Below are positions 1 to 64,000 of a DNA stretch of 64,000 nucleotides, piece after piece; position 1 is the first letter of the stretch; the number at the start of each line of letters is the position of its first letter. The notes under the pieces are model-generated. The model made no database searches, had not been told where the DNA came from, and saw only the letters and a list, made by a program, of their open reading frames with translations. A program made the translations under genes and the position numbers. The DNA comes from Salipiger bermudensis. GTDB taxonomy: Bacteria; Pseudomonadota; Alphaproteobacteria; Rhodobacterales; Rhodobacteraceae. Where the stretch lies: assembly GCF_020171625.1 (NCBI RefSeq), contig NZ_JAIUZY010000001.1:62001-126000 (forward strand), given 5' to 3'.

Positions 1-81
1 CGCGCGGCCTCAACACAGAAACAGGCGGCGCCGGGGCGAGAGCCTGGGCGCCGATCTTCGTCGCGGTGACTGTGGAGTTGT

Positions 82-894
82 TCAGCTACGGCTGTCGGGG
101 AGCGAGATGTTGGCGACCTGCTCGGCGATCGGATCGGTGGAGAGCGGATGGCGCTCTTCGTCGTAATCGCGGGTGTCTTGCATGACCTCCCAGCCGCCGC
201 GGCGGTAGACTTCGAGCGCGTCGAACTGCGCCTTGTAGCCCATCTTGGGGCTGCCGGGCACCCAGTAGCCGAGATAGACATAAGGCAGGCCGGCCTCGCG
301 GGCGATCTCGACATGGTCGAGGATCATCCAGGTCCCGAGGCTCTTGCGCGCCAGCTCGGGCTCGTAAAACGAGTAGACCATCGACACCCCGTCATCGAGC
401 ACATCCGTCAGGCACACCGCCTTGAGGTCGCCGCTGGCGATGTCGCTATACTCGACCACGCGCGAGCGGATCGGGGTCTCCTCGATCATCGCGGCGAACT
501 CGAAGATGTCCATGTCGGCCATGCCGCCATCGGCATGGCGGGTGTCGAGATAGCGGCGGAACAGCGAGAACTGCTCTTCCGTGGCCCACGGGCTCGAGGC
601 GCGCCGTGCGAGGTTGGCGTTGCGCTTCAGCGCCCGGCGCTGGCTCTTGGAGGGCTGGAAGCGGCGCACGTCGATGCGGGCCGACAGGCAGGCCGAGCAA
701 TCCGAGCAGGAGGGCCGGTAGAGCACGTTCTGCGAGCGGCGGAAGCCCTGCTTCGACAGGCTGTCATTGAGCTTCTCGGCACTGTCGCCCTGCAACGCGG
801 TGAACAGCTTGCGCTCCATCCGGCCCGGAAGATACGGGCAGGGCTGCGGAGCCGTCACATAGAATTGCGGCGCGAGAGGCAGGGAGTGGCGCAT
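82..894 (-). CDS. bpt: Aspartate/glutamate leucyltransferase (leucyl-tRNA--protein transferase, Bpt/ATE family)
   Basis: This 270-residue protein belongs to the bacterial N-end-rule aminoacyl-tRNA transferases. They add leucine from Leu-tRNA to N-terminal Asp or Glu, marking cytosolic proteins for ClpSAP degradation. The family's N-terminal PCPYLP motif (Cys19) is present, as is the Cys cluster SCSDCSAC (Cys63, Cys66, Cys69) followed by ARIDV. The C-terminal half shows the GNAT-like acyltransferase fold with the [20 protein letters not shown] segment. Length is normal. It lies alone at the left edge, transcribed leftwards after an RDD membrane protein but separated from it by a terminator, so it probably has its own promoter in the 895-1040 gap. 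Older annotations call the same family arginyltransferase; substrate choice cannot be read from sequence alone. Confidence 0.93.
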
Positions 895-1043
895 GAAGGT
901 CCTGTCTGGAGATCCTCGAAAAACCTAGCAACGAAATCCTGACCCGCCAAGCCCCCCAAACCGGTGGATCGCGGGGCTTTGATCGCGCCCGGGCTCGCGC
1001 TTAACGCAGGGGCGTGCAGGGCGTTCCTGCGGGCGCTGAGGCG

Positions 1044-1078
1044 AAAACGCAAAACGCCCGGCGGAGATCGCCGGGCGT
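1044..1078 (-). terminator. Rho-independent terminator after the RDD gene
   Basis: A perfect 10-bp inverted repeat (ACGCCCGGCG / CGCCGGGCGT, 5-nt loop) is followed on the minus strand by TTTTGCGTTTT. It lies about 135 nt past the RDD stop codon and separates that gene from bpt. Confidence 0.8.
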
Positions 1079-1164
1079 GTCGGATCGGAATGCGTGCGGG
1101 GGCCGGTTCGGGCGCTTCTTCAGGGTCGGTGCCCTCGGGCGTGGTTGGGGGCAGAGCGGTCACG

Positions 1165-1233
1165 CGCCGCTTGTTGAGCGCAGTCCTTACGCGCGCTTGT
1201 TGAGCGCAGTCCTTACGCGCGCTTGTTGAGCGC
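1165..1233. repeat. 26-bp tandem repeat duplicating the 3' end of the RDD gene
   Basis: Two full 26-bp units (1165-1190, 1191-1216) and a 17-bp partial unit (1217-1233) share the core CTTGTTGAGCGC. On the minus strand each contains the codons for the last RDD residues (LNKRA in the functional copy) and a stop or near-stop context. The functional stop is in the partial third copy, so the other copies are untranslated 3' duplicates. Only one or two bases differ between units, which suggests recent slippage. Confidence 0.85.
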
Positions 1234-1662
1234 GACGGTCCCCAGAACCATGTCGGTCAGGCCCTGGCCACGCTCGGTGGCGAACATGCACACGATCGAG
1301 ATCAGCTGCAGCGGCGCCATGGAGACCGAGACGGCATAGCCCAGCGTATGCAGCACCGCCTGCATGAAATCGAGCCGCTCGCCGCGCCAGTCGCGGAACT
1401 CGATCGCCATCAGGCGCATCCCCCACGTGGCCGAGCCGTTGGCGATGGTGAGCACGCGGTAGATGAAGCTCACCACCATCCACAGCGCGAAGAACACGAA
1501 GGCGCCGAGAAAGGCGGTGAAGATCAGCGCCAGCAGCACGAAGAAGGCGACGATGATCGTGTCGATGACCCAGGCCAGGCCGCGCTTGATCGCGACACTG
1601 TCATAGAACGCGCTCTGGCGCACTGGATCGGGAAGCTGGGAATAGGAAGCGTCGGTATACAT
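1213..1662 (-). CDS. RDD family membrane protein
   Basis: This 149-residue inner-membrane protein has the RDD-domain layout. A short polar N-terminus carries the conserved KRGLAWVIDTIIVAF segment (an Arg-Asp pair just before helix 1). A second hydrophobic hairpin follows (residues about 48-70), then the GSATWGMRLM motif that is characteristic of the family, and a third helix pair. The start is the ATG at 1662 (MYTDASYS); the open frame extends upstream, but the extension is basic, low-complexity and overlaps a terminator-like hairpin. RDD proteins are often linked to ion transport or membrane homeostasis, but no specific substrate is indicated here. The 3' end of the gene is tandemly duplicated. 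Confidence 0.82.
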   Translation of the reverse strand: MYTDASYSQLPDPVRQSAFYDSVAIKRGLAWVIDTIIVAFFVLLALIFTAFLGAFVFFALWMVVSFIYRVLTIANGSATWGMRLMAIEFRDWRGERLDFMQAVLHTLGYAVSVSMAPLQLISIVCMFATERGQGLTDMVLGTVALNKRA

Positions 1663-1746
1663 CTGGCTCACTTGCGGGCTCTCTGGACCTGTCTCTCTGG
1701 TGTCTCGGGCTGTGGCCGCGCGGGCGGCCTTGTGGGGGATGATAGA

Positions 1747-1771
1747 CCATGGCCCCGGTGCGGGGCCATGG
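1747..1771 (-). terminator. GC hairpin after the DUF2852 gene
   Basis: A perfect 10-bp inverted repeat (CCATGGCCCC / GGGGCCATGG, 5-nt loop) starts 9 nt past the DUF2852 stop. There is no proper T tract on the minus strand, so it may be a weak terminator or an mRNA-end stabiliser. Confidence 0.5.
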
Positions 1772-1780
1772 AGAAGGCGC

Positions 1781-2227
1781 TTACGCGTCCTCTTTGCTGT
1801 CTTCCTCGGCCACATCGCGCGGGGCGCGGGCACGCTCGTCCATGAACTGGTCGAACTCAGCCTTGTCGCGGGCTTCGCGCAGGCGCTGCAGGAAGTCCTC
1901 GAAGCTCTTCTGCTCATCCTCGAGACGGCGCAGCGTGTCCATCTTGTAGGCATCGAAGGCGGCGTTGCCCGAGGGCCGCGCGGCGTTGAAGCTGTGACGG
2001 TAGGCGTTGGCGCTGCTGTTGCGGCGACTGCGGCAGGATTTTCCGAACATGCGTTTGCTCCAGATCATGTAGGCAAGAAGGGCGAGGCCGATGGGCCAGA
2101 AGACGATGAAGCCAAGTACCATGGCCACGATCCAGGCGGGTCTGCCGCGCTCGTCGAGCCAGGCCTCGGCGCGTTTGAGCCACCCGGGGTTCGCGGGTCT
2201 GGCGTCGTACTGCGTCGCGGCGTTCAT
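1781..2227 (-). CDS. DUF2852 domain protein (single-pass membrane protein)
   Basis: This 148-residue protein looks like the alphaproteobacterial DUF2852 family. It has a short polar N-terminus with an NPGWLKRAEAWLDERGRPAW amphipathic stretch, one strong transmembrane helix (IVAMVLGFIVFWPIGLALLAYMIW), a basic Ser/Arg-rich linker (SKRMFGKSCRSRRNSS), and a charged C-terminal region with FDAYKMDTLRRLEDEQKSF followed by FLQRLREARDKAEFDQFM that should form a coiled coil facing the cytoplasm. The start at 2227 is preceded by AAGGAAC; an upstream in-frame ATG at 2272 lies inside a palindromic operator and was not chosen. Function is unknown. The palindromes just upstream (2256-2323) suggest dedicated transcriptional control. 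Confidence 0.75.
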   Translation of the reverse strand: MNAATQYDARPANPGWLKRAEAWLDERGRPAWIVAMVLGFIVFWPIGLALLAYMIWSKRMFGKSCRSRRNSSANAYRHSFNAARPSGNAAFDAYKMDTLRRLEDEQKSFEDFLQRLREARDKAEFDQFMDERARAPRDVAEEDSKEDA

Positions 2228-2255
2228 TTGCGGTTCCTTTGTCTCTCGTTTGCGT

Positions 2256-2323
2256 ATGTGAATGTCTTTCACATTACATCAGATCGGGATTGCCAGCGGT
2301 CCGATCAAGGGGCGATGTGAAAG
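2256..2323. promoter_or_regulatory. Palindromic operator cluster upstream of the DUF2852 gene
   Basis: A perfect 19-bp palindrome, ATGTGAA-TGTCT-TTCACAT, occupies 2256-2274, about 30 nt upstream of the start codon. A further half-site ATGTGAAAG lies at 2315-2323, and a GATCGG / CCGATC pair (2282-2287, 2301-2306) is nested between them. The layout is that of a two-fold operator plus extra half-site. The 17-bp TGTGA-N7-TCACA core is one base longer than a CRP site, so the regulator is unidentified. Confidence 0.55.
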
Positions 2324-2858
2324 TTTTTAACATCACCCGGAAAACGCGAGTTTTATCAAGGGTTTGCGCTGTATGATTTAGCGCCAAACCCGGGGCCGGG
2401 CGGGCGGCTCCGCCGGTGAAACTGGGTGGTTTTGCGGGGAGGAGGCAGGGGTCACAATGTTCTGGCTCCCGGGCGCGGGGGCGTTTGAAGGGGGGGATGC
2501 GGACGTTAGGCTCGGCGCGGAGACGGCCTCTCTCGTCGGGAAGGGTGGTCTCTCTCGGGCCGCGCGGCGTCTGTCAACGCCCAGAGCTGCCGTTAAGGCA
2601 GCGTGTGGCGAAGGCCGGCAGTGAGGCCAACCTACGCTTTCGACGGGCTGCAGCGAACGGCCGCTCTCGCAATCATCCAAAAACGTGGAAGAACCACATA
2701 AGCTATTCCTTGGGGTTCTGTCCCGGCTAACCACTATAAGACGCAGGCCCTCTTGAGGAGGGACAGAAACCACCGTTCTAGGGACACAGGTTCTGGTGAG
2801 GGGTTTCTGTCCGGTCGCGGCCGTTCGTGACCAACCGATGATCCAGCCAACTTAAATT
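2324..2858. other. Gene-free intergenic stretch
   Basis: I see no credible coding sequence here; the short open frames have poor composition and no ribosome-binding sites. It holds a hairpin at 2360-2391 (GGGTTT-GCGCT / AGCGC-c-AAACCC) and an inverted repeat GGACAGAAACC (2761-2771) / GGTTTCTGTCC (2802-2812), with a related GGTTCTGTCC at 2714. These may be remnants of a decayed mobile or repeated sequence. Confidence 0.6.
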
Positions 2859-2890
2859 TTGCCGTTCGGTATACAAAGGTATACTATAAG
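2859..2890 (+). promoter_or_regulatory. Promoter with paired GGTATAC operator half-sites
   Basis: A sigma70-like promoter TTGCCG-N17-TACTAT (2859-2864, 2882-2887) is overlapped by two direct GGTATAC copies at 2868-2874 and 2878-2884, exactly 10 bp apart. Each contains the palindrome GTATAC typical of GntR/FCD-type sites, although no GntR gene lies next to it. Confidence 0.5.
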
Positions 2891-2933
2891 TTTGCTATGG
2901 CAGTTTGGCTGGTTGTTGCAGGAGGCGAAAAGG

Positions 2934-4034
2934 GTGGCTGTTTTCGAAAAGGCAGGACTGCGTGAGGTTATCAATGCGCGAGGAACGTTCACGCCCCTCG
3001 GGGTGTCACGATCCCCCGCCGAGGTGCAAGAAGCTGTTGGAAAAGCGCTTGGGTCCTACCTATGCATAGAAGAGTTACAGGAGGCGGCCTCGGCGAGTTT
3101 AGTCCGTTTCTCTGGTGCAGAGGCAGGAACCGTCGTTCACTGCGCTGCTGCTGCCGTCACTCTGGCGGTCGCGGCTTGCATGACCATGGGTGATGCAGAT
3201 GCTGTTTCGCGCCTGCCGGAAGCTGATGGACTCGCACGACGTGTTCTTTTGCCCGTCGGCCATGACGTGAATTACGGTCAGGCCATTGAACAGGCCGTTC
3301 GGCTTTCAGGCGGGCTGCCGGATGTGGTCGGCACGGAGGCGGGATGCGACTTGAATCTTCTCGCCAATGCGATGTCTCGAGACGACACCTGCTCCCTACT
3401 TCTCGTGTCCTCGCGCCTTACCCGGGGGCCAGCATTGAATATGACGTCGGCTGTGGCACTTGCTAAAGAAAGGGGCATTCCCGTCATCATTGACGGGGCC
3501 GCGCAGGACATGCGCGTGGCGCATTTGATTGGTACGGGTGCGGACCTGGTAATCTTGAGCGGACAGAAGTATCTTTCTGGACCCACGGCGGGACTTGTTG
3601 TGGGCTCAAGGGCTGCCGTGGCAGCGGTGCGTGCGCAAGAGAAAGGCATCGGCCGTGGCATGAAGGCGAGCAAGGAAGCCATTGCTGGAACCCTCGCAGC
3701 ACTTGAGGTTCGTGCAAATCTGGACCTCGAAAACTGGCGAGCCGCACAGTCTGAAAAACTGAACTGGTTTCTTGGCGAAGCCAGCGAACTTTCCGGCTTG
3801 AACGCTTTTGCAGAACCGGATCCGACAGGCCTTCCCTTTGCCCGCGTTGTGCTGGAGCTCGCCCCTGGATTCTGCGCAGAAGAGACAATTCGACAACTCA
3901 AGTCACTCGATCCGCCAGTCTTCGTCATGGATCATTTGGTGAACAGCAATAGGCTCGTTCTAGAGATCGTGTCATTGCGGCAGGACGAACTCGAATTAAT
4001 TCTGGCGGGTCTGAAGTGCCTCTTAATAAAGTAG
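2934..4034 (+). CDS. SelA-like PLP-dependent enzyme (possible sugar-amine/amino acid ammonia-lyase)
   Basis: This 366-residue protein has the fold-type I PLP architecture of the SelA / D-glucosaminate-6-phosphate ammonia-lyase group. The N-terminus reads LREVINARGTFTPLG. The Asp that contacts the pyridine ring is in IPVIIDGAAQD, and the Schiff-base lysine is Lys212 in SGQKYLSGPTAG. I chose the GTG at 2934 because AGGAGG sits 8 nt upstream; the open frame begins earlier but without a ribosome-binding site. It lacks the N-terminal tRNA-binding domain of true selenocysteine synthase, and no selB or tRNA-Sec is visible, so a catabolic eliminase is likelier. G+C is about 58% by eye, clearly below its neighbours. 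It stands alone between two non-coding regions, which suggests recent acquisition. Substrate unknown. Confidence 0.75.
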   Translation: MAVFEKAGLREVINARGTFTPLGVSRSPAEVQEAVGKALGSYLCIEELQEAASASLVRFSGAEAGTVVHCAAAAVTLAVAACMTMGDADAVSRLPEADGLARRVLLPVGHDVNYGQAIEQAVRLSGGLPDVVGTEAGCDLNLLANAMSRDDTCSLLLVSSRLTRGPALNMTSAVALAKERGIPVIIDGAAQDMRVAHLIGTGADLVILSGQKYLSGPTAGLVVGSRAAVAAVRAQEKGIGRGMKASKEAIAGTLAALEVRANLDLENWRAAQSEKLNWFLGEASELSGLNAFAEPDPTGLPFARVVLELAPGFCAEETIRQLKSLDPPVFVMDHLVNSNRLVLEIVSLRQDELELILAGLKCLLIK

Positions 4035-4236
4035 TCAGTCAAAGAACCTGTTGCTGAAAGGCGAAGCGGCAACCGCCGCTCGCTCTTCTCCATTGCGCCA
4101 GAGCGCCTGCCGGGAGAACACCAGACTTTACGCGCCCGAGGCGGATTTCTGCCTCGTCGGCGCAGGTCGCCGGGTCGGAGGCAACGCCTCTGACGGAACC
4201 GGCAGAGCCACGTGAGGCCGTCCGGGAAGACCGCCG

Positions 4237-4698
4237 TCACATCGGGATCGGGCGTTGTTCCTCGATCGCCTCCATGGCGAAATAGGAGGTCACCGTCTCG
4301 AGCTCCACCTCTTCGATCAGGCGTTTGTAGACCTCGTCGTAACTCGCCATGTCGCGAGTGATGATCTTGAGCAGGTAGTCGTACTCGCCCCCGATGCGGA
4401 AGAAGTCGATGACGTCGGCGATTGAGGAGACATGGGTGCGGAAGCGCTTGAGCCAGCTGGCGGAGTGGTGCCGGGTCTTGATCATCACGAAGACCACCAG
4501 CCCGGCGCCAAGCTGATTGCGGTCTAGCACCACCGTGTGATTGCGGATGACGCCGGCCGCATCGAGCGCCTTGAGCCGCCGCCAGCAGGCGTTCTGTGAC
4601 AGGCCGACCTTCTCGCTCAGGGCGCGCTGCGACTGCGAGGCGTCGCGTTGCAGCTCCTCCAGGATGCGGTAATCAATCTGATCGAGTTTGAGCGTCAT
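4237..4698 (-). CDS. Lrp/AsnC family transcriptional regulator
   Basis: This 153-residue regulator has an N-terminal winged helix-turn-helix (LDQIDYRILEELQRDASQSQ, then LSEKVGLSQNACWRRLKALD) and a C-terminal RAM/AsnC ligand-binding domain (FFRIGGEYDYLLKIITRDMASY). Family members bind amino acids or related small ligands and usually control the neighbouring operon. It is divergently transcribed from the class V aminotransferase gene, with a 114-bp AT-richer intergenic region containing CATAT-N6-ATATG. That arrangement strongly suggests it controls the amine-type cluster to its right and its own expression. The effector cannot be read from the sequence. Confidence 0.9.
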   Translation of the reverse strand: MTLKLDQIDYRILEELQRDASQSQRALSEKVGLSQNACWRRLKALDAAGVIRNHTVVLDRNQLGAGLVVFVMIKTRHHSASWLKRFRTHVSSIADVIDFFRIGGEYDYLLKIITRDMASYDEVYKRLIEEVELETVTSYFAMEAIEEQRPIPM

Positions 4699-4706
4699 TT
4701 GTCGTT

Positions 4707-4722
4707 CATATGATAGAATATG
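4707..4722. promoter_or_regulatory. Putative Lrp/AsnC operator
   Basis: The palindrome CATAT-GATAGA-ATATG lies in the divergent promoter region, 9 bp from the regulator's start codon. A second imperfect repeat (GGAAAT ... ATTTCC, about 4738-4759) follows. Length and AT-rich symmetry fit Lrp/AsnC sites; the assignment rests on position. Confidence 0.45.
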
Positions 4723-4812
4723 CCTGTTTGTAAGGTGGAAATATGTGAAGAAATTTCCCCTCCGTGTGACATGCTTTGCATCAACGCCCTATTGATACAA
4801 GACGGATCCCCC

Positions 4813-6273
4813 ATGTCTCCCCTCGACGATTTCGCCCGCTCCCTCGATCGCCCGGACCTGGCCAGCTGGCTGCGCGGCGGGTTGATCGGGGATGGCGTGG
4901 AGATCGACGGCCCCTATGGCCCCAAGCCCCTGATCTACGCCGATTATGTCGCCTCCGGTCGGGCGCTGGCGCAGGTCGAGGATTTCATCCGCGACCGGGT
5001 GCTGCCCTATTATGCCAACAGCCACACGCAGGCCTCCTTCTGCGGCGCCTTCATTACCAAGCTGCGCGAGGCGGCGCGGGCCGAGATCGCCCGCATCACC
5101 GGCGCGGATGACGGCATGAGCGTGGTGTTCACCGGCGCGGGCAGCACCGCCGGGATCAACCGGCTGGTCGGGCTGCTCGACATTCCCGCGGTGCTGGGCG
5201 CCGGCGGGCGCGCCGTGGTGCTGATCGGCCCGTACGAGCATCACTCGAACCTGCTGCCGTGGCGCGAAAGCGGCGCCGAGGTGGTCGAAATCCCCGAGGC
5301 GCCGGAGGGCGGGCCGGACATGTCCGCGCTGGCCGCCGCGCTGCGCGAGGCGCATGGCGCCGCGCTGATCGTCGGCAGCTTCTCGGCGGTGTCGAACGTC
5401 ACCGGCATCCTCACCGACACCGACGCGGTGACCCGTCTGCTCAAGGCGCATGGCGCGCTGGCGTTCTGGGATTTCGGTGCCGGCGGGCCTTACGTGCGCA
5501 TGAACATGGAGGCGGGCGGCGAGGCCGAGAAGGACGCCATCGTGTTCTCGACCCACAAGTTTCCCGGCGGCCCCGGCGGCTCAGGCGTGCTGGTGCTGCG
5601 CGACGCGGTGGCCCGGCGCGCGACACCGACGCTGCCCGGCGGCGGCACCGTCAGCTTCGTGTCCCCATGGGGACATCGCTATTCCGGGCGGCTCTCGAGC
5701 CGGGAGGAGGGCGGCACGCCCAACGTGGTGGGCGACATCCGCGCCGCGCTCGCGCTGATGGTCAAGGACGCGCTCGGGCAGGACTGGCTCGACCAGCGCC
5801 AGGCGTGGCTGCGGGCGCGGGCCGAGGCGGTCTGGCGCAAGAACCCGCAGCTCGAGATCCTTGGCCTCGAGGGGCCGGCGGCGCTGCCGATCTTCTCGTT
5901 CCGCGTCCGGGACGCGCAGGGCGGGCTGATTCACCACCAGTTTTTCACCCGGCTTCTGAGCGACGTCTACGGCATTCAGGCACGCGGTGGTTGCGCCTGT
6001 GCAGGGTCCTACGCGCACCGATTGCTGGGGCTGAGCGAGGCCGACTCGCAGGCGATGTTCGAAGCCATCGACCGTGGCGACGAAATGGCCAAGCCGGGTT
6101 GGGTGCGGCTGAATTTCTCGGCGCTGATGAGCGACGAGAAGGCGGCGACGATCGTGCAGGCGGTGGACATTCTGGCGCGGAAAGCGGCAGACTATCTGCC
6201 AAACTATCGCGCGGATGAAACAACCGCCCGCTTCGCCCCCGTTCTGGAGCCATCGGAGAGCCTCGCCTCGTGA
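4813..6273 (+). CDS. Class V aminotransferase (cysteine desulfurase/C-S lyase-like)
   Basis: This 486-residue PLP enzyme is of the NifS/SufS-like class V family. It shows VFTGAGSTAGINRLVGLL, YEHHSNLLPWR (the conserved His of EHHSN), the ring-binding Asp in ALAFWDFGAGG, and Lys249 in STHKFPGGPGG. Near the end RGGCACAG matches the RxGxxCAG pattern that carries the catalytic Cys of SufS-type desulfurases (here Cys396). The extra C-terminal segment makes it longer than SufS (about 406 residues). The ATG at 4813 was chosen because homology-like sequence begins there; an in-frame extension to 4720 crosses the operator region. It is the first gene of the operon and its stop overlaps the next start by 4 nt. 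It may act on a sulfur-containing or amino-group substrate; it is not part of the suf locus. Confidence 0.8.
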   Translation: MSPLDDFARSLDRPDLASWLRGGLIGDGVEIDGPYGPKPLIYADYVASGRALAQVEDFIRDRVLPYYANSHTQASFCGAFITKLREAARAEIARITGADDGMSVVFTGAGSTAGINRLVGLLDIPAVLGAGGRAVVLIGPYEHHSNLLPWRESGAEVVEIPEAPEGGPDMSALAAALREAHGAALIVGSFSAVSNVTGILTDTDAVTRLLKAHGALAFWDFGAGGPYVRMNMEAGGEAEKDAIVFSTHKFPGGPGGSGVLVLRDAVARRATPTLPGGGTVSFVSPWGHRYSGRLSSREEGGTPNVVGDIRAALALMVKDALGQDWLDQRQAWLRARAEAVWRKNPQLEILGLEGPAALPIFSFRVRDAQGGLIHHQFFTRLLSDVYGIQARGGCACAGSYAHRLLGLSEADSQAMFEAIDRGDEMAKPGWVRLNFSALMSDEKAATIVQAVDILARKAADYLPNYRADETTARFAPVLEPSESLAS

Positions 6274-7607
6274 CCAGCCCGCTTGCCAACCGCTCCTTCC
6301 GCACGCTGTTTGCGGCGCAGGTCTGTTCGCTGTTGGCGGTGGGGCTGCTGACCGTGGCGCTGTCGCTGGCGGCCTACCGCATCGGCGGGGCGGCGGCGGG
6401 CGGCAAGGTGCTCGGATTGCTGCTGGCGCTGAAGATGGTGGCCTATGTCGGGCTTGCGCCCTTCGCTGAGAGCGTGCTGGCGCATCTGCCGCGCAAGCGG
6501 GCGATGGTGCTGCTGGATCTCGGGCGGATGCTCCTGCTGCTGCCGATGGTCTTCGTCACCCAGACTTGGCAGATCGCGGCGCTGGCCTTCCTGTTCTTCG
6601 CGCTCGCCTCGGGGTTCACGCCGCTGTTCCAGTCGGTGATCCCCGACGTGCTGCCCGAGGAAGAGCGCTACACCAAGGCGCTGGCGTGGTCGCGCATCGC
6701 CTACACGCTGGAATCGGTGCTGAGCCCGGTGATCGCGGCGCTGGTGCTGAAGATCGTGGCGCCCGAGGCGCTGTTTCTCTGTGCTGCGCTGGCCTTCGTG
6801 GGCTCCGTCGGCTGTCTGCTGGCGACCCGCTTTCCGGAGCGCGGGCAAGGGGCGCGAAAGGGGCCGTTCCTGCAGCGGGCCTTCCGCGGCATGACGATCT
6901 ACGCCCGCACGCCGCGGCTGCGCGGGCTGTTCCTGCTGAACTTCGCGCTCTCGCTGGTGATGGCGTGGGTGCTGGTCAATACCGTGGTCTATGCCGGTGC
7001 ACGGCTTGGCGATGCCGACGGGCTCTATCCGGTGCTGATGGCGGGCTACGGGCTCGGCGCCGCGCTCGGCGCGGTGGCCGTGCCGCGCCTGCTGCGCCGG
7101 ATGGAGGAGCGCAGCGCCATGCTGGCAGGGGTGGTGGTCTTCGCGGCGCTGGCGGCGGGCTTTGCCGTGCTGCCGCACCCGCCCTTGGCGCTGCTGCTGC
7201 CGATCTGGGCGGGCTTCGGCCTTGCCTCCTCACTGGTGCTGACGCCCGGCGGCCTGGTCATCACCCGCTCTGCCGCGCGGGAAGACCGCGCCGCGGTCTT
7301 TGCCGCGCAGTTCTCGCTCAGCCATGCCGGCTGGCTGGTGGCCTATCCTCTGGCGGGCTGGCTCGCGAGTTCCGCCGGGCTTGAGCACGCGTTGCTCGTG
7401 CTGGCGCTGATGGCCGCGGTGGTGGCGCTCGTCGCGTCCCGCGTCTGGCCGACGCAGGACCCGCTCGAGAGGCCGCACAGCCATCCCGAGCTGGCCGCGG
7501 ATCACCCGCACCTGCGCGCCCATCCCGGCCATGGACTGGCACATCGCCACATCCATGCCTACCACATCGACGATCTGCATCAGACTTGGGCCAAGACCCC
7601 GAATTGA
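6270..7607 (+). CDS. MFS transporter with histidine-rich C-terminal tail
   Basis: This 445-residue major facilitator has about twelve hydrophobic segments and starts with a GTG that overlaps the preceding stop (GTGA). The N-terminal NRSFRTLFAAQVCSLLAVGL resembles MFS_3/EntS-type exporters. The cytoplasmic tail after the last helix (from about residue 405) has some eleven histidines in 36 residues, including PHSHPEL, LRAHPGHGLAHRHIHAYH and DDLHQTW. NreB/NrsD-type nickel exporters have the same architecture (MFS plus His-rich tail). It may therefore export a metal, or a product of the neighbouring enzymes that binds metal. Translational coupling to the aminotransferase gene links the two functionally. 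Confidence 0.82.
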   Translation: MTSPLANRSFRTLFAAQVCSLLAVGLLTVALSLAAYRIGGAAAGGKVLGLLLALKMVAYVGLAPFAESVLAHLPRKRAMVLLDLGRMLLLLPMVFVTQTWQIAALAFLFFALASGFTPLFQSVIPDVLPEEERYTKALAWSRIAYTLESVLSPVIAALVLKIVAPEALFLCAALAFVGSVGCLLATRFPERGQGARKGPFLQRAFRGMTIYARTPRLRGLFLLNFALSLVMAWVLVNTVVYAGARLGDADGLYPVLMAGYGLGAALGAVAVPRLLRRMEERSAMLAGVVVFAALAAGFAVLPHPPLALLLPIWAGFGLASSLVLTPGGLVITRSAAREDRAAVFAAQFSLSHAGWLVAYPLAGWLASSAGLEHALLVLALMAAVVALVASRVWPTQDPLERPHSHPELAADHPHLRAHPGHGLAHRHIHAYHIDDLHQTWAKTPN

Positions 7608-7646
7608 TGCTGAACCAAAACACCTTTTTCTACTAGGATGATTCGT

Positions 7647-9110
7647 ATGCAAACGAACGACCGCTCTCCGATCGACGCCCAGGGCCTGGATGTGCTCGAA
7701 GCCCGCCTGCGCGAGGATCTCGACTTCCTGTGCTACCCCGGCAAGGACTGGGTGCCGGCGCAGGAGGGCGTGAGCGATGTCGTCATCATCGGCGGCGGCA
7801 TGTGCGGCATGGTGGCTTGGCTCGGCCTGACCACCGGCGGCGTGCGCAACATCCGCGTGCTTGACCGCAACCCGACCGGCCTCGAGGGGCCGTGGCTCAA
7901 CTATGCGCGCATGGAGACGCTGCGCTCGCCCAAGACCCTGACCGGCCCGGCCTTCGGGCATGGCGCACTGACCTTTCAGGCGTGGTTCCGGGCCCAGAAC
8001 GGGCGCGAGGCGTGGGAGAAGATGGACAAGATCCCGCGGCCGATGTGGATGGACTACCTGCGCTGGTATCGCAAGGCGCTGAACGTGCCGGTGGAGAACG
8101 GCGTCTCGGTCGACAAGGTCGAGCCCGAGGGCGATCTGCTGCGGCTCACGGTCTCGGGCGCCGCCGGTGGCACCATCCTGACGCGCAAGCTGGTGTTCGC
8201 GACGGGCCGTGACGGCACCGGCGGGCCCAACATCCCGGGCTTCATCAAGGATCTGCCGCGCCGCTTCTGGGCGCACAGCGCCGACGAGATCGATTTCGAC
8301 GCGCTCAAGGGCAAGCGCGTGGCGGTGATCGGGGTCGGCGCCTCGGCGGTCGACAACGCCGCCGAAGCGCTCGAGCATGGCGCGGGCGAGGTGCGGCACC
8401 TGATCCGCCGCAAGGAAATGCCGACCATCAACAAGATGATGGGCATCGGCAGCTACGGCTTCACTGCCGGGTTTGCCGATCTGCCCGACGAATGGCGCTG
8501 GCGCTTCATGCAGTACAGCTTCACCACGCAGACGCCGCCGCCGCACGGCTCGACCCTGCGGGTGAGCCGCCATCCGAACGCGCATTTCCACTTCGGCAAG
8601 GCCACCACGCGCATCGAAGAGCGCGGCGACGCGGTCGAGGTGTTCTTTGCCGACGGCACCTCCTACGTGGCGGATTTCGTGATCCTCGGCACCGGGTTCA
8701 CCATCGACCCGATGGCGCGCACCGAGTTCGGCGAAGTGGCGGGCAAGATCCTGCTCTGGGAGGACGTCTACACCCCGCCCGAGGGCGAGGAGCAGGCCGA
8801 CCTGGGCCGGTTCCCCTATCTCAACCCCGATTTCACCTTCCGCGAGAAGGTGCCGGGCGAGGTGCCGTGGCTCAGCAAGGTCTACTGCTTCAACTACGGT
8901 GCCTCGGCCAGCCTCGGGAAGGTCAGCGGCGACATTCCCGGCGTCTCGGAAGGCGCGGCATGGCTGGCGAGGGCCATGGCGGCGACGCTTTACGCCGAGG
9001 ATCTGGAAACCCACTGGCAGGCGATGCTGGATTATGAGACCCCGGAGCTCGACGGCAGCGAATGGCAGCCGAGCGAGCTGACAGCGGCAAAGGAGGGGCA
9101 GGTGGCATGA
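7647..9110 (+). CDS. FAD/NAD(P)-dependent oxidoreductase, flavin monooxygenase-like
   Basis: This protein of about 487 residues has two dinucleotide-binding motifs: the FAD site DVVIIGGGMCGM (about residues 45-56) and the NAD(P) site VAVIGVGASAVDNA (about 225-238). The ATG/TG-containing segment FVILGTGFTID near residue 350 is also typical of class B flavin monooxygenases and their relatives. The start at 7647 has AGGA 8 nt upstream; an ATG three codons earlier has no good spacing. It probably oxygenates or oxidises an organic amine or carbonyl in the cytosol. It opens the second part of the cluster, 39 bp after the MFS gene. Its stop overlaps the next start (ATGA), so the product is made together with the two CMD-fold proteins. 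Confidence 0.82.
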   Translation: MQTNDRSPIDAQGLDVLEARLREDLDFLCYPGKDWVPAQEGVSDVVIIGGGMCGMVAWLGLTTGGVRNIRVLDRNPTGLEGPWLNYARMETLRSPKTLTGPAFGHGALTFQAWFRAQNGREAWEKMDKIPRPMWMDYLRWYRKALNVPVENGVSVDKVEPEGDLLRLTVSGAAGGTILTRKLVFATGRDGTGGPNIPGFIKDLPRRFWAHSADEIDFDALKGKRVAVIGVGASAVDNAAEALEHGAGEVRHLIRRKEMPTINKMMGIGSYGFTAGFADLPDEWRWRFMQYSFTTQTPPPHGSTLRVSRHPNAHFHFGKATTRIEERGDAVEVFFADGTSYVADFVILGTGFTIDPMARTEFGEVAGKILLWEDVYTPPEGEEQADLGRFPYLNPDFTFREKVPGEVPWLSKVYCFNYGASASLGKVSGDIPGVSEGAAWLARAMAATLYAEDLETHWQAMLDYETPELDGSEWQPSELTAAKEGQVA

Positions 9111-9589
9111 CCATCTTCGACAGCACGACACTGAGCGCCGCGGGCATCCCCGCAGGCAGCGCCACGGGCGCCGCGGCCGAGACCCGCAGCAACATCTTCG
9201 AGGCCACGCAGGCCGCTGAAGACGCGGTGCTGCGGCCCAAGCAGGCGGGCGCCTTCCCGCACGGCTTGCGCGCGGCGCTGGCGGCGCGGATCGCCAACGC
9301 GGCGGGCGAGAACGACCTTGCCGAGCGCTACCTTGCCGGGGCGGGCGACATGGCCGGGCTGGCCGATCCCTCGCGCGACGGCGAGGACGAGGGGCTGGCG
9401 CCCGTGGTGGGGTTTGCGGACAAGGCTGCGAACCACACCCGCGATATCCTCGCCGAGGACATCTCGACGCTGCAGGCCGCTGGCGTAGAAGACGCCGACA
9501 TCGTGCGGCTTTGCGAACTGGTCGCCTTCGTGGCTTACCAGCTGCGCGTGGTCGCCGGGCTGCGCCTGATGAAGGGAGCCACTGCATGA
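9107..9589 (+). CDS. CMD-domain protein without the CxxC motif
   Basis: This 160-residue protein has the all-helical carboxymuconolactone decarboxylase/AhpD-like pattern (LRAALAARIANAAGENDLAERY, DIVRLCELVAFVAYQLRVVA). It contains one cysteine only and lacks the CxxC...H active site. It starts inside an ATGA overlap with AGGAGG upstream, and its stop overlaps the start of the next gene. From memory it resembles the small 'CMD domain protein, Avi_7170 family' that is found paired with a peroxidase-like partner (Avi_7169 family); I could not test that. It is probably a structural or substrate-handling partner of the next protein and of the flavoenzyme before it. Confidence 0.7.
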   Translation: MTIFDSTTLSAAGIPAGSATGAAAETRSNIFEATQAAEDAVLRPKQAGAFPHGLRAALAARIANAAGENDLAERYLAGAGDMAGLADPSRDGEDEGLAPVVGFADKAANHTRDILAEDISTLQAAGVEDADIVRLCELVAFVAYQLRVVAGLRLMKGATA

Positions 9590-10173
9590 GCCGCATCGTT
9601 CACAAGTTCACCCGCACCGTCCCGCAATGGCAGCCGCGCGTCACGCCGGTGGATCTGCAGGAGGCGAGCGAAGAGCAGCTTGACGCGCTGTCGGTGACGC
9701 CGTCGAACACCAAGGTCTCGGCCTATGTGCTGACGCTGGCCCATGACGTGGAAAGCCTCAAGGTGCGCTCGCCACTGTTCAACGCGATCATGTACGACCC
9801 GGGTGGCATGTCGCGGGCTGAGCGCGAGCTGGGCGCCATCGGCGCCAGCATGGTCAACCGCTGCATCTATTGCGCCGCGGTCCATGCCGACCGTCACGCC
9901 AAGCTCGAGAAGGACACCGCGGTCACCGACGAACTTTTCGCAAAGGGTGAGAAGGCGGATCTAAGCCCCCGCAATCGTGCGATTTTCGACTTTGCGCGCA
10001 AGCTGTCGGAAAGTCCGGTTGCGGCGGATGAGGCCGACATGGCCAACTTGCGCGAGGCCGGCCTGAACGACGAGGAAATCCTCGACCTGATCCTGTCGAC
10101 CTCACTCTTCGGCTGGGCCAACCGGCTGATGCACGTGCTGGGCGATCCGGTCCGCGAAGAGGTGTCGGCATGA
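9586..10173 (+). CDS. AhpD/alkylhydroperoxidase-domain protein
   Basis: This 195-residue protein carries the AhpD-type redox motif NRCIYCAAVHADRH (Cys93, Cys96, His100), preceded by the acidic helix MSRAERELGAIGASMVN. The rest is helical and ends with LFGWANRLMHVLGDP, typical of peroxidase-related CMD enzymes. Such proteins reduce peroxides or act as accessory reductases in oxidative pathways. It is translationally coupled on both sides (ATGA overlaps). With the preceding CMD protein and the flavin monooxygenase it may remove hydroperoxide or process an unstable oxygenated product. Confidence 0.82.
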   Translation: MSRIVHKFTRTVPQWQPRVTPVDLQEASEEQLDALSVTPSNTKVSAYVLTLAHDVESLKVRSPLFNAIMYDPGGMSRAERELGAIGASMVNRCIYCAAVHADRHAKLEKDTAVTDELFAKGEKADLSPRNRAIFDFARKLSESPVAADEADMANLREAGLNDEEILDLILSTSLFGWANRLMHVLGDPVREEVSA

Positions 10174-11270
10174 GCTGCAAGGTCGGGATTGCCGGTGCCG
10201 GCTCCATCGCCTTCGGCAGCGCCGCGCTGCTGCACCACAACGGTCACGCGCCGATGCTGTGGTCGCCCTCGGGGGCGTCCACCAAGGCGCTCGCGGACGG
10301 CCCGCTCGAGGCCACCGGCGCCATCGAGACGGTCTTCGCCCCGCGCGTCGCCACCTCGGCGCAGGAACTGGCCGAGCAGAACGACGCCCTCCTGATCGCG
10401 CTGCCGGGCTACGGCCACAAGGCGGTGTTCGATGCGCTGGCGCCGCATATCCGCGACGGCCAGCACGTCATCATCAGCAGCCACGCCTCGCTGGGCGCGG
10501 TCTACCTGATGCAGAAGCTGGCCGAGCGCGGCGTCGACGCCGCGATCACCGCGTGGGGCACCACCGTGGTCACCGGGCGGCGCGGCGAGGGGACCGGCGT
10601 CAAGGTCAACACCGTGCGCAAGAAGGTCGATCTCTGCACCGTGCCCGAGGCGCGCTCGGATTGCGCGCTGGCGGTCTGCACCAAGCTCTTCGGCGATGTC
10701 TTCGTGCCGCGCGACGGGCTGCTGGCGATCTCGCTGTCGAACCTCAACCCGCAGAACCACCTCGGCATCGCGCTTGGCAACATCACCCGGATGGAGCGTG
10801 GCGAGACCTGGAGCCAGGGCCAGAACGTGACCCCCAAGGTCGGCGCGCTGCTCGAGGCGCTGGACGCCGAGCGGCTCGAGATCGTGGCGGCGCTGGGGCT
10901 GCAGACGAAGACCATCTTCGAGCATTTCAGCCAGAGCTTCCATGTGCCGATCTCGACCATCTCCGAGATGAACCAGCAGATGCACGCGCAGGGCAATGGC
11001 GGCACCGGGCCGGCGACCGCCGACAGCCGCTACGTGACCGAGGATGTGCCCTACGGGCTGCAGCTCACCGCCGTGCTTGGCCGCCTCGTGGGCAAGCCGG
11101 CCGACCTGCACGAGGCCGGGATCAAGATCTTCTCGGCCATGTATGGCCGCGATTTCGCCGCCGAGAACGAATTGCTGAACGCGCTGGAGCTGGGCGGCTA
11201 CAGCCTCGACGATCTGCGTCAGGCCGCCCGTACCGGCCTGCTGCGCAAGACGCCCGAACCGGCGTCCTGA
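10170..11270 (+). CDS. Octopine/nopaline dehydrogenase family protein
   Basis: This 366-residue NAD(P)-dependent dehydrogenase has the N-terminal Rossmann motif GIAGAGSIAFGSAALL and a C-terminal octopine/nopaline dehydrogenase domain (NPQNHLGIALGNITRMERGE, then DVPYGLQLTAVLGRLVGKPA). Family members make or cleave opines, secondary amines joining an amino acid to a keto acid. Here it sits directly upstream of a complete ABC importer and is coupled to the AhpD-like gene by an ATGA overlap. Oxidative cleavage of an imported opine-like amine is therefore a reasonable guess. The exact substrate, and whether it uses NAD or NADP, is not determined. Confidence 0.85.
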   Translation: MSCKVGIAGAGSIAFGSAALLHHNGHAPMLWSPSGASTKALADGPLEATGAIETVFAPRVATSAQELAEQNDALLIALPGYGHKAVFDALAPHIRDGQHVIISSHASLGAVYLMQKLAERGVDAAITAWGTTVVTGRRGEGTGVKVNTVRKKVDLCTVPEARSDCALAVCTKLFGDVFVPRDGLLAISLSNLNPQNHLGIALGNITRMERGETWSQGQNVTPKVGALLEALDAERLEIVAALGLQTKTIFEHFSQSFHVPISTISEMNQQMHAQGNGGTGPATADSRYVTEDVPYGLQLTAVLGRLVGKPADLHEAGIKIFSAMYGRDFAAENELLNALELGGYSLDDLRQAARTGLLRKTPEPAS

Positions 11271-11313
11271 CGATAAAAACGATACGGACACCAACCTTCA
11301 GGGAGACGACCCC

Positions 11314-12420
11314 ATGACCAAACTCATTCTCAACCGTCGGAAGTTCCTCAACACCGCGGCGCTGACCGGTGCAGCGCTCGCGAGCCCCGCCTACCTGCGT
11401 CGTGCCCACGCGCAGGGCGGCGAGGTCAACATCTGGACCTATAACGACTTCGTTCCGGAAGCCTTCAAGGAGCAGTTCGAATCCGAGACCGGCATCAAGG
11501 TCAACGTCCGCCTCGTCGACGACCAGGGCAAGCAGTTCAACCTGCTGGCCGCCGAAGCGCCGAACCCGTCGGTCGACATCATGACCGTGGCCGGCCACCG
11601 CTTCCTCCAGTTCATCGAGAGCGACCTGCTGGCGCCGCTCGACACCGACCGTCTGAGCAACTGGAGCAACATCAACCCGACCTTCTCGGAATCCGACTGG
11701 TCGACCATCAACGGCGAGAAGTGGGGCGCCCCGATCCTGTCGGGCATGGAGGTGCTGGCCTACAACTCCGACTACGTCACGCCGGAAGAGGCCGAGACGT
11801 GGGACACGCTCTTCAGCGAGAAATACAAGGGCCAGACCGCCTATATCATCCAGGACATGATGTCGATCATCATGCTCAAGATGGGCTATGACGGCAACAT
11901 GGTCGCCTATCTCGATGATCCGGAGAAGGCTGCCGCCGTCGTGGAGGAAGCCAAGAATTTCCTGATCGAGCACAAGCCGCTGGTGCGCAAGTACTATGAC
12001 GGCGGCGCCGAGTTCCAGCAGATGATGGTCAACCAGGACATCCTGCTCGGCCACTCGTGGAACGGCCCGGCGGCGGCCCTCATCAATGACGGCTTCCCGC
12101 TTGGCATGGCGATCCCGAAGGAAGGCTCCTACGGCTTCGTCTACACCTACAACATCGCCAAGAACTGCCCGAACCCGGACAACGCCTACACCTTCCTCAA
12201 CGCGATCCTCGCATCGCCCGAGATCGGTGCCGCGATGACCAAGGCGTCGGGTTTCATCTCGACCTACAAGGACGCGTCGAACCACCTCAGCGAGCTCGAG
12301 AAGAAGTCGACCTCGTTCCCGGACGAGCAGCTCGCGAACCTGCAGTTCTTCCGCGCCGAGGCGAACGACCTGAAATACAGCCTCGTCGATCCGGCCGTCG
12401 AGGCGATCAAGGCCGCGTAA
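11314..12420 (+). CDS. Polyamine-type ABC transporter substrate-binding protein, Tat-exported
   Basis: This 368-residue periplasmic binding protein starts with a twin-arginine signal (NRRKFLNTAALTGAALA) and a likely cleavage after AHA at residue 33. The mature part follows the PotD/PotF fold (VNIWTYNDFVPEAFKEQFES, then GAPILSGMEVLAYNSDYV). Tat export suggests folding in the cytoplasm before secretion, which is common for such proteins in Roseobacters. It is the first of four genes encoding a full importer, 43 bp after the octopine-dehydrogenase-like gene and preceded by GGGAGACGA. Ligands of this class include putrescine, spermidine and other amines. Confidence 0.88.
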   Translation: MTKLILNRRKFLNTAALTGAALASPAYLRRAHAQGGEVNIWTYNDFVPEAFKEQFESETGIKVNVRLVDDQGKQFNLLAAEAPNPSVDIMTVAGHRFLQFIESDLLAPLDTDRLSNWSNINPTFSESDWSTINGEKWGAPILSGMEVLAYNSDYVTPEEAETWDTLFSEKYKGQTAYIIQDMMSIIMLKMGYDGNMVAYLDDPEKAAAVVEEAKNFLIEHKPLVRKYYDGGAEFQQMMVNQDILLGHSWNGPAAALINDGFPLGMAIPKEGSYGFVYTYNIAKNCPNPDNAYTFLNAILASPEIGAAMTKASGFISTYKDASNHLSELEKKSTSFPDEQLANLQFFRAEANDLKYSLVDPAVEAIKAA

Positions 12421-12517
12421 GCGCTCCCCACGCATCGATATCCGTCCGCCGCGCCGCAGGGCCGGCGGGCGGGTCCCTCACACGACCCGCCGTCGTTCCT
12501 CTCGAAAGGAAGACCCA

Positions 12518-13504
12518 ATGACCTATGACGCATCCGCGCGCGAAGAACGCGGGGCCGTCGCGGAGAGCGCCTCCGACCGCACCTTCTGGGGACGCCTGTC
12601 GAGCTGGGCGCCGTACCGGTGGCTTGCATCCTTCGCCACCGCGTCGCCGCGCCGTCAGTTCATCATCCTCGCGGTGTTCCCGATCCTGTGGGTGCTGACC
12701 CAACACCTCGGGCCGATGCTGCAGATGCTGCGCGTGTCGCTGACCGACGCCTACCCGGTGGCGCCCGGCGTCGAGCAGCATTTCACCTTCGACAACTACC
12801 TGAGCTTCTTCGGCGACAGCATCTTCTGGATGCCGTTCTTCCGCACTCTGATCTTTGCCGGGGTGTTCACCTTCTGCACCCTGATCATCACCTACCCGGT
12901 GGCCTATTTCCTGGCCCGGCACGTGAGCCCCAAGAACCGGATGCTGCTGTTGCTGCTGCTGCTGATCCCGTTCTGGGTCGGTGAGATCGTGCGCACCTAT
13001 GCCATCATGATCCTGCTCGGCAACACCGGCGCGGTGAACATGGTGCTGCGCTTCCTCGGCCTGATCGACCGGCCGATCCCGTTCATGTACACGAGCTTTT
13101 CCATGGGGGTGGGCATCGTCTACCTCACCGCGCTCTACATGCTGCTGCCGCTCTACTCGTCGCTCGAGAAGCTGCCGAAGTCGATGAACGAGGCCGCGGC
13201 CGACCTCGGCGCGGGCGCGTGGACGCGGTTCCGCCGCATCACCCTGCCGATGACGCTCGAGGGGATCTCGTCGGGCTGCACGCTGGTGTTCCTGATCTCG
13301 ACCGGCTTCTACGCCACGCCGGTGCTGCTGGGCGGGCCGTCGACCACGGTGTTCGCCGAAACCATCGCGGGCTTCTTCCACGTGGCCGGCGACCAGTGGC
13401 CCACCGGCGCGGCCTTTGCCGTCATCATGTTCCTCGCGGCGCTGCTCATCACCACCGCCTTCCAGCGGCTGATGACCGCGCTGCGCAAGGGAGACACCAA
13501 ATGA
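12518..13504 (+). CDS. Spermidine/putrescine-type ABC transporter permease (PotB-like)
   Basis: This 328-residue inner-membrane permease has about six helices after an extended cytoplasmic N-terminus of some 45 residues. The EAA loop that contacts the ATPase is MNEAAADLGAGAWTRFRRIT followed by LPMTLEG. An AGGAAGA ribosome-binding site precedes the ATG. Its stop overlaps the next permease start (ATGA), the usual potB-potC arrangement. It forms the membrane channel of the importer with the following protein. Confidence 0.9.
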   Translation: MTYDASAREERGAVAESASDRTFWGRLSSWAPYRWLASFATASPRRQFIILAVFPILWVLTQHLGPMLQMLRVSLTDAYPVAPGVEQHFTFDNYLSFFGDSIFWMPFFRTLIFAGVFTFCTLIITYPVAYFLARHVSPKNRMLLLLLLLIPFWVGEIVRTYAIMILLGNTGAVNMVLRFLGLIDRPIPFMYTSFSMGVGIVYLTALYMLLPLYSSLEKLPKSMNEAAADLGAGAWTRFRRITLPMTLEGISSGCTLVFLISTGFYATPVLLGGPSTTVFAETIAGFFHVAGDQWPTGAAFAVIMFLAALLITTAFQRLMTALRKGDTK

Positions 13505-14286
13505 CCCGTCACAACCGCATCCTGCTGTCCTGCGTCTACTGGGCCTTCGTGGCCTATGTCTTCGTGCCGCTGATCCTGATGGTGACGATGGGCTTCAAGG
13601 ACAGCAACTTCATCGGCTTCCCGATCCGGTCGTGGACCCTCGACTGGTACACCGGCGTGCTGGCAGACACCGAGACGCTGACCGCGTTCGGCTACTCGGT
13701 GAGCATCGCGGTGCTCTCGACGGTGTTCTCGGTGATCGTGGGCACCTGGATCGCGGTGCTGCTCGAGGGGCGCAAGTTCTGGGGCCGGGCGGCGATCTTC
13801 GGCATGACGGTGCTGCCGGCGCTGATCCCGGGCATCATCTCGGCCATCGCGTTCCGGATCTACGCCCGCTATCTCGGCATCGAGCCGGGCATGGGCGCCA
13901 TCGTCTGGAGCCACGCGGTGCACAACGTGCCCTTCGTGGTGCTGGTTGTGATGGCGCGGCTCTCGACCCTGCCGAAAAGCCAGATCGAGGCCGCCCGCGA
14001 CCTTGGCGCCGACCCGCTGATCGCTTTCCTGCGCATCACCTTTCCCTATCTCGTGCCGGCGATCATGGGCGCGAGCATCTTCTGTCTTCTCCTCAGCTTC
14101 GACGATTTCGTGCGCTCGTTCTTCCTGGGGGGCTACGAGCCGACCCTGCCGGTGCTGATCTTCGCCAAGCTGAAATCGGGCATGTCGCCCGAGATCAACG
14201 CCATCGCGACCGTGGCGCTGGTCATGACTGCCGTGATCGGCGTCTGGGCCGAGCGTTTCACCCGCCGCATGAACAAGGATAGCTGA
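13501..14286 (+). CDS. Spermidine/putrescine-type ABC transporter permease (PotC-like)
   Basis: This 261-residue permease has six predicted helices and the EAA motif IEAARDLGADPLIAFLRITF. The periplasmic loop after helix 1 (GFKDSNFIGFPIRSWTLDWY) matches the PotC pattern, where the loop after the first helix positions the binding protein. It overlaps the preceding permease gene by 4 nt and ends 3 nt before the ATPase start, so all subunits should be made at similar levels. Confidence 0.9.
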   Translation: MTRHNRILLSCVYWAFVAYVFVPLILMVTMGFKDSNFIGFPIRSWTLDWYTGVLADTETLTAFGYSVSIAVLSTVFSVIVGTWIAVLLEGRKFWGRAAIFGMTVLPALIPGIISAIAFRIYARYLGIEPGMGAIVWSHAVHNVPFVVLVVMARLSTLPKSQIEAARDLGADPLIAFLRITFPYLVPAIMGASIFCLLLSFDDFVRSFFLGGYEPTLPVLIFAKLKSGMSPEINAIATVALVMTAVIGVWAERFTRRMNKDS

Positions 14287-14289
14287 TCC

Positions 14290-15372
14290 ATGTCTTCTGA
14301 TCCTCTCGTCCGCCTCGAAGGCGTCACCAAGCGCTTCGGCGACACCGTGGCGCTGGACGACCTGACGCTCGACATCGCGCAGGGCGAGTTCGTCACCTTC
14401 CTCGGCCCGTCGGGCTGCGGCAAGTCCACCACGCTGCGCATCCTCGGCGGCTTCGAGCAGCCGACCAGCGGCCGGGTGCTGCTGCGTGGCGACGACGTGA
14501 CCAAGCGCCCGCCGGAGAAGCGTAACGTCAACATGGTGTTCCAGGACTACGCGCTGTTCCCGCACATGACGGTGCGCCAGAACATCGGCTTCGGGCTCGA
14601 GCTCAAGGGGCTGGGCAAATCCGCCATCGCCAAGCGGCAGGACGAGATTATGTCCTTCCTCGAGCTGACCGCCTATGGCGACCGCTACCCGGCGCAGCTT
14701 TCGGGTGGCCAGAGGCAGCGCGTGGCGCTGGCGCGCGCCCTTGCGCCCGATCCCGCGCTGCTGCTGCTCGACGAGCCGCTCGGCGCGCTCGACGCCAAGC
14801 TGCGCGGACAGGTGCAGCAGGAGCTGAAATCGATCCAGCGCCGCACCGACAAGACCTTCTTCTTCGTCACCCATGACCAGGAAGAGGCGCTGACCATGTC
14901 GGACCGCATCGTGGTGATGAACAAGGGCCGCGTGGAGCAGGACGGCACGCCGGAAGAGCTCTACTTCCACCCGGCCTCGCGCTTCGTGGCCGAGTTCATC
15001 GGCGAGACCAACCTGCTCACCGGCGAGCTGCGCGGCACCGAGGGTGACGCGGTGGTGATGGACTGGTTCGGCAACACCCTGCGCGGCCATGCGCCGGGCG
15101 GCGTGCCGGAGGCCGGCGCGCCGATCACCGCGTCGGTGCGGCTCGAGCGGCTGGGCTTCCACGCCGAACGCCCGTCGACCGCCAACGCCGTGCAGGGCAG
15201 GGTGGTCGGCAAGACCTTCCTCGGCAGCCGGATGGCGCTCGACCTGAGGGTCGAGGAGGCCAACGGCGCCACGCTCAAGGCCTATGTCGACGCCGATACC
15301 GGCCAGTCGGTTGGCGAGGCACCGGTCTGGATCGGCTGGGACCAGAGCAGCATGGCGGTGTTGCGCGACTGA
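14290..15372 (+). CDS. Spermidine/putrescine-type ABC transporter ATPase (PotA-like)
   Basis: This 360-residue ATPase has Walker A GPSGCGKS (about residue 38), the signature SGGQRQRVALARAL, Walker B LLLLDEPLGALD, and the switch His in FFVTHDQEEAL. The C-terminal third (from about residue 240) is a TOBE-type regulatory domain, as in PotA and FbpC. It energises the two permeases encoded just upstream. A terminator follows 28 nt after the stop, marking the end of the cluster. Confidence 0.92.
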   Translation: MSSDPLVRLEGVTKRFGDTVALDDLTLDIAQGEFVTFLGPSGCGKSTTLRILGGFEQPTSGRVLLRGDDVTKRPPEKRNVNMVFQDYALFPHMTVRQNIGFGLELKGLGKSAIAKRQDEIMSFLELTAYGDRYPAQLSGGQRQRVALARALAPDPALLLLDEPLGALDAKLRGQVQQELKSIQRRTDKTFFFVTHDQEEALTMSDRIVVMNKGRVEQDGTPEELYFHPASRFVAEFIGETNLLTGELRGTEGDAVVMDWFGNTLRGHAPGGVPEAGAPITASVRLERLGFHAERPSTANAVQGRVVGKTFLGSRMALDLRVEEANGATLKAYVDADTGQSVGEAPVWIGWDQSSMAVLRD

Positions 15373-15400
15373 GGTTCCAAGCTGGGCTTCGGAGAAGGGA

Positions 15401-15430
15401 AAGGCGGGCCGGGTGGTCCGCCTTTTTCTT
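15401..15430 (+). terminator. Rho-independent terminator of the transporter operon
   Basis: The stem AAGGCGG / CCGCCTT with a 10-nt loop is followed by TTTCTTT. It closes the 10-gene cluster 28 nt after the ATPase stop. Confidence 0.85.
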
Positions 15431-15483
15431 TGGTTTGGGGCCGAGGGAGGCCGCGTTCAGCGCATGACACCTGAGCGCAGTTC

Positions 15484-15816
15484 GCGCGGAATAAAGGCCG
15501 AAGGCCGCCGCGCCATCGCCGGCCCGCCCCCCGGGCTGGCGATCTGGTGAGGTCGGTACAACGTGTTGAGGTCCTTCGGACGTGGCCGGGATAAAACGCG
15601 AGGTTCGGAGCATGGATCGCCATCCCGCGGGCAGGCGATGGCGCGGCAGGTCGCTTGGCTTGGTCAGCGTTCCCCAAAAGCAAAAAAAACGGACCCGAGG
15701 GCCGGCTTTTCCTTATCTCAGCCGCGAATTTTTCCCCTAGGTGCCGCCGCGCCCGTCGACAGCCCGTCGGGGCGGGCCGGCGATGGGCGCGGCGGCCTGC
15801 GGCCTTGATTCCGCGC
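15484..15816. repeat. Long imperfect inverted repeat in a gene-free gap
   Basis: Two arms of about 54 bp, 15484-15537 and 15761-15816, are near-reverse complements. Shared blocks on the right arm include GGCGGGCCGGCGATGG, GCGCGGCGGCCT and ATTCCGCGC. They differ by a few substitutions and two small indels and enclose about 220 bp. The whole 15373-15899 gap holds no credible gene. The structure resembles a REP/MITE-like intergenic element. Confidence 0.7.
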
Positions 15817-15846
15817 CTTGGCGAGACGGATGGAGGCGCTCGAACG

Positions 15847-15874
15847 AAAAAAGCGGACCCGAGGGCCCGCTTTT
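15847..15874 (-). terminator. Terminator of the DEAD-box helicase gene
   Basis: The stem AAAAGCGG...CCGCTTTT with an inner CC-CGAG-GG is followed on the minus strand by TTTTTTCG. It lies about 26 nt past the helicase stop. A diverged copy of the same hairpin lies near 15683-15712. Confidence 0.85.
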
Positions 15875-15899
15875 CCGTGTCTTTAAGGGAACGTCCGGC

Positions 15900-17414
15900 T
15901 TAGCTGGCGCGGCGCTCGTCGAAGCTCAGCGCGATGAACTCGGGCAGGTGATCGCCCATGCCCACCACGTTGTTGTCGGACTTGGAGCCACGGCCACGGC
16001 CCTTGTCGGAGCGGCCACGATCCGAGCGCGGCTTGTCGCTGCTGCCCTGCGGGGCGGGCGCCTTGCTCTCCCGGGTGTCCTTGCTCTCCTCGACCGCCTC
16101 GACGACCGGCTCGGGCGCGGGCGTTTCAGCCGCGACCGCTTCGACCGGTGCCGGTGCGTTGCCCTTGTCGGACTTGTCGGTCCGGCGGGTGCGCGTGCGG
16201 GTGCGCTTGGGCTTGGCGTCGGTCTTCTCGTCCTCGGCGGTGGCCTCGGCCTCCTCCGGCGCTTTCACGCCGGGCAACTCGACGCGCGGAATCTCCTTCT
16301 GCAGGAGCTTCTCCACATCCTCGAAGTTCTTCTCGTCGCGCGGCACCACGATGGTGAAGGCCTTGCCCTCGCGCCCGGCACGGCCGGTGCGGCCGATGCG
16401 GTGGACGTAGTCCTCGGCATGGCCCGGCACGTCGAAGTTGAACACGTGGCTCACGCTCGGCACGTCGAGGCCGCGGGCCGCAACGTCGGAGGCGATCAGC
16501 AGGCGGATCGAGCCTTCGCGGAAGCCGTCGAGGGTGCGCGTGCGCTGCGACTGGTCGAGGTCACCGTGGATCGGCTCGGCATTGTAGCCGTACTTCTTCA
16601 GCGACTTCGCGACGATGTCGACATCGACCTTGCGGTTGCAGAAGACGATGGCGTTGGTGCACTTTTCGCCCTCGCGGTCGATCAGCTGGCGCAGCACCGT
16701 GCGCTTCTCCGAGCCTTCGCGATCCTTGCGCGATCCCTTGAAGAACACCGCGCCCTGCTCGATGGTCTCGGACGCGGTGGCCTGACGGGCCACCTCGATG
16801 CGCTCGGGGTTCGACAGGAAGGTGTTGGTGATGCGCTCGATCTCGGGGGCCATGGTGGCCGAGTAGAACATCGTCTGGCGGGTGAAGGGCGTGAGCGAGA
16901 AGATGCGCTCGATATCCGGGATGAAGCCCATGTCGAGCATCCGGTCGGCCTCGTCCACCACCATGACCTTCACGTCGGTGAGGATCAGCTTGCCGCGCTC
17001 GAAATGGTCGAGCAGGCGGCCGGGGGTGGCGATCAGCACGTCGACGCCCTTGTCAATGAGCTGTTCCTGTTCCTTGAAGCTCACGCCGCCGATCAGCAGC
17101 GCCTTGGTGAGTTTCACGTACTTGGCGTAGGTGTCGAAGTTCTCGGCCACCTGTGCGGCCAGCTCGCGCGTCGGGCAGAGCACGAGGCTGCGCGGCATCC
17201 GGGCGCGGGCGCGGCCACGGGCCAGCGAGGTGATCATCGGCAGCGTGAAGCTGGCGGTCTTGCCGGTGCCGGTCTGGGCGATGCCCAGCACGTCCCTGCC
17301 TTCGAGCGCGTGGGGGATGGCGCCAGCCTGGATCGGCGTCGGCGTCTCGTAGCCCGCTTCTTCGATGGCCTTGAGAACCTTGGGGTTCAGATTGAGATCA
17401 GAAAACTTTGTCAT
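15900..17414 (-). CDS. DEAD-box ATP-dependent RNA helicase (RhlE-like)
   Basis: This 504-residue helicase has all core motifs: a Q motif (FSDLNLNPKVLKAIEEAGY), motif I AQTGTGKT, motif II DEAD in VVDEADRMLDMGF, motif III SAT, and motif VI HRIGRTGRAGR. The last 120 residues or so are low-complexity, first acidic, then Arg/Lys/Asp-rich (RTRTRRTDKSDK, RSDRGRSDKGRGRGSKSD), a typical RNA-binding tail of RhlE/CsdA-type proteins. It probably remodels mRNA or ribosome precursors, often in the cold. No Shine-Dalgarno sequence precedes the ATG; instead a perfect hairpin ends 2 nt before it. Confidence 0.93.
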   Translation of the reverse strand: MTKFSDLNLNPKVLKAIEEAGYETPTPIQAGAIPHALEGRDVLGIAQTGTGKTASFTLPMITSLARGRARARMPRSLVLCPTRELAAQVAENFDTYAKYVKLTKALLIGGVSFKEQEQLIDKGVDVLIATPGRLLDHFERGKLILTDVKVMVVDEADRMLDMGFIPDIERIFSLTPFTRQTMFYSATMAPEIERITNTFLSNPERIEVARQATASETIEQGAVFFKGSRKDREGSEKRTVLRQLIDREGEKCTNAIVFCNRKVDVDIVAKSLKKYGYNAEPIHGDLDQSQRTRTLDGFREGSIRLLIASDVAARGLDVPSVSHVFNFDVPGHAEDYVHRIGRTGRAGREGKAFTIVVPRDEKNFEDVEKLLQKEIPRVELPGVKAPEEAEATAEDEKTDAKPKRTRTRTRRTDKSDKGNAPAPVEAVAAETPAPEPVVEAVEESKDTRESKAPAPQGSSDKPRSDRGRSDKGRGRGSKSDNNVVGMGDHLPEFIALSFDERRAS

Positions 17415-17416
17415 GA

Positions 17417-17440
17417 GTGTCCGTTTTGGGGTGCGGACAC
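17417..17440 (-). promoter_or_regulatory. Hairpin abutting the helicase start codon
   Basis: On the minus strand GTGTCCG and CGGACAC pair perfectly across a 10-nt loop, and the stem ends two bases before the ATG. This could gate ribosome access, for example as a temperature-responsive element. No SD is seen in or around it. Confidence 0.55.
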
Positions 17441-17670
17441 TGAGACTTGGCCCGCGCGTATGGTCCTGGATCGGGCCCGGTTGGCCCCATGCGTGATGGC
17501 TGATGCGATCCCGATGTGGCGCCTTGTACCGGAATCACCGGGGAAACGTCAATCAGCGTGCCATTTCGGGGCGGAATTCGTGGGTTCAGAGGGACAATCC
17601 CGCAAAGGTTGTCCGTGGCAGACAGCGGCAGCGCCTCCGCTTGAGCGGTGCCGTGTCGGCGGCGATGGGA

Positions 17671-18606
17671 TCAGGCGCCGGGGAAATGCCGCCGGCGTAG
17701 CGCGTCGAGGTCCATGCGGTGACGACGCAGCAGGCCACGCTCGGCAAGCTGGTCGAGCAGCTGGGGCCGGGCGGTGCAGACCTCGTCGTGGAACAGCCGC
17801 AGCGCCGCTTCGCCGCCCTCGCGCTCGATCATCTCGAAGAGGCTGTGCAGGTTGACCGCGCCGTCGCCACGCGCCTGCGGCTTCAACTCGGCGCGGTAGG
17901 AGCCCTGCGCCAGCCGGAACCGGTAGAGGCGCAGGAAATGCGCCCAGTCGGCGGCGTGGAAATGGCCAAGCTCGATGTCCGTCAGCTCGATCTGTCCGGG
18001 GTTCGTCTCGCCATCCAGCTCGATGTTGTGGATGCGGATCTGCAGCCCCTTGGTGCCGGGGCGGAAGAACAGCTTGCCCGCGACATGGCTCAGGAACCCG
18101 CCCGAGAGATGCCGCCCCCAGGTGGGAAAGCAGGCCTCCGCCGCCGCCTGCCGGGCGCGCTGATCGAGCGGGAAGGCCTTGAACGCGGTCTCTGCGCCCG
18201 GCGCGAGCGGCGCCAGCGCCTCGACCGGTCGCACGCGGGCGCAGAGGCAGCGGTCGGGCAGGGCGGCCAGCACCTCGGAGACGGGGCGGGTGGGCAGCAG
18301 GAACTCGTCGGTGTCGATATGGGCGAGCCATTCGACCTCCGGGGGGCGATTGTTGGCATGGCGGGCATTGGCGCCCTGCCGGACCTGATGTTTCGCCGGC
18401 CTGCCGTTGCGCTTGGCCCACCACGCATCGTCGGTGCGAAAGACCCGGATCTTCGGGTGGGCCGAGAGCACCGCCTGCGCCTCGGGGTTTTCGTCGTCGA
18501 GATAGAGATAAAGCCGGTGCGCGCCGAGCTCGAGATGCCAGGCGGCGAAGTCGAGGATCTCGGGCAGGGCGGCGTTGGTGGTGGTGACGGTGCCCCAGCG
18601 GATCAT
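17671..18606 (-). CDS. Glycosyltransferase family 2-like protein
   Basis: This 311-residue protein looks like the Glyco_tranf_2_4 group. The N-terminus reads WGTVTTTNAALPEILDFAAW, LGAHRLYLYLDDENPEA is the nucleotide-sugar strand, and HIDTDEFLL (Asp98, Asp100) is the metal-binding DxD. Further conserved blocks are GGFLSHVAGKLFFR, ELGHFHAADWAHF and FRLAQGSYRAEL. No membrane segment or signal is seen, so it should work in the cytoplasm, on lipid-linked or surface glycans. It overlaps the preceding gene by 4 nt and resembles the C-terminal half of that gene's product, a likely tandem duplication. The acceptor is unknown. Confidence 0.78.
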   Translation of the reverse strand: MIRWGTVTTTNAALPEILDFAAWHLELGAHRLYLYLDDENPEAQAVLSAHPKIRVFRTDDAWWAKRNGRPAKHQVRQGANARHANNRPPEVEWLAHIDTDEFLLPTRPVSEVLAALPDRCLCARVRPVEALAPLAPGAETAFKAFPLDQRARQAAAEACFPTWGRHLSGGFLSHVAGKLFFRPGTKGLQIRIHNIELDGETNPGQIELTDIELGHFHAADWAHFLRLYRFRLAQGSYRAELKPQARGDGAVNLHSLFEMIEREGGEAALRLFHDEVCTARPQLLDQLAERGLLRRHRMDLDALRRRHFPGA

Positions 18607-20384
18607 GGCAGCGCCCCGAAAACCCGCGCCACCGCCGCGTCGGGATCGAATTCGCGGGTGAGCAACATGTCATGCGCGGCGAGGCGCGCCCGCAGCTCGG
18701 GCGTGTCGGCGCAGACCTCGTCGAAGAGCATCCGCAGCCCGTCTTCGCCCTCTTCCTCGGCAAGGAAAGCGATCAGGTTGGCCTGCCCCATCTCGTCGCG
18801 CTCGGAGCGCGCCCGGTAGGAGCCCTGCGTGCGGCGGAAGGCGAGGTGGTCGCGGAAGTGCTGCCAGTTCGGCGCGTGCAGGTGCGCGAGGTGGATGCCG
18901 TCAAGCTTGGCGCGGTTGCTGGCCTCCTCGCCGCGGTATTTCAGCGTGTGGATGCCAAGCCGGGTGTCGGCGATCCCGGTGCGGGCAAAGACCTTGCCAG
19001 AGGTGTGGCTCAGGAAGCCGCCATAGAGGTGCAGACCGAAGGTCGGGTAGATCTCCTGCAGCACCGCCTTCTTCTGCCCGGCATGGTGATGGGTGCGCTT
19101 GAAATGCCTGGGCCAGCCCGCGTCACCCGCCAGCGCCTCCACCGGGGCGACGCGGGCCAGCGCGTGCCCGCGCGAGACCTCGGAGAGCAGCTCGGGCACG
19201 GGGCGGTCGGTGAGCAGGAACTCGTCGGCGTCGATATGGCCGAGCCAGTGCAGATCCTCGGCCACGGCGCGCAGGCAGCGGGTGGCGTTGTGGGCCTGCC
19301 GAATCTGGTGTGCCTCGGGGCGCGGCTTGCCGGTGGCCTGCCACCACGCGTCGTCGCAGCGGGTGACGTGGATCTTGGGGTGTCGTTCGAGGAACGCGGC
19401 GGTGCCGGCCTCGGGGGCGTCGAGATAGAGGTGCAGCGCGTGGGCGCCGAGCTCGAGGTGATGGGCGGCGAAGCGCGCGATGACGGGCAGCGGCGCGCGG
19501 ATCGTCGATACCAGCCCCCAGCGCAGCGTCTCGGGCGTGAGCGAGGCGGCCTCGGCGGGCACCGGCGCTGGGTTGCCGGAGCGCTTGCCGGGGCTTGCGT
19601 CGGGCGTCTGGCGCGCCTTGCGGGTGCGCATGACCATCAGCCGGCGAAACAGCGTGCGGTCGTCGTGGATCAGCAGGTCGAGCAGATGGTGGGCGAGGGG
19701 GGCAATCACCGGGTCGGCCTCGGCCTCGGTCCAGAGCCGCCCGATCATGTTCACGTCGAGCCCGCCATTGACGATGCTATAGGCGTCCATCTCAAGCGGC
19801 AGCGCTCCGCCGGCCTTGCGGTCGAGCGCGAAGGGGCGGTCGGCGGGCTGGCCGGAATAGAGCCGCTCGGTCTCGTAGAGCTTCATGGTGCCGAAGAGCA
19901 CGGAGAGCGCCAGACCAACCGAGCGCTGCGTGGCGGTCAGCCCGTGATCGCCGAAGGTGGTGATGGCCGAGACCAGCCATCGCGCATCGAGCGTGTCGAG
20001 CAGATTCGCGCCCTGTTCGGCCCAGAGCCGGTGGAACAGCGCGGGCAGATGCGCGGGAAAGTCGCGCTTGCGCAGATGCGCGATGAGCAGGCCGTTGAGA
20101 AACACCAGTTCGCTCTGGCCCTGCAGCTCGCGGCGCAGATCGAAGCGCTTGCGGTGATAGCTCGAGCGGAAGGGGCGGTCCTCGGACGGGTCGTCCTCGG
20201 GGTCGGCGACGATCTGCTGCGCTAGCGGGGCAAGGTCGAGATCGGCAGGCGGCGGGGCTTCGCCTCTAGCATAGGTGATGGCATCGCGCCGGCCCTCCAT
20301 CTGGGTCAGCACGGCTTCGATGCCGCCGGGCCATGTGGGGCGCCTGTCGTTGCGTGTTTCGTCGCTGGGGCCGTCGCTGCTCAT
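18603..20384 (-). CDS. Two-part glycosyltransferase family 2-like protein with N-terminal extension
   Basis: This 593-residue protein has an N-terminal region of about 280 residues that I do not recognise (helical, with QSELVFLNGLLIAHLRKRDF and MDAYSIVNGGLDVNMIGRLW). A glycosyltransferase domain follows, closely parallel to the downstream gene: RWGLVSTIRAPLPVIARFAA, LGAHALHLYLDAPEAG, GHIDADEFLLTDRPVPELL, GGFLSHTSGKVFAR, LAHLHAPNWQHF. The ATG at 20384 (MSSDGPSDE) was chosen because the upstream extension is Arg/Pro-rich noise. The pair probably acts in the same polysaccharide or glycoconjugate pathway. Confidence 0.75.
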   Translation of the reverse strand: MSSDGPSDETRNDRRPTWPGGIEAVLTQMEGRRDAITYARGEAPPPADLDLAPLAQQIVADPEDDPSEDRPFRSSYHRKRFDLRRELQGQSELVFLNGLLIAHLRKRDFPAHLPALFHRLWAEQGANLLDTLDARWLVSAITTFGDHGLTATQRSVGLALSVLFGTMKLYETERLYSGQPADRPFALDRKAGGALPLEMDAYSIVNGGLDVNMIGRLWTEAEADPVIAPLAHHLLDLLIHDDRTLFRRLMVMRTRKARQTPDASPGKRSGNPAPVPAEAASLTPETLRWGLVSTIRAPLPVIARFAAHHLELGAHALHLYLDAPEAGTAAFLERHPKIHVTRCDDAWWQATGKPRPEAHQIRQAHNATRCLRAVAEDLHWLGHIDADEFLLTDRPVPELLSEVSRGHALARVAPVEALAGDAGWPRHFKRTHHHAGQKKAVLQEIYPTFGLHLYGGFLSHTSGKVFARTGIADTRLGIHTLKYRGEEASNRAKLDGIHLAHLHAPNWQHFRDHLAFRRTQGSYRARSERDEMGQANLIAFLAEEEGEDGLRMLFDEVCADTPELRARLAAHDMLLTREFDPDAAVARVFGALP

Positions 20385-20469
20385 GGCGTGGAGAGTGGCG
20401 CGGGATCGCGCGCCGCGCAATCGTGGCGGCGCGCTTTCCGGGCGTGGTGGTGCAGCGCGGACGCGGGCG

Positions 20470-20766
20470 TCAGAGCCGCTCGTAATCGCCCAGCATGGTC
20501 GGACAGCGGCGATGGGCATCGGTCAGACCGGCGGCGGCGCCGTTGAGGATCAGGTGCCATGTGGGCTCGTAGCCTGGCACCTGCGCCCGCGAATACGAAC
20601 AGCCGCCCGGGGTGACATAGACCTGCCCCTGATAGGCGGCGCCGGGATAGGGATGCGCGTTGTCGGCGCTCAGTGTGTTCTGTCCGGAAGGCAAGCTGGC
20701 GGCGTGGGCCGCGGCGGTGAGCGAGAGCGTGGCAAAGGCGAAGACAAGCGCTGCGGGGTGGATCAT
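20470..20766 (-). CDS. Small secreted protein of unknown function
   Basis: This 98-residue protein has a clear Sec signal (MIHPAALVFAFATLSLTAAA, cleavage after HA near residue 22). The mature part has one likely disulfide pair (Cys in GGCSYSRAQVPGY and in RRCPTMLGDYERL). GGAGG lies 9 nt upstream of the chosen ATG. I do not recognise the family. It is transcribed leftwards between tgt and the glycosyltransferase pair. Confidence 0.65.
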   Translation of the reverse strand: MIHPAALVFAFATLSLTAAAHAASLPSGQNTLSADNAHPYPGAAYQGQVYVTPGGCSYSRAQVPGYEPTWHLILNGAAAGLTDAHRRCPTMLGDYERL

Positions 20767-20928
20767 GCGGGGAAACCTCCGGTTCGTTTGTGGCACCCTC
20801 AGCATCCGCGAGAGGTGTGAAGGAAACCTTCAGATCGAGACTGCGCCGCGTTTCCTGTCCCCCGTGCCGCCGCGGCAGGGGGGCGCTGCGGGCTTGGCAA
20901 AGCCGGCGCTTTGGGGCAGAGCAGGGGC

Positions 20929-22056
20929 ATGAGCACCACCTCCTTTTCCCTCCACGCCACCGACGGCAAGGCGCGCACCGGCGTGATCTCGACCCCGCGC
21001 GGCGAGATCCGCACCCCGGCCTTCATGCCGGTCGGGACCGCCGCCACCGTCAAGGCGATGCTGCCCGAGCAGGTCCGCGCCACCGGCGCCGACATCCTGC
21101 TGGGCAACACCTATCACCTTATGCTGCGCCCCACTGCCGAGCGCATCGCGCGGCTGGGCGGGCTGCACAAGTTCATGAACTGGGAGCGGCCGATCCTCAC
21201 CGACTCGGGTGGCTTTCAGGTGATGAGCCTCGCCGATCTGCGCAAGCTCACCGAGGAGGGGGTCAGCTTCCGCAGCCATATCGACGGCTCCAAGCACATG
21301 CTCACGCCCGAGCGCTCGATGGAGATCCAGCGCCTGCTGGGCTCGGACATCGTGATGTGCTTCGACGAATGCCCGGCGCTGCCCGCCGACCGCAAGCGGC
21401 TCGAGGAAAGCATGCGCCTGTCGATGCGTTGGGCGCAGCGCTCGCGCGATGCCTTCGGCGACCGGCCCGGCCACATGCTGTTCGGCATCCAGCAGGGCGG
21501 GCTCGAGCCGGACCTGCGCGAGGAGAGCGCCAAGGCGCTGACGCAGATCGGCTTTGACGGCTACGCCGTGGGCGGTCTCGCGGTGGGCGAGGGGCAGGAG
21601 GCGATGTTCGGCTGTCTCGATCACGCGCCGGACACCCTGCCGGTGGACAAGCCGCGCTACCTGATGGGCGTGGGCAAGCCCGACGACATCGTCGGCGCCG
21701 TCAAGCGCGGCATCGACATGATGGACTGCGTGCTGCCGACCCGCTCGGGGCGCACCGGGCAGGCCTTCACCCGGCGCGGCGTGGTCAACATCAAGAACGC
21801 CCGCCATTCCGACGATCCGAGGCCGCTGGACGAGCACTGTTCCTGCCCGGCCTGCTCCGGCTATTCCCGCGCCTACCTGCATCACGTCTTCCGCGCGCAC
21901 GAGATGATCTCGGGGATGCTGCTGACCTGGCACAACCTTCAGTATTTTCAGGACCTGATGGACGGGATGCGCAAGGCGATCGCCGAGGGCCGGTTCGAGG
22001 CCTGGGAGGCCGCGTTCCATGCCGGCCGCGCCGAGGGCGATATCGAGCCGCTTTGA
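20929..22056 (+). CDS. tgt: Queuine tRNA-ribosyltransferase (tRNA-guanine transglycosylase)
   Basis: This 375-residue enzyme exchanges G34 for preQ1 in tRNAs with GUN anticodons during queuosine synthesis. It shows [13 protein letters not shown], the catalytic region [12 protein letters not shown], the nucleophile loop [13 protein letters not shown], and the zinc site [16 protein letters not shown]. The ATG at 20929 has AGGGG upstream; a more upstream ATG was not used. queA, the next enzyme of the pathway, is in the same window about 12 kb downstream on the same strand. Confidence 0.96.
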
Positions 22057-22186
22057 ACCGTCGGGCGGCGGCGCTGAACGGCGCCGTCGCTGCCCCGGCG
22101 AGGCGCCCGAATTTCGGGGCTCGCGAACGGAACCCCGGCTGCGGGTTTCGCATTAAGGTCCTGACACGCAAGTAAAAGGAGGACCC

Positions 22187-22510
22187 ATGCGTCACATCAC
22201 CCTTCCCGCCCTTTCGCTGATCCTGATGACCGGCGCAGCCGCGGCGCAGAGCGTCGACACGTCCAATCTCTACAGCGTCGATGACGCGGACCTGATGGGC
22301 CCCAACGGCAACAAGATCGGCGAAGTCGAGGAGATCCTCGTCGACGTCACCGGCATTCCGGTGGCCGCCGTGGTCGAGGCCGGCGGGTTTCTCGATATCG
22401 GTGACAAGGACATCATTGTCTCGCTCGAGGACATGACCTTCGACTCCGGCAACTTCAGCACGCTGCTGACCGAGGAAGAGCTCAAAGAGCTTCCGGAATG
22501 GGACGACTGA
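22187..22510 (+). CDS. Small secreted PRC-barrel domain protein
   Basis: This 107-residue protein has a Sec signal (MRHITLPALSLILMTGAAAA, cleavage near AAAAQ). It is followed by a PRC-barrel-like beta domain: LYSVDDADLMGPNGNKIGEV, then DVTGIPVAAVVEAGGFLDIG and DKDIIVSLEDM. The mature part is very acidic and ends LPEWDD. GGAGG precedes the ATG and a strong hairpin follows the stop, so it is probably monocistronic. Periplasmic PRC-barrel proteins are common in Rhodobacterales; their ligand is unknown. Confidence 0.8.
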   Translation: MRHITLPALSLILMTGAAAAQSVDTSNLYSVDDADLMGPNGNKIGEVEEILVDVTGIPVAAVVEAGGFLDIGDKDIIVSLEDMTFDSGNFSTLLTEEELKELPEWDD

Positions 22511-22538
22511 TCCAGTTCGGTCACGACGGTTAATCCAT

Positions 22539-22565
22539 ACGGCGCGTCTCATCGAGGCGCGCCGT
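22539..22565 (+). terminator. Terminator-like hairpin
   Basis: ACGGCGCGTCTC and GAGGCGCGCCGT pair over 12 bp (one G-T wobble) with a 3-nt loop, 29 nt past the PRC-barrel stop. The following CTTGCTGTC is only weakly T-rich. Confidence 0.6.
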
Positions 22566-22737
22566 CTTGCTGTCTGCGACCGCCTTGCGCGCAGGCCCCG
22601 AAGGTTCCCTGCAGATCTGAACATCCGGTGTGCGCCTGTCAGCGCGGCGCTGCGTTGCAGCAGCGCAGAAAGCGCTTATCTGCTGTCCCAGACCCACGCC
22701 GGGCCGCTTCCGCGCCCGATGGCAAAAGGACACGACC

Positions 22738-23832
22738 ATGACCGAAGCTCTGTTCAGCAAGTATACCGCCGGTGGCATCGCGATGAGCAATCGCATCGTG
22801 ATGGCGCCGCTGACCCGCAACCGGGCCGATGACGACGACGGCACCGTCAGCGACCTGCATGTCGAGTATTACCGCCAGCGCGCCGGCGCCGGCCTGATCA
22901 TCACCGAAGCCACGCAGATCTCGCCCGTCGGCAAGGGCTATATCCAGACGCCGGGCATTCATACCGAGGCGCAGGCCGCGGCGTGGAAGCGCGTGACCGA
23001 TGCGGTGCACGCCGAGGGCGGCAAGATCGTCGTGCAGCTCTGGCACGTCGGCCGCATCTCGCACACCTCGCTGCAGCCGGGCGGGCAGGCGCCGGTGGCG
23101 CCCTCTGCGATCTCGGCGGGTGTGAAGACCTTCACGCATAATGGCTTCGAGGACACCTCCGAGCCGCGCGCCCTGACCGAGGCCGAGATCAAGGCGACGG
23201 TCGAGGATTACCGCAAGGCCGCCGCGCTGGCGATCAAGGCCGGGTTCGACGGGGTCGAGGTGCATGGCGCCAACGGCTACCTGATCGACCAGTTCCTCAA
23301 GACCGGCTCCAACCAGCGCGACGATGCCTATGGCGGCGGAATCGAGAACCGGGCCCGCTTCCTCTTCGAGGTGCTCGATGCGGTGACCGACGAGATCGGG
23401 GGCGAGCGCACCGGTCTGCGCCTGTCGCCGTTCTCGCCGGCGAACGGCATCGACGACGCCGACCCTCAGACGGATTTCGAATACGTGGTGCCGAAGCTCA
23501 ACGGCTACGGGCTGGCGTTCCTGCACATGATCGAAGGCGCCACCGGCGGCTCGCGCGCGCTTGAAGAGGGCCAGAGCATCGAGGCGCTGCGTAAGCTCTT
23601 CGACGGCGCCTACATGGCCAATAACGGCTACGACCGCCAGATGGCGATCGATGCGGTGGCCGAGGGCAAGGCGGATCTGGTGGCGTTCGGGCGTCCGTTC
23701 ATCGCGAACCCGGACCTTGTCGAGCGCCTGCGCCGCGACGCGCCGCTCAACGAGGGCGACCAGAGCACCTTCTACGGCGGTGGGGCCGAGGGCTTCACCG
23801 ACTATCCGACGCTGGAAGACGAATCCGCCTGA
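22738..23832 (+). CDS. Old Yellow Enzyme family ene-reductase (NemA-like)
   Basis: This 364-residue FMN/NAD(P)H-dependent alkene reductase belongs to the NemA branch. It shows VMAPLTRNRADDD near the N-terminus, the VQLWHVGRISH segment around the flavin, HGANGYLIDQFLKTGSN with the substrate-binding His-Asn pair, and DLVAFGRPFIANPDL near the C-terminus. It reduces activated C=C bonds such as maleimides or enones and may detoxify electrophiles. AAAAGGA precedes the ATG. It appears to be a single gene; no TetR-type nemR lies beside it. Confidence 0.9.
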   Translation: MTEALFSKYTAGGIAMSNRIVMAPLTRNRADDDDGTVSDLHVEYYRQRAGAGLIITEATQISPVGKGYIQTPGIHTEAQAAAWKRVTDAVHAEGGKIVVQLWHVGRISHTSLQPGGQAPVAPSAISAGVKTFTHNGFEDTSEPRALTEAEIKATVEDYRKAAALAIKAGFDGVEVHGANGYLIDQFLKTGSNQRDDAYGGGIENRARFLFEVLDAVTDEIGGERTGLRLSPFSPANGIDDADPQTDFEYVVPKLNGYGLAFLHMIEGATGGSRALEEGQSIEALRKLFDGAYMANNGYDRQMAIDAVAEGKADLVAFGRPFIANPDLVERLRRDAPLNEGDQSTFYGGGAEGFTDYPTLEDESA

Positions 23833-23904
23833 TCCGGTTATGCTTGTGCGGGCCCGCGCCTTGCGGCATGAGACGGGCCTGCACTCGCGGCAAGGAGCCG
23901 GAAC

Positions 23905-24078
23905 ATGGATTACTCGAAATCGGGCGGCGCGCGCTCGGGCAGCAACGCCCCGCGCTACGACCGCCACAAGGACGCGCCCAAGGGCAAGGCCGCCACTGCC
24001 GGCAAGGCAAGCAAGGCCGAGCTTCTGGCGCGGATGAAAGCCGCACAGAAGCAGGGCGAGAACACGCCCGAAAGCTGA
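23905..24078 (+). CDS. 57-residue basic conserved-type small protein
   Basis: The frame encodes MDYSKSGGARSGSNAPRYDR, continues HKDAPKGKAATAGKASKAEL, and ends LARMKAAQKQGENTPES. A perfect AAGGAG lies 7 nt upstream, a strong hairpin starts 8 nt past the stop, and codon use matches real genes here. The first half is Gly/Ser/Lys-rich and probably disordered; the end forms an amphipathic helix. Function is unknown, and it would escape length-filtered gene calling. It sits between the ene-reductase and lon. Confidence 0.72.
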   Translation: MDYSKSGGARSGSNAPRYDRHKDAPKGKAATAGKASKAELLARMKAAQKQGENTPES

Positions 24079-24086
24079 GCGAAACC

Positions 24087-24118
24087 GGCGGATGCGGCCC
24101 GAAGGGGCTGCATCCGCC
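24087..24118 (+). terminator. Hairpin after the 57-residue gene
   Basis: GGCGGATGCGGCCC and GGGCTGCATCCGCC form a 14-bp stem (one wobble) with a GAAG loop. There is no T tract, so it is either an inefficient terminator or a 3' stabiliser. Confidence 0.55.
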
Positions 24119-24336
24119 GTCCGCCGCCCAGGTCGGCGGCGCTGCCCGGGATTTTGCCGCCCTCACGGAAAAGCCGCCTTGCAGCCTCTGGCCCGCTTCG
24201 CCATGCTGCGTCGACCGGAGGGGGACGCGGTTGATTTCCGAAGCACGCGACCCCACCTAATAGCTCCGAGACAGGGGATGGCGGGAGCTGCCGGAGAACC
24301 GGGGCCGGGCCATCCTGCCAAGACGAAGGAATGCTA

Positions 24337-26742
24337 ATGCAACAGCCTCTCAATTCCTCCTATCCCGTGCTGCCGCTGCGCGACATCGTCGTGTTCCCGC
24401 ACATGATCGTGCCGCTCTTCGTGGGGCGCGAGAAGTCGGTGAAGGCACTCGAGGAGGTCATGGCCGACGACAAGCAGATCCTGCTTGCCGCCCAGATCGA
24501 TCCCGCCGTCGACGACCCGACCGCCGACGGCATCTATCGCGCCGGAGTTCTGGCCAACGTTCTGCAGCTTCTCAAGCTGCCCGACGGTACCGTCAAGGTG
24601 CTGGTCGAGGGCCAGTCGCGCGTGAAAATCACCGAATATCTCGAGAACGACGAGTTCTTCGAGGCCAAGGCCGAGCACGTGGCCGAGATGCCCGGCGATC
24701 CCGCCGCCATCCAGGCGCTGGTGCGCACCGTCGGCGAAGAGTTCGAGCGCTACGCTAAGGTCAAGAAGAACATTCCCGAAGAGGCGCTTTCGGCGGTCTC
24801 CGAGACCACCGAGCCGGCCAAGCTTGCCGACCTCGTGGCAGGCCATCTCGGCATCGAGGTGGAGCAGAAGCAGGAGCTTCTGGAGACGCTGCCGATCAGC
24901 GAGCGGCTCGAGAAGGTCTATGGCCTGATGCAGGGCGAGCTGTCGGTGCTGCAGGTCGAGAAGAAGATCAAGACCCGCGTCAAGAGCCAGATGGAGAAGA
25001 CCCAGCGCGAGTACTATCTGAATGAGCAGATGAAGGCCATTCAGAAGGAACTCGGCGATGGCGAGGATGGCCAGAACGAGGTCAACGAACTGGCCGAGCG
25101 CATCGAGGCCACGAAGCTGTCGAAAGAGGCCCGCGAAAAGGCCGATGCCGAGCTCAAGAAGCTGCGCAACATGTCGCCCATGTCGGCCGAGGCCACCGTG
25201 GTGCGCAACTATCTCGACTGGATGCTGTCGATCCCGTGGGGCACCAAGTCGCGCGTGAAGAAGGATCTTGGCCGGGCGCAGGACGTGCTCGATCACGACC
25301 ACTACAGCCTCGAGAAGGTCAAGGAACGCATCGTCGAGTATCTCGCGGTGCAGGCGCGCAGCCAGAAACTCAAGGGCCCGATCCTCTGTCTCGTCGGCCC
25401 GCCGGGTGTCGGGAAGACCTCGCTCGGCAAGTCGATGGCCAAGGCCACCGGGCGGGAGTTCATCCGCATCTCGCTGGGTGGCGTGCGCGACGAGTCCGAG
25501 ATCCGCGGCCACCGCCGGACCTATATCGGCTCGATGCCGGGCAAGATCATCCAGGCGCTGAAGAAGGCCAAGACCACGAACCCGCTCATCCTGCTCGACG
25601 AGATCGACAAGATGGGGCAGGACTTCCGTGGCGACCCGGCCTCGGCGATGCTGGAAGTGCTCGACCCCGAGCAGAACGGCACCTTCGTCGACCATTATCT
25701 CGAGGTGGAGTACGACCTTTCGAACGTGATGTTCGTCACCACGTCGAACTCGTACAACATGCCGGGGCCGCTGCTTGACCGGATGGAGATCATCCCGCTC
25801 TCGGGCTACACCGAGGACGAGAAGACCGAGATCGCCAAGCGCCACCTGCTGAGCAAGCAGATCAAGGCGCACGGGCTCAAGAAGGGCGAGTTCACCCTCA
25901 CCGACGAGGCCCTGACCGACATCGTGCGGTACTACACCCGCGAGGCCGGGGTGCGGAACCTCGAGCGCGAGATCGCGCGTCTGGCCCGCAAGGCGGTGAC
26001 CAAGATCGTCAAGAAGGAGTCCGAGAAGGTCACGGTCACGCCGGAGAACCTCGACGATTTCCTCGGCGTTCGGAAGTACCGCTACGGTCTGGCCGAGGAC
26101 GAAAGCCAGATCGGCGTGGTGACCGGGCTTGCCTATACCTCCGTGGGCGGCGACCTGCTGCACATCGAGGCTCTGAAGCTGCCCGGCAAGGGCCGCATGA
26201 AGACCACCGGCAAGCTCGGTGACGTGATGAAGGAGAGCATCGAGGCCGCGTCCTCCTACGTGCGCTCCATCGCGCCGCAGATCGGGGTCAAGCCGACGCG
26301 CTTCGACAAGTGGGACATCCACGTGCACGTGCCCGACGGCGCGACGCCCAAGGATGGCCCGTCGGCCGGTCTGGCCATGGTGACGGCGATCGTGTCGGTG
26401 CTGACCGGCCTGCCGGTGCGCAAGGATATCGCCATGACCGGCGAGGTCACCCTGCGCGGCAATGCCTCGGCCATCGGTGGCCTGAAGGAGAAGCTGCTCG
26501 CGGCGCTGCGCGGCGGGATCAAGACCGTTCTCATTCCCGAAGAGAACGAGAAGGATCTGGCCGAGCTGCCCGACAATGTGAAGGAGGGGCTCGAGATCAT
26601 CCCCGTCAAGCACGTGTCGGAAGTGCTCGAGATCGCGCTTCTGGGCAAGCCAGAGCCCATCGAGTGGGACGAGGAGGCCGAAGAGGCCGCCGCGGCGCTC
26701 GCCAAGGGTGACGACACCGCACCGGGCGCCACCGCGCACTGA
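24337..26742 (+). CDS. lon: ATP-dependent endopeptidase La (Lon protease)
   Basis: This 801-residue AAA+ serine protease degrades misfolded and regulatory proteins in the cytosol. The order is an N-terminal substrate-binding LON domain ([20 protein letters not shown]), a helical linker with a coiled coil (residues about 190-270), the ATPase with Walker A GPPGVGKT (from residue about 354), and the protease domain with catalytic Ser676 in [10 protein letters not shown] and Lys719 in [10 protein letters not shown]. The second of two close ATGs was chosen because AAGGA lies 6 nt before it. A perfect terminator follows. A possible heat-shock promoter lies about 130-160 bp upstream. Confidence 0.97.
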
Positions 26743-26766
26743 GGCTGGACCAAAGCTAGAGAACAG

Positions 26767-26797
26767 ACGGCGCCGCAAGCAATTGCGGCGCCGTTTT
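26767..26797 (+). terminator. Rho-independent terminator of lon
   Basis: ACGGCGCCGCAA and TTGCGGCGCCGT pair perfectly over 12 bp with a GCAA loop, followed by TTTCC. It is also the first unit of the degenerate repeats downstream. Confidence 0.88.
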
Positions 26798-27000
26798 CCA
26801 TTCTGACGAGCGTCGCGCGGCGGCGAAGGACCGGACCCCGGCGCCAAAAGCGATTGCGATGCCGTTCTCGTCTCTGCCACAGGCCGGGTGGCCGCCACGG
26901 GCTGTACCCGGTGCCGCGAGAGATAGCGGCGTCGTTCTCGTCTCTGCTAAGGTCCGGATGGCCGCGACAGGCCATACCACGGTGCCGCAAACGAAAAACG
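26769..27000. repeat. Degenerate tandem repeats of about 71 bp after lon
   Basis: Units begin at 26769, 26840, 26910 and 26981 with GGCGCCGCAA, GGCGCCAAAA, GGTGCCGCGA and GGTGCCGCAA; the spacing is 71, 70 and 71 bp. Units 2 and 3 share CGTTCTCGTCTCTGC, a GGTGGCC or GATGGCC block, and a CGACAGG or CCACGGG block. The 26743-27046 gap holds no gene beyond these repeats and two terminators. Confidence 0.65.
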
Positions 27001-27021
27001 CCGAGCACAAGGCTCGGCGTT
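26994..27021 (-). terminator. Rho-independent terminator of the bactofilin operon
   Basis: AACGCCGAGC and GCTCGGCGTT pair perfectly across a 5-nt loop, followed on the minus strand by TTTCGTTT. It lies 26 nt past the bactofilin stop. Confidence 0.88.
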
Positions 27022-27046
27022 TCGATCAATTTGCGGAGGGGAGAGC

Positions 27047-27568
27047 TTAGCTGGTCTGGCCCCGCGGAGCGGCCGGTGCCTGCTGCGGGGCCGGTGCTGC
27101 CGCGGGGGCGCCTTTGCCGCGGGACGACAGCGGGTCGTCCTGACGCTGCACGGAGCCTTCGAAATGCGCGCCGCTCTCGATCGCGATGGTCTTGTGGATG
27201 ATGTCGCCCTCGACCCGCGCGGTGGCGGTGAGGCGGACCTTGAGGCCGCGCACCCGACCGACGATGCGGCCGTTGATGACGACGTCGTCTGCGACGACTT
27301 CACCCTTGATGGTGGCGCTTTCGCCGATGGTCAGCAGGTGGGCGCGGATATCGCCCTCGACCGTGCCTTCGACCTGGATGTCGCCGGTGGTCTTGAGGTT
27401 GCCGGTGATGTGAAGATCGCTCGACAGCACCGATGCCGGCGGCTTGGCCTTCGGCTGCGCCGCGGGCTTGTAGTCGCCGGAGGGCGCGCGCGGCGTCTCG
27501 GTGGCCGGCTTCGGTGTGGTGTCCTCGGCCTTGTGGCCGGGCTCGTTGATCTTGCTCTTAGAAAACAT
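27047..27568 (-). CDS. Bactofilin family polymer-forming protein
   Basis: This 173-residue cytoskeletal protein has a disordered Pro/Lys-rich N-terminus (about 50 residues). A right-handed beta-helix core follows (SDLHITGNLKTTGDIQVEG, TVEGDIRAHLLTIGESATIK, GEVVADDVVINGRIVGRVRG), then a disordered Ala/Pro/Gln tail. Bactofilins polymerise without nucleotide on the inner membrane and often recruit cell-wall hydrolases. The gene overlaps the 3' end of the upstream M23 peptidase gene by 11 nt, the arrangement expected when the filament positions that hydrolase. Confidence 0.9.
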   Translation of the reverse strand: MFSKSKINEPGHKAEDTTPKPATETPRAPSGDYKPAAQPKAKPPASVLSSDLHITGNLKTTGDIQVEGTVEGDIRAHLLTIGESATIKGEVVADDVVINGRIVGRVRGLKVRLTATARVEGDIIHKTIAIESGAHFEGSVQRQDDPLSSRGKGAPAAAPAPQQAPAAPRGQTS

Positions 27569-28868
27569 CGTTTGCAGCCTTGATGTAGATCATGGGGTTC
27601 ACAGGTTCACCTCCGACGCGAACCTCGTAGTGAAGATGCGTCCCGGTCGACCGTCCGGTATTCCCCATATCACCAACACGGTCCCCGCGCGAGACCCTTT
27701 GGCCGACCTTGACGCGGATTTTGGACATGTGGGCGTAGCGGGTCTCGATCCCGAACTCGTGCTTGATCTTCACCAGCCGGCCATAGCCCGACATCCAGCC
27801 CGCATGCGTCACGACGCCATCGGCGGTGGAATAGATCGGCGTGCCATGAGGTGCTGCGAAATCGGTGCCGGCGTGCAGGCGCCCCCAGCGGCGGCCGAAG
27901 CCCGAGGTGAAGCGGAAGGGATCCTTCAGCGGCGTCGCAAACGGCGCCTTCTCGGCGGCGATGCGGTAGAGGTTGAGCTTGTCCATCTCGCCAAGGATGC
28001 GGTTGGCGCGCTCCATGTCGGGCGAGGGCTGCTCGCTCCGGGTCGAGAAGGTCAGCGGTGTGAGCGGGCCACCCTGGCCGGAATAGCCGCGGCGGACCTC
28101 ACGGATGATGCGGTCGGGATCCATCCCGGCATCCGAGAACATCTTGTCGAGCGGCTTGACCGAGACGGTCATCGCCTCTTCGAGCTGGCGGAAGATGCGG
28201 TCGTTCTTCTCTTCCATCAGGCGCAGCTCGGTGGCGATCTCGTCGGCGCGCACCAGCGCGTTCTGCGCATCGGCAACCACTTGGTCGCGCTCTTCGGCGG
28301 TGCGGGCGAGGGCATCGGCCAGCAGGTCGATCGTGCCGTCGGTCTCGCCGGCGCCGGCAACCGCAACGTCGCCGCCTTCGATCTGGGTCTCGAGCGCGGC
28401 GAGGCGTTCGTTCACGTCCTCACGCTCTTTCATGGTCTCGCGCAGCGTGGTCTGGATCACGTCGATGCCGGTTTCCAGCTCGCGCCGGCGCGCTTCGCTG
28501 TCGAGCAGCTTGCCCTGCATCGCCGAAACCTGTTCCAGCGCGGTGCTGAACCGTTCCTGCGCGGCGAGCGATTCCGTGGTACGGGTGTCACGCTCCTTCG
28601 AAAGTTCGTTGAGCCGGCGCTGATACGTGATCTGGTCGCGCTTGGCCTGTTCCCGGAAATTCCCGGCGCTGATGCTGTCCATCAGAAGGATCGCCGTGGC
28701 GACGATGGTCCAGGCGACCAGCAGGCCCGCTCCGAGAGCGGCGACCGCTTGCGTCTCCGACCGGAGCCGGATGAAGCGTGTGTCGGTGTCCGATTTCAAA
28801 AACACCCGACGTTCTGGAAAGACACGCTCTAGCAGCGCATGGGTCCTGATCGCGAAACGCGTTCTCAC
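27558..28868 (-). CDS. M23 family cell-wall metallopeptidase with membrane anchor and coiled coil
   Basis: This 436-residue protein has a short basic cytoplasmic N-terminus (VFPERRVFLKSDTDTRFIRL), one transmembrane helix (about residues 45-65), a long coiled coil (about 75-220), and a C-terminal LytM/M23 domain. Zinc ligands are visible in HAGTDFAAPHGTPI and HLHYEVRVGGEPVNP. The GTG at 28868 was chosen: AGGGGA precedes it and TRFAIRTHALLERVF is the usual family start. It should cut peptidoglycan cross-bridges in the periplasm, coupled to the bactofilin encoded by the overlapping downstream gene. Confidence 0.88.
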   Translation of the reverse strand: MRTRFAIRTHALLERVFPERRVFLKSDTDTRFIRLRSETQAVAALGAGLLVAWTIVATAILLMDSISAGNFREQAKRDQITYQRRLNELSKERDTRTTESLAAQERFSTALEQVSAMQGKLLDSEARRRELETGIDVIQTTLRETMKEREDVNERLAALETQIEGGDVAVAGAGETDGTIDLLADALARTAEERDQVVADAQNALVRADEIATELRLMEEKNDRIFRQLEEAMTVSVKPLDKMFSDAGMDPDRIIREVRRGYSGQGGPLTPLTFSTRSEQPSPDMERANRILGEMDKLNLYRIAAEKAPFATPLKDPFRFTSGFGRRWGRLHAGTDFAAPHGTPIYSTADGVVTHAGWMSGYGRLVKIKHEFGIETRYAHMSKIRVKVGQRVSRGDRVGDMGNTGRSTGTHLHYEVRVGGEPVNPMIYIKAANDVF

Positions 28869-29090
28869 CGTGTTTGTCCCCTGTTCCCGTCCAAGTTCAT
28901 CGCGCCGGTTCCCCACCCGACGACTTGGCACGGGGGTAAAGAGGCTGCGGCAAGATCGCAACAATTTTGGGCTTGGTGTTGTTTTAACGCGGCGGAATCG
29001 TGCTTGAATGGCGAAAATTCGCCGACAACAAGGGGTTCCGGGCGCTCAATATCCCGCCAGTGGTGCCTTCGGGCGTTCGCCTGCAAGCGA

Positions 29091-29900
29091 TTACTCCTCG
29101 GCCAGCGGCCAGTAGAAATCGAGCGGCAGGCCGGCCTCGGCGCGTTTCTCGTCGTTGAAAGGCGGCTTCAGCGTGCTGTGGAAATAGCGCCGCACCAGGT
29201 CGTGGAACACCTCCTTCGGGTCGAGATCGTGGCGGCCGCAGAGGAAGTGGAACCACTTCGAGCCATAGGCCACGTGGCCCACCTCTTCGGCATAGATGGT
29301 CTCGAGCGCGGCGACGGCATCGTCGCTGCCGGCGCGGCGGAACAGCTCGATCATGCCGGGGGTGACGTCGAGCCCGCGCGCCTCGAGCACCATCGGCACC
29401 ACGGCGAGGCGGCCCATCAGGTCCTCGACGGTGTCTTCGGCGGCGCGCCACATGCCGGCATGGGCGGGCAGCGCGCCATAGAAGCTGCCCTGCGCCTCGA
29501 GGCAGTCGCACATCAGGTTGAAGTGCTTGGATTCCTCGTCCGCCGCGCGCACCCAGTCATCGTAGAAGCCGAGCGGGAAGCGCGTGTCGGTGAAGCGCGC
29601 GATGATGTCCCAGTGCAGGTCGACGGCGTTGAGCTCGATATGCGCGACCGCGTGCAGCAGCGCGATGCGGCCCTTCTCCGAGCCGGGCTTGCGCTTGGGC
29701 ACGTCGCGCGGGTCGCGCAGTTCGGGCGCCTCGGGCCGCGCCGGTCTCAGCGGCGGCGCGGCCTCGCCCAGCGGGATCGGCGTGCCGGCCTCACGGGCGT
29801 CGCGCCAGGCACGCGCATGGGCGTGGCTCAGCGCGGTCTTGGCGCGCCCGTCGGCGGTGGAGAGCACCTCCACCGCCATCTCGCTCAGCGTCTTGGTCAT
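29091..29900 (-). CDS. DUF455 ferritin-like domain protein
   Basis: This 269-residue cytosolic protein has ferritin-like four-helix signatures: RIALLHAVAHIELNAVDLHW, RAADEESKHFNLMCDCLEAQ, and ETIYAEEVGHVAYGSKWFHF. They supply Glu and His residues for a di-metal centre. The family (DUF455) is widespread and proposed to act in oxidative chemistry such as tRNA or amine modification; no role is established here. It lies between bcp and the M23 gene on the same strand, in what appears to be an oxidative-stress and envelope block. Confidence 0.85.
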   Translation of the reverse strand: MTKTLSEMAVEVLSTADGRAKTALSHAHARAWRDAREAGTPIPLGEAAPPLRPARPEAPELRDPRDVPKRKPGSEKGRIALLHAVAHIELNAVDLHWDIIARFTDTRFPLGFYDDWVRAADEESKHFNLMCDCLEAQGSFYGALPAHAGMWRAAEDTVEDLMGRLAVVPMVLEARGLDVTPGMIELFRRAGSDDAVAALETIYAEEVGHVAYGSKWFHFLCGRHDLDPKEVFHDLVRRYFHSTLKPPFNDEKRAEAGLPLDFYWPLAEE

Positions 29901-29933
29901 CGGGGCCTGTCCTTCCGGTCCGCGGGTCGTCGC

Positions 29934-30386
29934 TCAGAGCGCCTTGGCGGCCTCGAGCACCTCGGCGGCGTGACCGGGCACCTTCACCTTGCGCCATTCC
30001 TTGGCAATGTTGCCCTCGGCGTCGATCAGGAAGGTGCTGCGCTCGATTCCCATGAAGGTCTTGCCGTACATCTTCTTTTCCGCCCAGACGCCGTAGGCCT
30101 CGCAGACCTCGGAGCCTTCGTCCGACAGAAGCGGCACGGTCAGCGCCTTCTTCTTCATGAACTTCTCGTGGCTGGCGAGGCTGTCCTTCGACAGGCCGAA
30201 GACCTTGATGCCGGCGGCCTCGAACTCGGGCAGCAGCGCGCTGAACTCCTCGTTCTCCTTGGTGCAGCCCGAGGTGTCGTCGCGCGGATAGAAGAACAGC
30301 ACGACGGGAGACGGGCGCAATGCAGAGAGGGTGACGTCGGCCCCTTCGGTCGAGGGCAGGGTGAAGTCAGGCGCAGTGTCGCTCAT
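29934..30386 (-). CDS. bcp: Thioredoxin-dependent peroxiredoxin (BCP/PrxQ type)
   Basis: This 150-residue peroxiredoxin reduces H2O2 and organic hydroperoxides. The peroxidatic Cys41 is in YPRDDTSGCTKENEEF. The neighbouring resolving cysteine of the usual CTxEAC motif is replaced (Glu-Asn-Glu), so it may work as a 1-Cys enzyme or resolve through the later Cys in SEVCEAYGVW. The ATG at 30386 (MSDTAPDF) has GGAGC upstream; the longer frame has no support. It diverges from the AsmA-like gene, with 90 bp between the two starts. Confidence 0.92.
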   Translation of the reverse strand: MSDTAPDFTLPSTEGADVTLSALRPSPVVLFFYPRDDTSGCTKENEEFSALLPEFEAAGIKVFGLSKDSLASHEKFMKKKALTVPLLSDEGSEVCEAYGVWAEKKMYGKTFMGIERSTFLIDAEGNIAKEWRKVKVPGHAAEVLEAAKAL

Positions 30387-30476
30387 GTCGGAAGCTCCGG
30401 TCTTGTGGTTTCTTAATTCCTGACCTTCGGTGTAGAACGCCGTGACCATAAAGCAAAGCAACGGGCCCGACCGCCA

Positions 30477-33400
30477 GTGACCACAGACGACCACGAGACG
30501 CCGGACCCGGCCGCGCCACCGGCGCGCAAGCGGCGTCGCGGACTGCGCCTTCTTCTCGGCGGGCTGGCCGCCCTCATGCTGCTGGCGTTGCTGGCCGCGG
30601 GTGCAGCGCTGATGCTGGTCGGGCGGCCCATCTCCGCCCCGGACTGGCTGCGCGAGACCGTCGAGACCCGGCTCGGCGAGGCGTTGCCGGGCCTGAGCGT
30701 CGGCTTCGGGGACATTTCGGTGCTGGTGGAGCGCGACGGGATGGCCCGGGTGGTGCTCTCGGACGTGGACCTGAGGACCAGCGACGGCGTGCCGGTGGCG
30801 ACGCTGGCGGATCTGCGCGCCCGGCTCGACTCGCTACCGCTGCTGCGAGGCGAGCTGCAGCTCGGGCAAGTGAGCCTCACCGGGGCCAGCATGAGCCTGC
30901 GCCGCGACCGCGAGGGCAGGGTCGGGCTGGCGCTTGGCGATGCGTTCACCCCGGGCACCAAGGCGCCCGACATTCCGACGATCATCGCCCAGATCGACGC
31001 GGCGCTGTCGGATTCGCGGCTCGACAGCCTGCGCCGCGTCGAAGCCGAGGCGCTGACCATCCGCTACGAAGATGTGCGCGCCGGGCGCGGCTGGACCGCC
31101 GATGGCGGCCGGCTGAGCCTGACGCGCGAGAACGGCACGCTGCGGTTCGCGGCGGACGTGGCCCTGCTCGGGGCCGGAGACGTGGCCGCGACACTGGCGC
31201 TGAACGCCGAGAGCGAGATCGGCTCGCAATCGGTCGAGTTCGGCATGAACCTCAGCGGCTTGCCGGCGCAGGACATCGCAACCCAGAGCCCGGCACTGGT
31301 CTGGCTCGGGGGCCTCAGGGCGCCGATCTCGGGAGCGCTGCGCGGCACCCTGACCGAGACCGGCGATCTCGGTGCGCTGAACGCGACGCTGCAGATCGGC
31401 GCCGGCGTGCTGCAGCCCAATGCGCGCACCCAGCCGATCCCGTTCGGGCTGGCGCGGACCTATTTCTCCTACGATCCCGTCGGTCAGGCGCTGAGCTTCG
31501 ACGAGATCACCGTGCAGAGCGCCCTCGGCACGATGATCTCGAGCGGGCGCGCGGTGCTGCACGGGATCGAGAGCGGGTGGCCCGACGGCATGACCGGCCA
31601 GTTCCGGGTCAGTCGCTTCGAGGCCGATGCCGAGGGTCTCTTCGACACGCCGTTCACGCTCGACGGTGCCGAGCTCGACTGGCGGCTGAGCTTTGCGCCG
31701 TTCCGCTTCGAGCTGGGCCGGTTCCGCAGCACCGACCCCGATCTGCCGCTGCGGCTGTCGGGGGAGCTGAGCGCCGAGACCGAGGGCTGGCGGCTGGCGC
31801 TCGACGGACGTCTGGAGGAGATGGATCACGAGACGCTGCTCTCCTACTGGCCCGAGCGCCTGCAGGAGAAGCCGCGCAAATGGGTGGCCGACAACGTCGA
31901 GGCGGGCGGCATCGAGCACGGCATCTTCTCGGTGCGCATCGAGCCGGGCGAACGGCCCGAGACCTATATCGATGCGCGCCTCACCGGCGCCGAACTGACC
32001 TATGCCCGCACCCTGCCGCGTCTGACCGGCGGCGAAGGGCAGCTCACGATCTACGACCACCGTCTCGCGGTCACCGTCGAGGCCGGCAAGGTGATCCCGC
32101 CCGAGGGCGGAGAGATCGACGGCGCCGGAACCCGCTTCGTGATCCGCGACCTGCGCGAGAAGCCCGCGACCGGCGAGCTGACGCTGTCTGCCCGAGGCCC
32201 GCTTGTCGCGGCGCTTTCGTATATCGACAGCCCCAAGCTCGAGGTCATGCAGAAGGCGGGCAAGCCCGTCTCGCTGGGGGATGGCACTGTCGAGATCGGC
32301 GGCACCATCGTCATGCCGCTGATGAAGGGCGTGAAGCGCGAGGACATGAACATCGACATCACCGGCACGCTGAGCGACGTCTCGAGCGATCAGGTGCTGC
32401 CGGGCAGGTCCCTCAGCGCCGAGCGGCTGGCGCTCGCGGTGGGGGATGAGCGGGTGACGATCTCGGGGCCGGTGATGTTCGACGGCGTGCCCTTCGAGGG
32501 CAGCTGGTCGCAATCGCTCGAGCCCGGTGCCGGCGGGAAAGTCGAAGGCGAGGTCACGCTGTCCGAGCCGGTGGCACAGGCGCTTGGTCTGAAACTGGCG
32601 CCGGGAACGATCACAGGGCAGGGGCGCGCGGCGCTGACCATTGATCTCGCGCGGGGCGTGACGCCGCGCTTTGCGCTGCGCTCTAATCTGGCGGGGCTCG
32701 GCCTGTCGCTGCCGCAGCTCGGCTGGCGGCTCTCGCAGCAGCAGACCGGATCGCTCGAGGTGTCGGGAGCGCTGGGGCAGCCGGTGCAGATCGAGCGGCT
32801 GGCGCTCTCGGGCGCGGGGCTCGAGGCCGAGGGACGGGTGCAGCTCAACGCCAACGGCAGCCTCGCAAGGCTCGAGCTGCCGCGGCTGCGGGTCGGGGGA
32901 TGGCTCGACAGTTCCGTCGTGCTGACCCCGCAGGGGCGCGGGGCGCCGCCCGCGATCAGCCTGAACGGCGGCCGGGTCGACATGCGCAGCGCGCCGTTCG
33001 GGCAGGGCGGCGGCGGTGGCGGCGCGAAGACGGGGCCGATGCAGATCCGCCTCGACAGCCTTCAGGTCTCCGACAGCATCGCGCTCACCGAGTTCGCGGG
33101 GCGGTTCGGCGATGCCGGGGGGCTGACCGGCGATTTCACCGCCGATCTTGGCCGGGCCGAGATCAGCGGGGCGGTGGTGCCGCAGAACGGCGGCAGCGCC
33201 ATCCGCATCCGCGCCCGCGATGCCGGTGACGTGCTCTCGGGCGCGGGGGTGTTCCACAACGTCAAGGACGGCACCTTCGACCTGACGCTGGTGCCGGTGC
33301 GCGGTCAGGGCGGAACCTATGACGGTAACCTCGTGATCCGCGAGCCCCGCCTGCAGGACGCCCCCGCCATCACCGGGCTGCTGGACGCGATCTCGGTGGT

Positions 33401-33770
33401 CGGCCTGCTCGACGAGCTGAACGGCTCGGGGATCTACTTCACCGAGGTCGAGGCGCGGTTCCGCCTCAGCCCGCGGCAGGTGGTGCTGACCCGGTCAAGC
33501 GCCGTCGGCCCGTCGATGGGCATCTCGATGAACGGGGTCTACAACCTTGCCAGCAAGCAGATGGACATGCAGGGCGTGCTGTCGCCGATCTATATCCTCA
33601 ACGGCATCGGCCAGATCTTTGCCCGCAAGGGCGAGGGGCTGATCGGCTTCAACTTCAACCTGCGCGGGCCCGCCGCCGATCCGGCGGTCTCGGTCAATCC
33701 GCTTTCGGCCTTCACCCCGGGCATCTTCCGTGACATCTTCCGCCGCCCGCCCCCGCGCGTCCGTCAGTAA
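30477..33770 (+). CDS. AsmA/YhdP-like (DUF3971) envelope protein
   Basis: This 1097-residue protein starts with GTG and has a short Arg-rich cytoplasmic end (PPARKRRRGLRLLLGGL), one N-terminal membrane helix (about residues 28-50), and a very long beta-rich periplasmic region. It ends with an AsmA-like C-terminal block (GIYFTEVEARFRLSPRQVVL, MGISMNGVYNLASKQMDMQG, RGPAADPAVSVNPLSAFTPG). Proteins of this type form hydrophobic grooves that bridge the membranes and move phospholipids to the outer membrane. The gene is followed 21 bp later by queA. Confidence 0.87.
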   Translation: MTTDDHETPDPAAPPARKRRRGLRLLLGGLAALMLLALLAAGAALMLVGRPISAPDWLRETVETRLGEALPGLSVGFGDISVLVERDGMARVVLSDVDLRTSDGVPVATLADLRARLDSLPLLRGELQLGQVSLTGASMSLRRDREGRVGLALGDAFTPGTKAPDIPTIIAQIDAALSDSRLDSLRRVEAEALTIRYEDVRAGRGWTADGGRLSLTRENGTLRFAADVALLGAGDVAATLALNAESEIGSQSVEFGMNLSGLPAQDIATQSPALVWLGGLRAPISGALRGTLTETGDLGALNATLQIGAGVLQPNARTQPIPFGLARTYFSYDPVGQALSFDEITVQSALGTMISSGRAVLHGIESGWPDGMTGQFRVSRFEADAEGLFDTPFTLDGAELDWRLSFAPFRFELGRFRSTDPDLPLRLSGELSAETEGWRLALDGRLEEMDHETLLSYWPERLQEKPRKWVADNVEAGGIEHGIFSVRIEPGERPETYIDARLTGAELTYARTLPRLTGGEGQLTIYDHRLAVTVEAGKVIPPEGGEIDGAGTRFVIRDLREKPATGELTLSARGPLVAALSYIDSPKLEVMQKAGKPVSLGDGTVEIGGTIVMPLMKGVKREDMNIDITGTLSDVSSDQVLPGRSLSAERLALAVGDERVTISGPVMFDGVPFEGSWSQSLEPGAGGKVEGEVTLSEPVAQALGLKLAPGTITGQGRAALTIDLARGVTPRFALRSNLAGLGLSLPQLGWRLSQQQTGSLEVSGALGQPVQIERLALSGAGLEAEGRVQLNANGSLARLELPRLRVGGWLDSSVVLTPQGRGAPPAISLNGGRVDMRSAPFGQGGGGGGAKTGPMQIRLDSLQVSDSIALTEFAGRFGDAGGLTGDFTADLGRAEISGAVVPQNGGSAIRIRARDAGDVLSGAGVFHNVKDGTFDLTLVPVRGQGGTYDGNLVIREPRLQDAPAITGLLDAISVVGLLDELNGSGIYFTEVEARFRLSPRQVVLTRSSAVGPSMGISMNGVYNLASKQMDMQGVLSPIYILNGIGQIFARKGEGLIGFNFNLRGPAADPAVSVNPLSAFTPGIFRDIFRRPPPRVRQ

Positions 33771-33791
33771 GACCATTCCCCGAGAGGCCCC

Positions 33792-34841
33792 ATGCACCTG
33801 AGCGATTTCGATTTCGATCTGCCCGACGCGCTGATCGCGACCCGCCCCGCCAACCCGCGCTCCTCGGCGCGGCTGCTGGTGGCCGAGGGCGACAGCCTCA
33901 CCGACGCGGTGGTGCGCGACCTGACGCAGTGGCTGCGCCCCGGTGATCGGCTGGTGCTGAACGACACCAAGGTGATCCCGGCGCGGCTTTCGGGGCACCG
34001 CACGCGCGAGTGCGCGCAGGGCGTGACGCAGGCGCAGATCGAGATCACCCTGCTCGAGCCGCGCCCGGGCGGACTCTGGGCGGCGCTGGTCAAGCCGCTG
34101 AAGAAGCTGCGCGACGGCGAGACGGTGGTGTTCTCGGACGCGCTCTCGGCGACGCTCGAGGCGCGCGAGGAGGGGCAGGGGCTGTTGCGCTTCAACCTCA
34201 AGGGCGAGGATTTCGACGCGGCGCTGGCCGAGGCGGGCGCCATGCCGCTGCCGCCCTACATCGCCGCCAAGCGCGCCGCCGACGCGCAGGACAAGACCGA
34301 CTACCAGACCGTGTGGGCCGAGCGGAGGGGCGCGGTGGCCGCGCCGACCGCAAGCCTGCATTTCGACGCGCCCCTGCTGGCGGCGCTCGAGGCGCAGGGC
34401 GTCCAGTTCACCAAGGTCACGCTGCATGTGGGGGCGGGCACCTTCCTGCCGGTCAAGGTCGATGACGTGACCACCCACAAGATGCACGGGGAGTGGGGCG
34501 AGGTCAGCGAGGCCGCGGCCGCCGAGATCGCGGCCACCAAGGCGGCGGGCGAACGGGTGATCCCGGTGGGCACCACGGCGCTGCGGCTGCTGGAGACGGC
34601 GGCGCGCGACAGCGGGGCCATCGCACCGTGGCAGGGCGTCACTGACATCTTCATCTATCCCGGCTTCACGTTCCGGGTCACCGACGCGCTGATGACGAAC
34701 TTCCACCTGCCCAAGAGCACGCTGATGATGCTGGTCTCGGCGCTCATGGGGCGCGAGCGGATGATGGGCGTTTACCGACACGCCATATCTGAGCGGTATC
34801 GCTTCTTCTCGTACGGCGATGCGTCTTTGCTGATTCCTTAG
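33792..34841 (+). CDS. queA: S-adenosylmethionine:tRNA ribosyltransferase-isomerase
   Basis: This 349-residue enzyme transfers and isomerises the ribosyl part of SAM onto preQ1-tRNA to give epoxyqueuosine. It shows [66 protein letters not shown], and the C-terminal [20 protein letters not shown] followed by [20 protein letters not shown] precedes the ATG. It completes the queuosine pair with tgt upstream. Confidence 0.96.
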
Positions 34842-34950
34842 GCGCTCTGTGCTTGCGTTTGGCGAGGCCTGATGCCACGGCTCACGCGAAACGGAATCGA
34901 CGCCTCACCGCGTGGGCACGACGCAAGACGACGCACGAAGGAGAGCCGCC

Positions 34951-36231
34951 ATGCTCGACGTTATCAAACATTCCTGGGCCCTGCTGCTCGGGATGTTGCT
35001 GCTGATGCTGGGCAACGGCCTGCAGGGCTCGCTGCTCGGTGTGCGCGGCAGCGGCGAGGGCTTCTCGGCCTTCTCGATGTCGGTTGTCATGTCGGCCTAT
35101 TTCGCGGGATTCCTGATCGCGTCGATGGTGACGCCGGGGATGATCCGCCGCGTCGGGCACGTGCGGGTCTTCGCCGCGCTCGGCTCGTTCATCTCGGCGG
35201 TGCTGATCCTCTACCCGTCCTTCCCGCATCCCGCGGCCTGGACGATCGAGCGCATGATCATCGGCTTTTGCTATTGCGGGGTCTACGTGACCGCCGAAAG
35301 CTGGCTCAACAACTCGACCTCGAATGACAGCCGCGGGCAGGCGCTCTCGGCCTACATGATGGTGCAGATGCTGGGCATCATCGCGGCGCAGGCGATTCTG
35401 CTGGTCCCCGACCCCTCGGGCTTCCTGCTCTTCGTCATCCCGTCGGTGCTTGTTTCGATCGCGTTTGCCCCGATTCTGCTCTCGATCAGCCCGACCCCCG
35501 CCTTCGCGACGACCAAGCGGATGAGCCTTCGTGAACTTTACGGCGTATCGCCGCTTGGCTTCATCGGCATCTTCCTGCTGGGCGGCGTGTTTGCCGCGCA
35601 GTTCGGCATGGCGGCGGTGTTCGCGGCCGAGGCGGGCCTGCGGCTGACCCAGATCTCGATGTTCGTGGCGTCGTTCTATGTCGGCGCGCTGGTCACGCAG
35701 TATCCGCTGGGCTGGCTGTCGGACCGAATGGACCGGCGCCGGCTGGTGGCCATCGTGGCGCTTCTGGGGGGCATCGCCGCGGTTTTCGCCACCGCGATGA
35801 CCGGCCAGTTCACCGTGCTTCTGGGCGCGGCCTTCGTGATCGGCGGGGCGTCCAACCCCCTCTATTCGCTGCTGATTGCCTACACCAACGACTATCTCGA
35901 GCATGACGACATGGCCGCGGCCTCGGCTGGCCTGCTGTTCGTCAACGGGGTGGGCGCCATCGCCGGCCCGATCATCACAGGTTACGCCATGCAGGTCTTC
36001 GGGCCGGGGGCCTACTTTGCCCTGATCGCGGTGCTGCTGCTGAGCCTCACGGGCTATGCCTTCTTCCGGATGACCGTGCGCGCGGCACCCTCGGTGGACG
36101 ACACCAGCGCCTATACCGCGGTGTCGCCAAGCTCGTCTCCGGTCGCCGTCGCGGTGGCGCAGGAAGTGGCGATCGAGACCGCCGAGGCCGAGGCCGAAGC
36201 CGAGGCGGAAGCGCTGCGCGAGGCCTCCTGA
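34951..36231 (+). CDS. MFS transporter with acidic C-terminal tail
   Basis: This 426-residue transporter has about twelve membrane helices. The ATG at 34951 has AAGGAG at the right distance, better than an upstream in-frame ATG. The loop LGWLSDRMDRRRLVAIVALL carries the MFS motif DRxDRR between helices. The last 45 residues or so are cytoplasmic and Ala/Glu-rich (VAIETAEAEAEAEAEALREA), an odd low-complexity tail. Overall it resembles the YcaD/UMF-type group; substrate unknown. No partner gene suggests a role. Confidence 0.85.
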   Translation: MLDVIKHSWALLLGMLLLMLGNGLQGSLLGVRGSGEGFSAFSMSVVMSAYFAGFLIASMVTPGMIRRVGHVRVFAALGSFISAVLILYPSFPHPAAWTIERMIIGFCYCGVYVTAESWLNNSTSNDSRGQALSAYMMVQMLGIIAAQAILLVPDPSGFLLFVIPSVLVSIAFAPILLSISPTPAFATTKRMSLRELYGVSPLGFIGIFLLGGVFAAQFGMAAVFAAEAGLRLTQISMFVASFYVGALVTQYPLGWLSDRMDRRRLVAIVALLGGIAAVFATAMTGQFTVLLGAAFVIGGASNPLYSLLIAYTNDYLEHDDMAAASAGLLFVNGVGAIAGPIITGYAMQVFGPGAYFALIAVLLLSLTGYAFFRMTVRAAPSVDDTSAYTAVSPSSSPVAVAVAQEVAIETAEAEAEAEAEALREAS

Positions 36232-36297
36232 GGGGCCTTGCCGCGCCGGAATGTCGTAATTGACAGAATAATTTACTTTTGCTCCCTTGGGCGCGGA

Positions 36298-36312
36298 ATG
36301 TAACCTTTACAT
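36298..36312. promoter_or_regulatory. ATGTAA-CCT-TTACAT palindrome upstream of DUF924
   Basis: A perfect 15-bp palindrome (N3 spacer) ends 40 nt before the DUF924 start. TTGACA lies upstream at 36260-36265, without a convincing -10. It looks like an operator site; the regulator is unknown. Confidence 0.4.
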
Positions 36313-36352
36313 GACGCTCGGACAGGGGCGAAGCGAGAAGGAGCATGTGGCC

Positions 36353-36934
36353 ATGCAGGGGCCCGAGGAGATACTGACATTCTGGCTCGACGAGGTCGGA
36401 GAGAAACGCTGGTATGCGCAGGACGAGGCGCTCGACGCCCGCGTGCGCTCGGAGTTCGAAGAGACCTGGGAAGCCGCGATGGAGGGCCGGTTCGGCCTGT
36501 GGTTGACCTACCCGAGCGGGGCACTGGCCTATATCATCCTGCTCGACCAGTTCCCGCGCAACATGTTCCGCGGGAGCGGACGCGCCTTCGCCTCCGACGA
36601 GATCGCGATGGCGGCGGCCAAGCAGGCGATCTGGCGCGGCTGGGATCTCAGGATCGACGAGCCGGCGCGGCAGTTCTTCTACCTGCCCTTGATGCACTCC
36701 GAGAACCTCTGCGATCAGGACCGCTGCATTCGCCTAATGAAGGAGCGGATGCCGGAAACCGGCGCCTCGAACCTTCTGCACGCCCGCGCCCACCGCGAGG
36801 TGATCCGCGATTTCGGCCGCTTTCCGACCCGGAACGCGGCGCTCGAGCGGGCCTCGACCGCGGCGGAGCAGGCCTATGTCGAGGCGGGCGGCTACGGCGA
36901 AACCATCCGCAAGCTTCAGGCAGAGGCCGCCTGA
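36353..36934 (+). CDS. DUF924 family protein
   Basis: This 193-residue, all-helical cytosolic protein has the DUF924 pattern: ILTFWLDEVGEKRWYAQDEA, then LAYIILLDQFPRNMFRGSGR, FFYLPLMHSENLCDQDRC, and ARAHREVIRDFGRFPTRNA. The family has a TPR-like fold and no proven activity. The ATG at 36353 has AAGGAG 9 nt upstream; an in-frame frame extension to 36287 crosses a palindrome. A terminator follows the stop. Confidence 0.88.
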   Translation: MQGPEEILTFWLDEVGEKRWYAQDEALDARVRSEFEETWEAAMEGRFGLWLTYPSGALAYIILLDQFPRNMFRGSGRAFASDEIAMAAAKQAIWRGWDLRIDEPARQFFYLPLMHSENLCDQDRCIRLMKERMPETGASNLLHARAHREVIRDFGRFPTRNAALERASTAAEQAYVEAGGYGETIRKLQAEAA

Positions 36935-36981
36935 TCCGCCGCGCCGTCAGGGCGCTGGCAATCAAGGCTTTTCATTCCGGC

Positions 36982-37016
36982 AGGGCCCGTGCGAAGGTGA
37001 TCGCGCGGGCCCTTTC
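36982..37016 (+). terminator. Terminator after the DUF924 gene
   Basis: AGGGCCCGTGCG and CGCGCGGGCCCT pair over 12 bp (one wobble) with an 8-nt loop, then TTTCG. Confidence 0.7.
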
Positions 37017-37083
37017 GCCTTGCGCGACACCGCGCAGGGCCGGTCCGGTACGGAGGAAAGCCGCTGCCCGAGAGTGCTTTGCG

Positions 37084-37112
37084 TTGAAGCAGTCCGGGAA
37101 ATGGTTTAATGC
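37084..37112 (+). promoter_or_regulatory. Promoter of lpdA
   Basis: TTGAAG-N17-TAATGC forms a reasonable sigma70 promoter ending 30 nt before the lpdA start; GGAGAGAG before the ATG is the ribosome-binding site. Confidence 0.5.
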
Positions 37113-37142
37113 CAAACTAATTTCACACGGACGGAGAGAGCC

Positions 37143-38537
37143 ATGGCTTCGCAAAGCTTCGACATGATCGTGATTGGCGCGGGACCGGGCGGCTATGTCG
37201 CCGCAATCCGCGGCGCCCAGCTCGGGCTCAAGGTGGCCTGCGTGGAGCGCGAGCATATGGGGGGCATCTGCCTCAACTGGGGCTGCATCCCGACGAAGGC
37301 GATGCTGCGATCTTCCGAGATCTTCCACTACATGCACCGCGCCAAGGAATACGGTCTGTCGGCCGAGAAGATCGGCTTCGATCTCGACGCGGTGGTCAAG
37401 CGCTCGCGTGGCGTGGCCAAGCAGCTCAACTCGGGCGTCACCCATCTTCTGAAGAAGAACAAGGTGACCTCGATCATGGGCGATGCCACGATCACCGGGA
37501 AGGGCAAGGTCTCGGTCAAGACCGAGAAGGGCACCGAGGAACTCACCGCCAAGAACATCGTCGTGGCCACCGGCGCACGGGCGCGCGAGCTGCCCGGGCT
37601 CGAGGCGGATGGCGATCTGGTCTGGACCTACAAGGCCGCCCTGCAGCCCAAGCGGATGCCCAAGAAGCTCCTGGTGATCGGCTCGGGCGCCATCGGCATC
37701 GAGTTCGCCAGCTTCTACCATACGCTCGGCGCCGACACGACGGTGGTCGAGGTGATGGACCGCATCCTGCCGGTGGAGGACGAGGAAATCTCGAAATTCG
37801 CCAAGAAGCAGTTCGAGAAGCAGGGCATGAAGATCCGCGAGAAGACCATGGTCAAGAAGCTCGACCGCGGTCAGGGCAAGGTGACTGCCCATATCGAACA
37901 GAACGGCAAGACCACGACCGAGGAGTTCGACACGGTGATCTCGGCCGTCGGCATCGTCGGCAATGTCGAGGGGCTGGGGCTCGAGGAGCTGGGCGTGAAG
38001 GTCGAGAAGACCCACGTGGTGACCGACAAGCACTGCCGCACCGGCGTCGAAGGAGTTTATGCGATCGGTGATGTCGCCGGCGCGCCGTGGCTGGCCCACA
38101 AGGCGAGCCACGAGGGCGTGATGGTGGCGGAGCTGATCGCCGGCGGTCATCCCCACGCGGTCGATCCCGACAGCATTGCCGGCTGCACCTATTGCCACCC
38201 GCAGGTGGCGAGCGTCGGCCTGACCGAGGCGCAGGCCAAGGAGGCCGGCTACAAGATCAAGGTCGGCCGCTTCCCGTTCATCGGCAACGGCAAGGCGATC
38301 GCGCTCGGCGAGTCCGAGGGGATGGTCAAGACCGTGTTCGACGAGAAGACCGGGGCGCTGCTGGGGGCTCACATGGTCGGCGCGGAAGTCACCGAGCTGA
38401 TCCAGGGCTACGTGGTGGGCCGCCAGCTCGAGACCACCGAGGAAGACCTTATGAATACCGTCTTCCCACACCCGACCCTGTCGGAGATGATGCACGAAAG
38501 CGTGCTCGACGCCTGGGGACGGGCAATCCACTACTGA
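37143..38537 (+). CDS. lpdA: Dihydrolipoyl dehydrogenase (E3)
   Basis: This 464-residue flavoenzyme reoxidises dihydrolipoamide of the 2-oxoacid dehydrogenase or glycine-cleavage complexes. It has FAD motif GAGPGGYVAAIRGAQLG, redox-active disulfide GGICLNWGCIPTKA, NAD motif GSGAIGIEFASFYHTLG, EGVYAIGDVAG, and the C-terminal His-Glu pair HPHPTLSEMMHE in the form FPHPTLSEMMHES. It has its own promoter and two terminators, and the E1/E2 genes are not adjacent, so it may serve several complexes. Confidence 0.95.
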   Translation: MASQSFDMIVIGAGPGGYVAAIRGAQLGLKVACVEREHMGGICLNWGCIPTKAMLRSSEIFHYMHRAKEYGLSAEKIGFDLDAVVKRSRGVAKQLNSGVTHLLKKNKVTSIMGDATITGKGKVSVKTEKGTEELTAKNIVVATGARARELPGLEADGDLVWTYKAALQPKRMPKKLLVIGSGAIGIEFASFYHTLGADTTVVEVMDRILPVEDEEISKFAKKQFEKQGMKIREKTMVKKLDRGQGKVTAHIEQNGKTTTEEFDTVISAVGIVGNVEGLGLEELGVKVEKTHVVTDKHCRTGVEGVYAIGDVAGAPWLAHKASHEGVMVAELIAGGHPHAVDPDSIAGCTYCHPQVASVGLTEAQAKEAGYKIKVGRFPFIGNGKAIALGESEGMVKTVFDEKTGALLGAHMVGAEVTELIQGYVVGRQLETTEEDLMNTVFPHPTLSEMMHESVLDAWGRAIHY

Positions 38538-38544
38538 TCCCGCG

Positions 38545-38632
38545 CCCGAAGATTTTTCGTCCGAAAAATCTTCGGGCCCCGCACGACGGCAGAGGCCAAG
38601 ACCTTTCGTACGAAAAGTCTTGGCCTTTTTCG
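38545..38632. terminator. Two related palindromic hairpins between lpdA and the HD gene
   Basis: Hairpin 1 (38545-38576) pairs CCCGAAGATTTTTCG with CGAAAAATCTTCGGG. Hairpin 2 (38594-38624) pairs GGCCAAGAC-c-TTTCG with CGAAA-a-GTCTTGGCC and is followed by TTTTTCG. Both share the core TTTCGT-n-CGAAAA-n-TCTT. Hairpin 2 is a classic terminator for lpdA. Confidence 0.8.
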
Positions 38633-38639
38633 TGATGGC

Positions 38640-39233
38640 TCAGCGGCGGGAGAAGAAGGCGGCGACGCGCGGGGCCAGCCAGTCCCAGAGCGCCGGGGCG
38701 CCGTGGCGGATCTTCGGCCCCATGCGGGCCTCGAACACATCGTGGCTGACGTTGTAATCGTCCCAGCTGCCGCCGCCGGAGGCGAGGTTGAGGTTGGGCG
38801 GCTGGAACCGGTCGAGCGACTTGGCAAAGCGCGCGTCCGGGGTCTCGTTGGCCTCGAACTCGTGCCAGAGCGCCAGAAGCTCTTCCGCCTGCGCCTGCGG
38901 CAGCATCCCGAAGAGCCGTGCCGCTGCGGCGCTTTCCTCGGCTTCCTTTGCGGCCTCGTCGACCTCGCCGAAGAACGGCGCGTCGCCGGCGTCGATCTCG
39001 ACCAGATCGTGGATCAGCAGCATCCGGATCACCCGCTCGACCGAGATACTCTCGGGGGCGTGTTCCCCCAGCACCATTGCGAAGAGCGCGAGGTGCCAGC
39101 TGTGCTCGGCCGAATTCTCGAAACGTCCATCATGGATGCGGGTGGCGCGGGTGACGCTCTTGAGCCGGTCGGCCTCCATCAGGAAAGCCATCTGGGCGTC
39201 AAGGCGGGCGGATTTGGTCGGGGTCTCAGTCAT
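38640..39233 (-). CDS. HD-domain hydrolase (YfbR/5'-nucleotidase-like)
   Basis: This 197-residue metal-dependent phosphohydrolase shows the family blocks DRLKSVTRATRIHDGRFENS, AEHSWHLALFAMVL (metal His), MLLIHDLVEIDAGDAPFF (the His-Asp pair), and LWHEFEANETPDARFAKSLD. This matches the HD_3/YfbR-YGK1 group, which dephosphorylates deoxynucleoside monophosphates. It is convergent with lpdA. Confidence 0.87.
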   Translation of the reverse strand: MTETPTKSARLDAQMAFLMEADRLKSVTRATRIHDGRFENSAEHSWHLALFAMVLGEHAPESISVERVIRMLLIHDLVEIDAGDAPFFGEVDEAAKEAEESAAAARLFGMLPQAQAEELLALWHEFEANETPDARFAKSLDRFQPPNLNLASGGGSWDDYNVSHDVFEARMGPKIRHGAPALWDWLAPRVAAFFSRR

Positions 39234-39489
39234 CGGGCCGGTCTCCGTCGGTCATGAGGAGGGGGGACCGGCGCGCCCGGTCGGGCGCCTGTGTCGCGGG
39301 GCGGTCTCGGAGCGCCGGTCGGTGAGGAGGCTGCGCGCGCAGGCTGGGCAGGGCGAGTGCAAGGGGACGGCTGCTGCGATCTCGGCGACTTGCCTTTCGA
39401 AGCGTTCGCCGCCGGGAACCATCACGCCCTCGAGGGGTCCCCGGGCCGGCGTTTCGGCCGGCGCGCGGGGCGGGGTCATCGGCGCCGTT

Positions 39490-40143
39490 TCAGCGGCTGC
39501 TTTCGGTCAGGCGGCGCTTCACGTAGCCGGTGACGCCGTCGATCATAGTCTCCATGTGCGGCTCTTCGAAGAAGTGCCCGGAGCCCTCGATCTCTTCGTG
39601 GGTGACGGTGATGCCTTTCTGTTCCTTCAGCTTGCCCACCAGCGACGCGGTGTCGGCGGGCGGCGCCACGCGGTCCGCTGTGCCGTTGATGACCAAGCCC
39701 GAGGCCGGGCAGGGCGCGAGGAAGGAGAAGTCGTACATGTTGGCCGGCGGCGAGACCGAGACGAAGCCGGTGATCTCGGGGCGGCGCATCAGGAGCTGCA
39801 TTCCGATCCATGCGCCGAACGAGAAGCCCGCGACCCAGCAATGCTTGGAGTTGTTGTTCATCGATTGCAGGTAATCGAGCGCCGAGGCGGCGTCGGACAG
39901 CTCGCCCACGCCCTGGTCATACTCGCCCTGGCTGCGGCCGACGCCGCGGAAATTGAAGCGCAGCACCGTGAAGCCCATGTTATAGAAGGCATAGTGCAGG
40001 TTGTAGACAACCTTGTTGTTCATGGTTCCGCCGAACTGCGGATGCGGATGCAGCACGATGGCGATCGGCGCATCGTTTTCCTTCTGCGGGTGGTAGCGGC
40101 CTTCGAGACGGCCTTCGGGTCCGGGAAAAATCACCTCGGGCAT
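39490..40143 (-). CDS. Alpha/beta hydrolase (COG2945-like)
   Basis: This 217-residue cytosolic hydrolase starts at PEVIFPGPEGRLEGRYHP. It has HPHPQFGGTMNNKVVYNLHY (oxyanion strand), FNFRGVGRSQGEYD, the nucleophile elbow VAGFSFGAWIGM (Ser), Asp in INGTADRVAPP, and His in IEGSGHFFEE: a full catalytic triad. It lies divergently from iscR and shares a promoter region with an Iron-Rhodo-box, so it may be co-regulated with iron. Substrate unknown. Confidence 0.88.
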   Translation of the reverse strand: MPEVIFPGPEGRLEGRYHPQKENDAPIAIVLHPHPQFGGTMNNKVVYNLHYAFYNMGFTVLRFNFRGVGRSQGEYDQGVGELSDAASALDYLQSMNNNSKHCWVAGFSFGAWIGMQLLMRRPEITGFVSVSPPANMYDFSFLAPCPASGLVINGTADRVAPPADTASLVGKLKEQKGITVTHEEIEGSGHFFEEPHMETMIDGVTGYVKRRLTESSR

Positions 40144-40201
40144 AGGTGCAATCTGCTCCTCAACACGCACCCGGCTTTCTTGACGAAACTGCTCAGGCAC
40201 C

Positions 40202-40259
40202 TTAGAACGGTTCTAACTCCGGAGCGTGCTCCGGGTTGTCTTCGTTTGCAGATATGCAA
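40202..40259. promoter_or_regulatory. Iron-Rhodo-box and two further palindromes
   Basis: TTAGAA-CGG-TTCTAA (40202-40216) matches the Iron-Rhodo-box, known as the IscR site of Rhodobacterales. CCGGAGC-GT-GCTCCGG (40219-40234) and TTGCA-GATA-TGCAA (40246-40259) follow at once. The box lies about 60 bp from the hydrolase start and about 126 bp from the iscR start. Confidence 0.75.
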
Positions 40260-40264
40260 TTGGT

Positions 40265-40293
40265 CTGGCAAGGTCAATCTTTGCCGGTATGAT
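40265..40293 (+). promoter_or_regulatory. Likely iscR promoter
   Basis: CTGGCA-N17-TATGAT gives a start point about 40300, some 40 nt before the iscR ATG. It lies directly downstream of the palindromes. Confidence 0.5.
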
Positions 40294-40341
40294 GCGGGGT
40301 TGGCGCCGAATGCGCGAGAAAGACGATAGGGGGGCGGTGGC

Positions 40342-40803
40342 GTGAAGCTGAGTACCAAGGGGCGCTACGCGATGGTCGCGCTGACCGACATCGCGATGCA
40401 GTCGAACGGCGTTCTGGTGACGCTGGGCGATATCTCGAAGCGGCAGGACGTGTCGTTGCCTTATCTCGAGCAGCTCTTCGTCAAGCTGCGGCGGGCGGGG
40501 CTGGTCGAGTCGGTGCGCGGGCCTGGCGGCGGCTACCGGCTGGCGCGCCCGCCTTCGGAAATCCGCGTGGTCGATATCCTCGGCGCCGTGGACGAGACGG
40601 TGGACGCCATGCACAAGGGCGCCGGCGCGTCCGGCGGGACTTCGGGCAGTCGGGCGCAATCGCTCAACAACCGGCTGTGGCAGAGCCTCTCGGCGCATGT
40701 CTACGTCTTCCTGCACCAGACGCGGCTGTCGGACGTGGTCGACAATTCGCTGGCGCCGTGCCCTGCGGTGCCCTCGCTGTTCGCGGTGGTCGACGAGGCC
40801 TGA
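40342..40803 (+). CDS. iscR: Rrf2 family regulator IscR (single-cysteine type)
   Basis: This 153-residue winged-helix regulator begins MKLSTKGRYAMVALTDIAMQ. Its wing has VRGPGGGYRLARPPSEIRVV. In Escherichia coli three Cys hold the Fe-S cluster in the segment after this; here that segment (HKGAGASGGTSGSRAQSLNN) has none, and only one Cys remains (LAPCPAV). The same feature is reported for Rhodobacter sphaeroides IscR, which represses iron-regulated genes through the Iron-Rhodo-box. It heads the suf operon and probably controls it and the divergent hydrolase. Confidence 0.92.
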   Translation: MKLSTKGRYAMVALTDIAMQSNGVLVTLGDISKRQDVSLPYLEQLFVKLRRAGLVESVRGPGGGYRLARPPSEIRVVDILGAVDETVDAMHKGAGASGGTSGSRAQSLNNRLWQSLSAHVYVFLHQTRLSDVVDNSLAPCPAVPSLFAVVDEA

Positions 40804-40826
40804 CCGCGACGCGTCCCAGGGGGTCA

Positions 40827-40888
40827 GGGGGCGCTGCCCCCGTCCGCGTAAGCGCGGACTCCCCCGAGGTATTTTTGAACCAGAGAAG
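40827..40888 (+). repeat. Dispersed element: two GC hairpins plus GAGGTATTTTTG tail (copy 1)
   Basis: Hairpin GGGGGC-GCT-GCCCCC (40827-40841) and hairpin GTCCGCG-TAAG-CGCGGAC (40842-40859) are followed by the tail CCCCCGAGGTATTTTTG with AACCAGAGAAG. The element lies between iscR and the desulfurase gene, inside the operon. Similar elements occur at 52504, 56176 and 56233 (inverted). Confidence 0.75.
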
Positions 40889-40926
40889 ATCAGGGGCCGG
40901 ACATGTGGCCCGGCAAGGAGCTTGAC

Positions 40927-41961
40927 GTGACGCGCGCCTATCTCGACTGGAACGCCACCGCCCCGCTGCGGGCAGAGGCTCGGGCGGCAATGATTGCCGC
41001 GATGGACGTGGTGGGCAACCCGTCCTCGGTCCATGCGGAGGGCCGTGCGGCCAAGGGTCTGATGGAGCGCGCCCGCGGGCAGGTCGCGGCGGCGTTCGGG
41101 GCCGAGGGGGCGGACGTGATCTTTGTCTCCGGCGCCACCGAGGCGGCGGCGCTGGCCTGCGCGGGCCGGGCGCTCGTCGGCGCCCCGGTGGAGCATGATG
41201 CGGTGGCGGCGTGGATCGACCCGTCGCTGCCCGTCGATGGGCGCGGGCAGGTGCAGGTGAGCGATCCTGCGCGCACCGCGCTGCAGGCGGCGAATTCCGA
41301 GACCGGGGTGGTGCAGGATCTGCCGCAGGGGCTTGCGGCGGTGGATGCCACGCAGGCCTTCGGCAAGATCCCTTTCGCCTTCAACTGGGCCGGATGCACC
41401 GCGGCGCTGGTCTCGGCCCACAAGCTGTGTGGGCCGAAGGGCATCGGCGCGTTGGTGCTGCGGCGCGGCACCGATCTGCAGGCCCAGCTCAGGGGCGGCG
41501 GGCAGGAGATGGGGCGGCGCGCGGGTACCGAGAACCTGATCGGGATCGCAGGCTTCGGGGCCGCGGCCGAGGCGGCGGCGCGGGATCTCGAGCAGGGCGT
41601 CTGGGCGCGGGTCGAGAAACTTAGAAACATTCTAGAGAATGTGATTGCAGACGGCGCGGAAGAGACTATTTTTGTCGGAAATGACGCGCCGCGTCTTCCC
41701 AATACCTCCTGCTTCGCGATGCCGGGCTGGAAGGGGGAGACTCAGGTGATGCAGATGGACCTTGCGGGCTATGCGGTCAGCGCCGGGTCTGCCTGCTCCA
41801 GCGGCAAGCTGCGTCCGAGCCATGTGCTGCAGGCCATGGGCCATGACGAGGAGGCGGCGCGCTGCGCCATCCGCGTCAGCCTCGGGCCGCAGTCGACCGA
41901 GGAAGAGGTACTGGGCTTCGCCGAGGCCTGGCTGAAACACTACCGGCGGCGGACCGGCTGA
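40927..41961 (+). CDS. IscS/NifS-type cysteine desulfurase
   Basis: This 344-residue PLP enzyme is a group I desulfurase, although somewhat short for IscS (about 400). It shows YLDWNATAPLRAEARAAM, NPSSVHAEGRAAKGLM, the Schiff-base Lys in SAHKLCGPKGIGALVL, RAGTEN, and the mobile catalytic loop SAGSACSSGKLRPS. It supplies persulfide sulfur for Fe-S assembly. GTG at 40927 has AAGGAG upstream. A near-perfect Iron-Rhodo-box-like palindrome lies inside the gene (41621-41635). The operon also encodes SufS, so two desulfurases are present. Confidence 0.87.
   Translation: MTRAYLDWNATAPLRAEARAAMIAAMDVVGNPSSVHAEGRAAKGLMERARGQVAAAFGAEGADVIFVSGATEAAALACAGRALVGAPVEHDAVAAWIDPSLPVDGRGQVQVSDPARTALQAANSETGVVQDLPQGLAAVDATQAFGKIPFAFNWAGCTAALVSAHKLCGPKGIGALVLRRGTDLQAQLRGGGQEMGRRAGTENLIGIAGFGAAAEAAARDLEQGVWARVEKLRNILENVIADGAEETIFVGNDAPRLPNTSCFAMPGWKGETQVMQMDLAGYAVSAGSACSSGKLRPSHVLQAMGHDEEAARCAIRVSLGPQSTEEEVLGFAEAWLKHYRRRTG
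41621..41635. promoter_or_regulatory. Intragenic Iron-Rhodo-box-like palindrome
   Basis: TTAGAA-ACA-TTCTAG inside the desulfurase gene matches the box upstream of iscR (TTAGAA-CGG-TTCTAA) in 11 of the 12 arm bases. It lies about 600 bp upstream of sufB. This may be chance coding sequence (VEKLRNILENV) or an internal control site. Confidence 0.4.
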
Positions 41962-42031
41962 GCGCCGCGAAACTGGCGCGAAGGGCTGCAGACGAGGGCC
42001 GGAGACCCTATATCTGGCGCAATGCCGGAGG

Positions 42032-42161
42032 AGACCGCGCCGTCGGGCGCACGAATTAGACCGCGCCATCAGGCGCAGGAGACAGACCGCGCCGATGGGC
42101 GCAGGAGACAGACCGCGCCGCCAGGCGCAGGACACAAACCGCGCCGCGAGGCGTGAGACCA
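42032..42161. repeat. Array of five 26-bp hairpin repeats upstream of sufB
   Basis: Units start at 42032, 42058, 42084, 42110 and 42136, exactly 26 bp apart. Each has the frame AGACC (AAACC in unit 5), then GCGCC-loop-GGCGC (GGCGT in unit 5). The 4-nt loops are GTCG, ATCA, GATG, GCCA and GCGA. The 41962-42233 gap has no gene; a further GCGCC...GGCGC pair lies near 41961-41979. No spacer logic of CRISPR is seen. Confidence 0.85.
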
Positions 42162-42233
42162 GAACAGGCGGCGCCCGGAGCGCCGGTGAACGCACGAGAC
42201 GCGCGCAGGTCGCGCGATGACAGGAGAGAACGC

Positions 42234-43766
<1,533 letters not shown>

Positions 43767-43815
43767 CGCACGGCACGGGTGGGCGGCACGCCCACCCCCT
43801 CGGGAGAGACGGGAC

Positions 43816-44013
43816 ATGATCCAGCAGCTTGCCATCGACTCGCTTGGCGCCGGCATCGGTGTATTCCTCGGTGTTCTGATCGGGCTTGGCATCCGCAGAC
43901 GCAAGGGCAAGACCGAAGGGCTGCTCGGCGGCTCGGTCCTGCTCACCGCAAGCGCGGCGGCGGGGCTCGCCATGCTCGTGATGATGATGCTGAAGTATGT
44001 CACCGCCGTCTGA
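43816..44013 (+). CDS. Small two-helix membrane protein in the suf operon
   Basis: This 65-residue protein has helix 1 ([17 protein letters not shown]), a basic loop (RRRKGKTEG), and helix 2 ([20 protein letters not shown]). It lies 49 bp after sufB, with GGGAGAGACGGG upstream. I do not recognise a family. Its position between sufB and sufC suggests co-expression only. Confidence 0.65.
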
Positions 44014-44044
44014 GGTTCGTCCCGTAAGCGACTGGAGAGACACG

Positions 44045-44359
44045 ATGATTGTGACCACGACCAACAGCATCGAGGGCCATCGCATCACCGCCTACAAGGG
44101 CGTGGTGGTTGGCGAGGCGATCATGGGCGCCAACGTGGTGCGCGATCTCTTCGCGCAGGTCACCGACATCGTGGGTGGCCGCTCCGGCGCTTACGAGCGC
44201 AAGCTTCAGGACGCCCGCGAGGTCGCCTTCCGCGAGCTCGAGCAGCGCGCGGAGGCGGCTGGCGGCAACGCCGTGGTCGGCGTGGATATCGACTACGAGG
44301 TGGTCGGGAACTCCATGCTCATGGTCTCGGCCTCCGGCACGGCGGTGGTGATCGAGTGA
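44045..44359 (+). CDS. YbjQ/UPF0145 heavy-metal-binding domain protein
   Basis: This 104-residue protein fits the YbjQ family (DUF74): [55 protein letters not shown], and [13 protein letters not shown]. The beta-barrel-like pentamers have no assigned reaction. The ATG at 44045 has GGAGAG upstream; its stop overlaps the next start (GTGA). In a suf operon a metal-related role is plausible but unproven. Confidence 0.88.
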
Positions 44360-44958
44360 TCGCAGCCGCGCCCATAACGCGCCCGGAGCTGACCATGCCC
44401 GAGGCCGAGGCCGCGCTGCTGCGCGAGACCTATGGCCGGGCCGCGGTGATCCTCGAATACGGCACCGGCGGCTCGACCGTGGTGGCCTCGGAACTGCCGG
44501 GGCGTACCGTCTTCGCGGTCGAGAGCGACCGGGACTGGGCGCAGATGATGCGCGACTGGTTCGACCGCAATCCGCCGGCCGAGGGCACCGAGGTCGATGT
44601 CATCTGGTCGGATATCGGCGCCATGCGGGAGTGGGGCCGTCCGGTCGACGAGACCGAGTGGCGGCGCTGGTCGCGCTACCCGCTCGAGGTCTGGGAGCTG
44701 CCCGAGTTCCGCCACCCCGACGTGGTGCTGGTGGACGGGCGCTTTCGCGAGGGCTGCGCGCTGGCGGCGGCCTTCCTTGCCGAGAAACCGCTGACGCTGC
44801 TCTTCGATGATTACGCGCAGCGCAAGCAATACCATCAGGTCGAGGAGTTCCTCGGTCACCCCGAAATGACCGGCCGCATGGCCCGGTTCGAGATCACCCC
44901 GCAGCCGGTCCCGGCGAAGCGCCTGCTGCGGATCATGCAATTGACGATGCGGCCCTGA
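44356..44958 (+). CDS. SAM-methyltransferase-fold protein of unknown function
   Basis: This 200-residue protein starts with GTG in a 4-nt overlap with the YbjQ gene. It has a class I methyltransferase-like core: [18 protein letters not shown] (motif I), [17 protein letters not shown] (acidic loop after strand 2), [20 protein letters not shown], and [19 protein letters not shown]. No substrate is apparent. It precedes sufC by 44 bp. I treat it as a cytosolic Rossmann-fold protein. Confidence 0.65.
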
Positions 44959-45002
44959 GGCCGGAAAGAGGAAGATCGGCCGCAGGCCGACAGGAGAAAA
45001 AC

Positions 45003-45758
45003 ATGCTGGAAATCAAAAACCTGCAAGTGAAACTTGAAGAAGAGGACAAGCAGATCCTCAAGGGCGTCGACCTCACCGTCGAGGCCGGCAAGGTGCACGC
45101 GATCATGGGCCCGAACGGCTCGGGCAAGTCGACCCTGTCCTACGTGCTCTCGGGCAAGGACGGCTACGAGGTCACCGACGGCTCGGCCGAGCTGCTTGGC
45201 GAGGACCTGCTCGACATGGACGCCGAAGAGCGCGCCGCCGCTGGCCTGTTCCTGGCGTTCCAGTACCCGGTGGAGATCCCCGGCGTGGGCAACATGACCT
45301 TCCTGCGCACCGCGGTGAACAGCCAGCGCAAGGCGCGTGGCGAGGAAGAGATGAACTCGACCGAGTTCCTCAAGGTCGTGCGCGAGAAGGCCAAGAGCCT
45401 CAAGATCGACGCCGAGATGCTCAAGCGCCCGGTCAATGTCGGCTTCTCCGGCGGTGAGAAGAAGCGCAATGAGATCCTGCAGATGGCGATGCTCGAGCCC
45501 AAGCTCTGCATCCTCGACGAGACCGACTCGGGCCTCGACGTGGACGCGATGAAGCTGGTGGCCGATGGCGTCAACGCGCTGCGCGACGAGGGCCGTGGCT
45601 TCCTCGTGATCACCCACTACCAGCGCCTTCTCGACCACATCAAACCGGACGTGGTGCACATCATGCACGATGGTCGCATCATCAAGACCGGCGGCCCCGA
45701 GCTGGCCCTCGAGGTCGAGAACGAAGGCTATGCCCACCTGATCGAAGAGGAGGCGTAA
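45003..45758 (+). CDS. sufC: Fe-S assembly ATPase SufC
   Basis: This 251-residue ABC-type ATPase of the SufBCD scaffold shows Walker A GPNGSGKSTLSYVLSG, the extended Q-loop FLAFQYPVEIPGVGN, signature VGFSGGEKKRNEILQM, and Walker B CILDETDSGLDVDAMKLV. The His switch is in VITHYQRLLDHI. It powers conformational change of SufB and SufD. sufD follows without a gap. Confidence 0.97.
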   Translation: MLEIKNLQVKLEEEDKQILKGVDLTVEAGKVHAIMGPNGSGKSTLSYVLSGKDGYEVTDGSAELLGEDLLDMDAEERAAAGLFLAFQYPVEIPGVGNMTFLRTAVNSQRKARGEEEMNSTEFLKVVREKAKSLKIDAEMLKRPVNVGFSGGEKKRNEILQMAMLEPKLCILDETDSGLDVDAMKLVADGVNALRDEGRGFLVITHYQRLLDHIKPDVVHIMHDGRIIKTGGPELALEVENEGYAHLIEEEA

Positions 45759-47036
45759 ATGGCTCTTGCGCAACCGAAACAGGACGCGACCGAGGCGCGC
45801 ATCGCCGCGCTCGAGCTGCCCGAGGGCGGCTGGTCGGCCCCGGCGCGCAAGGACGCGCTGGCCCGGCTGCGCGCCATGGGGCTGCCCCATGCGCGTGACG
45901 AGTACTGGAAGTACACCCGCCCCGAGACGCTGGTCAGCGCCGAGGCGCCCAAGGCTGCCGTGTTCGACGCCGGCGAGGCGCCGATCTTCGGAGAACGGGA
46001 CCGGCTGAAGATCGTCTTCACCGACGGCGTCTTCGATGCCGAGGCCTCGGACGAGCTGGCGCTCGAGGGTGTCGAGATCGCCCGCCTCGCGGAGGCGTCC
46101 GACATCCACTGGGCCAAGGACCTCTACGGCACGCTGGAAGCCAACGGCCAGACCCCGGTCGAGCGTCCGCTGGCGGCGCTCAACACCGCCTTCGCGACCG
46201 ACGGCATCCTGATGCGCGTCACCGGCAAGGTGTCGAAGCCGATCAACCTGATCTATCACCACAAGTCGGAGACCTCCGACGCGATCCTGCACCACGTGGT
46301 CAAGGTCGAGGAGGGCGGCGACGTCACCATCCTCGAGAACGGCCCGGCGGCGGCCCGGTTCAACAAGGTGATCGAAGTGGACCTTGCGGACCGCGCGGGT
46401 TTCCACCACGTGCGCACGCAGGGGCGTGACCACGAGCGCCGCGCCGCCACCCACATCTTCGGTCGGCTCGGCACCGAGAGCACGTTCAAGACCTTCACCC
46501 TCACGGTGAACGGCGTGATGACCCGCAACGAGTGCGTCCTTGAGCTCAACGGCGACGATGCGGTGGCCCATGTCGCGGGCGCCTGCATGGGCGACGGCGA
46601 TTTCCACCACGACGACACGGTGTTCATCACCCATGACGCGGTGAACTGCGAGAGCCGCCAGGTGTTCAAGAAGGTCCTGCGCAACGGGGCGACCGGCGTG
46701 TTCCAGGGCAAGATCCTCGTCAAGCCCGACGCTCAGAAGACCGACGGCTACCAGATCTCGCAGTCGCTGCTGCTGGACGATGACAGCCAGTTCCTCGCCA
46801 AGCCCGAGCTCGAGATCTATGCCGACGACGTGGCCTGCTCGCACGGCTCCACCTCCGGTGCGATCGATGAGGACGGCCTGTTCTACCTGCGCGCCCGCGG
46901 CCTGCCGCGCGGCATCGCCGAGGACCTGCTGACCATCGCCTTCATCGCGGAAGCGGTGCAGGAGGTCGAGGACGAGAGCCTGCAGGAAGAGATCGTCGAA
47001 CGCGTCGAAGCCTGGCTGCTGCGGCGCCGCGGCTGA
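45759..47036 (+). CDS. sufD: Fe-S cluster assembly protein SufD
   Basis: This 425-residue beta-helical partner of SufB shows an N-terminal helical domain (RIAALELPEGGWSAPARKDA), then LPHARDEYWKYTRPETL, VTGKVSKPINLIYHH, and a C-terminal core with DDVACSHGSTSGAIDEDGLF and YLRARGLPRGIAEDLLTIAF. It begins right after sufC and overlaps the following Yip1-like start (TGATG). Confidence 0.96.
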   Translation: MALAQPKQDATEARIAALELPEGGWSAPARKDALARLRAMGLPHARDEYWKYTRPETLVSAEAPKAAVFDAGEAPIFGERDRLKIVFTDGVFDAEASDELALEGVEIARLAEASDIHWAKDLYGTLEANGQTPVERPLAALNTAFATDGILMRVTGKVSKPINLIYHHKSETSDAILHHVVKVEEGGDVTILENGPAAARFNKVIEVDLADRAGFHHVRTQGRDHERRAATHIFGRLGTESTFKTFTLTVNGVMTRNECVLELNGDDAVAHVAGACMGDGDFHHDDTVFITHDAVNCESRQVFKKVLRNGATGVFQGKILVKPDAQKTDGYQISQSLLLDDDSQFLAKPELEIYADDVACSHGSTSGAIDEDGLFYLRARGLPRGIAEDLLTIAFIAEAVQEVEDESLQEEIVERVEAWLLRRRG

Positions 47037-47524
47037 TGTCGCTTTCGCGCGAAATCCTGGCCACCTACCGGGGGCCGGGCAAGGTCGTCGCGCGGCTCCT
47101 TTCGGAGGGGCCGCGCGAAGATCGTGCGCTGATGCTGGTGATGGCGGCCTGCGCGCTGTTCTTCATCGCGCAGATGCCGGCGCTGTCGCGGCAGGCGCAT
47201 CTCGAAGAGACCGAGCTGAACCCGCTTTTGGGTGGGGCGCTTCTGGCGTGGCTCGTGCTGGCGCCGCTGATGTTCTACCTCATCGCTTTCCTGAGCCATC
47301 TCGTCGCCAAGCTGTTCGGCGGCAAGGGCAGCGCCTACGGCGCGCGGCTGGCGCTGTTCTGGGCGCTACTGGCGGCGACGCCGCTGGTCCTGCTGAACGG
47401 GCTGGTGGCCGGGCTGATGGGGCCGGGGCTCCAGCTTACGCTCGTGGGGCTGGTCTGGTTCGCGGTCTTCGTGTGGTTTTGGCTCTCGGGGCTGGCCGCC
47501 GCGCAGAAAGCGGCGCCGGCATGA
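47036..47524 (+). CDS. Yip1-domain-like membrane protein
   Basis: This 162-residue membrane protein has about four helices: LMLVMAACALFFIAQMP, LGGALLAWLVLAPLMFYLIA, ARLALFWALLAATPLVLLNG, and LTLVGLVWFAVFVWFWLSGL. The layout resembles the Yip1 family. It overlaps sufD and the next gene by a few nt, so it is translated with the suf operon. Function in Fe-S assembly is unknown. Confidence 0.72.
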   Translation: MSLSREILATYRGPGKVVARLLSEGPREDRALMLVMAACALFFIAQMPALSRQAHLEETELNPLLGGALLAWLVLAPLMFYLIAFLSHLVAKLFGGKGSAYGARLALFWALLAATPLVLLNGLVAGLMGPGLQLTLVGLVWFAVFVWFWLSGLAAAQKAAPA

Positions 47525-48098
47525 CCCCGGCCGGGTTCCTCCGACTGGCGTGGCAGACCGTCACCGCCCCGCGCGAGGTGGCGCAGTTGCTGCTCGCCGC
47601 TCGGCTCAGCCACGAGGCCATCCTGACCGCGATGGCGCTGGTGGTGGTCCTCAACGCGCTGGTGATGGGCATCATGCAGGCGTCGATGGGCCCCGGCGCG
47701 CTCCCGTTCATGATGAGCCCGGTGCTGTTCGGCGCGCTGCTTGCCGCGATGCTGGTGGTGTCGGTGATCGTGCTGACATGGATCGGGCGGATGCTCGGCG
47801 GCAGCGGACGGGGCGAGGATCTCGCGGTGCTGCTGAGCTGGCTGCAGGCGGTGCGCATCCTCTGGCAGGTGCTCGTCGCGGTGGCCGCGCTTCTGGTGCC
47901 GCCGCTCGCCTCGATCCTCGCGGTGCTGGGCTTTCTGGCCGGCATCTACATTTTCCTGAATTTCCTCGACGTGGCTCATGGCTTCGACAATCTGCTCAGG
48001 GCGCTTGCCGTGCTCGTGATCGGCGGGCTTGCCCTTGTCATTGCGATGAGCCTGCTCGTATCCCTGATGGGCATAAGCCCCAACGCGATGGCGATCTG

Positions 48099-48099
<1 letters not shown>
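47521..48099 (+). CDS. Yip1-domain membrane protein
   Basis: This 192-residue Yip1-family protein starts with FLRLAWQTVTAPREVAQLLL, a typical Yip1 N-terminus, and has five predicted helices. It seems to be a relative of the preceding gene. It overlaps it by 4 nt and overlaps the sufS start by 1 nt (TGATG). This pair is a stable insertion between sufD and sufS. Confidence 0.78.
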
Positions 48100-49319
<1,220 letters not shown>

Positions 49320-49334
49320 GACGTGACGCGTCCG

Positions 49335-49360
49335 GCCCGAAACCGACATCGGTTTCGGGC
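49335..49360 (+). terminator. Hairpin after sufS
   Basis: GCCCGAAACCGA and TCGGTTTCGGGC pair perfectly, 15 nt past the sufS stop. No T tract follows, so strength is unclear. Confidence 0.5.
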
Positions 49361-49567
49361 GACCCGTCCGGAGATGCCGCGCGTATCAGATCGCCCCGCG
49401 GCGCCAATTGTCGAGGCGCGCGCTCGATGCAGAATGGTGCGCGCTGCGACTGGCTGGCCGAGCCGGGTGGGGTGCGCTCTCGGACCCGGTGGCGCAGAGG
49501 GCCACGCATCCTGAAGCGCACGGATCGGCTTGGTCGAATTAAAGCGCCGCGAGACGGGAATTCGCGA

Positions 49568-49596
49568 TTGCGGGCCGCGTTTCTTTGCACTATCAC
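49568..49596 (+). promoter_or_regulatory. Promoter of tRNA-Arg
   Basis: TTGCGG-N17-TATCAC ends 10 nt upstream of the tRNA. The spacing is optimal and the initiation region is GC-rich, as is usual for stable RNA promoters. Confidence 0.6.
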
Positions 49597-49606
49597 CCCG
49601 CCGCAG

Positions 49607-49683
<77 letters not shown>

Positions 49684-50011
49684 CCCTTCCTCAAATCGTC
49701 ATGCGTCCGAAGCGCTGTTGCAAACCGCTTGAGAGCTGTCGTGGACGTCCGAGCCCTTGGCGGGGATGGGCGTCCAGAGATCCCCACGGACATTGATGGT
49801 CATAACGGTCGCAGGAGCGACCGAAGGCAGTTTCGACATGTTGGGGGTGGTAGGGGCGTCAGGCGCGGTTCTGCGCCGTTCTAGGCTCGCGAAGCGATCC
49901 GCCTTTGCGCATCAGGCCAACTCAACGCGCCGCGGTCGGCATGATGCCCGGATGTCTCCCGGAAAGCTGGACCTAAGAGCCAGTGAGAGCGGACTTTCAT
50001 GCAGCCAGACG
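49684..50011. other. Gene-free gap after tRNA-Arg
   Basis: I see no coding sequence, integrase or repeat of the tRNA 3' end. The region has a hairpin GGTCGC-AGGA-GCGACC (about 49807-49822). Otherwise it looks like unremarkable or decayed intergenic DNA. Confidence 0.6.
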
Positions 50012-50038
50012 CAAGAAAGCGCCCCCTCTCGGAGGCGC
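50012..50038 (-). terminator. Terminator of pgk
   Basis: On the minus strand GCGCCTCC and GGGGGCGC pair (one wobble) around a GAGA tetraloop, followed by TTTCTTG. It lies about 25 nt past the pgk stop. Confidence 0.8.
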
Positions 50039-50062
50039 CTTCCTTTGCGATTCGGCCGCAGG

Positions 50063-51241
50063 TCAGCCGAGCGCCGCGACGCCCGGCAGGACCTTGCCCT
50101 CCATCCATTCGAGGAAGGCGCCGCCGGCGGTGGAGATGTAGGTGAAATCGTCCGACGCGCCGGCCTTGTTGAGCGCCGCCACGGTGTCGCCGCCACCGGC
50201 GACCGAGACCAGCTTGCCCGATGCGGTGGCCTTGGCCGCGTGCGCCGCGGCGGCGTTGGTCGCGGTGTCGAAGGGGGCGATCTCGAAGGCGCCGAGCGGG
50301 CCGTTCCAGATCAGCGTCTCGGCCCGGTCGATGGCCTGCTCCACATGCGCCACGCTGTCGGGGCCGGCGTCGAGGATCATCGCGTCCGCCGGGCAGTCCT
50401 CGGCCTTCACCACCTCCGACGGCGCGTTCTCGCGGAACTCGCGGGCCACCACCACGTCGCGCGGCAGCAGGATCTCGCAGCCCGTCGCGGCGGCTTTCTC
50501 GGCGATCTCCTTGGCGGTGCCGGTCATGTCGTGCTCGCAGAGCGACTTGCCGACGTCGAGGCCCTGGGCCGCGAGGAAGGTGTTGGCCATGCCGCCGCCG
50601 ATGACGAGGATGTCGACCTTCTCGACGAGATTGCCGAGCAGCTCGAGTTTGGTCGAGACCTTGGCGCCGCCGACCACCGCCAGAACCGGGCGCTTGGGCG
50701 TGCCGAGCGCCGCCTCGAGCGCCTCGAGCTCGGCCTGCATCAGGCGCCCCGCGCAGGCCGGCAGCAGGTGCGCCAGGGCCTCGGTCGAGGCGTGCGCGCG
50801 GTGCGCCGCCGAGAAGGCGTCGTTGCAAAAGACGTCGCCGAGCGCGGCATAGGTCTTGGAGAGCTCGGGGTCGTTCTTTTCCTCGCCGGGCTCGAAGCGG
50901 GTGTTCTCGAGCAGCACCACGTGGCCCTTCTCGCAAGCTTCGATCACCGCCTCGGCCTCGTCGAGCGTGGCGAAATGCACCTTGGTGCCGAACGCCGCCT
51001 CGAGGGCGGGCAGCAGCATCTTCAAAGACATCTCGGGCACGACCTTGCCCTTTGGGCGGCCGAAATGCGCCAGCAGCACCGGGGTGCCGCCGCGCGCGAG
51101 AATGTCCTGCACCGTGGCGCAGACACGCTCGATGCGGGTGGCGTCGGTGACCTCGCCGTTTTCCACCGGCACGTTGATGTCGACACGGGTCAGCACGCGT
51201 TTGCCGTCCAGCTCCATGTCGTCGAGGGTCTTCCAGGCCAT
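50063..51241 (-). CDS. pgk: Phosphoglycerate kinase
   Basis: This 392-residue glycolytic enzyme shows family motifs [66 protein letters not shown], and the C-terminal nucleotide-binding loop [15 protein letters not shown]. It transfers phosphate from 1,3-bisphosphoglycerate to ADP. AGGAGGA precedes the ATG. It stands alone; gap is not in this window. Confidence 0.97.
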
Positions 51242-51377
51242 CTTGTCCTCCTGTCAAAGCGTTGCCCAAGGTCTGCCCCGAAGCACCGGCGGCGTCAATG
51301 TGCGCGCGTCCCTTGGCATTCGCGCGGGGGAGGATTAAGTCTCGGGTCGTAATATGCTGCGCAGGGAGTGATGCGAC

Positions 51378-51884
51378 ATGGCCGAGATCAAGGACCCCGA
51401 AAACACCATCCTCATGGAGCTGAAGGACGGCACCGTGACCATCGAGCTGCTGCCCGACGTGGCGCCCAAGCACGTGGAGCGGATGAAGGAGCTGGCGCGG
51501 TCTGGCGCCTATGACGGCGTGGTGTTCCACCGCGTGATCGAGGGCTTCATGGCCCAGACCGGCGACGTGCAGCACGGCAACAAGGACGACGGCTTCAACA
51601 TCGGCCGTGCCGGCACCGGCGGCTCCGATCTGCCCGACCTGCCGGCGGAGTTCTCCAAGCTGCCGCATGACCGCGGCACGCTGGGCGCGGCCCGGTCGCA
51701 GAACCCGAACTCGGCCAACTCGCAGTTCTTCATCAACTTCAAGGACAACCACTTCCTCAACGGGCAATACACCGTTTACGGACGCGTCATCGACGGCATG
51801 GCGCATGTGGATGCCATCACCCGCGGCGAGCCGCCCGCGGATCCCGACAAGATGGTCAGCGTCAAGGTGGCCGCCGATGCGTAA
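51378..51884 (+). CDS. Cytoplasmic peptidyl-prolyl cis-trans isomerase (cyclophilin)
   Basis: This 168-residue cyclophilin has FHRVIEGFMAQTGD (catalytic Arg), AARSQNPNSANSQFFINF and FLNGQYTVYGRVIDGM. It lacks a signal peptide, so it folds proteins in the cytosol. It overlaps by 8 nt the start of a second, secreted cyclophilin, and the two share close sequence, consistent with tandem duplication. Confidence 0.94.
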   Translation: MAEIKDPENTILMELKDGTVTIELLPDVAPKHVERMKELARSGAYDGVVFHRVIEGFMAQTGDVQHGNKDDGFNIGRAGTGGSDLPDLPAEFSKLPHDRGTLGAARSQNPNSANSQFFINFKDNHFLNGQYTVYGRVIDGMAHVDAITRGEPPADPDKMVSVKVAADA

Positions 51885-52428
51885 CCTGATCGCAGCGGCG
51901 CTCTGCACCCTCGCGGCGCCGCTCTCGGCGGCGGGGCTCGACGTGACGGTGTCGGGCGAGGGCGCCAACGGCACCTTCCACATCGACCTGTTCGAGGACG
52001 TGGCGCCGAACCACGTGGCGCAGATCACCGCTCTGGCGGAAGAGGGCGCCTATGACGGCGTCGCCTTCCACCGGGTGATCGACGGCTTCATGGCCCAGAC
52101 CGGCGACGTGCAGCACGGCAAGATGGGCTCGGACATGCGCATGGCGGGCATGGGCGGCTCGGACCGGCCGGATCTCGAGGCGGAATTCTCGGATCGCGAC
52201 TTCGGTCGCGGCGTGGTCGGCATGGCCCGGTCGCAGAGCCCGGACTCGGCCAACTCGCAGTTCTTCATCATGTTCGCGCCGGCGCCGCATCTCAACGGCC
52301 AGTACACGGTGGTGGGCGAGGTGACCTCGGGCATGGATGTGGTCGAGGCAATCAAGCGCGGCACCGGGCGCAATGGCGCCGTGGTGGGTCAGCCGGACCA
52401 GATGGAAACGGTCACCGTGACCGACTGA
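51877..52428 (+). CDS. Secreted peptidyl-prolyl cis-trans isomerase (cyclophilin)
   Basis: This 183-residue cyclophilin starts with a Sec signal (MRNLIAAALCTLAAPLSAAG), so it acts in the periplasm. Catalytic blocks are FHRVIDGFMAQTGDVQHG, ARSQSPDSANSQFFIMFA and LNGQYTVVGEVTSGMDVV. It overlaps the cytosolic paralogue by 8 nt. A terminator follows 12 nt after the stop. Confidence 0.93.
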   Translation: MRNLIAAALCTLAAPLSAAGLDVTVSGEGANGTFHIDLFEDVAPNHVAQITALAEEGAYDGVAFHRVIDGFMAQTGDVQHGKMGSDMRMAGMGGSDRPDLEAEFSDRDFGRGVVGMARSQSPDSANSQFFIMFAPAPHLNGQYTVVGEVTSGMDVVEAIKRGTGRNGAVVGQPDQMETVTVTD

Positions 52429-52439
52429 TAGCACGCGGT

Positions 52440-52468
52440 GCGCGCCCTGCGGGGCGCGCGCTGGTTTT
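52440..52468 (+). terminator. Terminator after the cyclophilin pair
   Basis: GCGCGCCC-TGCG-GGGCGCGC forms an 8-bp stem, followed by GCTGGTTTT. Confidence 0.75.
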
Positions 52469-52503
52469 GCCGGCCCGCGCCTCTGGCGCGAACCGGCGGT
52501 GCA

Positions 52504-52578
52504 GGAGGGCGCGGCCCTCCTCTTGCCCCGGCAGGCCGGGGCAATTCACCTCCCGGGATATTTCTGGCCAGAAGAAGG
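52504..52578 (+). repeat. Dispersed element: two GC hairpins plus tail (copy 2)
   Basis: Hairpins GGAGGGC-GCG-GCCCTCC (52504-52520) and GCCCCGGC-AG-GCCGGGGC (52525-52542) are followed by the tail CCTCCCGGGATATTTCTGG with CCAGAAGAAG. The design is the same as in the element at 40827. Confidence 0.7.
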
Positions 52579-52584
52579 GCGGGC

Positions 52585-53454
52585 TCAGCGTGAGAGCCGC
52601 GCCGGCAGGTGGCGTGCCAGCGGCGCGAGCGCCGGGTGGTGCAGCCAGGTGCCGCCGAGCCGGTGCGGCCTGGCGCCGGTGCCGAGCTTGAAGCGGGTGA
52701 GCCCGGGTCCGGCGTCGGAGTTCAGGACGCCGAGGTCCAGGGTGGTGTGGCCCTGCCTTGCGAGCCAGCGCATGGCGGCCCAGAGCAGCGCGTTCATGGC
52801 GCAGAGGCGGCGGCCATCGGGATGCGACACACCCATCTGCCAGGTGGCGGTCGGGCCGTGGCGCAGGACGGCGATGGCGGCGACGGGCCGGCCCTGATGC
52901 CGGGCCTCCCAGATCAGGGCGGCGCCGGGATTGGCGCGCGCGAAGGCGGCGATCAGCGCCGGGGGTAGCGTGCGGTAGCGTTTGCGCCGGGATTGTTTGG
53001 CCTCTGCGTCGAGCAGCCAGTGGTCCGGGGTGAGCGGTTGGTGGTGGATCTGCAGGCGGTGGTCGGCGCTGCGGTTCAGCCGGTTGCGCCATTTGCCGTG
53101 CATCGCGGCGCGCATCTCGCCCTCGGTCGAGAGCGGCAGGCGGGCCAGCGTGGCCGGGGTGAGCAGTGGCCAGAAGCCGTCGGCGCGAAGGCGGTCCGGC
53201 GTGGGGCCGTCGGCGTTGATCAGCAGCGGGCCGCGATGGCCGTCGCGGCAGAGGGCGAGCCAGTCGGCTGGCAGGGCGGTGCTCGTGACGGGCCCGCGGG
53301 AGATCAGGCCCACGTCGCCCAGAAGCGGCAGGCGGCGGCGTTGCGTCATCCAGAGCAGGCCGGCGCGGTCCCCGCAGCGCACCGGCAGCCCGAGGGCGCG
53401 CAGGGTGCGGGCGTATTGCGGCGATTGTTGCAGCGGCAGGACGGGGGGGGTCAT
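52585..53454 (-). CDS. GNAT/FemAB-like acyltransferase
   Basis: This 289-residue protein has the layout of a two-lobed GNAT-like (FemAB) transferase: MRAAMHGKWRNRLNRSADHR, then WLLDAEAKQSRRKRYRTLPP, ALIWEARHQGRPVAAIAVLR, and LDLGVLNSDAGPGLTRFKLG near the end, where FemAB proteins have their GxxRFK-type segment. No reaction is known. It lies next to tyrS, also leftward. Confidence 0.7.
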   Translation of the reverse strand: MTPPVLPLQQSPQYARTLRALGLPVRCGDRAGLLWMTQRRRLPLLGDVGLISRGPVTSTALPADWLALCRDGHRGPLLINADGPTPDRLRADGFWPLLTPATLARLPLSTEGEMRAAMHGKWRNRLNRSADHRLQIHHQPLTPDHWLLDAEAKQSRRKRYRTLPPALIAAFARANPGAALIWEARHQGRPVAAIAVLRHGPTATWQMGVSHPDGRRLCAMNALLWAAMRWLARQGHTTLDLGVLNSDAGPGLTRFKLGTGARPHRLGGTWLHHPALAPLARHLPARLSR

Positions 53455-53502
53455 GCTGCGTATTAACGGCTCGGAAAGTGAATGCGTGGTTAACTCGGGT
53501 CC

Positions 53503-53655
53503 ATGTCAGAGAGCTGTTCTCAACGCCGCAAGGCGCTGCGTCCGTCCTCGGTGGTGGCGCCTGCGCCGCGGCCCACTCTGGCCGCGGCTTTGCTGCTCGC
53601 CAGCCTGCTGTCGCTGCCCTTCGCGGCGCTGGCGCTGGTGCAACTGCTGCCTTGA
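53503..53655 (+). CDS. Possible 50-residue membrane peptide
   Basis: The frame begins MSESCSQRRKALRPSSVVAP and ends with one strong transmembrane helix (LAAALLLASLLSLPFAALAL, then VQLLP). Codon use is GC-rich as in real genes. The ribosome-binding site is weak (CTCGGGTCC). It lies between two leftward genes. It may be a small membrane protein or chance. Confidence 0.35.
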   Translation: MSESCSQRRKALRPSSVVAPAPRPTLAAALLLASLLSLPFAALALVQLLP

Positions 53656-53668
53656 GCGGCGGCGCCAC

Positions 53669-53696
53669 GAAAAAGGGCCGGCGCATGGCCGGCCCT
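53669..53696 (-). terminator. Terminator of tyrS
   Basis: AGGGCCGGC and GCCGGCCCT pair perfectly over a 5-nt loop, followed on the minus strand by TTTTCG. It begins 28 nt past the tyrS stop. Confidence 0.85.
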
Positions 53697-53723
53697 CGGG
53701 ATCGCGATGATGCGCGGTGCGCG

Positions 53724-54977
53724 TCAGCCGAGCTTGACCAGCGCGTGGCGCTTCTTGCCTGCCGAGAGCTTCACCGGGCTGGCCAGTGCCGCCGCGTCGA
53801 GCATCAGCCCGGCATCGGTGAGCGGGGCATCGTCGATGCGGGCGCCGTTCTCGGCGATCAGGCGCTTGGCGTCCTTGCCGGATTTCGCCAGCCCGGCGCG
53901 CACCATCAGCTGCACGATGGAGATCCCGTCGCCGCCCAGCTCCTCCGCCGAGAGCGCCAGCGTCGGCAGGTCGTCGCCCACGCCGCCCTTCTCGAAGACC
54001 TCGCGCGCGGTGGCTTCGGCCCCGGCCGCCGCCTCGGCGCCGTGGCACAGGGTCGTGACCTCGTTGGCCAGGATGATCTTGGCTGCGTTGATCTCGGAGC
54101 CCGAGAGCGCGCCGAGCCGGTCGCATTCCTCGACCGGGAGCTCGGTGTAGAGCTTGAGGAAGCGGCCCACATCGGCATCGGTGGTGTTGCGCCAGAACTG
54201 CCAGAACTCGTAGGGCGAGAGCATGTCGGCGTTGAGCCACATGGCGCCGCCCTGGCTCTTGCCCATCTTGCGCCCGTCGGAGGTGGTCAGCAGCGGTGAG
54301 GTCAGGCCGTAGATCTCGTTGTCGAGCACCCGCCGGGTCAGGTCGATGCCGTTGACGATATTGCCCCACTGGTCCGAGCCGCCCATCTGCAGCAGGCAGC
54401 CGTAGCGGCGGTTGAGCTCGAGGAAGTCATAGGCCTGCAGGATCATGTAGTTGAACTCGAGAAAGCTCAGCGACTGCTCGCGGTCGAGGCGCGATTTGAC
54501 CGATTCAAACGACAGCATCCGGTTCACCGAGAAGTGCCTCCCGATGTCGCGCAGGAAGGCGAGGTAGTTGAGCCCGTCGAGCCACTCGGCGTTGTTGAGC
54601 ATCAGGGCCGGGGTCTCGGCGCGGTCGTAGTCGAGATACTTGGCGAAGACCTGCTTCATGCCGTCGATATTGGCGTCGATCTGCTCGGGGGTGAGCAGCG
54701 GGCGCTCGTCGGCGCGGAAGGACGGATCGCCGACCTTCGTGGTGCCGCCGCCCATCAGGGTGATCGGCTGGTGGCCGGTCTTCTGCAGCCAGCGCAGCAT
54801 CATGATGTTGAGCAGGTGGCCCACGTGCAGCGACTTTGCCGTGGCGTCATAGCCGATATAGGCGGTGACCACCCCTTTGCTCAGTGCCTCGTCGAGGCCC
54901 TGGTAATCGGTGCAGTCGGCCAGATAGCCGCGCTCGATCATGACGCGCATGAAGTCCGATTTGGGATGGTAGGTCAT
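53724..54977 (-). CDS. tyrS: Tyrosyl-tRNA synthetase
   Basis: This 417-residue class I synthetase charges tRNA-Tyr. It shows the HIGH motif as [15 protein letters not shown], the tyrosine site [20 protein letters not shown] and [15 protein letters not shown], and the KMSKS loop as [11 protein letters not shown]. The C-terminal S4 domain contains [20 protein letters not shown]. It diverges from anmK, with about 50 bp between their chosen starts. Confidence 0.97.
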
Positions 54978-55029
54978 GGGGCTTCCCTCTTATAGTCCGC
55001 ACGTTCCTATAAGGGCGGGGCGAGCAGAG

Positions 55030-56130
55030 GTGAAGGACAAGTTGAAGACAGCGCCGGTCTGGGCGCTTGGGGCGATGTCGGGCACATCGCTTGACGGGGT
55101 CGACGCGGCGCTGGTGCAGACGGACGGGCGGCAAATCCTGTCCTTCGGAGAGAGCGGGTACCGGGCCTATACCGGCGCCGAGCGGGCGGCCTTGCGCGCG
55201 GCGCTGGGGCGCTGGCCGGGCGACGATCTCGAGGCCGCGAACGACGTGGTGCAGCGCGCCCATGCAGAGCTTCTGGCGGAGTTCCCGCAGGCCGAGCTGG
55301 TGGGGTTCCACGGCCAGACGCTGGCGCACGAGCCGCGCGGGCGGGGCACGCACCAGCTTGGCGATGGTGCCGCGCTGGCTGTTGCCCTCGAGCGCGACGT
55401 GGTGTGGGATTTCCGCTCCGCGGATGTGGCGCTGGGGGGCGAGGGCGCGCCGTTGGCGCCGTTCTTCCATTTCGCCTGCGCGCAGTGGGCCCAAGCGACC
55501 GCGCCGGTGGCCTTCCTGAACCTCGGCGGGGTCGGGAACCTGACCTGGGTCGACCCGTCACGCGCCGGGCCCGAGGCGCCGGGGGCGCTTCTGGCCTTCG
55601 ACACCGGGCCGGCCAATGCGCCCCTGAACGATCTGGTGGCGGAACGGCGCGGCTGGGATTGCGACCGCGACGGCGCTCTGGCGGCGCAGGGCAATGTCGT
55701 GGACGGCGCGCTCGAGCTGTTCCTCGACGAGGCCTATTTCCGCAAGATGCCGCCCAAATCGCTGGACCGGGACGATTTCTCGCTGATGCTCGATCTCGTG
55801 CGCGAGCTGGACGACGCCGATGCCGCGGCCACGATGACGGCGATGGCGGCGACCGCGGTGATGCTCGGACTCGAGCACTGCCCCGCGCCGCCGGAGCGGG
55901 TGCTGGTGACGGGCGGCGGGCGCCACAATCCGGTGATGATGGCGATGTTGGCCGCCGGGATCGACTGCCCGGTGGAGCCGGTCGAGGCGGTGGGTCTCGA
56001 CGGCGACATGCTCGAGGCGCAGGCCTTCGCCTATCTCGCGGTGCGGGTGGCGCGCGGCCTGCCCACATCCGCGCCCGGCACGACAGGCGTCGCGGCGCCG
56101 GTGAGCGGCGGACGCATCAGCCGGGTGTGA
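55030..56130 (+). CDS. anmK: Anhydro-N-acetylmuramic acid kinase
   Basis: This 366-residue sugar kinase recycles anhydro-MurNAc released from peptidoglycan. It shows [86 protein letters not shown], and [14 protein letters not shown]. The start is uncertain: I use GTG 55030, because the region from 54976 overlaps the tyrS start and contains TATAGT promoter-like sequence. Confidence 0.94.
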
Positions 56131-56175
56131 CCGGCGGGGCGGACCTCGGGGCGCGGACTTGGCGTCACCGTCCTG

Positions 56176-56298
56176 CCTGCCTCCGGCGGGAGTATTTTTG
56201 ACGAAGAGAAGCAAGGGGCGCGGCGCTCCTGGCTTCTTTGGTTCAAAAATACCTCGGGGATGAATTGGCGCATAGCGCCAAGAGGGGGCAGAGCCCCT
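56176..56298. repeat. Two dispersed elements arranged tail to tail (copies 3 and 4)
   Basis: Copy 3 (+, 56176-56211) has one hairpin CCTGCC-TCC-GGCGGG, then the tail AGTATTTTTGACG with AAGAGAAG. Copy 4 (-, 56298-56233) has hairpins GGGGC-TCT-GCCCC and TTGGCGC-TAT-GCGCCAA, then CCCCGAGGTATTTTTG with AACCAAAGAAG. The 56131-56470 gap has no gene apart from these. Confidence 0.72.
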
Positions 56299-56470
56299 TG
56301 TTTCTCTTTTATCGGCGCGCCTTCGGTGCGACAGGCAGCAGAGCTCCCTCCTTTTCCTTCTCGTTGGCGCACCCGCGGTGCGATAGCAGGCAGTGCCACG
56401 CGCCTCGAACACGCCGAGGGCAAGCGCGTGACCCCTTGACGCGGCACGCGGCGCCACATAGCGCGGGGCC

Positions 56471-58297
<1,827 letters not shown>

Positions 58298-58319
58298 GCG
58301 GCGCGGCCTCGCAGCGGGC

Positions 58320-59399
58320 TCAGTCCCGGCTCAGGTCGAGGCGGCGCTCGGCGAGGCCCATGAAGAGCACGGTGAACAGGATGCGCACCACGTGGTGCAG
58401 GCTGACCATCGCCGGATTGGCGGCAAGGCTCAGCGCGATCACCGACATCTCGGTCACGCCGCCCGGCGAGTAGGAGATCATCAGCTGCAGGAAGGGCAGG
58501 CCGGTTGCGAGGCTCAGCCCGGCGGCAAAGCCCGCGCCGAGGATCAGCATCCACAGCACCGACAGCACGCTCAGCCCGGCACAGCGCCGCAGCATGGCGC
58601 CGGTCATGCCGGAAAAGCGCAAGCCCAGCGAGCAGCCCACCACCACCTGCGCCACCGCGATCAGCCAGAACGGCAGGTGCAGGTCGACGGCGCCGGTCAG
58701 CGTGACCGCGCCGGCTAGCAGCAGCGGCCCGGTGATCTGGCCCGCGGGCAGGTGGATCAGCTTCGCGAGGCCGAGCCCCGCGGCGGCGGCCAGCGCGATC
58801 AGCAGCAGCGCCAGCGGCGTCACCGGTTCGGTCGCGCTTGGCGTCAGGCCGGCGGCGCTGCCCACCGGGTGGCCGAGCCAGACCGACAGCGCCAGTGGCA
58901 CGAAGGTGATGACGATGATGATGCGCAGGAATTGCTGAGCGGTGAGCACCGGCAGCTCGGCGCCTGAGCGTTCGCCCATCACGAGGCTTTCCATCAGCCC
59001 GCCCGGCATCCCGGCGAAATAGGCGGTGGCCCTCGTGTAGCCGCCAAGCCGGCGGAAGATCAGGTAATTGCCGTAATGCGCGAGGACCACGAAAACCGCG
59101 AGCGCCGAGAGCGTGACGATCAGGTCGCCGGCCTCGCGCAGGAGATCGGGCTGGACCTGCGTGCCGATCATCACGCCGATCAGCCCGATGAAGCCGGTTC
59201 GGAAGCGCATCGGGAAGCGGTAGTCGCGCATCAGCCCGTCCTGGAACAGGGCCACCGCGAGCGCGCCACTGGCAAGACTGCCAAGCATGAACGGCATCGG
59301 CAGGCCGACGGCCTGCGCGAGAACCCCGCCAAGACCGCCAAGCGCCAGCAGCGCTGCCGTCAGGGCGATCATGCGGAGGGTGAGGGTGGTGCCGAGCAT
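58320..59399 (-). CDS. AbrB family membrane protein (PF05145 type)
   Basis: This 359-residue inner-membrane protein has about ten helices and an internal duplication: VLAQAVGLPMPFMLGSLASG resembles LAKLIHLPAGQITGPLLLAG, a signature of this family. The motifs AYFAGMPGGLMESLVM and MISYSPGGVTEMSVIALSL also match one another. The proteins are sometimes mislabelled ammonia monooxygenase; transport is likelier. Substrate unknown. Confidence 0.87.
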   Translation of the reverse strand: MLGTTLTLRMIALTAALLALGGLGGVLAQAVGLPMPFMLGSLASGALAVALFQDGLMRDYRFPMRFRTGFIGLIGVMIGTQVQPDLLREAGDLIVTLSALAVFVVLAHYGNYLIFRRLGGYTRATAYFAGMPGGLMESLVMGERSGAELPVLTAQQFLRIIIVITFVPLALSVWLGHPVGSAAGLTPSATEPVTPLALLLIALAAAAGLGLAKLIHLPAGQITGPLLLAGAVTLTGAVDLHLPFWLIAVAQVVVGCSLGLRFSGMTGAMLRRCAGLSVLSVLWMLILGAGFAAGLSLATGLPFLQLMISYSPGGVTEMSVIALSLAANPAMVSLHHVVRILFTVLFMGLAERRLDLSRD

Positions 59400-59489
59400 G
59401 GCGCGACCTAACCCCAGCGGCGAGGAAAGTGCAACGCTGAGCGCGACTTGCGCTTTCCGCAGAGGTGCCGCTGCCCTAGATCACCGGCC

Positions 59490-60596
59490 ATGCAGCGCGC
59501 ACTCTTCATCGGCTCCGAGATCTATCGCGGATCGAAATACGGCACCCGGCATCCGCTCTCGATCGAACGGGTGCCCGCCGCGACCGACCTTGCCGCGGCG
59601 CTGGGGCTTCTGCCGCGGAGCCTCTACCGCACCAGCCCGCGCGCCAAGCCCGAGGCGCTGGCGGCGTTCCACACCCCCGATTACATCGCCGCCCTGCAGG
59701 CCGCCGAGGCCGAGGGCGCGGTCAGCGACGAGACCCGGGCGCGCTATGGCCTCGGCACGCTGTCCAACCCGGTCTTTCCCGAGATGTACCGCCGCCCGGC
59801 GACGGCGGTTGGCGGCGGTCTTCTGGCGGCCGAGATGGTGATGTCGGGCGCGGTGCGGGCGGTGCACAATGCCGGCGGCGGCACCCATCACGCGCTGGCC
59901 GGGCAGGCGGCGGGGTTCTGCTTTCTCAACGAGCCGGTGCTGACCATCCTGCACCTGCGGCGGCTGGGGGCGCGGCGGGTGGTCTATGTCGATATCGACG
60001 CCCATCACGGCGACGGGGTGGAGCTCGCCTTTCACGGCTCCGAGGACGTCCGGGTGATCTCGGTGCACGAGGACCGGCGCTGGCCCTTCACCGGCGCTCT
60101 GGAGGATGAGGGCGGTGGTGCGGCGTTCAACCTGCCGGTGCCGCGGGGATTCAACGATAGCGAGTTCGCCTATGTGCTCAACGAGATGATCCTGCCCGCC
60201 GTCGCGGCGTTCCGGCCCGATGCGGTGTTCCTGCAATGTGGCGCGGATGCGCTCACTGAGGATCCGCTGTCGCGGCTCGAGCTGTCGAACAACAGCCATT
60301 TCCGTGCCGCCCGGGCGCTCTTCGATCTGGCACCGAGGCTCGTGACCTCGGGCGGCGGCGGCTACAACCCGTGGAGCGTGGCGCGCTGCTGGGCCGGGGT
60401 CTGGGCGATGCTTTCGGGGCAGGAGCTGCCCGACGAGTTGACACCCGAGGCGCGGGCCGTGCTGGCGGGGCTCACATGGTCGCGCAAGGGACGGCCCGGT
60501 CCTGTGCTGCTCAGCACGCTGCGAGACGCGCCGCGCGAGGGGCCGATCCGCGCCGAGATCCGCGCCGGCGTGGCCCGTCTGCGCGCGCGTCTCTGA
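59490..60596 (+). CDS. Histone deacetylase-like amidohydrolase (AcuC type)
   Basis: This 368-residue zinc enzyme belongs to the class I arginase/deacetylase fold. It has HNAGGGTHHALAGQAAGFCF (the His-His charge relay), YVDIDAHHGDGVELAFHGSE (zinc Asp and His), DAVFLQCGADALTEDPL (zinc Asp), and the late LVTSGGGGYNPWSVARCWAG. It probably deacetylates a small molecule or a protein lysine. The ATG at 59490 lies 90 bp from the divergent AbrB gene start. Confidence 0.9.
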   Translation: MQRALFIGSEIYRGSKYGTRHPLSIERVPAATDLAAALGLLPRSLYRTSPRAKPEALAAFHTPDYIAALQAAEAEGAVSDETRARYGLGTLSNPVFPEMYRRPATAVGGGLLAAEMVMSGAVRAVHNAGGGTHHALAGQAAGFCFLNEPVLTILHLRRLGARRVVYVDIDAHHGDGVELAFHGSEDVRVISVHEDRRWPFTGALEDEGGGAAFNLPVPRGFNDSEFAYVLNEMILPAVAAFRPDAVFLQCGADALTEDPLSRLELSNNSHFRAARALFDLAPRLVTSGGGGYNPWSVARCWAGVWAMLSGQELPDELTPEARAVLAGLTWSRKGRPGPVLLSTLRDAPREGPIRAEIRAGVARLRARL

Positions 60597-60599
60597 GGC

Positions 60600-61274
60600 T
60601 CAGAGGTGCGTCGCGGCCTCGCGCCGGGCAAACGGCTTGAGCCGCGCGCCATGGGCGTCGAGAAACCCCTCGGCGCGGGCGCGGTCATGTTTCGACAGAT
60701 CGCGGATCCACCAGCCGATCGCCTTCTGCAGGAACCAGTCACGATCCTCGGTAAAGTGTGCGGCCCAGCCAAGCACCCGGTCGCGGATCGCCAGATCCTG
60801 TTCGGAGGGAAAGTTCATCTTGGCCCATGGCAGGGTGATGACCAGCGCCGCGCGGCGGGTCCACATATGCGGGCTCTCGGTCCAGTGCGCGACGGTCTCG
60901 AGGCGCGAGGGATCGGAGGTCAGGCGGCGCTGCCCGGCCATGCAGGCGTGATCGGCGATGGCCCAGCTGTCGAACTGGGGCACCCAGTCGCAGATCAGCC
61001 GCCAGACCGCGTCATCGGGACGGATACGCGCCTGAGTCAGCAGCTTGGCAGCTGCCAGCCGCGCCTCGAACACATCCGTCAGCCACAGATCGCGCGCCAG
61101 CGCGACGCGCTCGTCCAGCGGCAGGGTCTGCCGCCAGTTCCGCGTGAGCTCGTTGAGGGCCGGGTTCGGCACGCCAAGATAGGGGCGGTCGATCTTGTGA
61201 TAGGCGCGCATCCCCTCGGCGCGGCCGGGCTCGGCGTGGCGTTCGATCTCGGCAAGGGCCTCGTCGGCGGTCAT
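60600..61274 (-). CDS. DNA alkylation repair protein (AlkD-like HEAT-repeat)
   Basis: This 224-residue protein has the AlkD-type pattern: MRAYHKIDRPYLGVPNPALN, LWLTDVFEARLAAAKLLTQA, then VPQFDSWAIADHACM, WTRRAALVITLPWAKM, and FLQKAIGWWIRDLSKHD. HEAT-like repeats grip DNA and expose alkylated bases. AAAGGA precedes the ATG. It converges with the deacetylase gene, with only 3 nt between the stops, so the transcripts may overlap. Confidence 0.88.
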   Translation of the reverse strand: MTADEALAEIERHAEPGRAEGMRAYHKIDRPYLGVPNPALNELTRNWRQTLPLDERVALARDLWLTDVFEARLAAAKLLTQARIRPDDAVWRLICDWVPQFDSWAIADHACMAGQRRLTSDPSRLETVAHWTESPHMWTRRAALVITLPWAKMNFPSEQDLAIRDRVLGWAAHFTEDRDWFLQKAIGWWIRDLSKHDRARAEGFLDAHGARLKPFARREAATHL

Positions 61275-61438
61275 CTGTCGTGGTCCTTTGGGCCGTTGGG
61301 GCGGCGGTCGCGTGTCGCCGGGCGGAGGCCGGCGCCAGGGGCGTCGAATCGGTGTGGCATGGCAAAGCCCTCCGGGGTGCCGGGGCGCAGGGTACGCCAC
61401 CGGCGGCACGGGGCCAGCAAAACCGGCGAGGGTGGCGC

Positions 61439-63256
61439 TTATTCCACCGTCACCGATTTCGCGAGGTTGCGCGGCTGGTCCACGTCGGTGCCCTTGGCGA
61501 CCGCCGCGTGATAGGCCAGAAGCTGCGCCGGCAGGGCGTAGAGCAGCGGCGCGAGGCGGTCGTCGACCTCCGGCAGGGTGATGACCTGCCAGACGCCTTC
61601 GCCGGCCTCGGCGGCGCCGCGCGCATCGGTCACGAGGCAGATCTTGCCGCCGCGCGCCATGACCTCCTGCATGTTCGACACGGTCTTGTCGAAGAGCCCG
61701 TCATGCGGTGCCATGACGATCACCGGAACGGACTTGTCGATCAGCGCGATGGGACCGTGCTTGAGTTCGCCCGACGCATAAGCTTCGGCGTGAATGTAGC
61801 TGATTTCCTTCAGTTTAAGCGCGCCTTCGTAGGCGATCGGATACATCAGGCCACGCCCCAGGAAGAGCACGTCGCGAGCCTCGGCGATCTTCTGCGCCGC
61901 GGCCTCCATGGTGTCGTCACGGTCGAGCGTGGCGTTGAACAGCCCCGGCAGCGCGCGCAGCTGTGCCAGCAGCGCCGCCTTGTCCTCAGGGGGCATGTGG
62001 CCCCGCTCGCAGGCCGCCTTGACGGCCAGAAGCAGCAGCACGTTGAGCTGGCAGGTGAACGCCTTGGTCGAGGCGACGCCGATCTCGACGCCGGCATGGA
62101 TCGGCAGCGCGAGGTCGCTCTCGCGGGCGATCGAGCTGGTCTCGACATTGACCACCGAGACGATGCTGTCGGCCTTGTCGCGGCAGTAGCGCAGCGCGGC
62201 GAGGGTGTCGGCGGTCTCGCCGGACTGGCTGACGAACAGCGCCACGGTGCCCGGCAGAACCGGCGGCTCGCGGTAGCGGAACTCCGAGGCCACATCGACC
62301 TCGACAGGCAGGCGCGCGAGCTTTTCGAACCAGTATTTCGCCGTCAGGCAGGCGTAGTAGGCGGTGCCGCAGGCCACCAGCACCAGCCGCTCGACCTTGG
62401 AGAAATCCAGCGCCGCCTCGGGGATATCGATGCGGTCGCCGTCGAGATAGGCGCCCAGAGCGTCGGCCAGCACGGTGGGCTGCTCGGCGATCTCCTTGGC
62501 CATGAAGTGCTTGTAGCCGGCCTTGTCGACGCGCGCGGCATCCATGCGGATCTTGCGCGCCTCGCGGGTCACGCGGCGGTTTTCCATGTCGAAGATCTCG
62601 GCGCCCTTGCGGGTGATCACCGCCCAGTCGCCTTCCTCGAGATAGGTCAGCGTGTCGGTCATCGGGGCCAGCGCGATGGCGTCGGAGCCGATGAACATCT
62701 CGTTGTCGCCGTAGCCGATGGCCAGCGGCGAGCCCTTGCGGGCGGCGATCATCAGGTCTTCTTCGCCGTCGAACAGGAAGGCCAGCGCAAAGGCCCCCTC
62801 GAGCTGCGCGATGGTCGCCTGCGCCGCCTCGACCGGGCGGCTGCCGGCATCGAGATACATCTGCGTCAGCATCGCCACGGTTTCGGTGTCGGTGTCGGTT
62901 TCGGGCTGGTAGCCGGCCTTGGCGAGGATGGCGCGCAGCTCGCGGAAGTTCTCGATGATGCCGTTATGGACCACCGCCACCGGCCCCGCCTTGTGCGGGT
63001 GGGCGTTCTTCTCGGTCGGGCTGCCATGGGTGGCCCAGCGGGTGTGCCCGATGCCGGCCTTGCCGGGCAGCGGTTCGTGCACCAGCCGGTCGCTGAGATT
63101 GACCAGCTTGCCCACGGCGCGGCGACGGTCGAGCTTGCCCTCGTTGACCGTGGCGATGCCGGCGCTGTCATAGCCGCGGTATTCGAGCCGACGCAGCGCC
63201 TCGACGAGGATCGGCGAGGCCTCGTGACTGCCCAGCACTCCGACGATTCCACACAT
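61439..63256 (-). CDS. glmS: Glutamine--fructose-6-phosphate aminotransferase
   Basis: This 605-residue enzyme makes glucosamine-6-phosphate for peptidoglycan and LPS. It has the N-terminal glutaminase with Cys1 (MCGIVGVLGSHEASPILVEA), HTRWATHGSPTEKNAHPH, then two SIS domains with ACGTAYYACLTAKYWFEKLA, SQSGETADTLAALRY, and the C-terminal DQPRNLAKSVTVE. It follows glmU by 5 nt in one operon. Confidence 0.97.
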   Translation of the reverse strand: MCGIVGVLGSHEASPILVEALRRLEYRGYDSAGIATVNEGKLDRRRAVGKLVNLSDRLVHEPLPGKAGIGHTRWATHGSPTEKNAHPHKAGPVAVVHNGIIENFRELRAILAKAGYQPETDTDTETVAMLTQMYLDAGSRPVEAAQATIAQLEGAFALAFLFDGEEDLMIAARKGSPLAIGYGDNEMFIGSDAIALAPMTDTLTYLEEGDWAVITRKGAEIFDMENRRVTREARKIRMDAARVDKAGYKHFMAKEIAEQPTVLADALGAYLDGDRIDIPEAALDFSKVERLVLVACGTAYYACLTAKYWFEKLARLPVEVDVASEFRYREPPVLPGTVALFVSQSGETADTLAALRYCRDKADSIVSVVNVETSSIARESDLALPIHAGVEIGVASTKAFTCQLNVLLLLAVKAACERGHMPPEDKAALLAQLRALPGLFNATLDRDDTMEAAAQKIAEARDVLFLGRGLMYPIAYEGALKLKEISYIHAEAYASGELKHGPIALIDKSVPVIVMAPHDGLFDKTVSNMQEVMARGGKICLVTDARGAAEAGEGVWQVITLPEVDDRLAPLLYALPAQLLAYHAAVAKGTDVDQPRNLAKSVTVE

Positions 63257-63261
63257 GCCCG

Positions 63262-64000
63262 TTATCCCTTGTTCTGTTGGTTTTTCTTGGCCTTCAGCAT
63301 GTCGAAGAGCCGGGTTGCGAAGCCCGGCTTCTCGACCTGCTTGGCCCGCCCGAGCGCGAGTGCGCCCGGCGCCACGTCGTCGGTGATCACCGAGCCCGAC
63401 CCGGTCATCGCGCCGTCGCCGATGGTGACCGGGGCGACCAGCATGGTGTCGGAGCCGATGAAGGCGTTGCGCCCGATGGTGGTGCGGTGCTTGAACACGC
63501 CGTCATAGTTGCAGGTGATGGTCCCCGCGCCGATATTGCTGCCCTCGCCGATATCGGCATCGCCGAGATAGGTCAGGTGATTGGCCTTGGCGCCCTCGCC
63601 GAGATAGGCGTTCTTGATCTCGACGAAATTGCCCACATGGGTGTGCTCGGCCAGCTCTGCGCCGGGGCGCAGACGGGCGAAGGGGCCGACGACGGCGCCG
63701 CGGCTGACGTGGCAGCCCTCGAGATGGCTGAAGGCGCGGATGCGGGCGCCGCTCTCGATGGTGACGCCGGGGCCGAAGATCACGTTGGGCTCGATCTCGG
63801 CATCGCGGCCGATCACCGTGTCCCACGCGAACCAGCAAGTGTCGGGGGCCTGCAGGGTGACGCCGTCTTCCATCAGTCGGGCGCGGATCGCCTGCTGGAA
63901 CGACGCCTCTGCGCCGGCCAGCTCGGCGCGGGAGTTCACCCCCAGCGTCTCGGCCTCGGCGCAGTGCACAACGCCCGCCGAAAGCCCGCGGGCGCGGGCG
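63262..64000 (-). CDS. glmU: Bifunctional N-acetylglucosamine-1-phosphate uridylyltransferase/acetyltransferase, C-terminal part
   Basis: Only the 3' part of this gene lies in the window; the 5' end is beyond the right edge. The frame stays open to the last base. The visible protein starts in the linker with [20 protein letters not shown] and continues through the left-handed beta-helix acetyltransferase domain: [60 protein letters not shown], and [20 protein letters not shown]. An apparent GTG start at 63969 is internal, as GlmU is about 450 residues. It makes UDP-GlcNAc and is translated together with glmS. Confidence 0.95.

Follow-up and report, generated by a model that had tools for sequence, protein, structure and literature searches.

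A predicted stem-loop of changing sequence between the facing promoters of iscR and an alpha/beta hydrolase gene in Salipiger bermudensis

Introduction

Iron-sulphur clusters are assembled in these bacteria by way of the isc-suf operon, for which the closest described control region is that of R. sphaeroides. There, promoter P2 has been shown by experiment to drive iscR and promoter P5 to drive the divergent gene RSP_0444 (Nie, Remes and Klug 2019, PMC6956336). According to the same report, part of the RSP_0444 transcript, at its 5' end, would lie antisense to the RNAs made from P1 and P2. Stimulation of P2 was lost when the -35 element of P5 was disabled, and antisense RNA supplied in trans left P2 unchanged, the P5 effect being exerted in cis only (PMC6956336). 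The mutual influence of the facing isc-suf promoters is described there and left unexplained by its authors.

Two further kinds of arrangement resemble the present one. The excludon comprises neighboring genes with RNAs that overlap in antisense (PMC7154746). It differs from the locus described here in having a long antisense leader; the overlap predicted here is of ∼28 nt and lies at both 5' ends.

The second resemblance is to single messengers with structured ends. The ompA and papA transcripts carry 5'-terminal stem-loops that stabilize these bacterial mRNAs. The likeness lies in a G+C-rich stem that begins only a few nucleotides from where transcription starts, with the position of the stem here counted from predicted starts. 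The difference is that one dyad would serve two opposed transcripts in the present case.

Facing promoters with IscR and Irr boxes have been described before; the stem-loop and the pattern of P5 across relatives are what is added here, the likeness to R. sphaeroides being judged by the published positions (PMC6956336). A stem-loop lying in the overlap of the two RNAs, with pairing that is kept despite turnover of its letters, offers a concrete element for the P2/P5 puzzle.

Materials and Methods

The phylogenetic footprint comprised 188 iscR upstream regions, 182 of them distinct (20 from the same genus and 162 from other relatives). They were drawn from 20 genus loci, 28 family-search loci, 60 further hand-chosen family-search stretches and 80 named loci. 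The family draw (28 + 60) represents 88 of the 187 non-genus genomes matching in the family search, the named loci are the best 80 of 580, and loci newly found by an order-level search were left out of the footprint. The named relatives with an IscR belonged mostly to the Rhodobacteraceae. Folding counts refer to 163 regions, following exclusion of the 19 of 182 regions without the strict P2 pattern. As the relatives share ancestry, all counts are of sequences and not of events, and they are not independent.

The covariance model was built on nine seeds, six of them distinct. The model-fitted alignment held 44 sources (42 distinct), chosen from matches at E ≤ 0.01 together with three seeds (L007, L017, and L021), and L077, L075, and L095 were left out of it. 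Since matches above E = 0.01 include scattered and misplaced ones, only low-E rows were counted. A three-sequence alignment was used for inspection only, as was a genus alignment, some rows of which stop early at an earlier GGTCAA.

Results and Discussion

Genomic Organization of the iscR–Hydrolase Locus

The window (the whole 64-kb stretch of DNA that was analysed) contains two divergent genes on either side of the region of interest:

40342 to 40803, plus strand: iscR (Rrf2 family; GTG start; Pfam PF02082, 1.1e-34)
39490 to 40143, minus strand: alpha/beta hydrolase, divergent neighbor to the left of iscR (Pfam PF00561, 2.2e-11)

The isc-suf operon opens with iscR and continues with an aminotransferase class V protein, a SufBD-core protein and an ABC ATPase. 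The start codon of the hydrolase is likely the ATG at 40143; the string ACCTCGGGCAT, which contains this codon on the other strand, was present in 20 of 20 genus members. RSP_0444 of R. sphaeroides is the positional counterpart of the hydrolase. The preliminary description of this interval had taken the hydrolase for a co-regulated partner of iscR. A control region common to both genes is borne out here. Co-regulation itself is unsupported, RSP_0444 being reported to be little changed by iron, peroxide or regulator mutants in R. sphaeroides (PMC6956336).

All the strings on which that description was built are present, namely, TTAGAAC-G-GTTCTAA (40202–40216, palindrome 1), CCGGAGC-GT-GCTCCGG (40219–40234, palindrome 2), TTGCA-GATA-TGCAA (40246–40259, palindrome 3), and CTGGCA (40265–40270) separated by 17 nt from TATGAT (40288–40293). 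Three of the readings placed upon them had to be corrected: an Irr-type box had been taken for an Iron-Rhodo-box, the -10 element of the hydrolase for an operator, and the iscR promoter had been put at a different position. The first two palindromes are beyond chance expectation. The 198-bp intergenic region holds two centers with arms of at least 7 and a spacer of at most 2, a class that averages 0.11 per 200 bp across the whole 64-kb window; in 1000 dinucleotide shuffles its mean was 0.025, and no shuffle had two. Palindrome 3 is weak: three centers with arms of at least 5 and a spacer of at most 4 were found in the intergenic region (P = 0.047 against shuffles), the average across the window being 1.6 per 200 bp.

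Facing Promoters P2 and P5

The promoters identified by comparison of the relatives are as follows:

40180 to 40208, plus strand: iscR promoter P2, with -35 TTGACG (40180–40185), 17-nt spacer and -10 TAGAAC (40203–40208)
40249 to 40277, minus strand: hydrolase promoter P5, with -35 TTGACC (40277–40272), 17-nt spacer and -10 TATCTG (40254–40249)
40242, minus strand: predicted +1 of P5, the start of hydrolase transcription, placed by a P2-like -35-to-start geometry
40246 to 40259, no strand: palindrome 3, TTGCAGATATGCAA, consisting of the P5 -10 and genus-specific TTGC...GCAA flanks

The P2 pattern TTGAC-N18-TAG was found in 163 of the 182 regions, and spacers of 13–17 and 19–23 gave 0 to 3. By analogy with the geometry in R. 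sphaeroides, +1 of P2 is placed at 40215. Among the 20 genus members, the CTGGCA-N17-TATGAT promoter proposed earlier occurs in 1, which is the genome of the window itself, and it occurs in 0 of 162 other relatives; the role assigned to it passes to P2. On the minus strand, the P5 pattern TTGAC-N17-TA[AT].T was present in 122 of 182 regions; spacers of 13–16 and 18–22 gave none, and a spacer of 12 gave one.

P2 would fire rightwards from about 40215 into iscR and the isc-suf genes, with the IscR box on its -35 and the Irr-type box over its -10 and start, and P5 would fire leftwards from about 40242 into the alpha/beta hydrolase gene. With the promoters directed towards one another, an overlap of about 28 nt is expected between the 5' ends of the two transcripts. 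Both promoters could be placed in 115 of 181 regions when a looser P2 pattern was used, and the distance from start to start had its mode at 27, with 54 of the 115 lying at 26–28. The locus resembles R. sphaeroides P2/P5 in its genes, in the facing layout and in predicted IscR and Irr boxes at the same P2 positions (PMC6956336).

Palindrome 3 had been considered the site of an added regulator. It holds the -10 of P5: CAGATA (40249–40254) reads TATCTG on the minus strand and stands 17 nt from TTGACC. The palindromic flanks are a matter of the genus, TTGC-N6-GCAA being found in 18 of 20 genus members and in 1 of 162 others, and the fuller TTGCA-N4-TGCAA in 9 of 20 and 0 of 162, respectively. Since TTGCA-GATA-TGCAA is the P5 -10, a further regulator is not needed outside the genus. 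Within the genus, TTGC-N6-GCAA over the P5 -10 could serve as the operator of a hydrolase-specific repressor, given that 18 of 20 members keep it although the -10 itself requires only part of it; this is unlikely, as the flanks are nearly absent outside the genus, close relatives are alike anyway and only 9 of 20 carry TTGCA-N4-TGCAA.

The string GGGCT (AGCCC on the hydrolase strand) was observed near the predicted P5 start, between the stem described below and the P5 -10, in 14 of 19 strict-P2 genus members, the window not being among them.

IscR and Irr-Type Boxes at P2

Two candidate boxes overlap the elements of P2:

40179 to 40196, plus strand: IscR box as placed from the R. sphaeroides report (-36 to -19 of P2), of the form TTGA-N9-TCA and sharing sequence with the -35
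40202 to 40216, no strand: palindrome 1, Irr-type box (TTAGAACGGTTCTAA) over the -10 and +1 of P2

For P2 of R. sphaeroides, an IscR box has been predicted at -36 to -19 and an Irr box at -13 to +1 (PMC6956336). When these positions are transferred, the IscR box falls at 40179–40196 and the Irr box at 40202–40215. With P2 starting at 40215, palindrome 1 occupies about -13 to +2 and not -36 to -19. It had previously been named an Iron-Rhodo-box. The published IscR position lies to the left of it, on the -35, and the position of palindrome 1 matches that of the published Irr box, so the sequence so named is an Irr-type box.

The literature describes the Iron-Rhodo-box (the IscR site) as 19 bp long and RirA-box-like. 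The RirA box has the form TGA-N9-TCA. TTGA-N9-TC[AG], at 40180–40196 here, occurs in 94 of 182 regions, and the strict form TTGA-N9-TCA in 45 of 182. The P2 -35 also sits in a small dyad, TTTC-TTGAC-GAAA (window 40176–40188), which overlaps the published position of the IscR box and may be part of the IscR site.

The TTAGAA-N3-TTCTAA-type dyad is perfect at 40202–40216, and TTAGAANNNTTC[TC]AA was found in 134 of 182 iscR upstream regions. At one mismatch or fewer, the dyad occurs at four distinct places in the genome, against one for a reversed control pattern; the other three near copies lie upstream of an NfuA-like gene, upstream of an MbfA-like gene and inside an iscS-like gene. The MbfA-like gene, which has the box just upstream, combines rubrerythrin and VIT1 domains. 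Among relatives, an Irr-type box was found at 15 of 30 mbfA-like loci (30 of 39 matching genomes being examined) and at 25 of 30 nfuA-like loci (30 of 60 matching genomes). This is in line with the Irr box, or iron control element, of R. sphaeroides, which shares the TTAGAA-N3-TTCTAA form and to which the copies at mbfA-like, nfuA-like and iscS-like genes correspond here; in R. sphaeroides, mbfA and ccpA are Irr targets and mbfA is a demonstrated one (Peuser 2012, PMC3413700).

It is very unlikely that TTAGAAC-N-GTTCTAA is an IscR (Iron-Rhodo) site after all. In R. sphaeroides, IscR binds and represses P2, and Irr gave no in vitro binding to the P2 fragment in gel shifts (PMC6956336); the box of the present locus is a candidate Irr site. 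Against an IscR site stand the published box positions, the occurrence of the same motif before an mbfA-like gene, and the description of the Iron-Rhodo-box as RirA-box-like.

A perfect Irr box was also observed just before a TTGAC, upstream of the nfuA-like gene (locus L206, 1501–1515), and this suggests Irr control of nfuA, another Fe-S scaffold gene. A near-perfect Irr box (TTAGAAACATTCTAG) was observed inside the iscS-like gene (window 41621–41635), where R. sphaeroides has the internal promoter P3. The exact 16-mer quoted for the P3 Irr box of R. sphaeroides occurs in 171 of 394 family genomes, and controls had 0 among the matches listed. Read in frame, the iscS-internal box uses AGA, ATT, and CTA codons, which are expected to be rare in G+C-rich genes, and selection at the DNA level is therefore likely.

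A Predicted Stem with Changing Letters in the P2/P5 Overlap

The remaining palindrome fills the predicted overlap of the two transcripts, between the starts at 40215 and 40242:

40219 to 40234, no strand: palindrome 2, CCGGAGC-GT-GCTCCGG, a predicted stem-loop near +5 in the iscR RNA and near +9 in the hydrolase RNA

When regions were anchored on P2 only, uninterrupted Watson-Crick stems of 5 bp or more were present at +2 to +30 in 90 of 163 as compared to 19% of shuffles, and stems of 6 bp or more in 47 of 163 as compared to 4.8%. By group, 17 of 19 genus members and 73 of 144 others carried a stem of at least 5 bp, and the family draw alone gave 43 of 78; the remaining 73 of the 163 regions lacked an uninterrupted 5-bp stem. 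A stem excess was also observed at -50 to -17 (74 of 163, 45%, as compared to 20% of shuffles) and, more mildly, at +21 to +54 (48 of 163, 29%, as compared to 17.5%) and at +39 to +72 (37 of 163, 23%, as compared to 13%), which means that the signal extends beyond the overlap. The windows -80 to -47 and -115 to -82 showed no excess of 5-bp stems in the 163 regions. The mean folding Z was lowest at -5 (-1.08) and 0 (-0.92), followed by -50 (-0.75) and +20 (-0.74).

Irr-box promoters without a known facing promoter showed no stem excess (mbfA, 1 of 15; nfuA, 4 of 25), and they are only a partial control, since their promoter geometry differs: at mbfA the box directly adjoins the gene, and at nfuA it precedes a TTGAC. 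Among the regions without Irr half-sites, 6 of 14 kept a stem of at least 5 bp, including those of R. capsulatus (L141), Thioclava (L107), and Defluviimonas (L137).

The letters of the stem vary considerably, there being 71 distinct stem arms among 92 stem-bearing sequences. In the ungapped seed alignment (nine rows, six distinct), every cell is paired, and both partners have changed in two of the six pairs. The rows of the model-fitted alignment were selected on score and aligned to the structure, and at any given pair 14 to 20 of the 42 had a gap and were set aside. In this alignment, compensatory double changes were seen in five of six pairs, a result that 11 of 500 shuffles also reached. 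They amounted to 37 cells as compared to 11.3 in shuffles, and 96.2% of the counted cells were paired; the covariation score was 0.253, as compared to 0.063 for shuffled and at most 0.045 for slid alignments.

Palindrome 2 had been proposed as the site of a further regulator. It is real and non-random, and its structure is kept by many relatives. Its letters change while the pairing is often kept, and in this it is unlike a site for a sequence-specific regulator. The possibility that only palindrome 1 is conserved in relatives, which would have spoken against additional elements, applies to letters outside the genus and fails for the pairing of palindrome 2.

In the window, the iscR strand was predicted to fold at -11.8 kcal/mol, the pairing taking in its three 5'-most nucleotides as well, and the hydrolase strand at -11.9 kcal/mol with pairing from the sixth nucleotide. 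In relatives, counted from the predicted starts, the median position of the stem was +5 in the iscR RNA and +8 in the hydrolase RNA (Levene p = 0.54). The best helices held 58 G-U and 57 A-C cells, giving no strand preference. The equality marks neither RNA as the functional one and leaves room for a role at the level of DNA; the carrier of the stem-loop may be both RNAs, or the DNA, or the dyad may be a mutational by-product.

A search of 39000–42000 against Rfam 15 returned four rows at E ≤ 5; all scored far below gathering level, and the palindromes were not among the places matched. In the open-licence literature searched, the stem-loop was not found to be described, and the main text of PMC6956336 makes no mention of a hairpin, stem-loop, palindrome, inverted repeat or secondary structure.

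Possible Role of the Stem-Loop

The comparison of relatives directly supports the predicted promoter geometry, the excess of stems with letter turnover and compensation, and the equal placement of the stem to both predicted starts. On this basis, the interval is probably a shared control region with facing P2 and P5, in which the palindrome of the overlap would give both RNAs a 5' stem-loop with protection of the 5' end as its likeliest role. Judging from the usual size of a polymerase footprint, two polymerases could hardly occupy both starts together. Whichever promoter fires, palindrome 2 would put a stem-loop near the 5' end of the RNA. We infer that the stem-loop acts as RNA: it would make the 5' ends less accessible to RppH/RNase E, or to RNase J, in RNA decay, and it would keep the two complementary leaders from pairing with each other. 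Protection of both leaders is the first choice, being the likeliest role by analogy with the 5'-terminal stem-loops of E. coli. The stem begins about 4 nt from the iscR 5' end and 7–8 nt from the hydrolase 5' end, and this free tail of 7–8 nt is long for 5' protection and counts against it. The RppH of Bacillus is reported to require at least two unpaired 5' nucleotides (PMC3997798).

Alternatively, the stem-loop could lock the nascent RNA against backtracking of polymerase at the facing promoter ∼28 nt downstream, so that P2 and P5 fire through each other, and this reading, if true, would be relevant to the reported stimulation of P2 by P5 in cis. The equal placement of the stem to both starts and the absence of strand bias agree with it, as does the finding that P5 of R. 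sphaeroides affects P2 only in cis (PMC6956336). Stems were also commoner in regions with the canonical P5 pattern (67 of 112 as compared to 18 of 51), a difference that lineage, base composition or the slightly different lengths of the stretches scanned may confound. On balance, such a lock is quite unlikely. More generally, a dyad midway between head-on promoters and kept in many genera might be a symmetric traffic device, with the same hairpin on both nascent transcripts, and not a regulator site; we regard this wording of the case as decidedly improbable.

Dyads can also arise without selection for them. Correction of quasi-palindromes by template switching can create dyads, and palindrome 2 might be a functionless mutational by-product at a site of colliding transcription or replication. 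Such an origin would account for the symmetric placement, the lack of strand bias and the rapid turnover of letters. It would have to recur at one spot across many genera (more than half of the family draw), and the large share of regions without a 5-bp stem fits either view. We hold a by-product to be of distinctly low probability.

As for an operator of an additional regulator at palindrome 2, a perfect 7+7 palindrome beyond chance is all that favors it, and it is most improbable, given the unconserved letters with compensation and the fact that the 16-nt palindrome recurs exactly at just one more place in the genome (locus L002, 1501–1516), as an intrinsic terminator hairpin after a cytochrome oxidase subunit I gene.

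Palindrome 2 was itself considered as an intrinsic terminator and rejected, as it has no U-run; GTTGTCTTCG follows it. The terminator twin (L002, 1494–1526) is followed by GGCCTTTTTCTTT and is of the U-run type, unlike palindrome 2.
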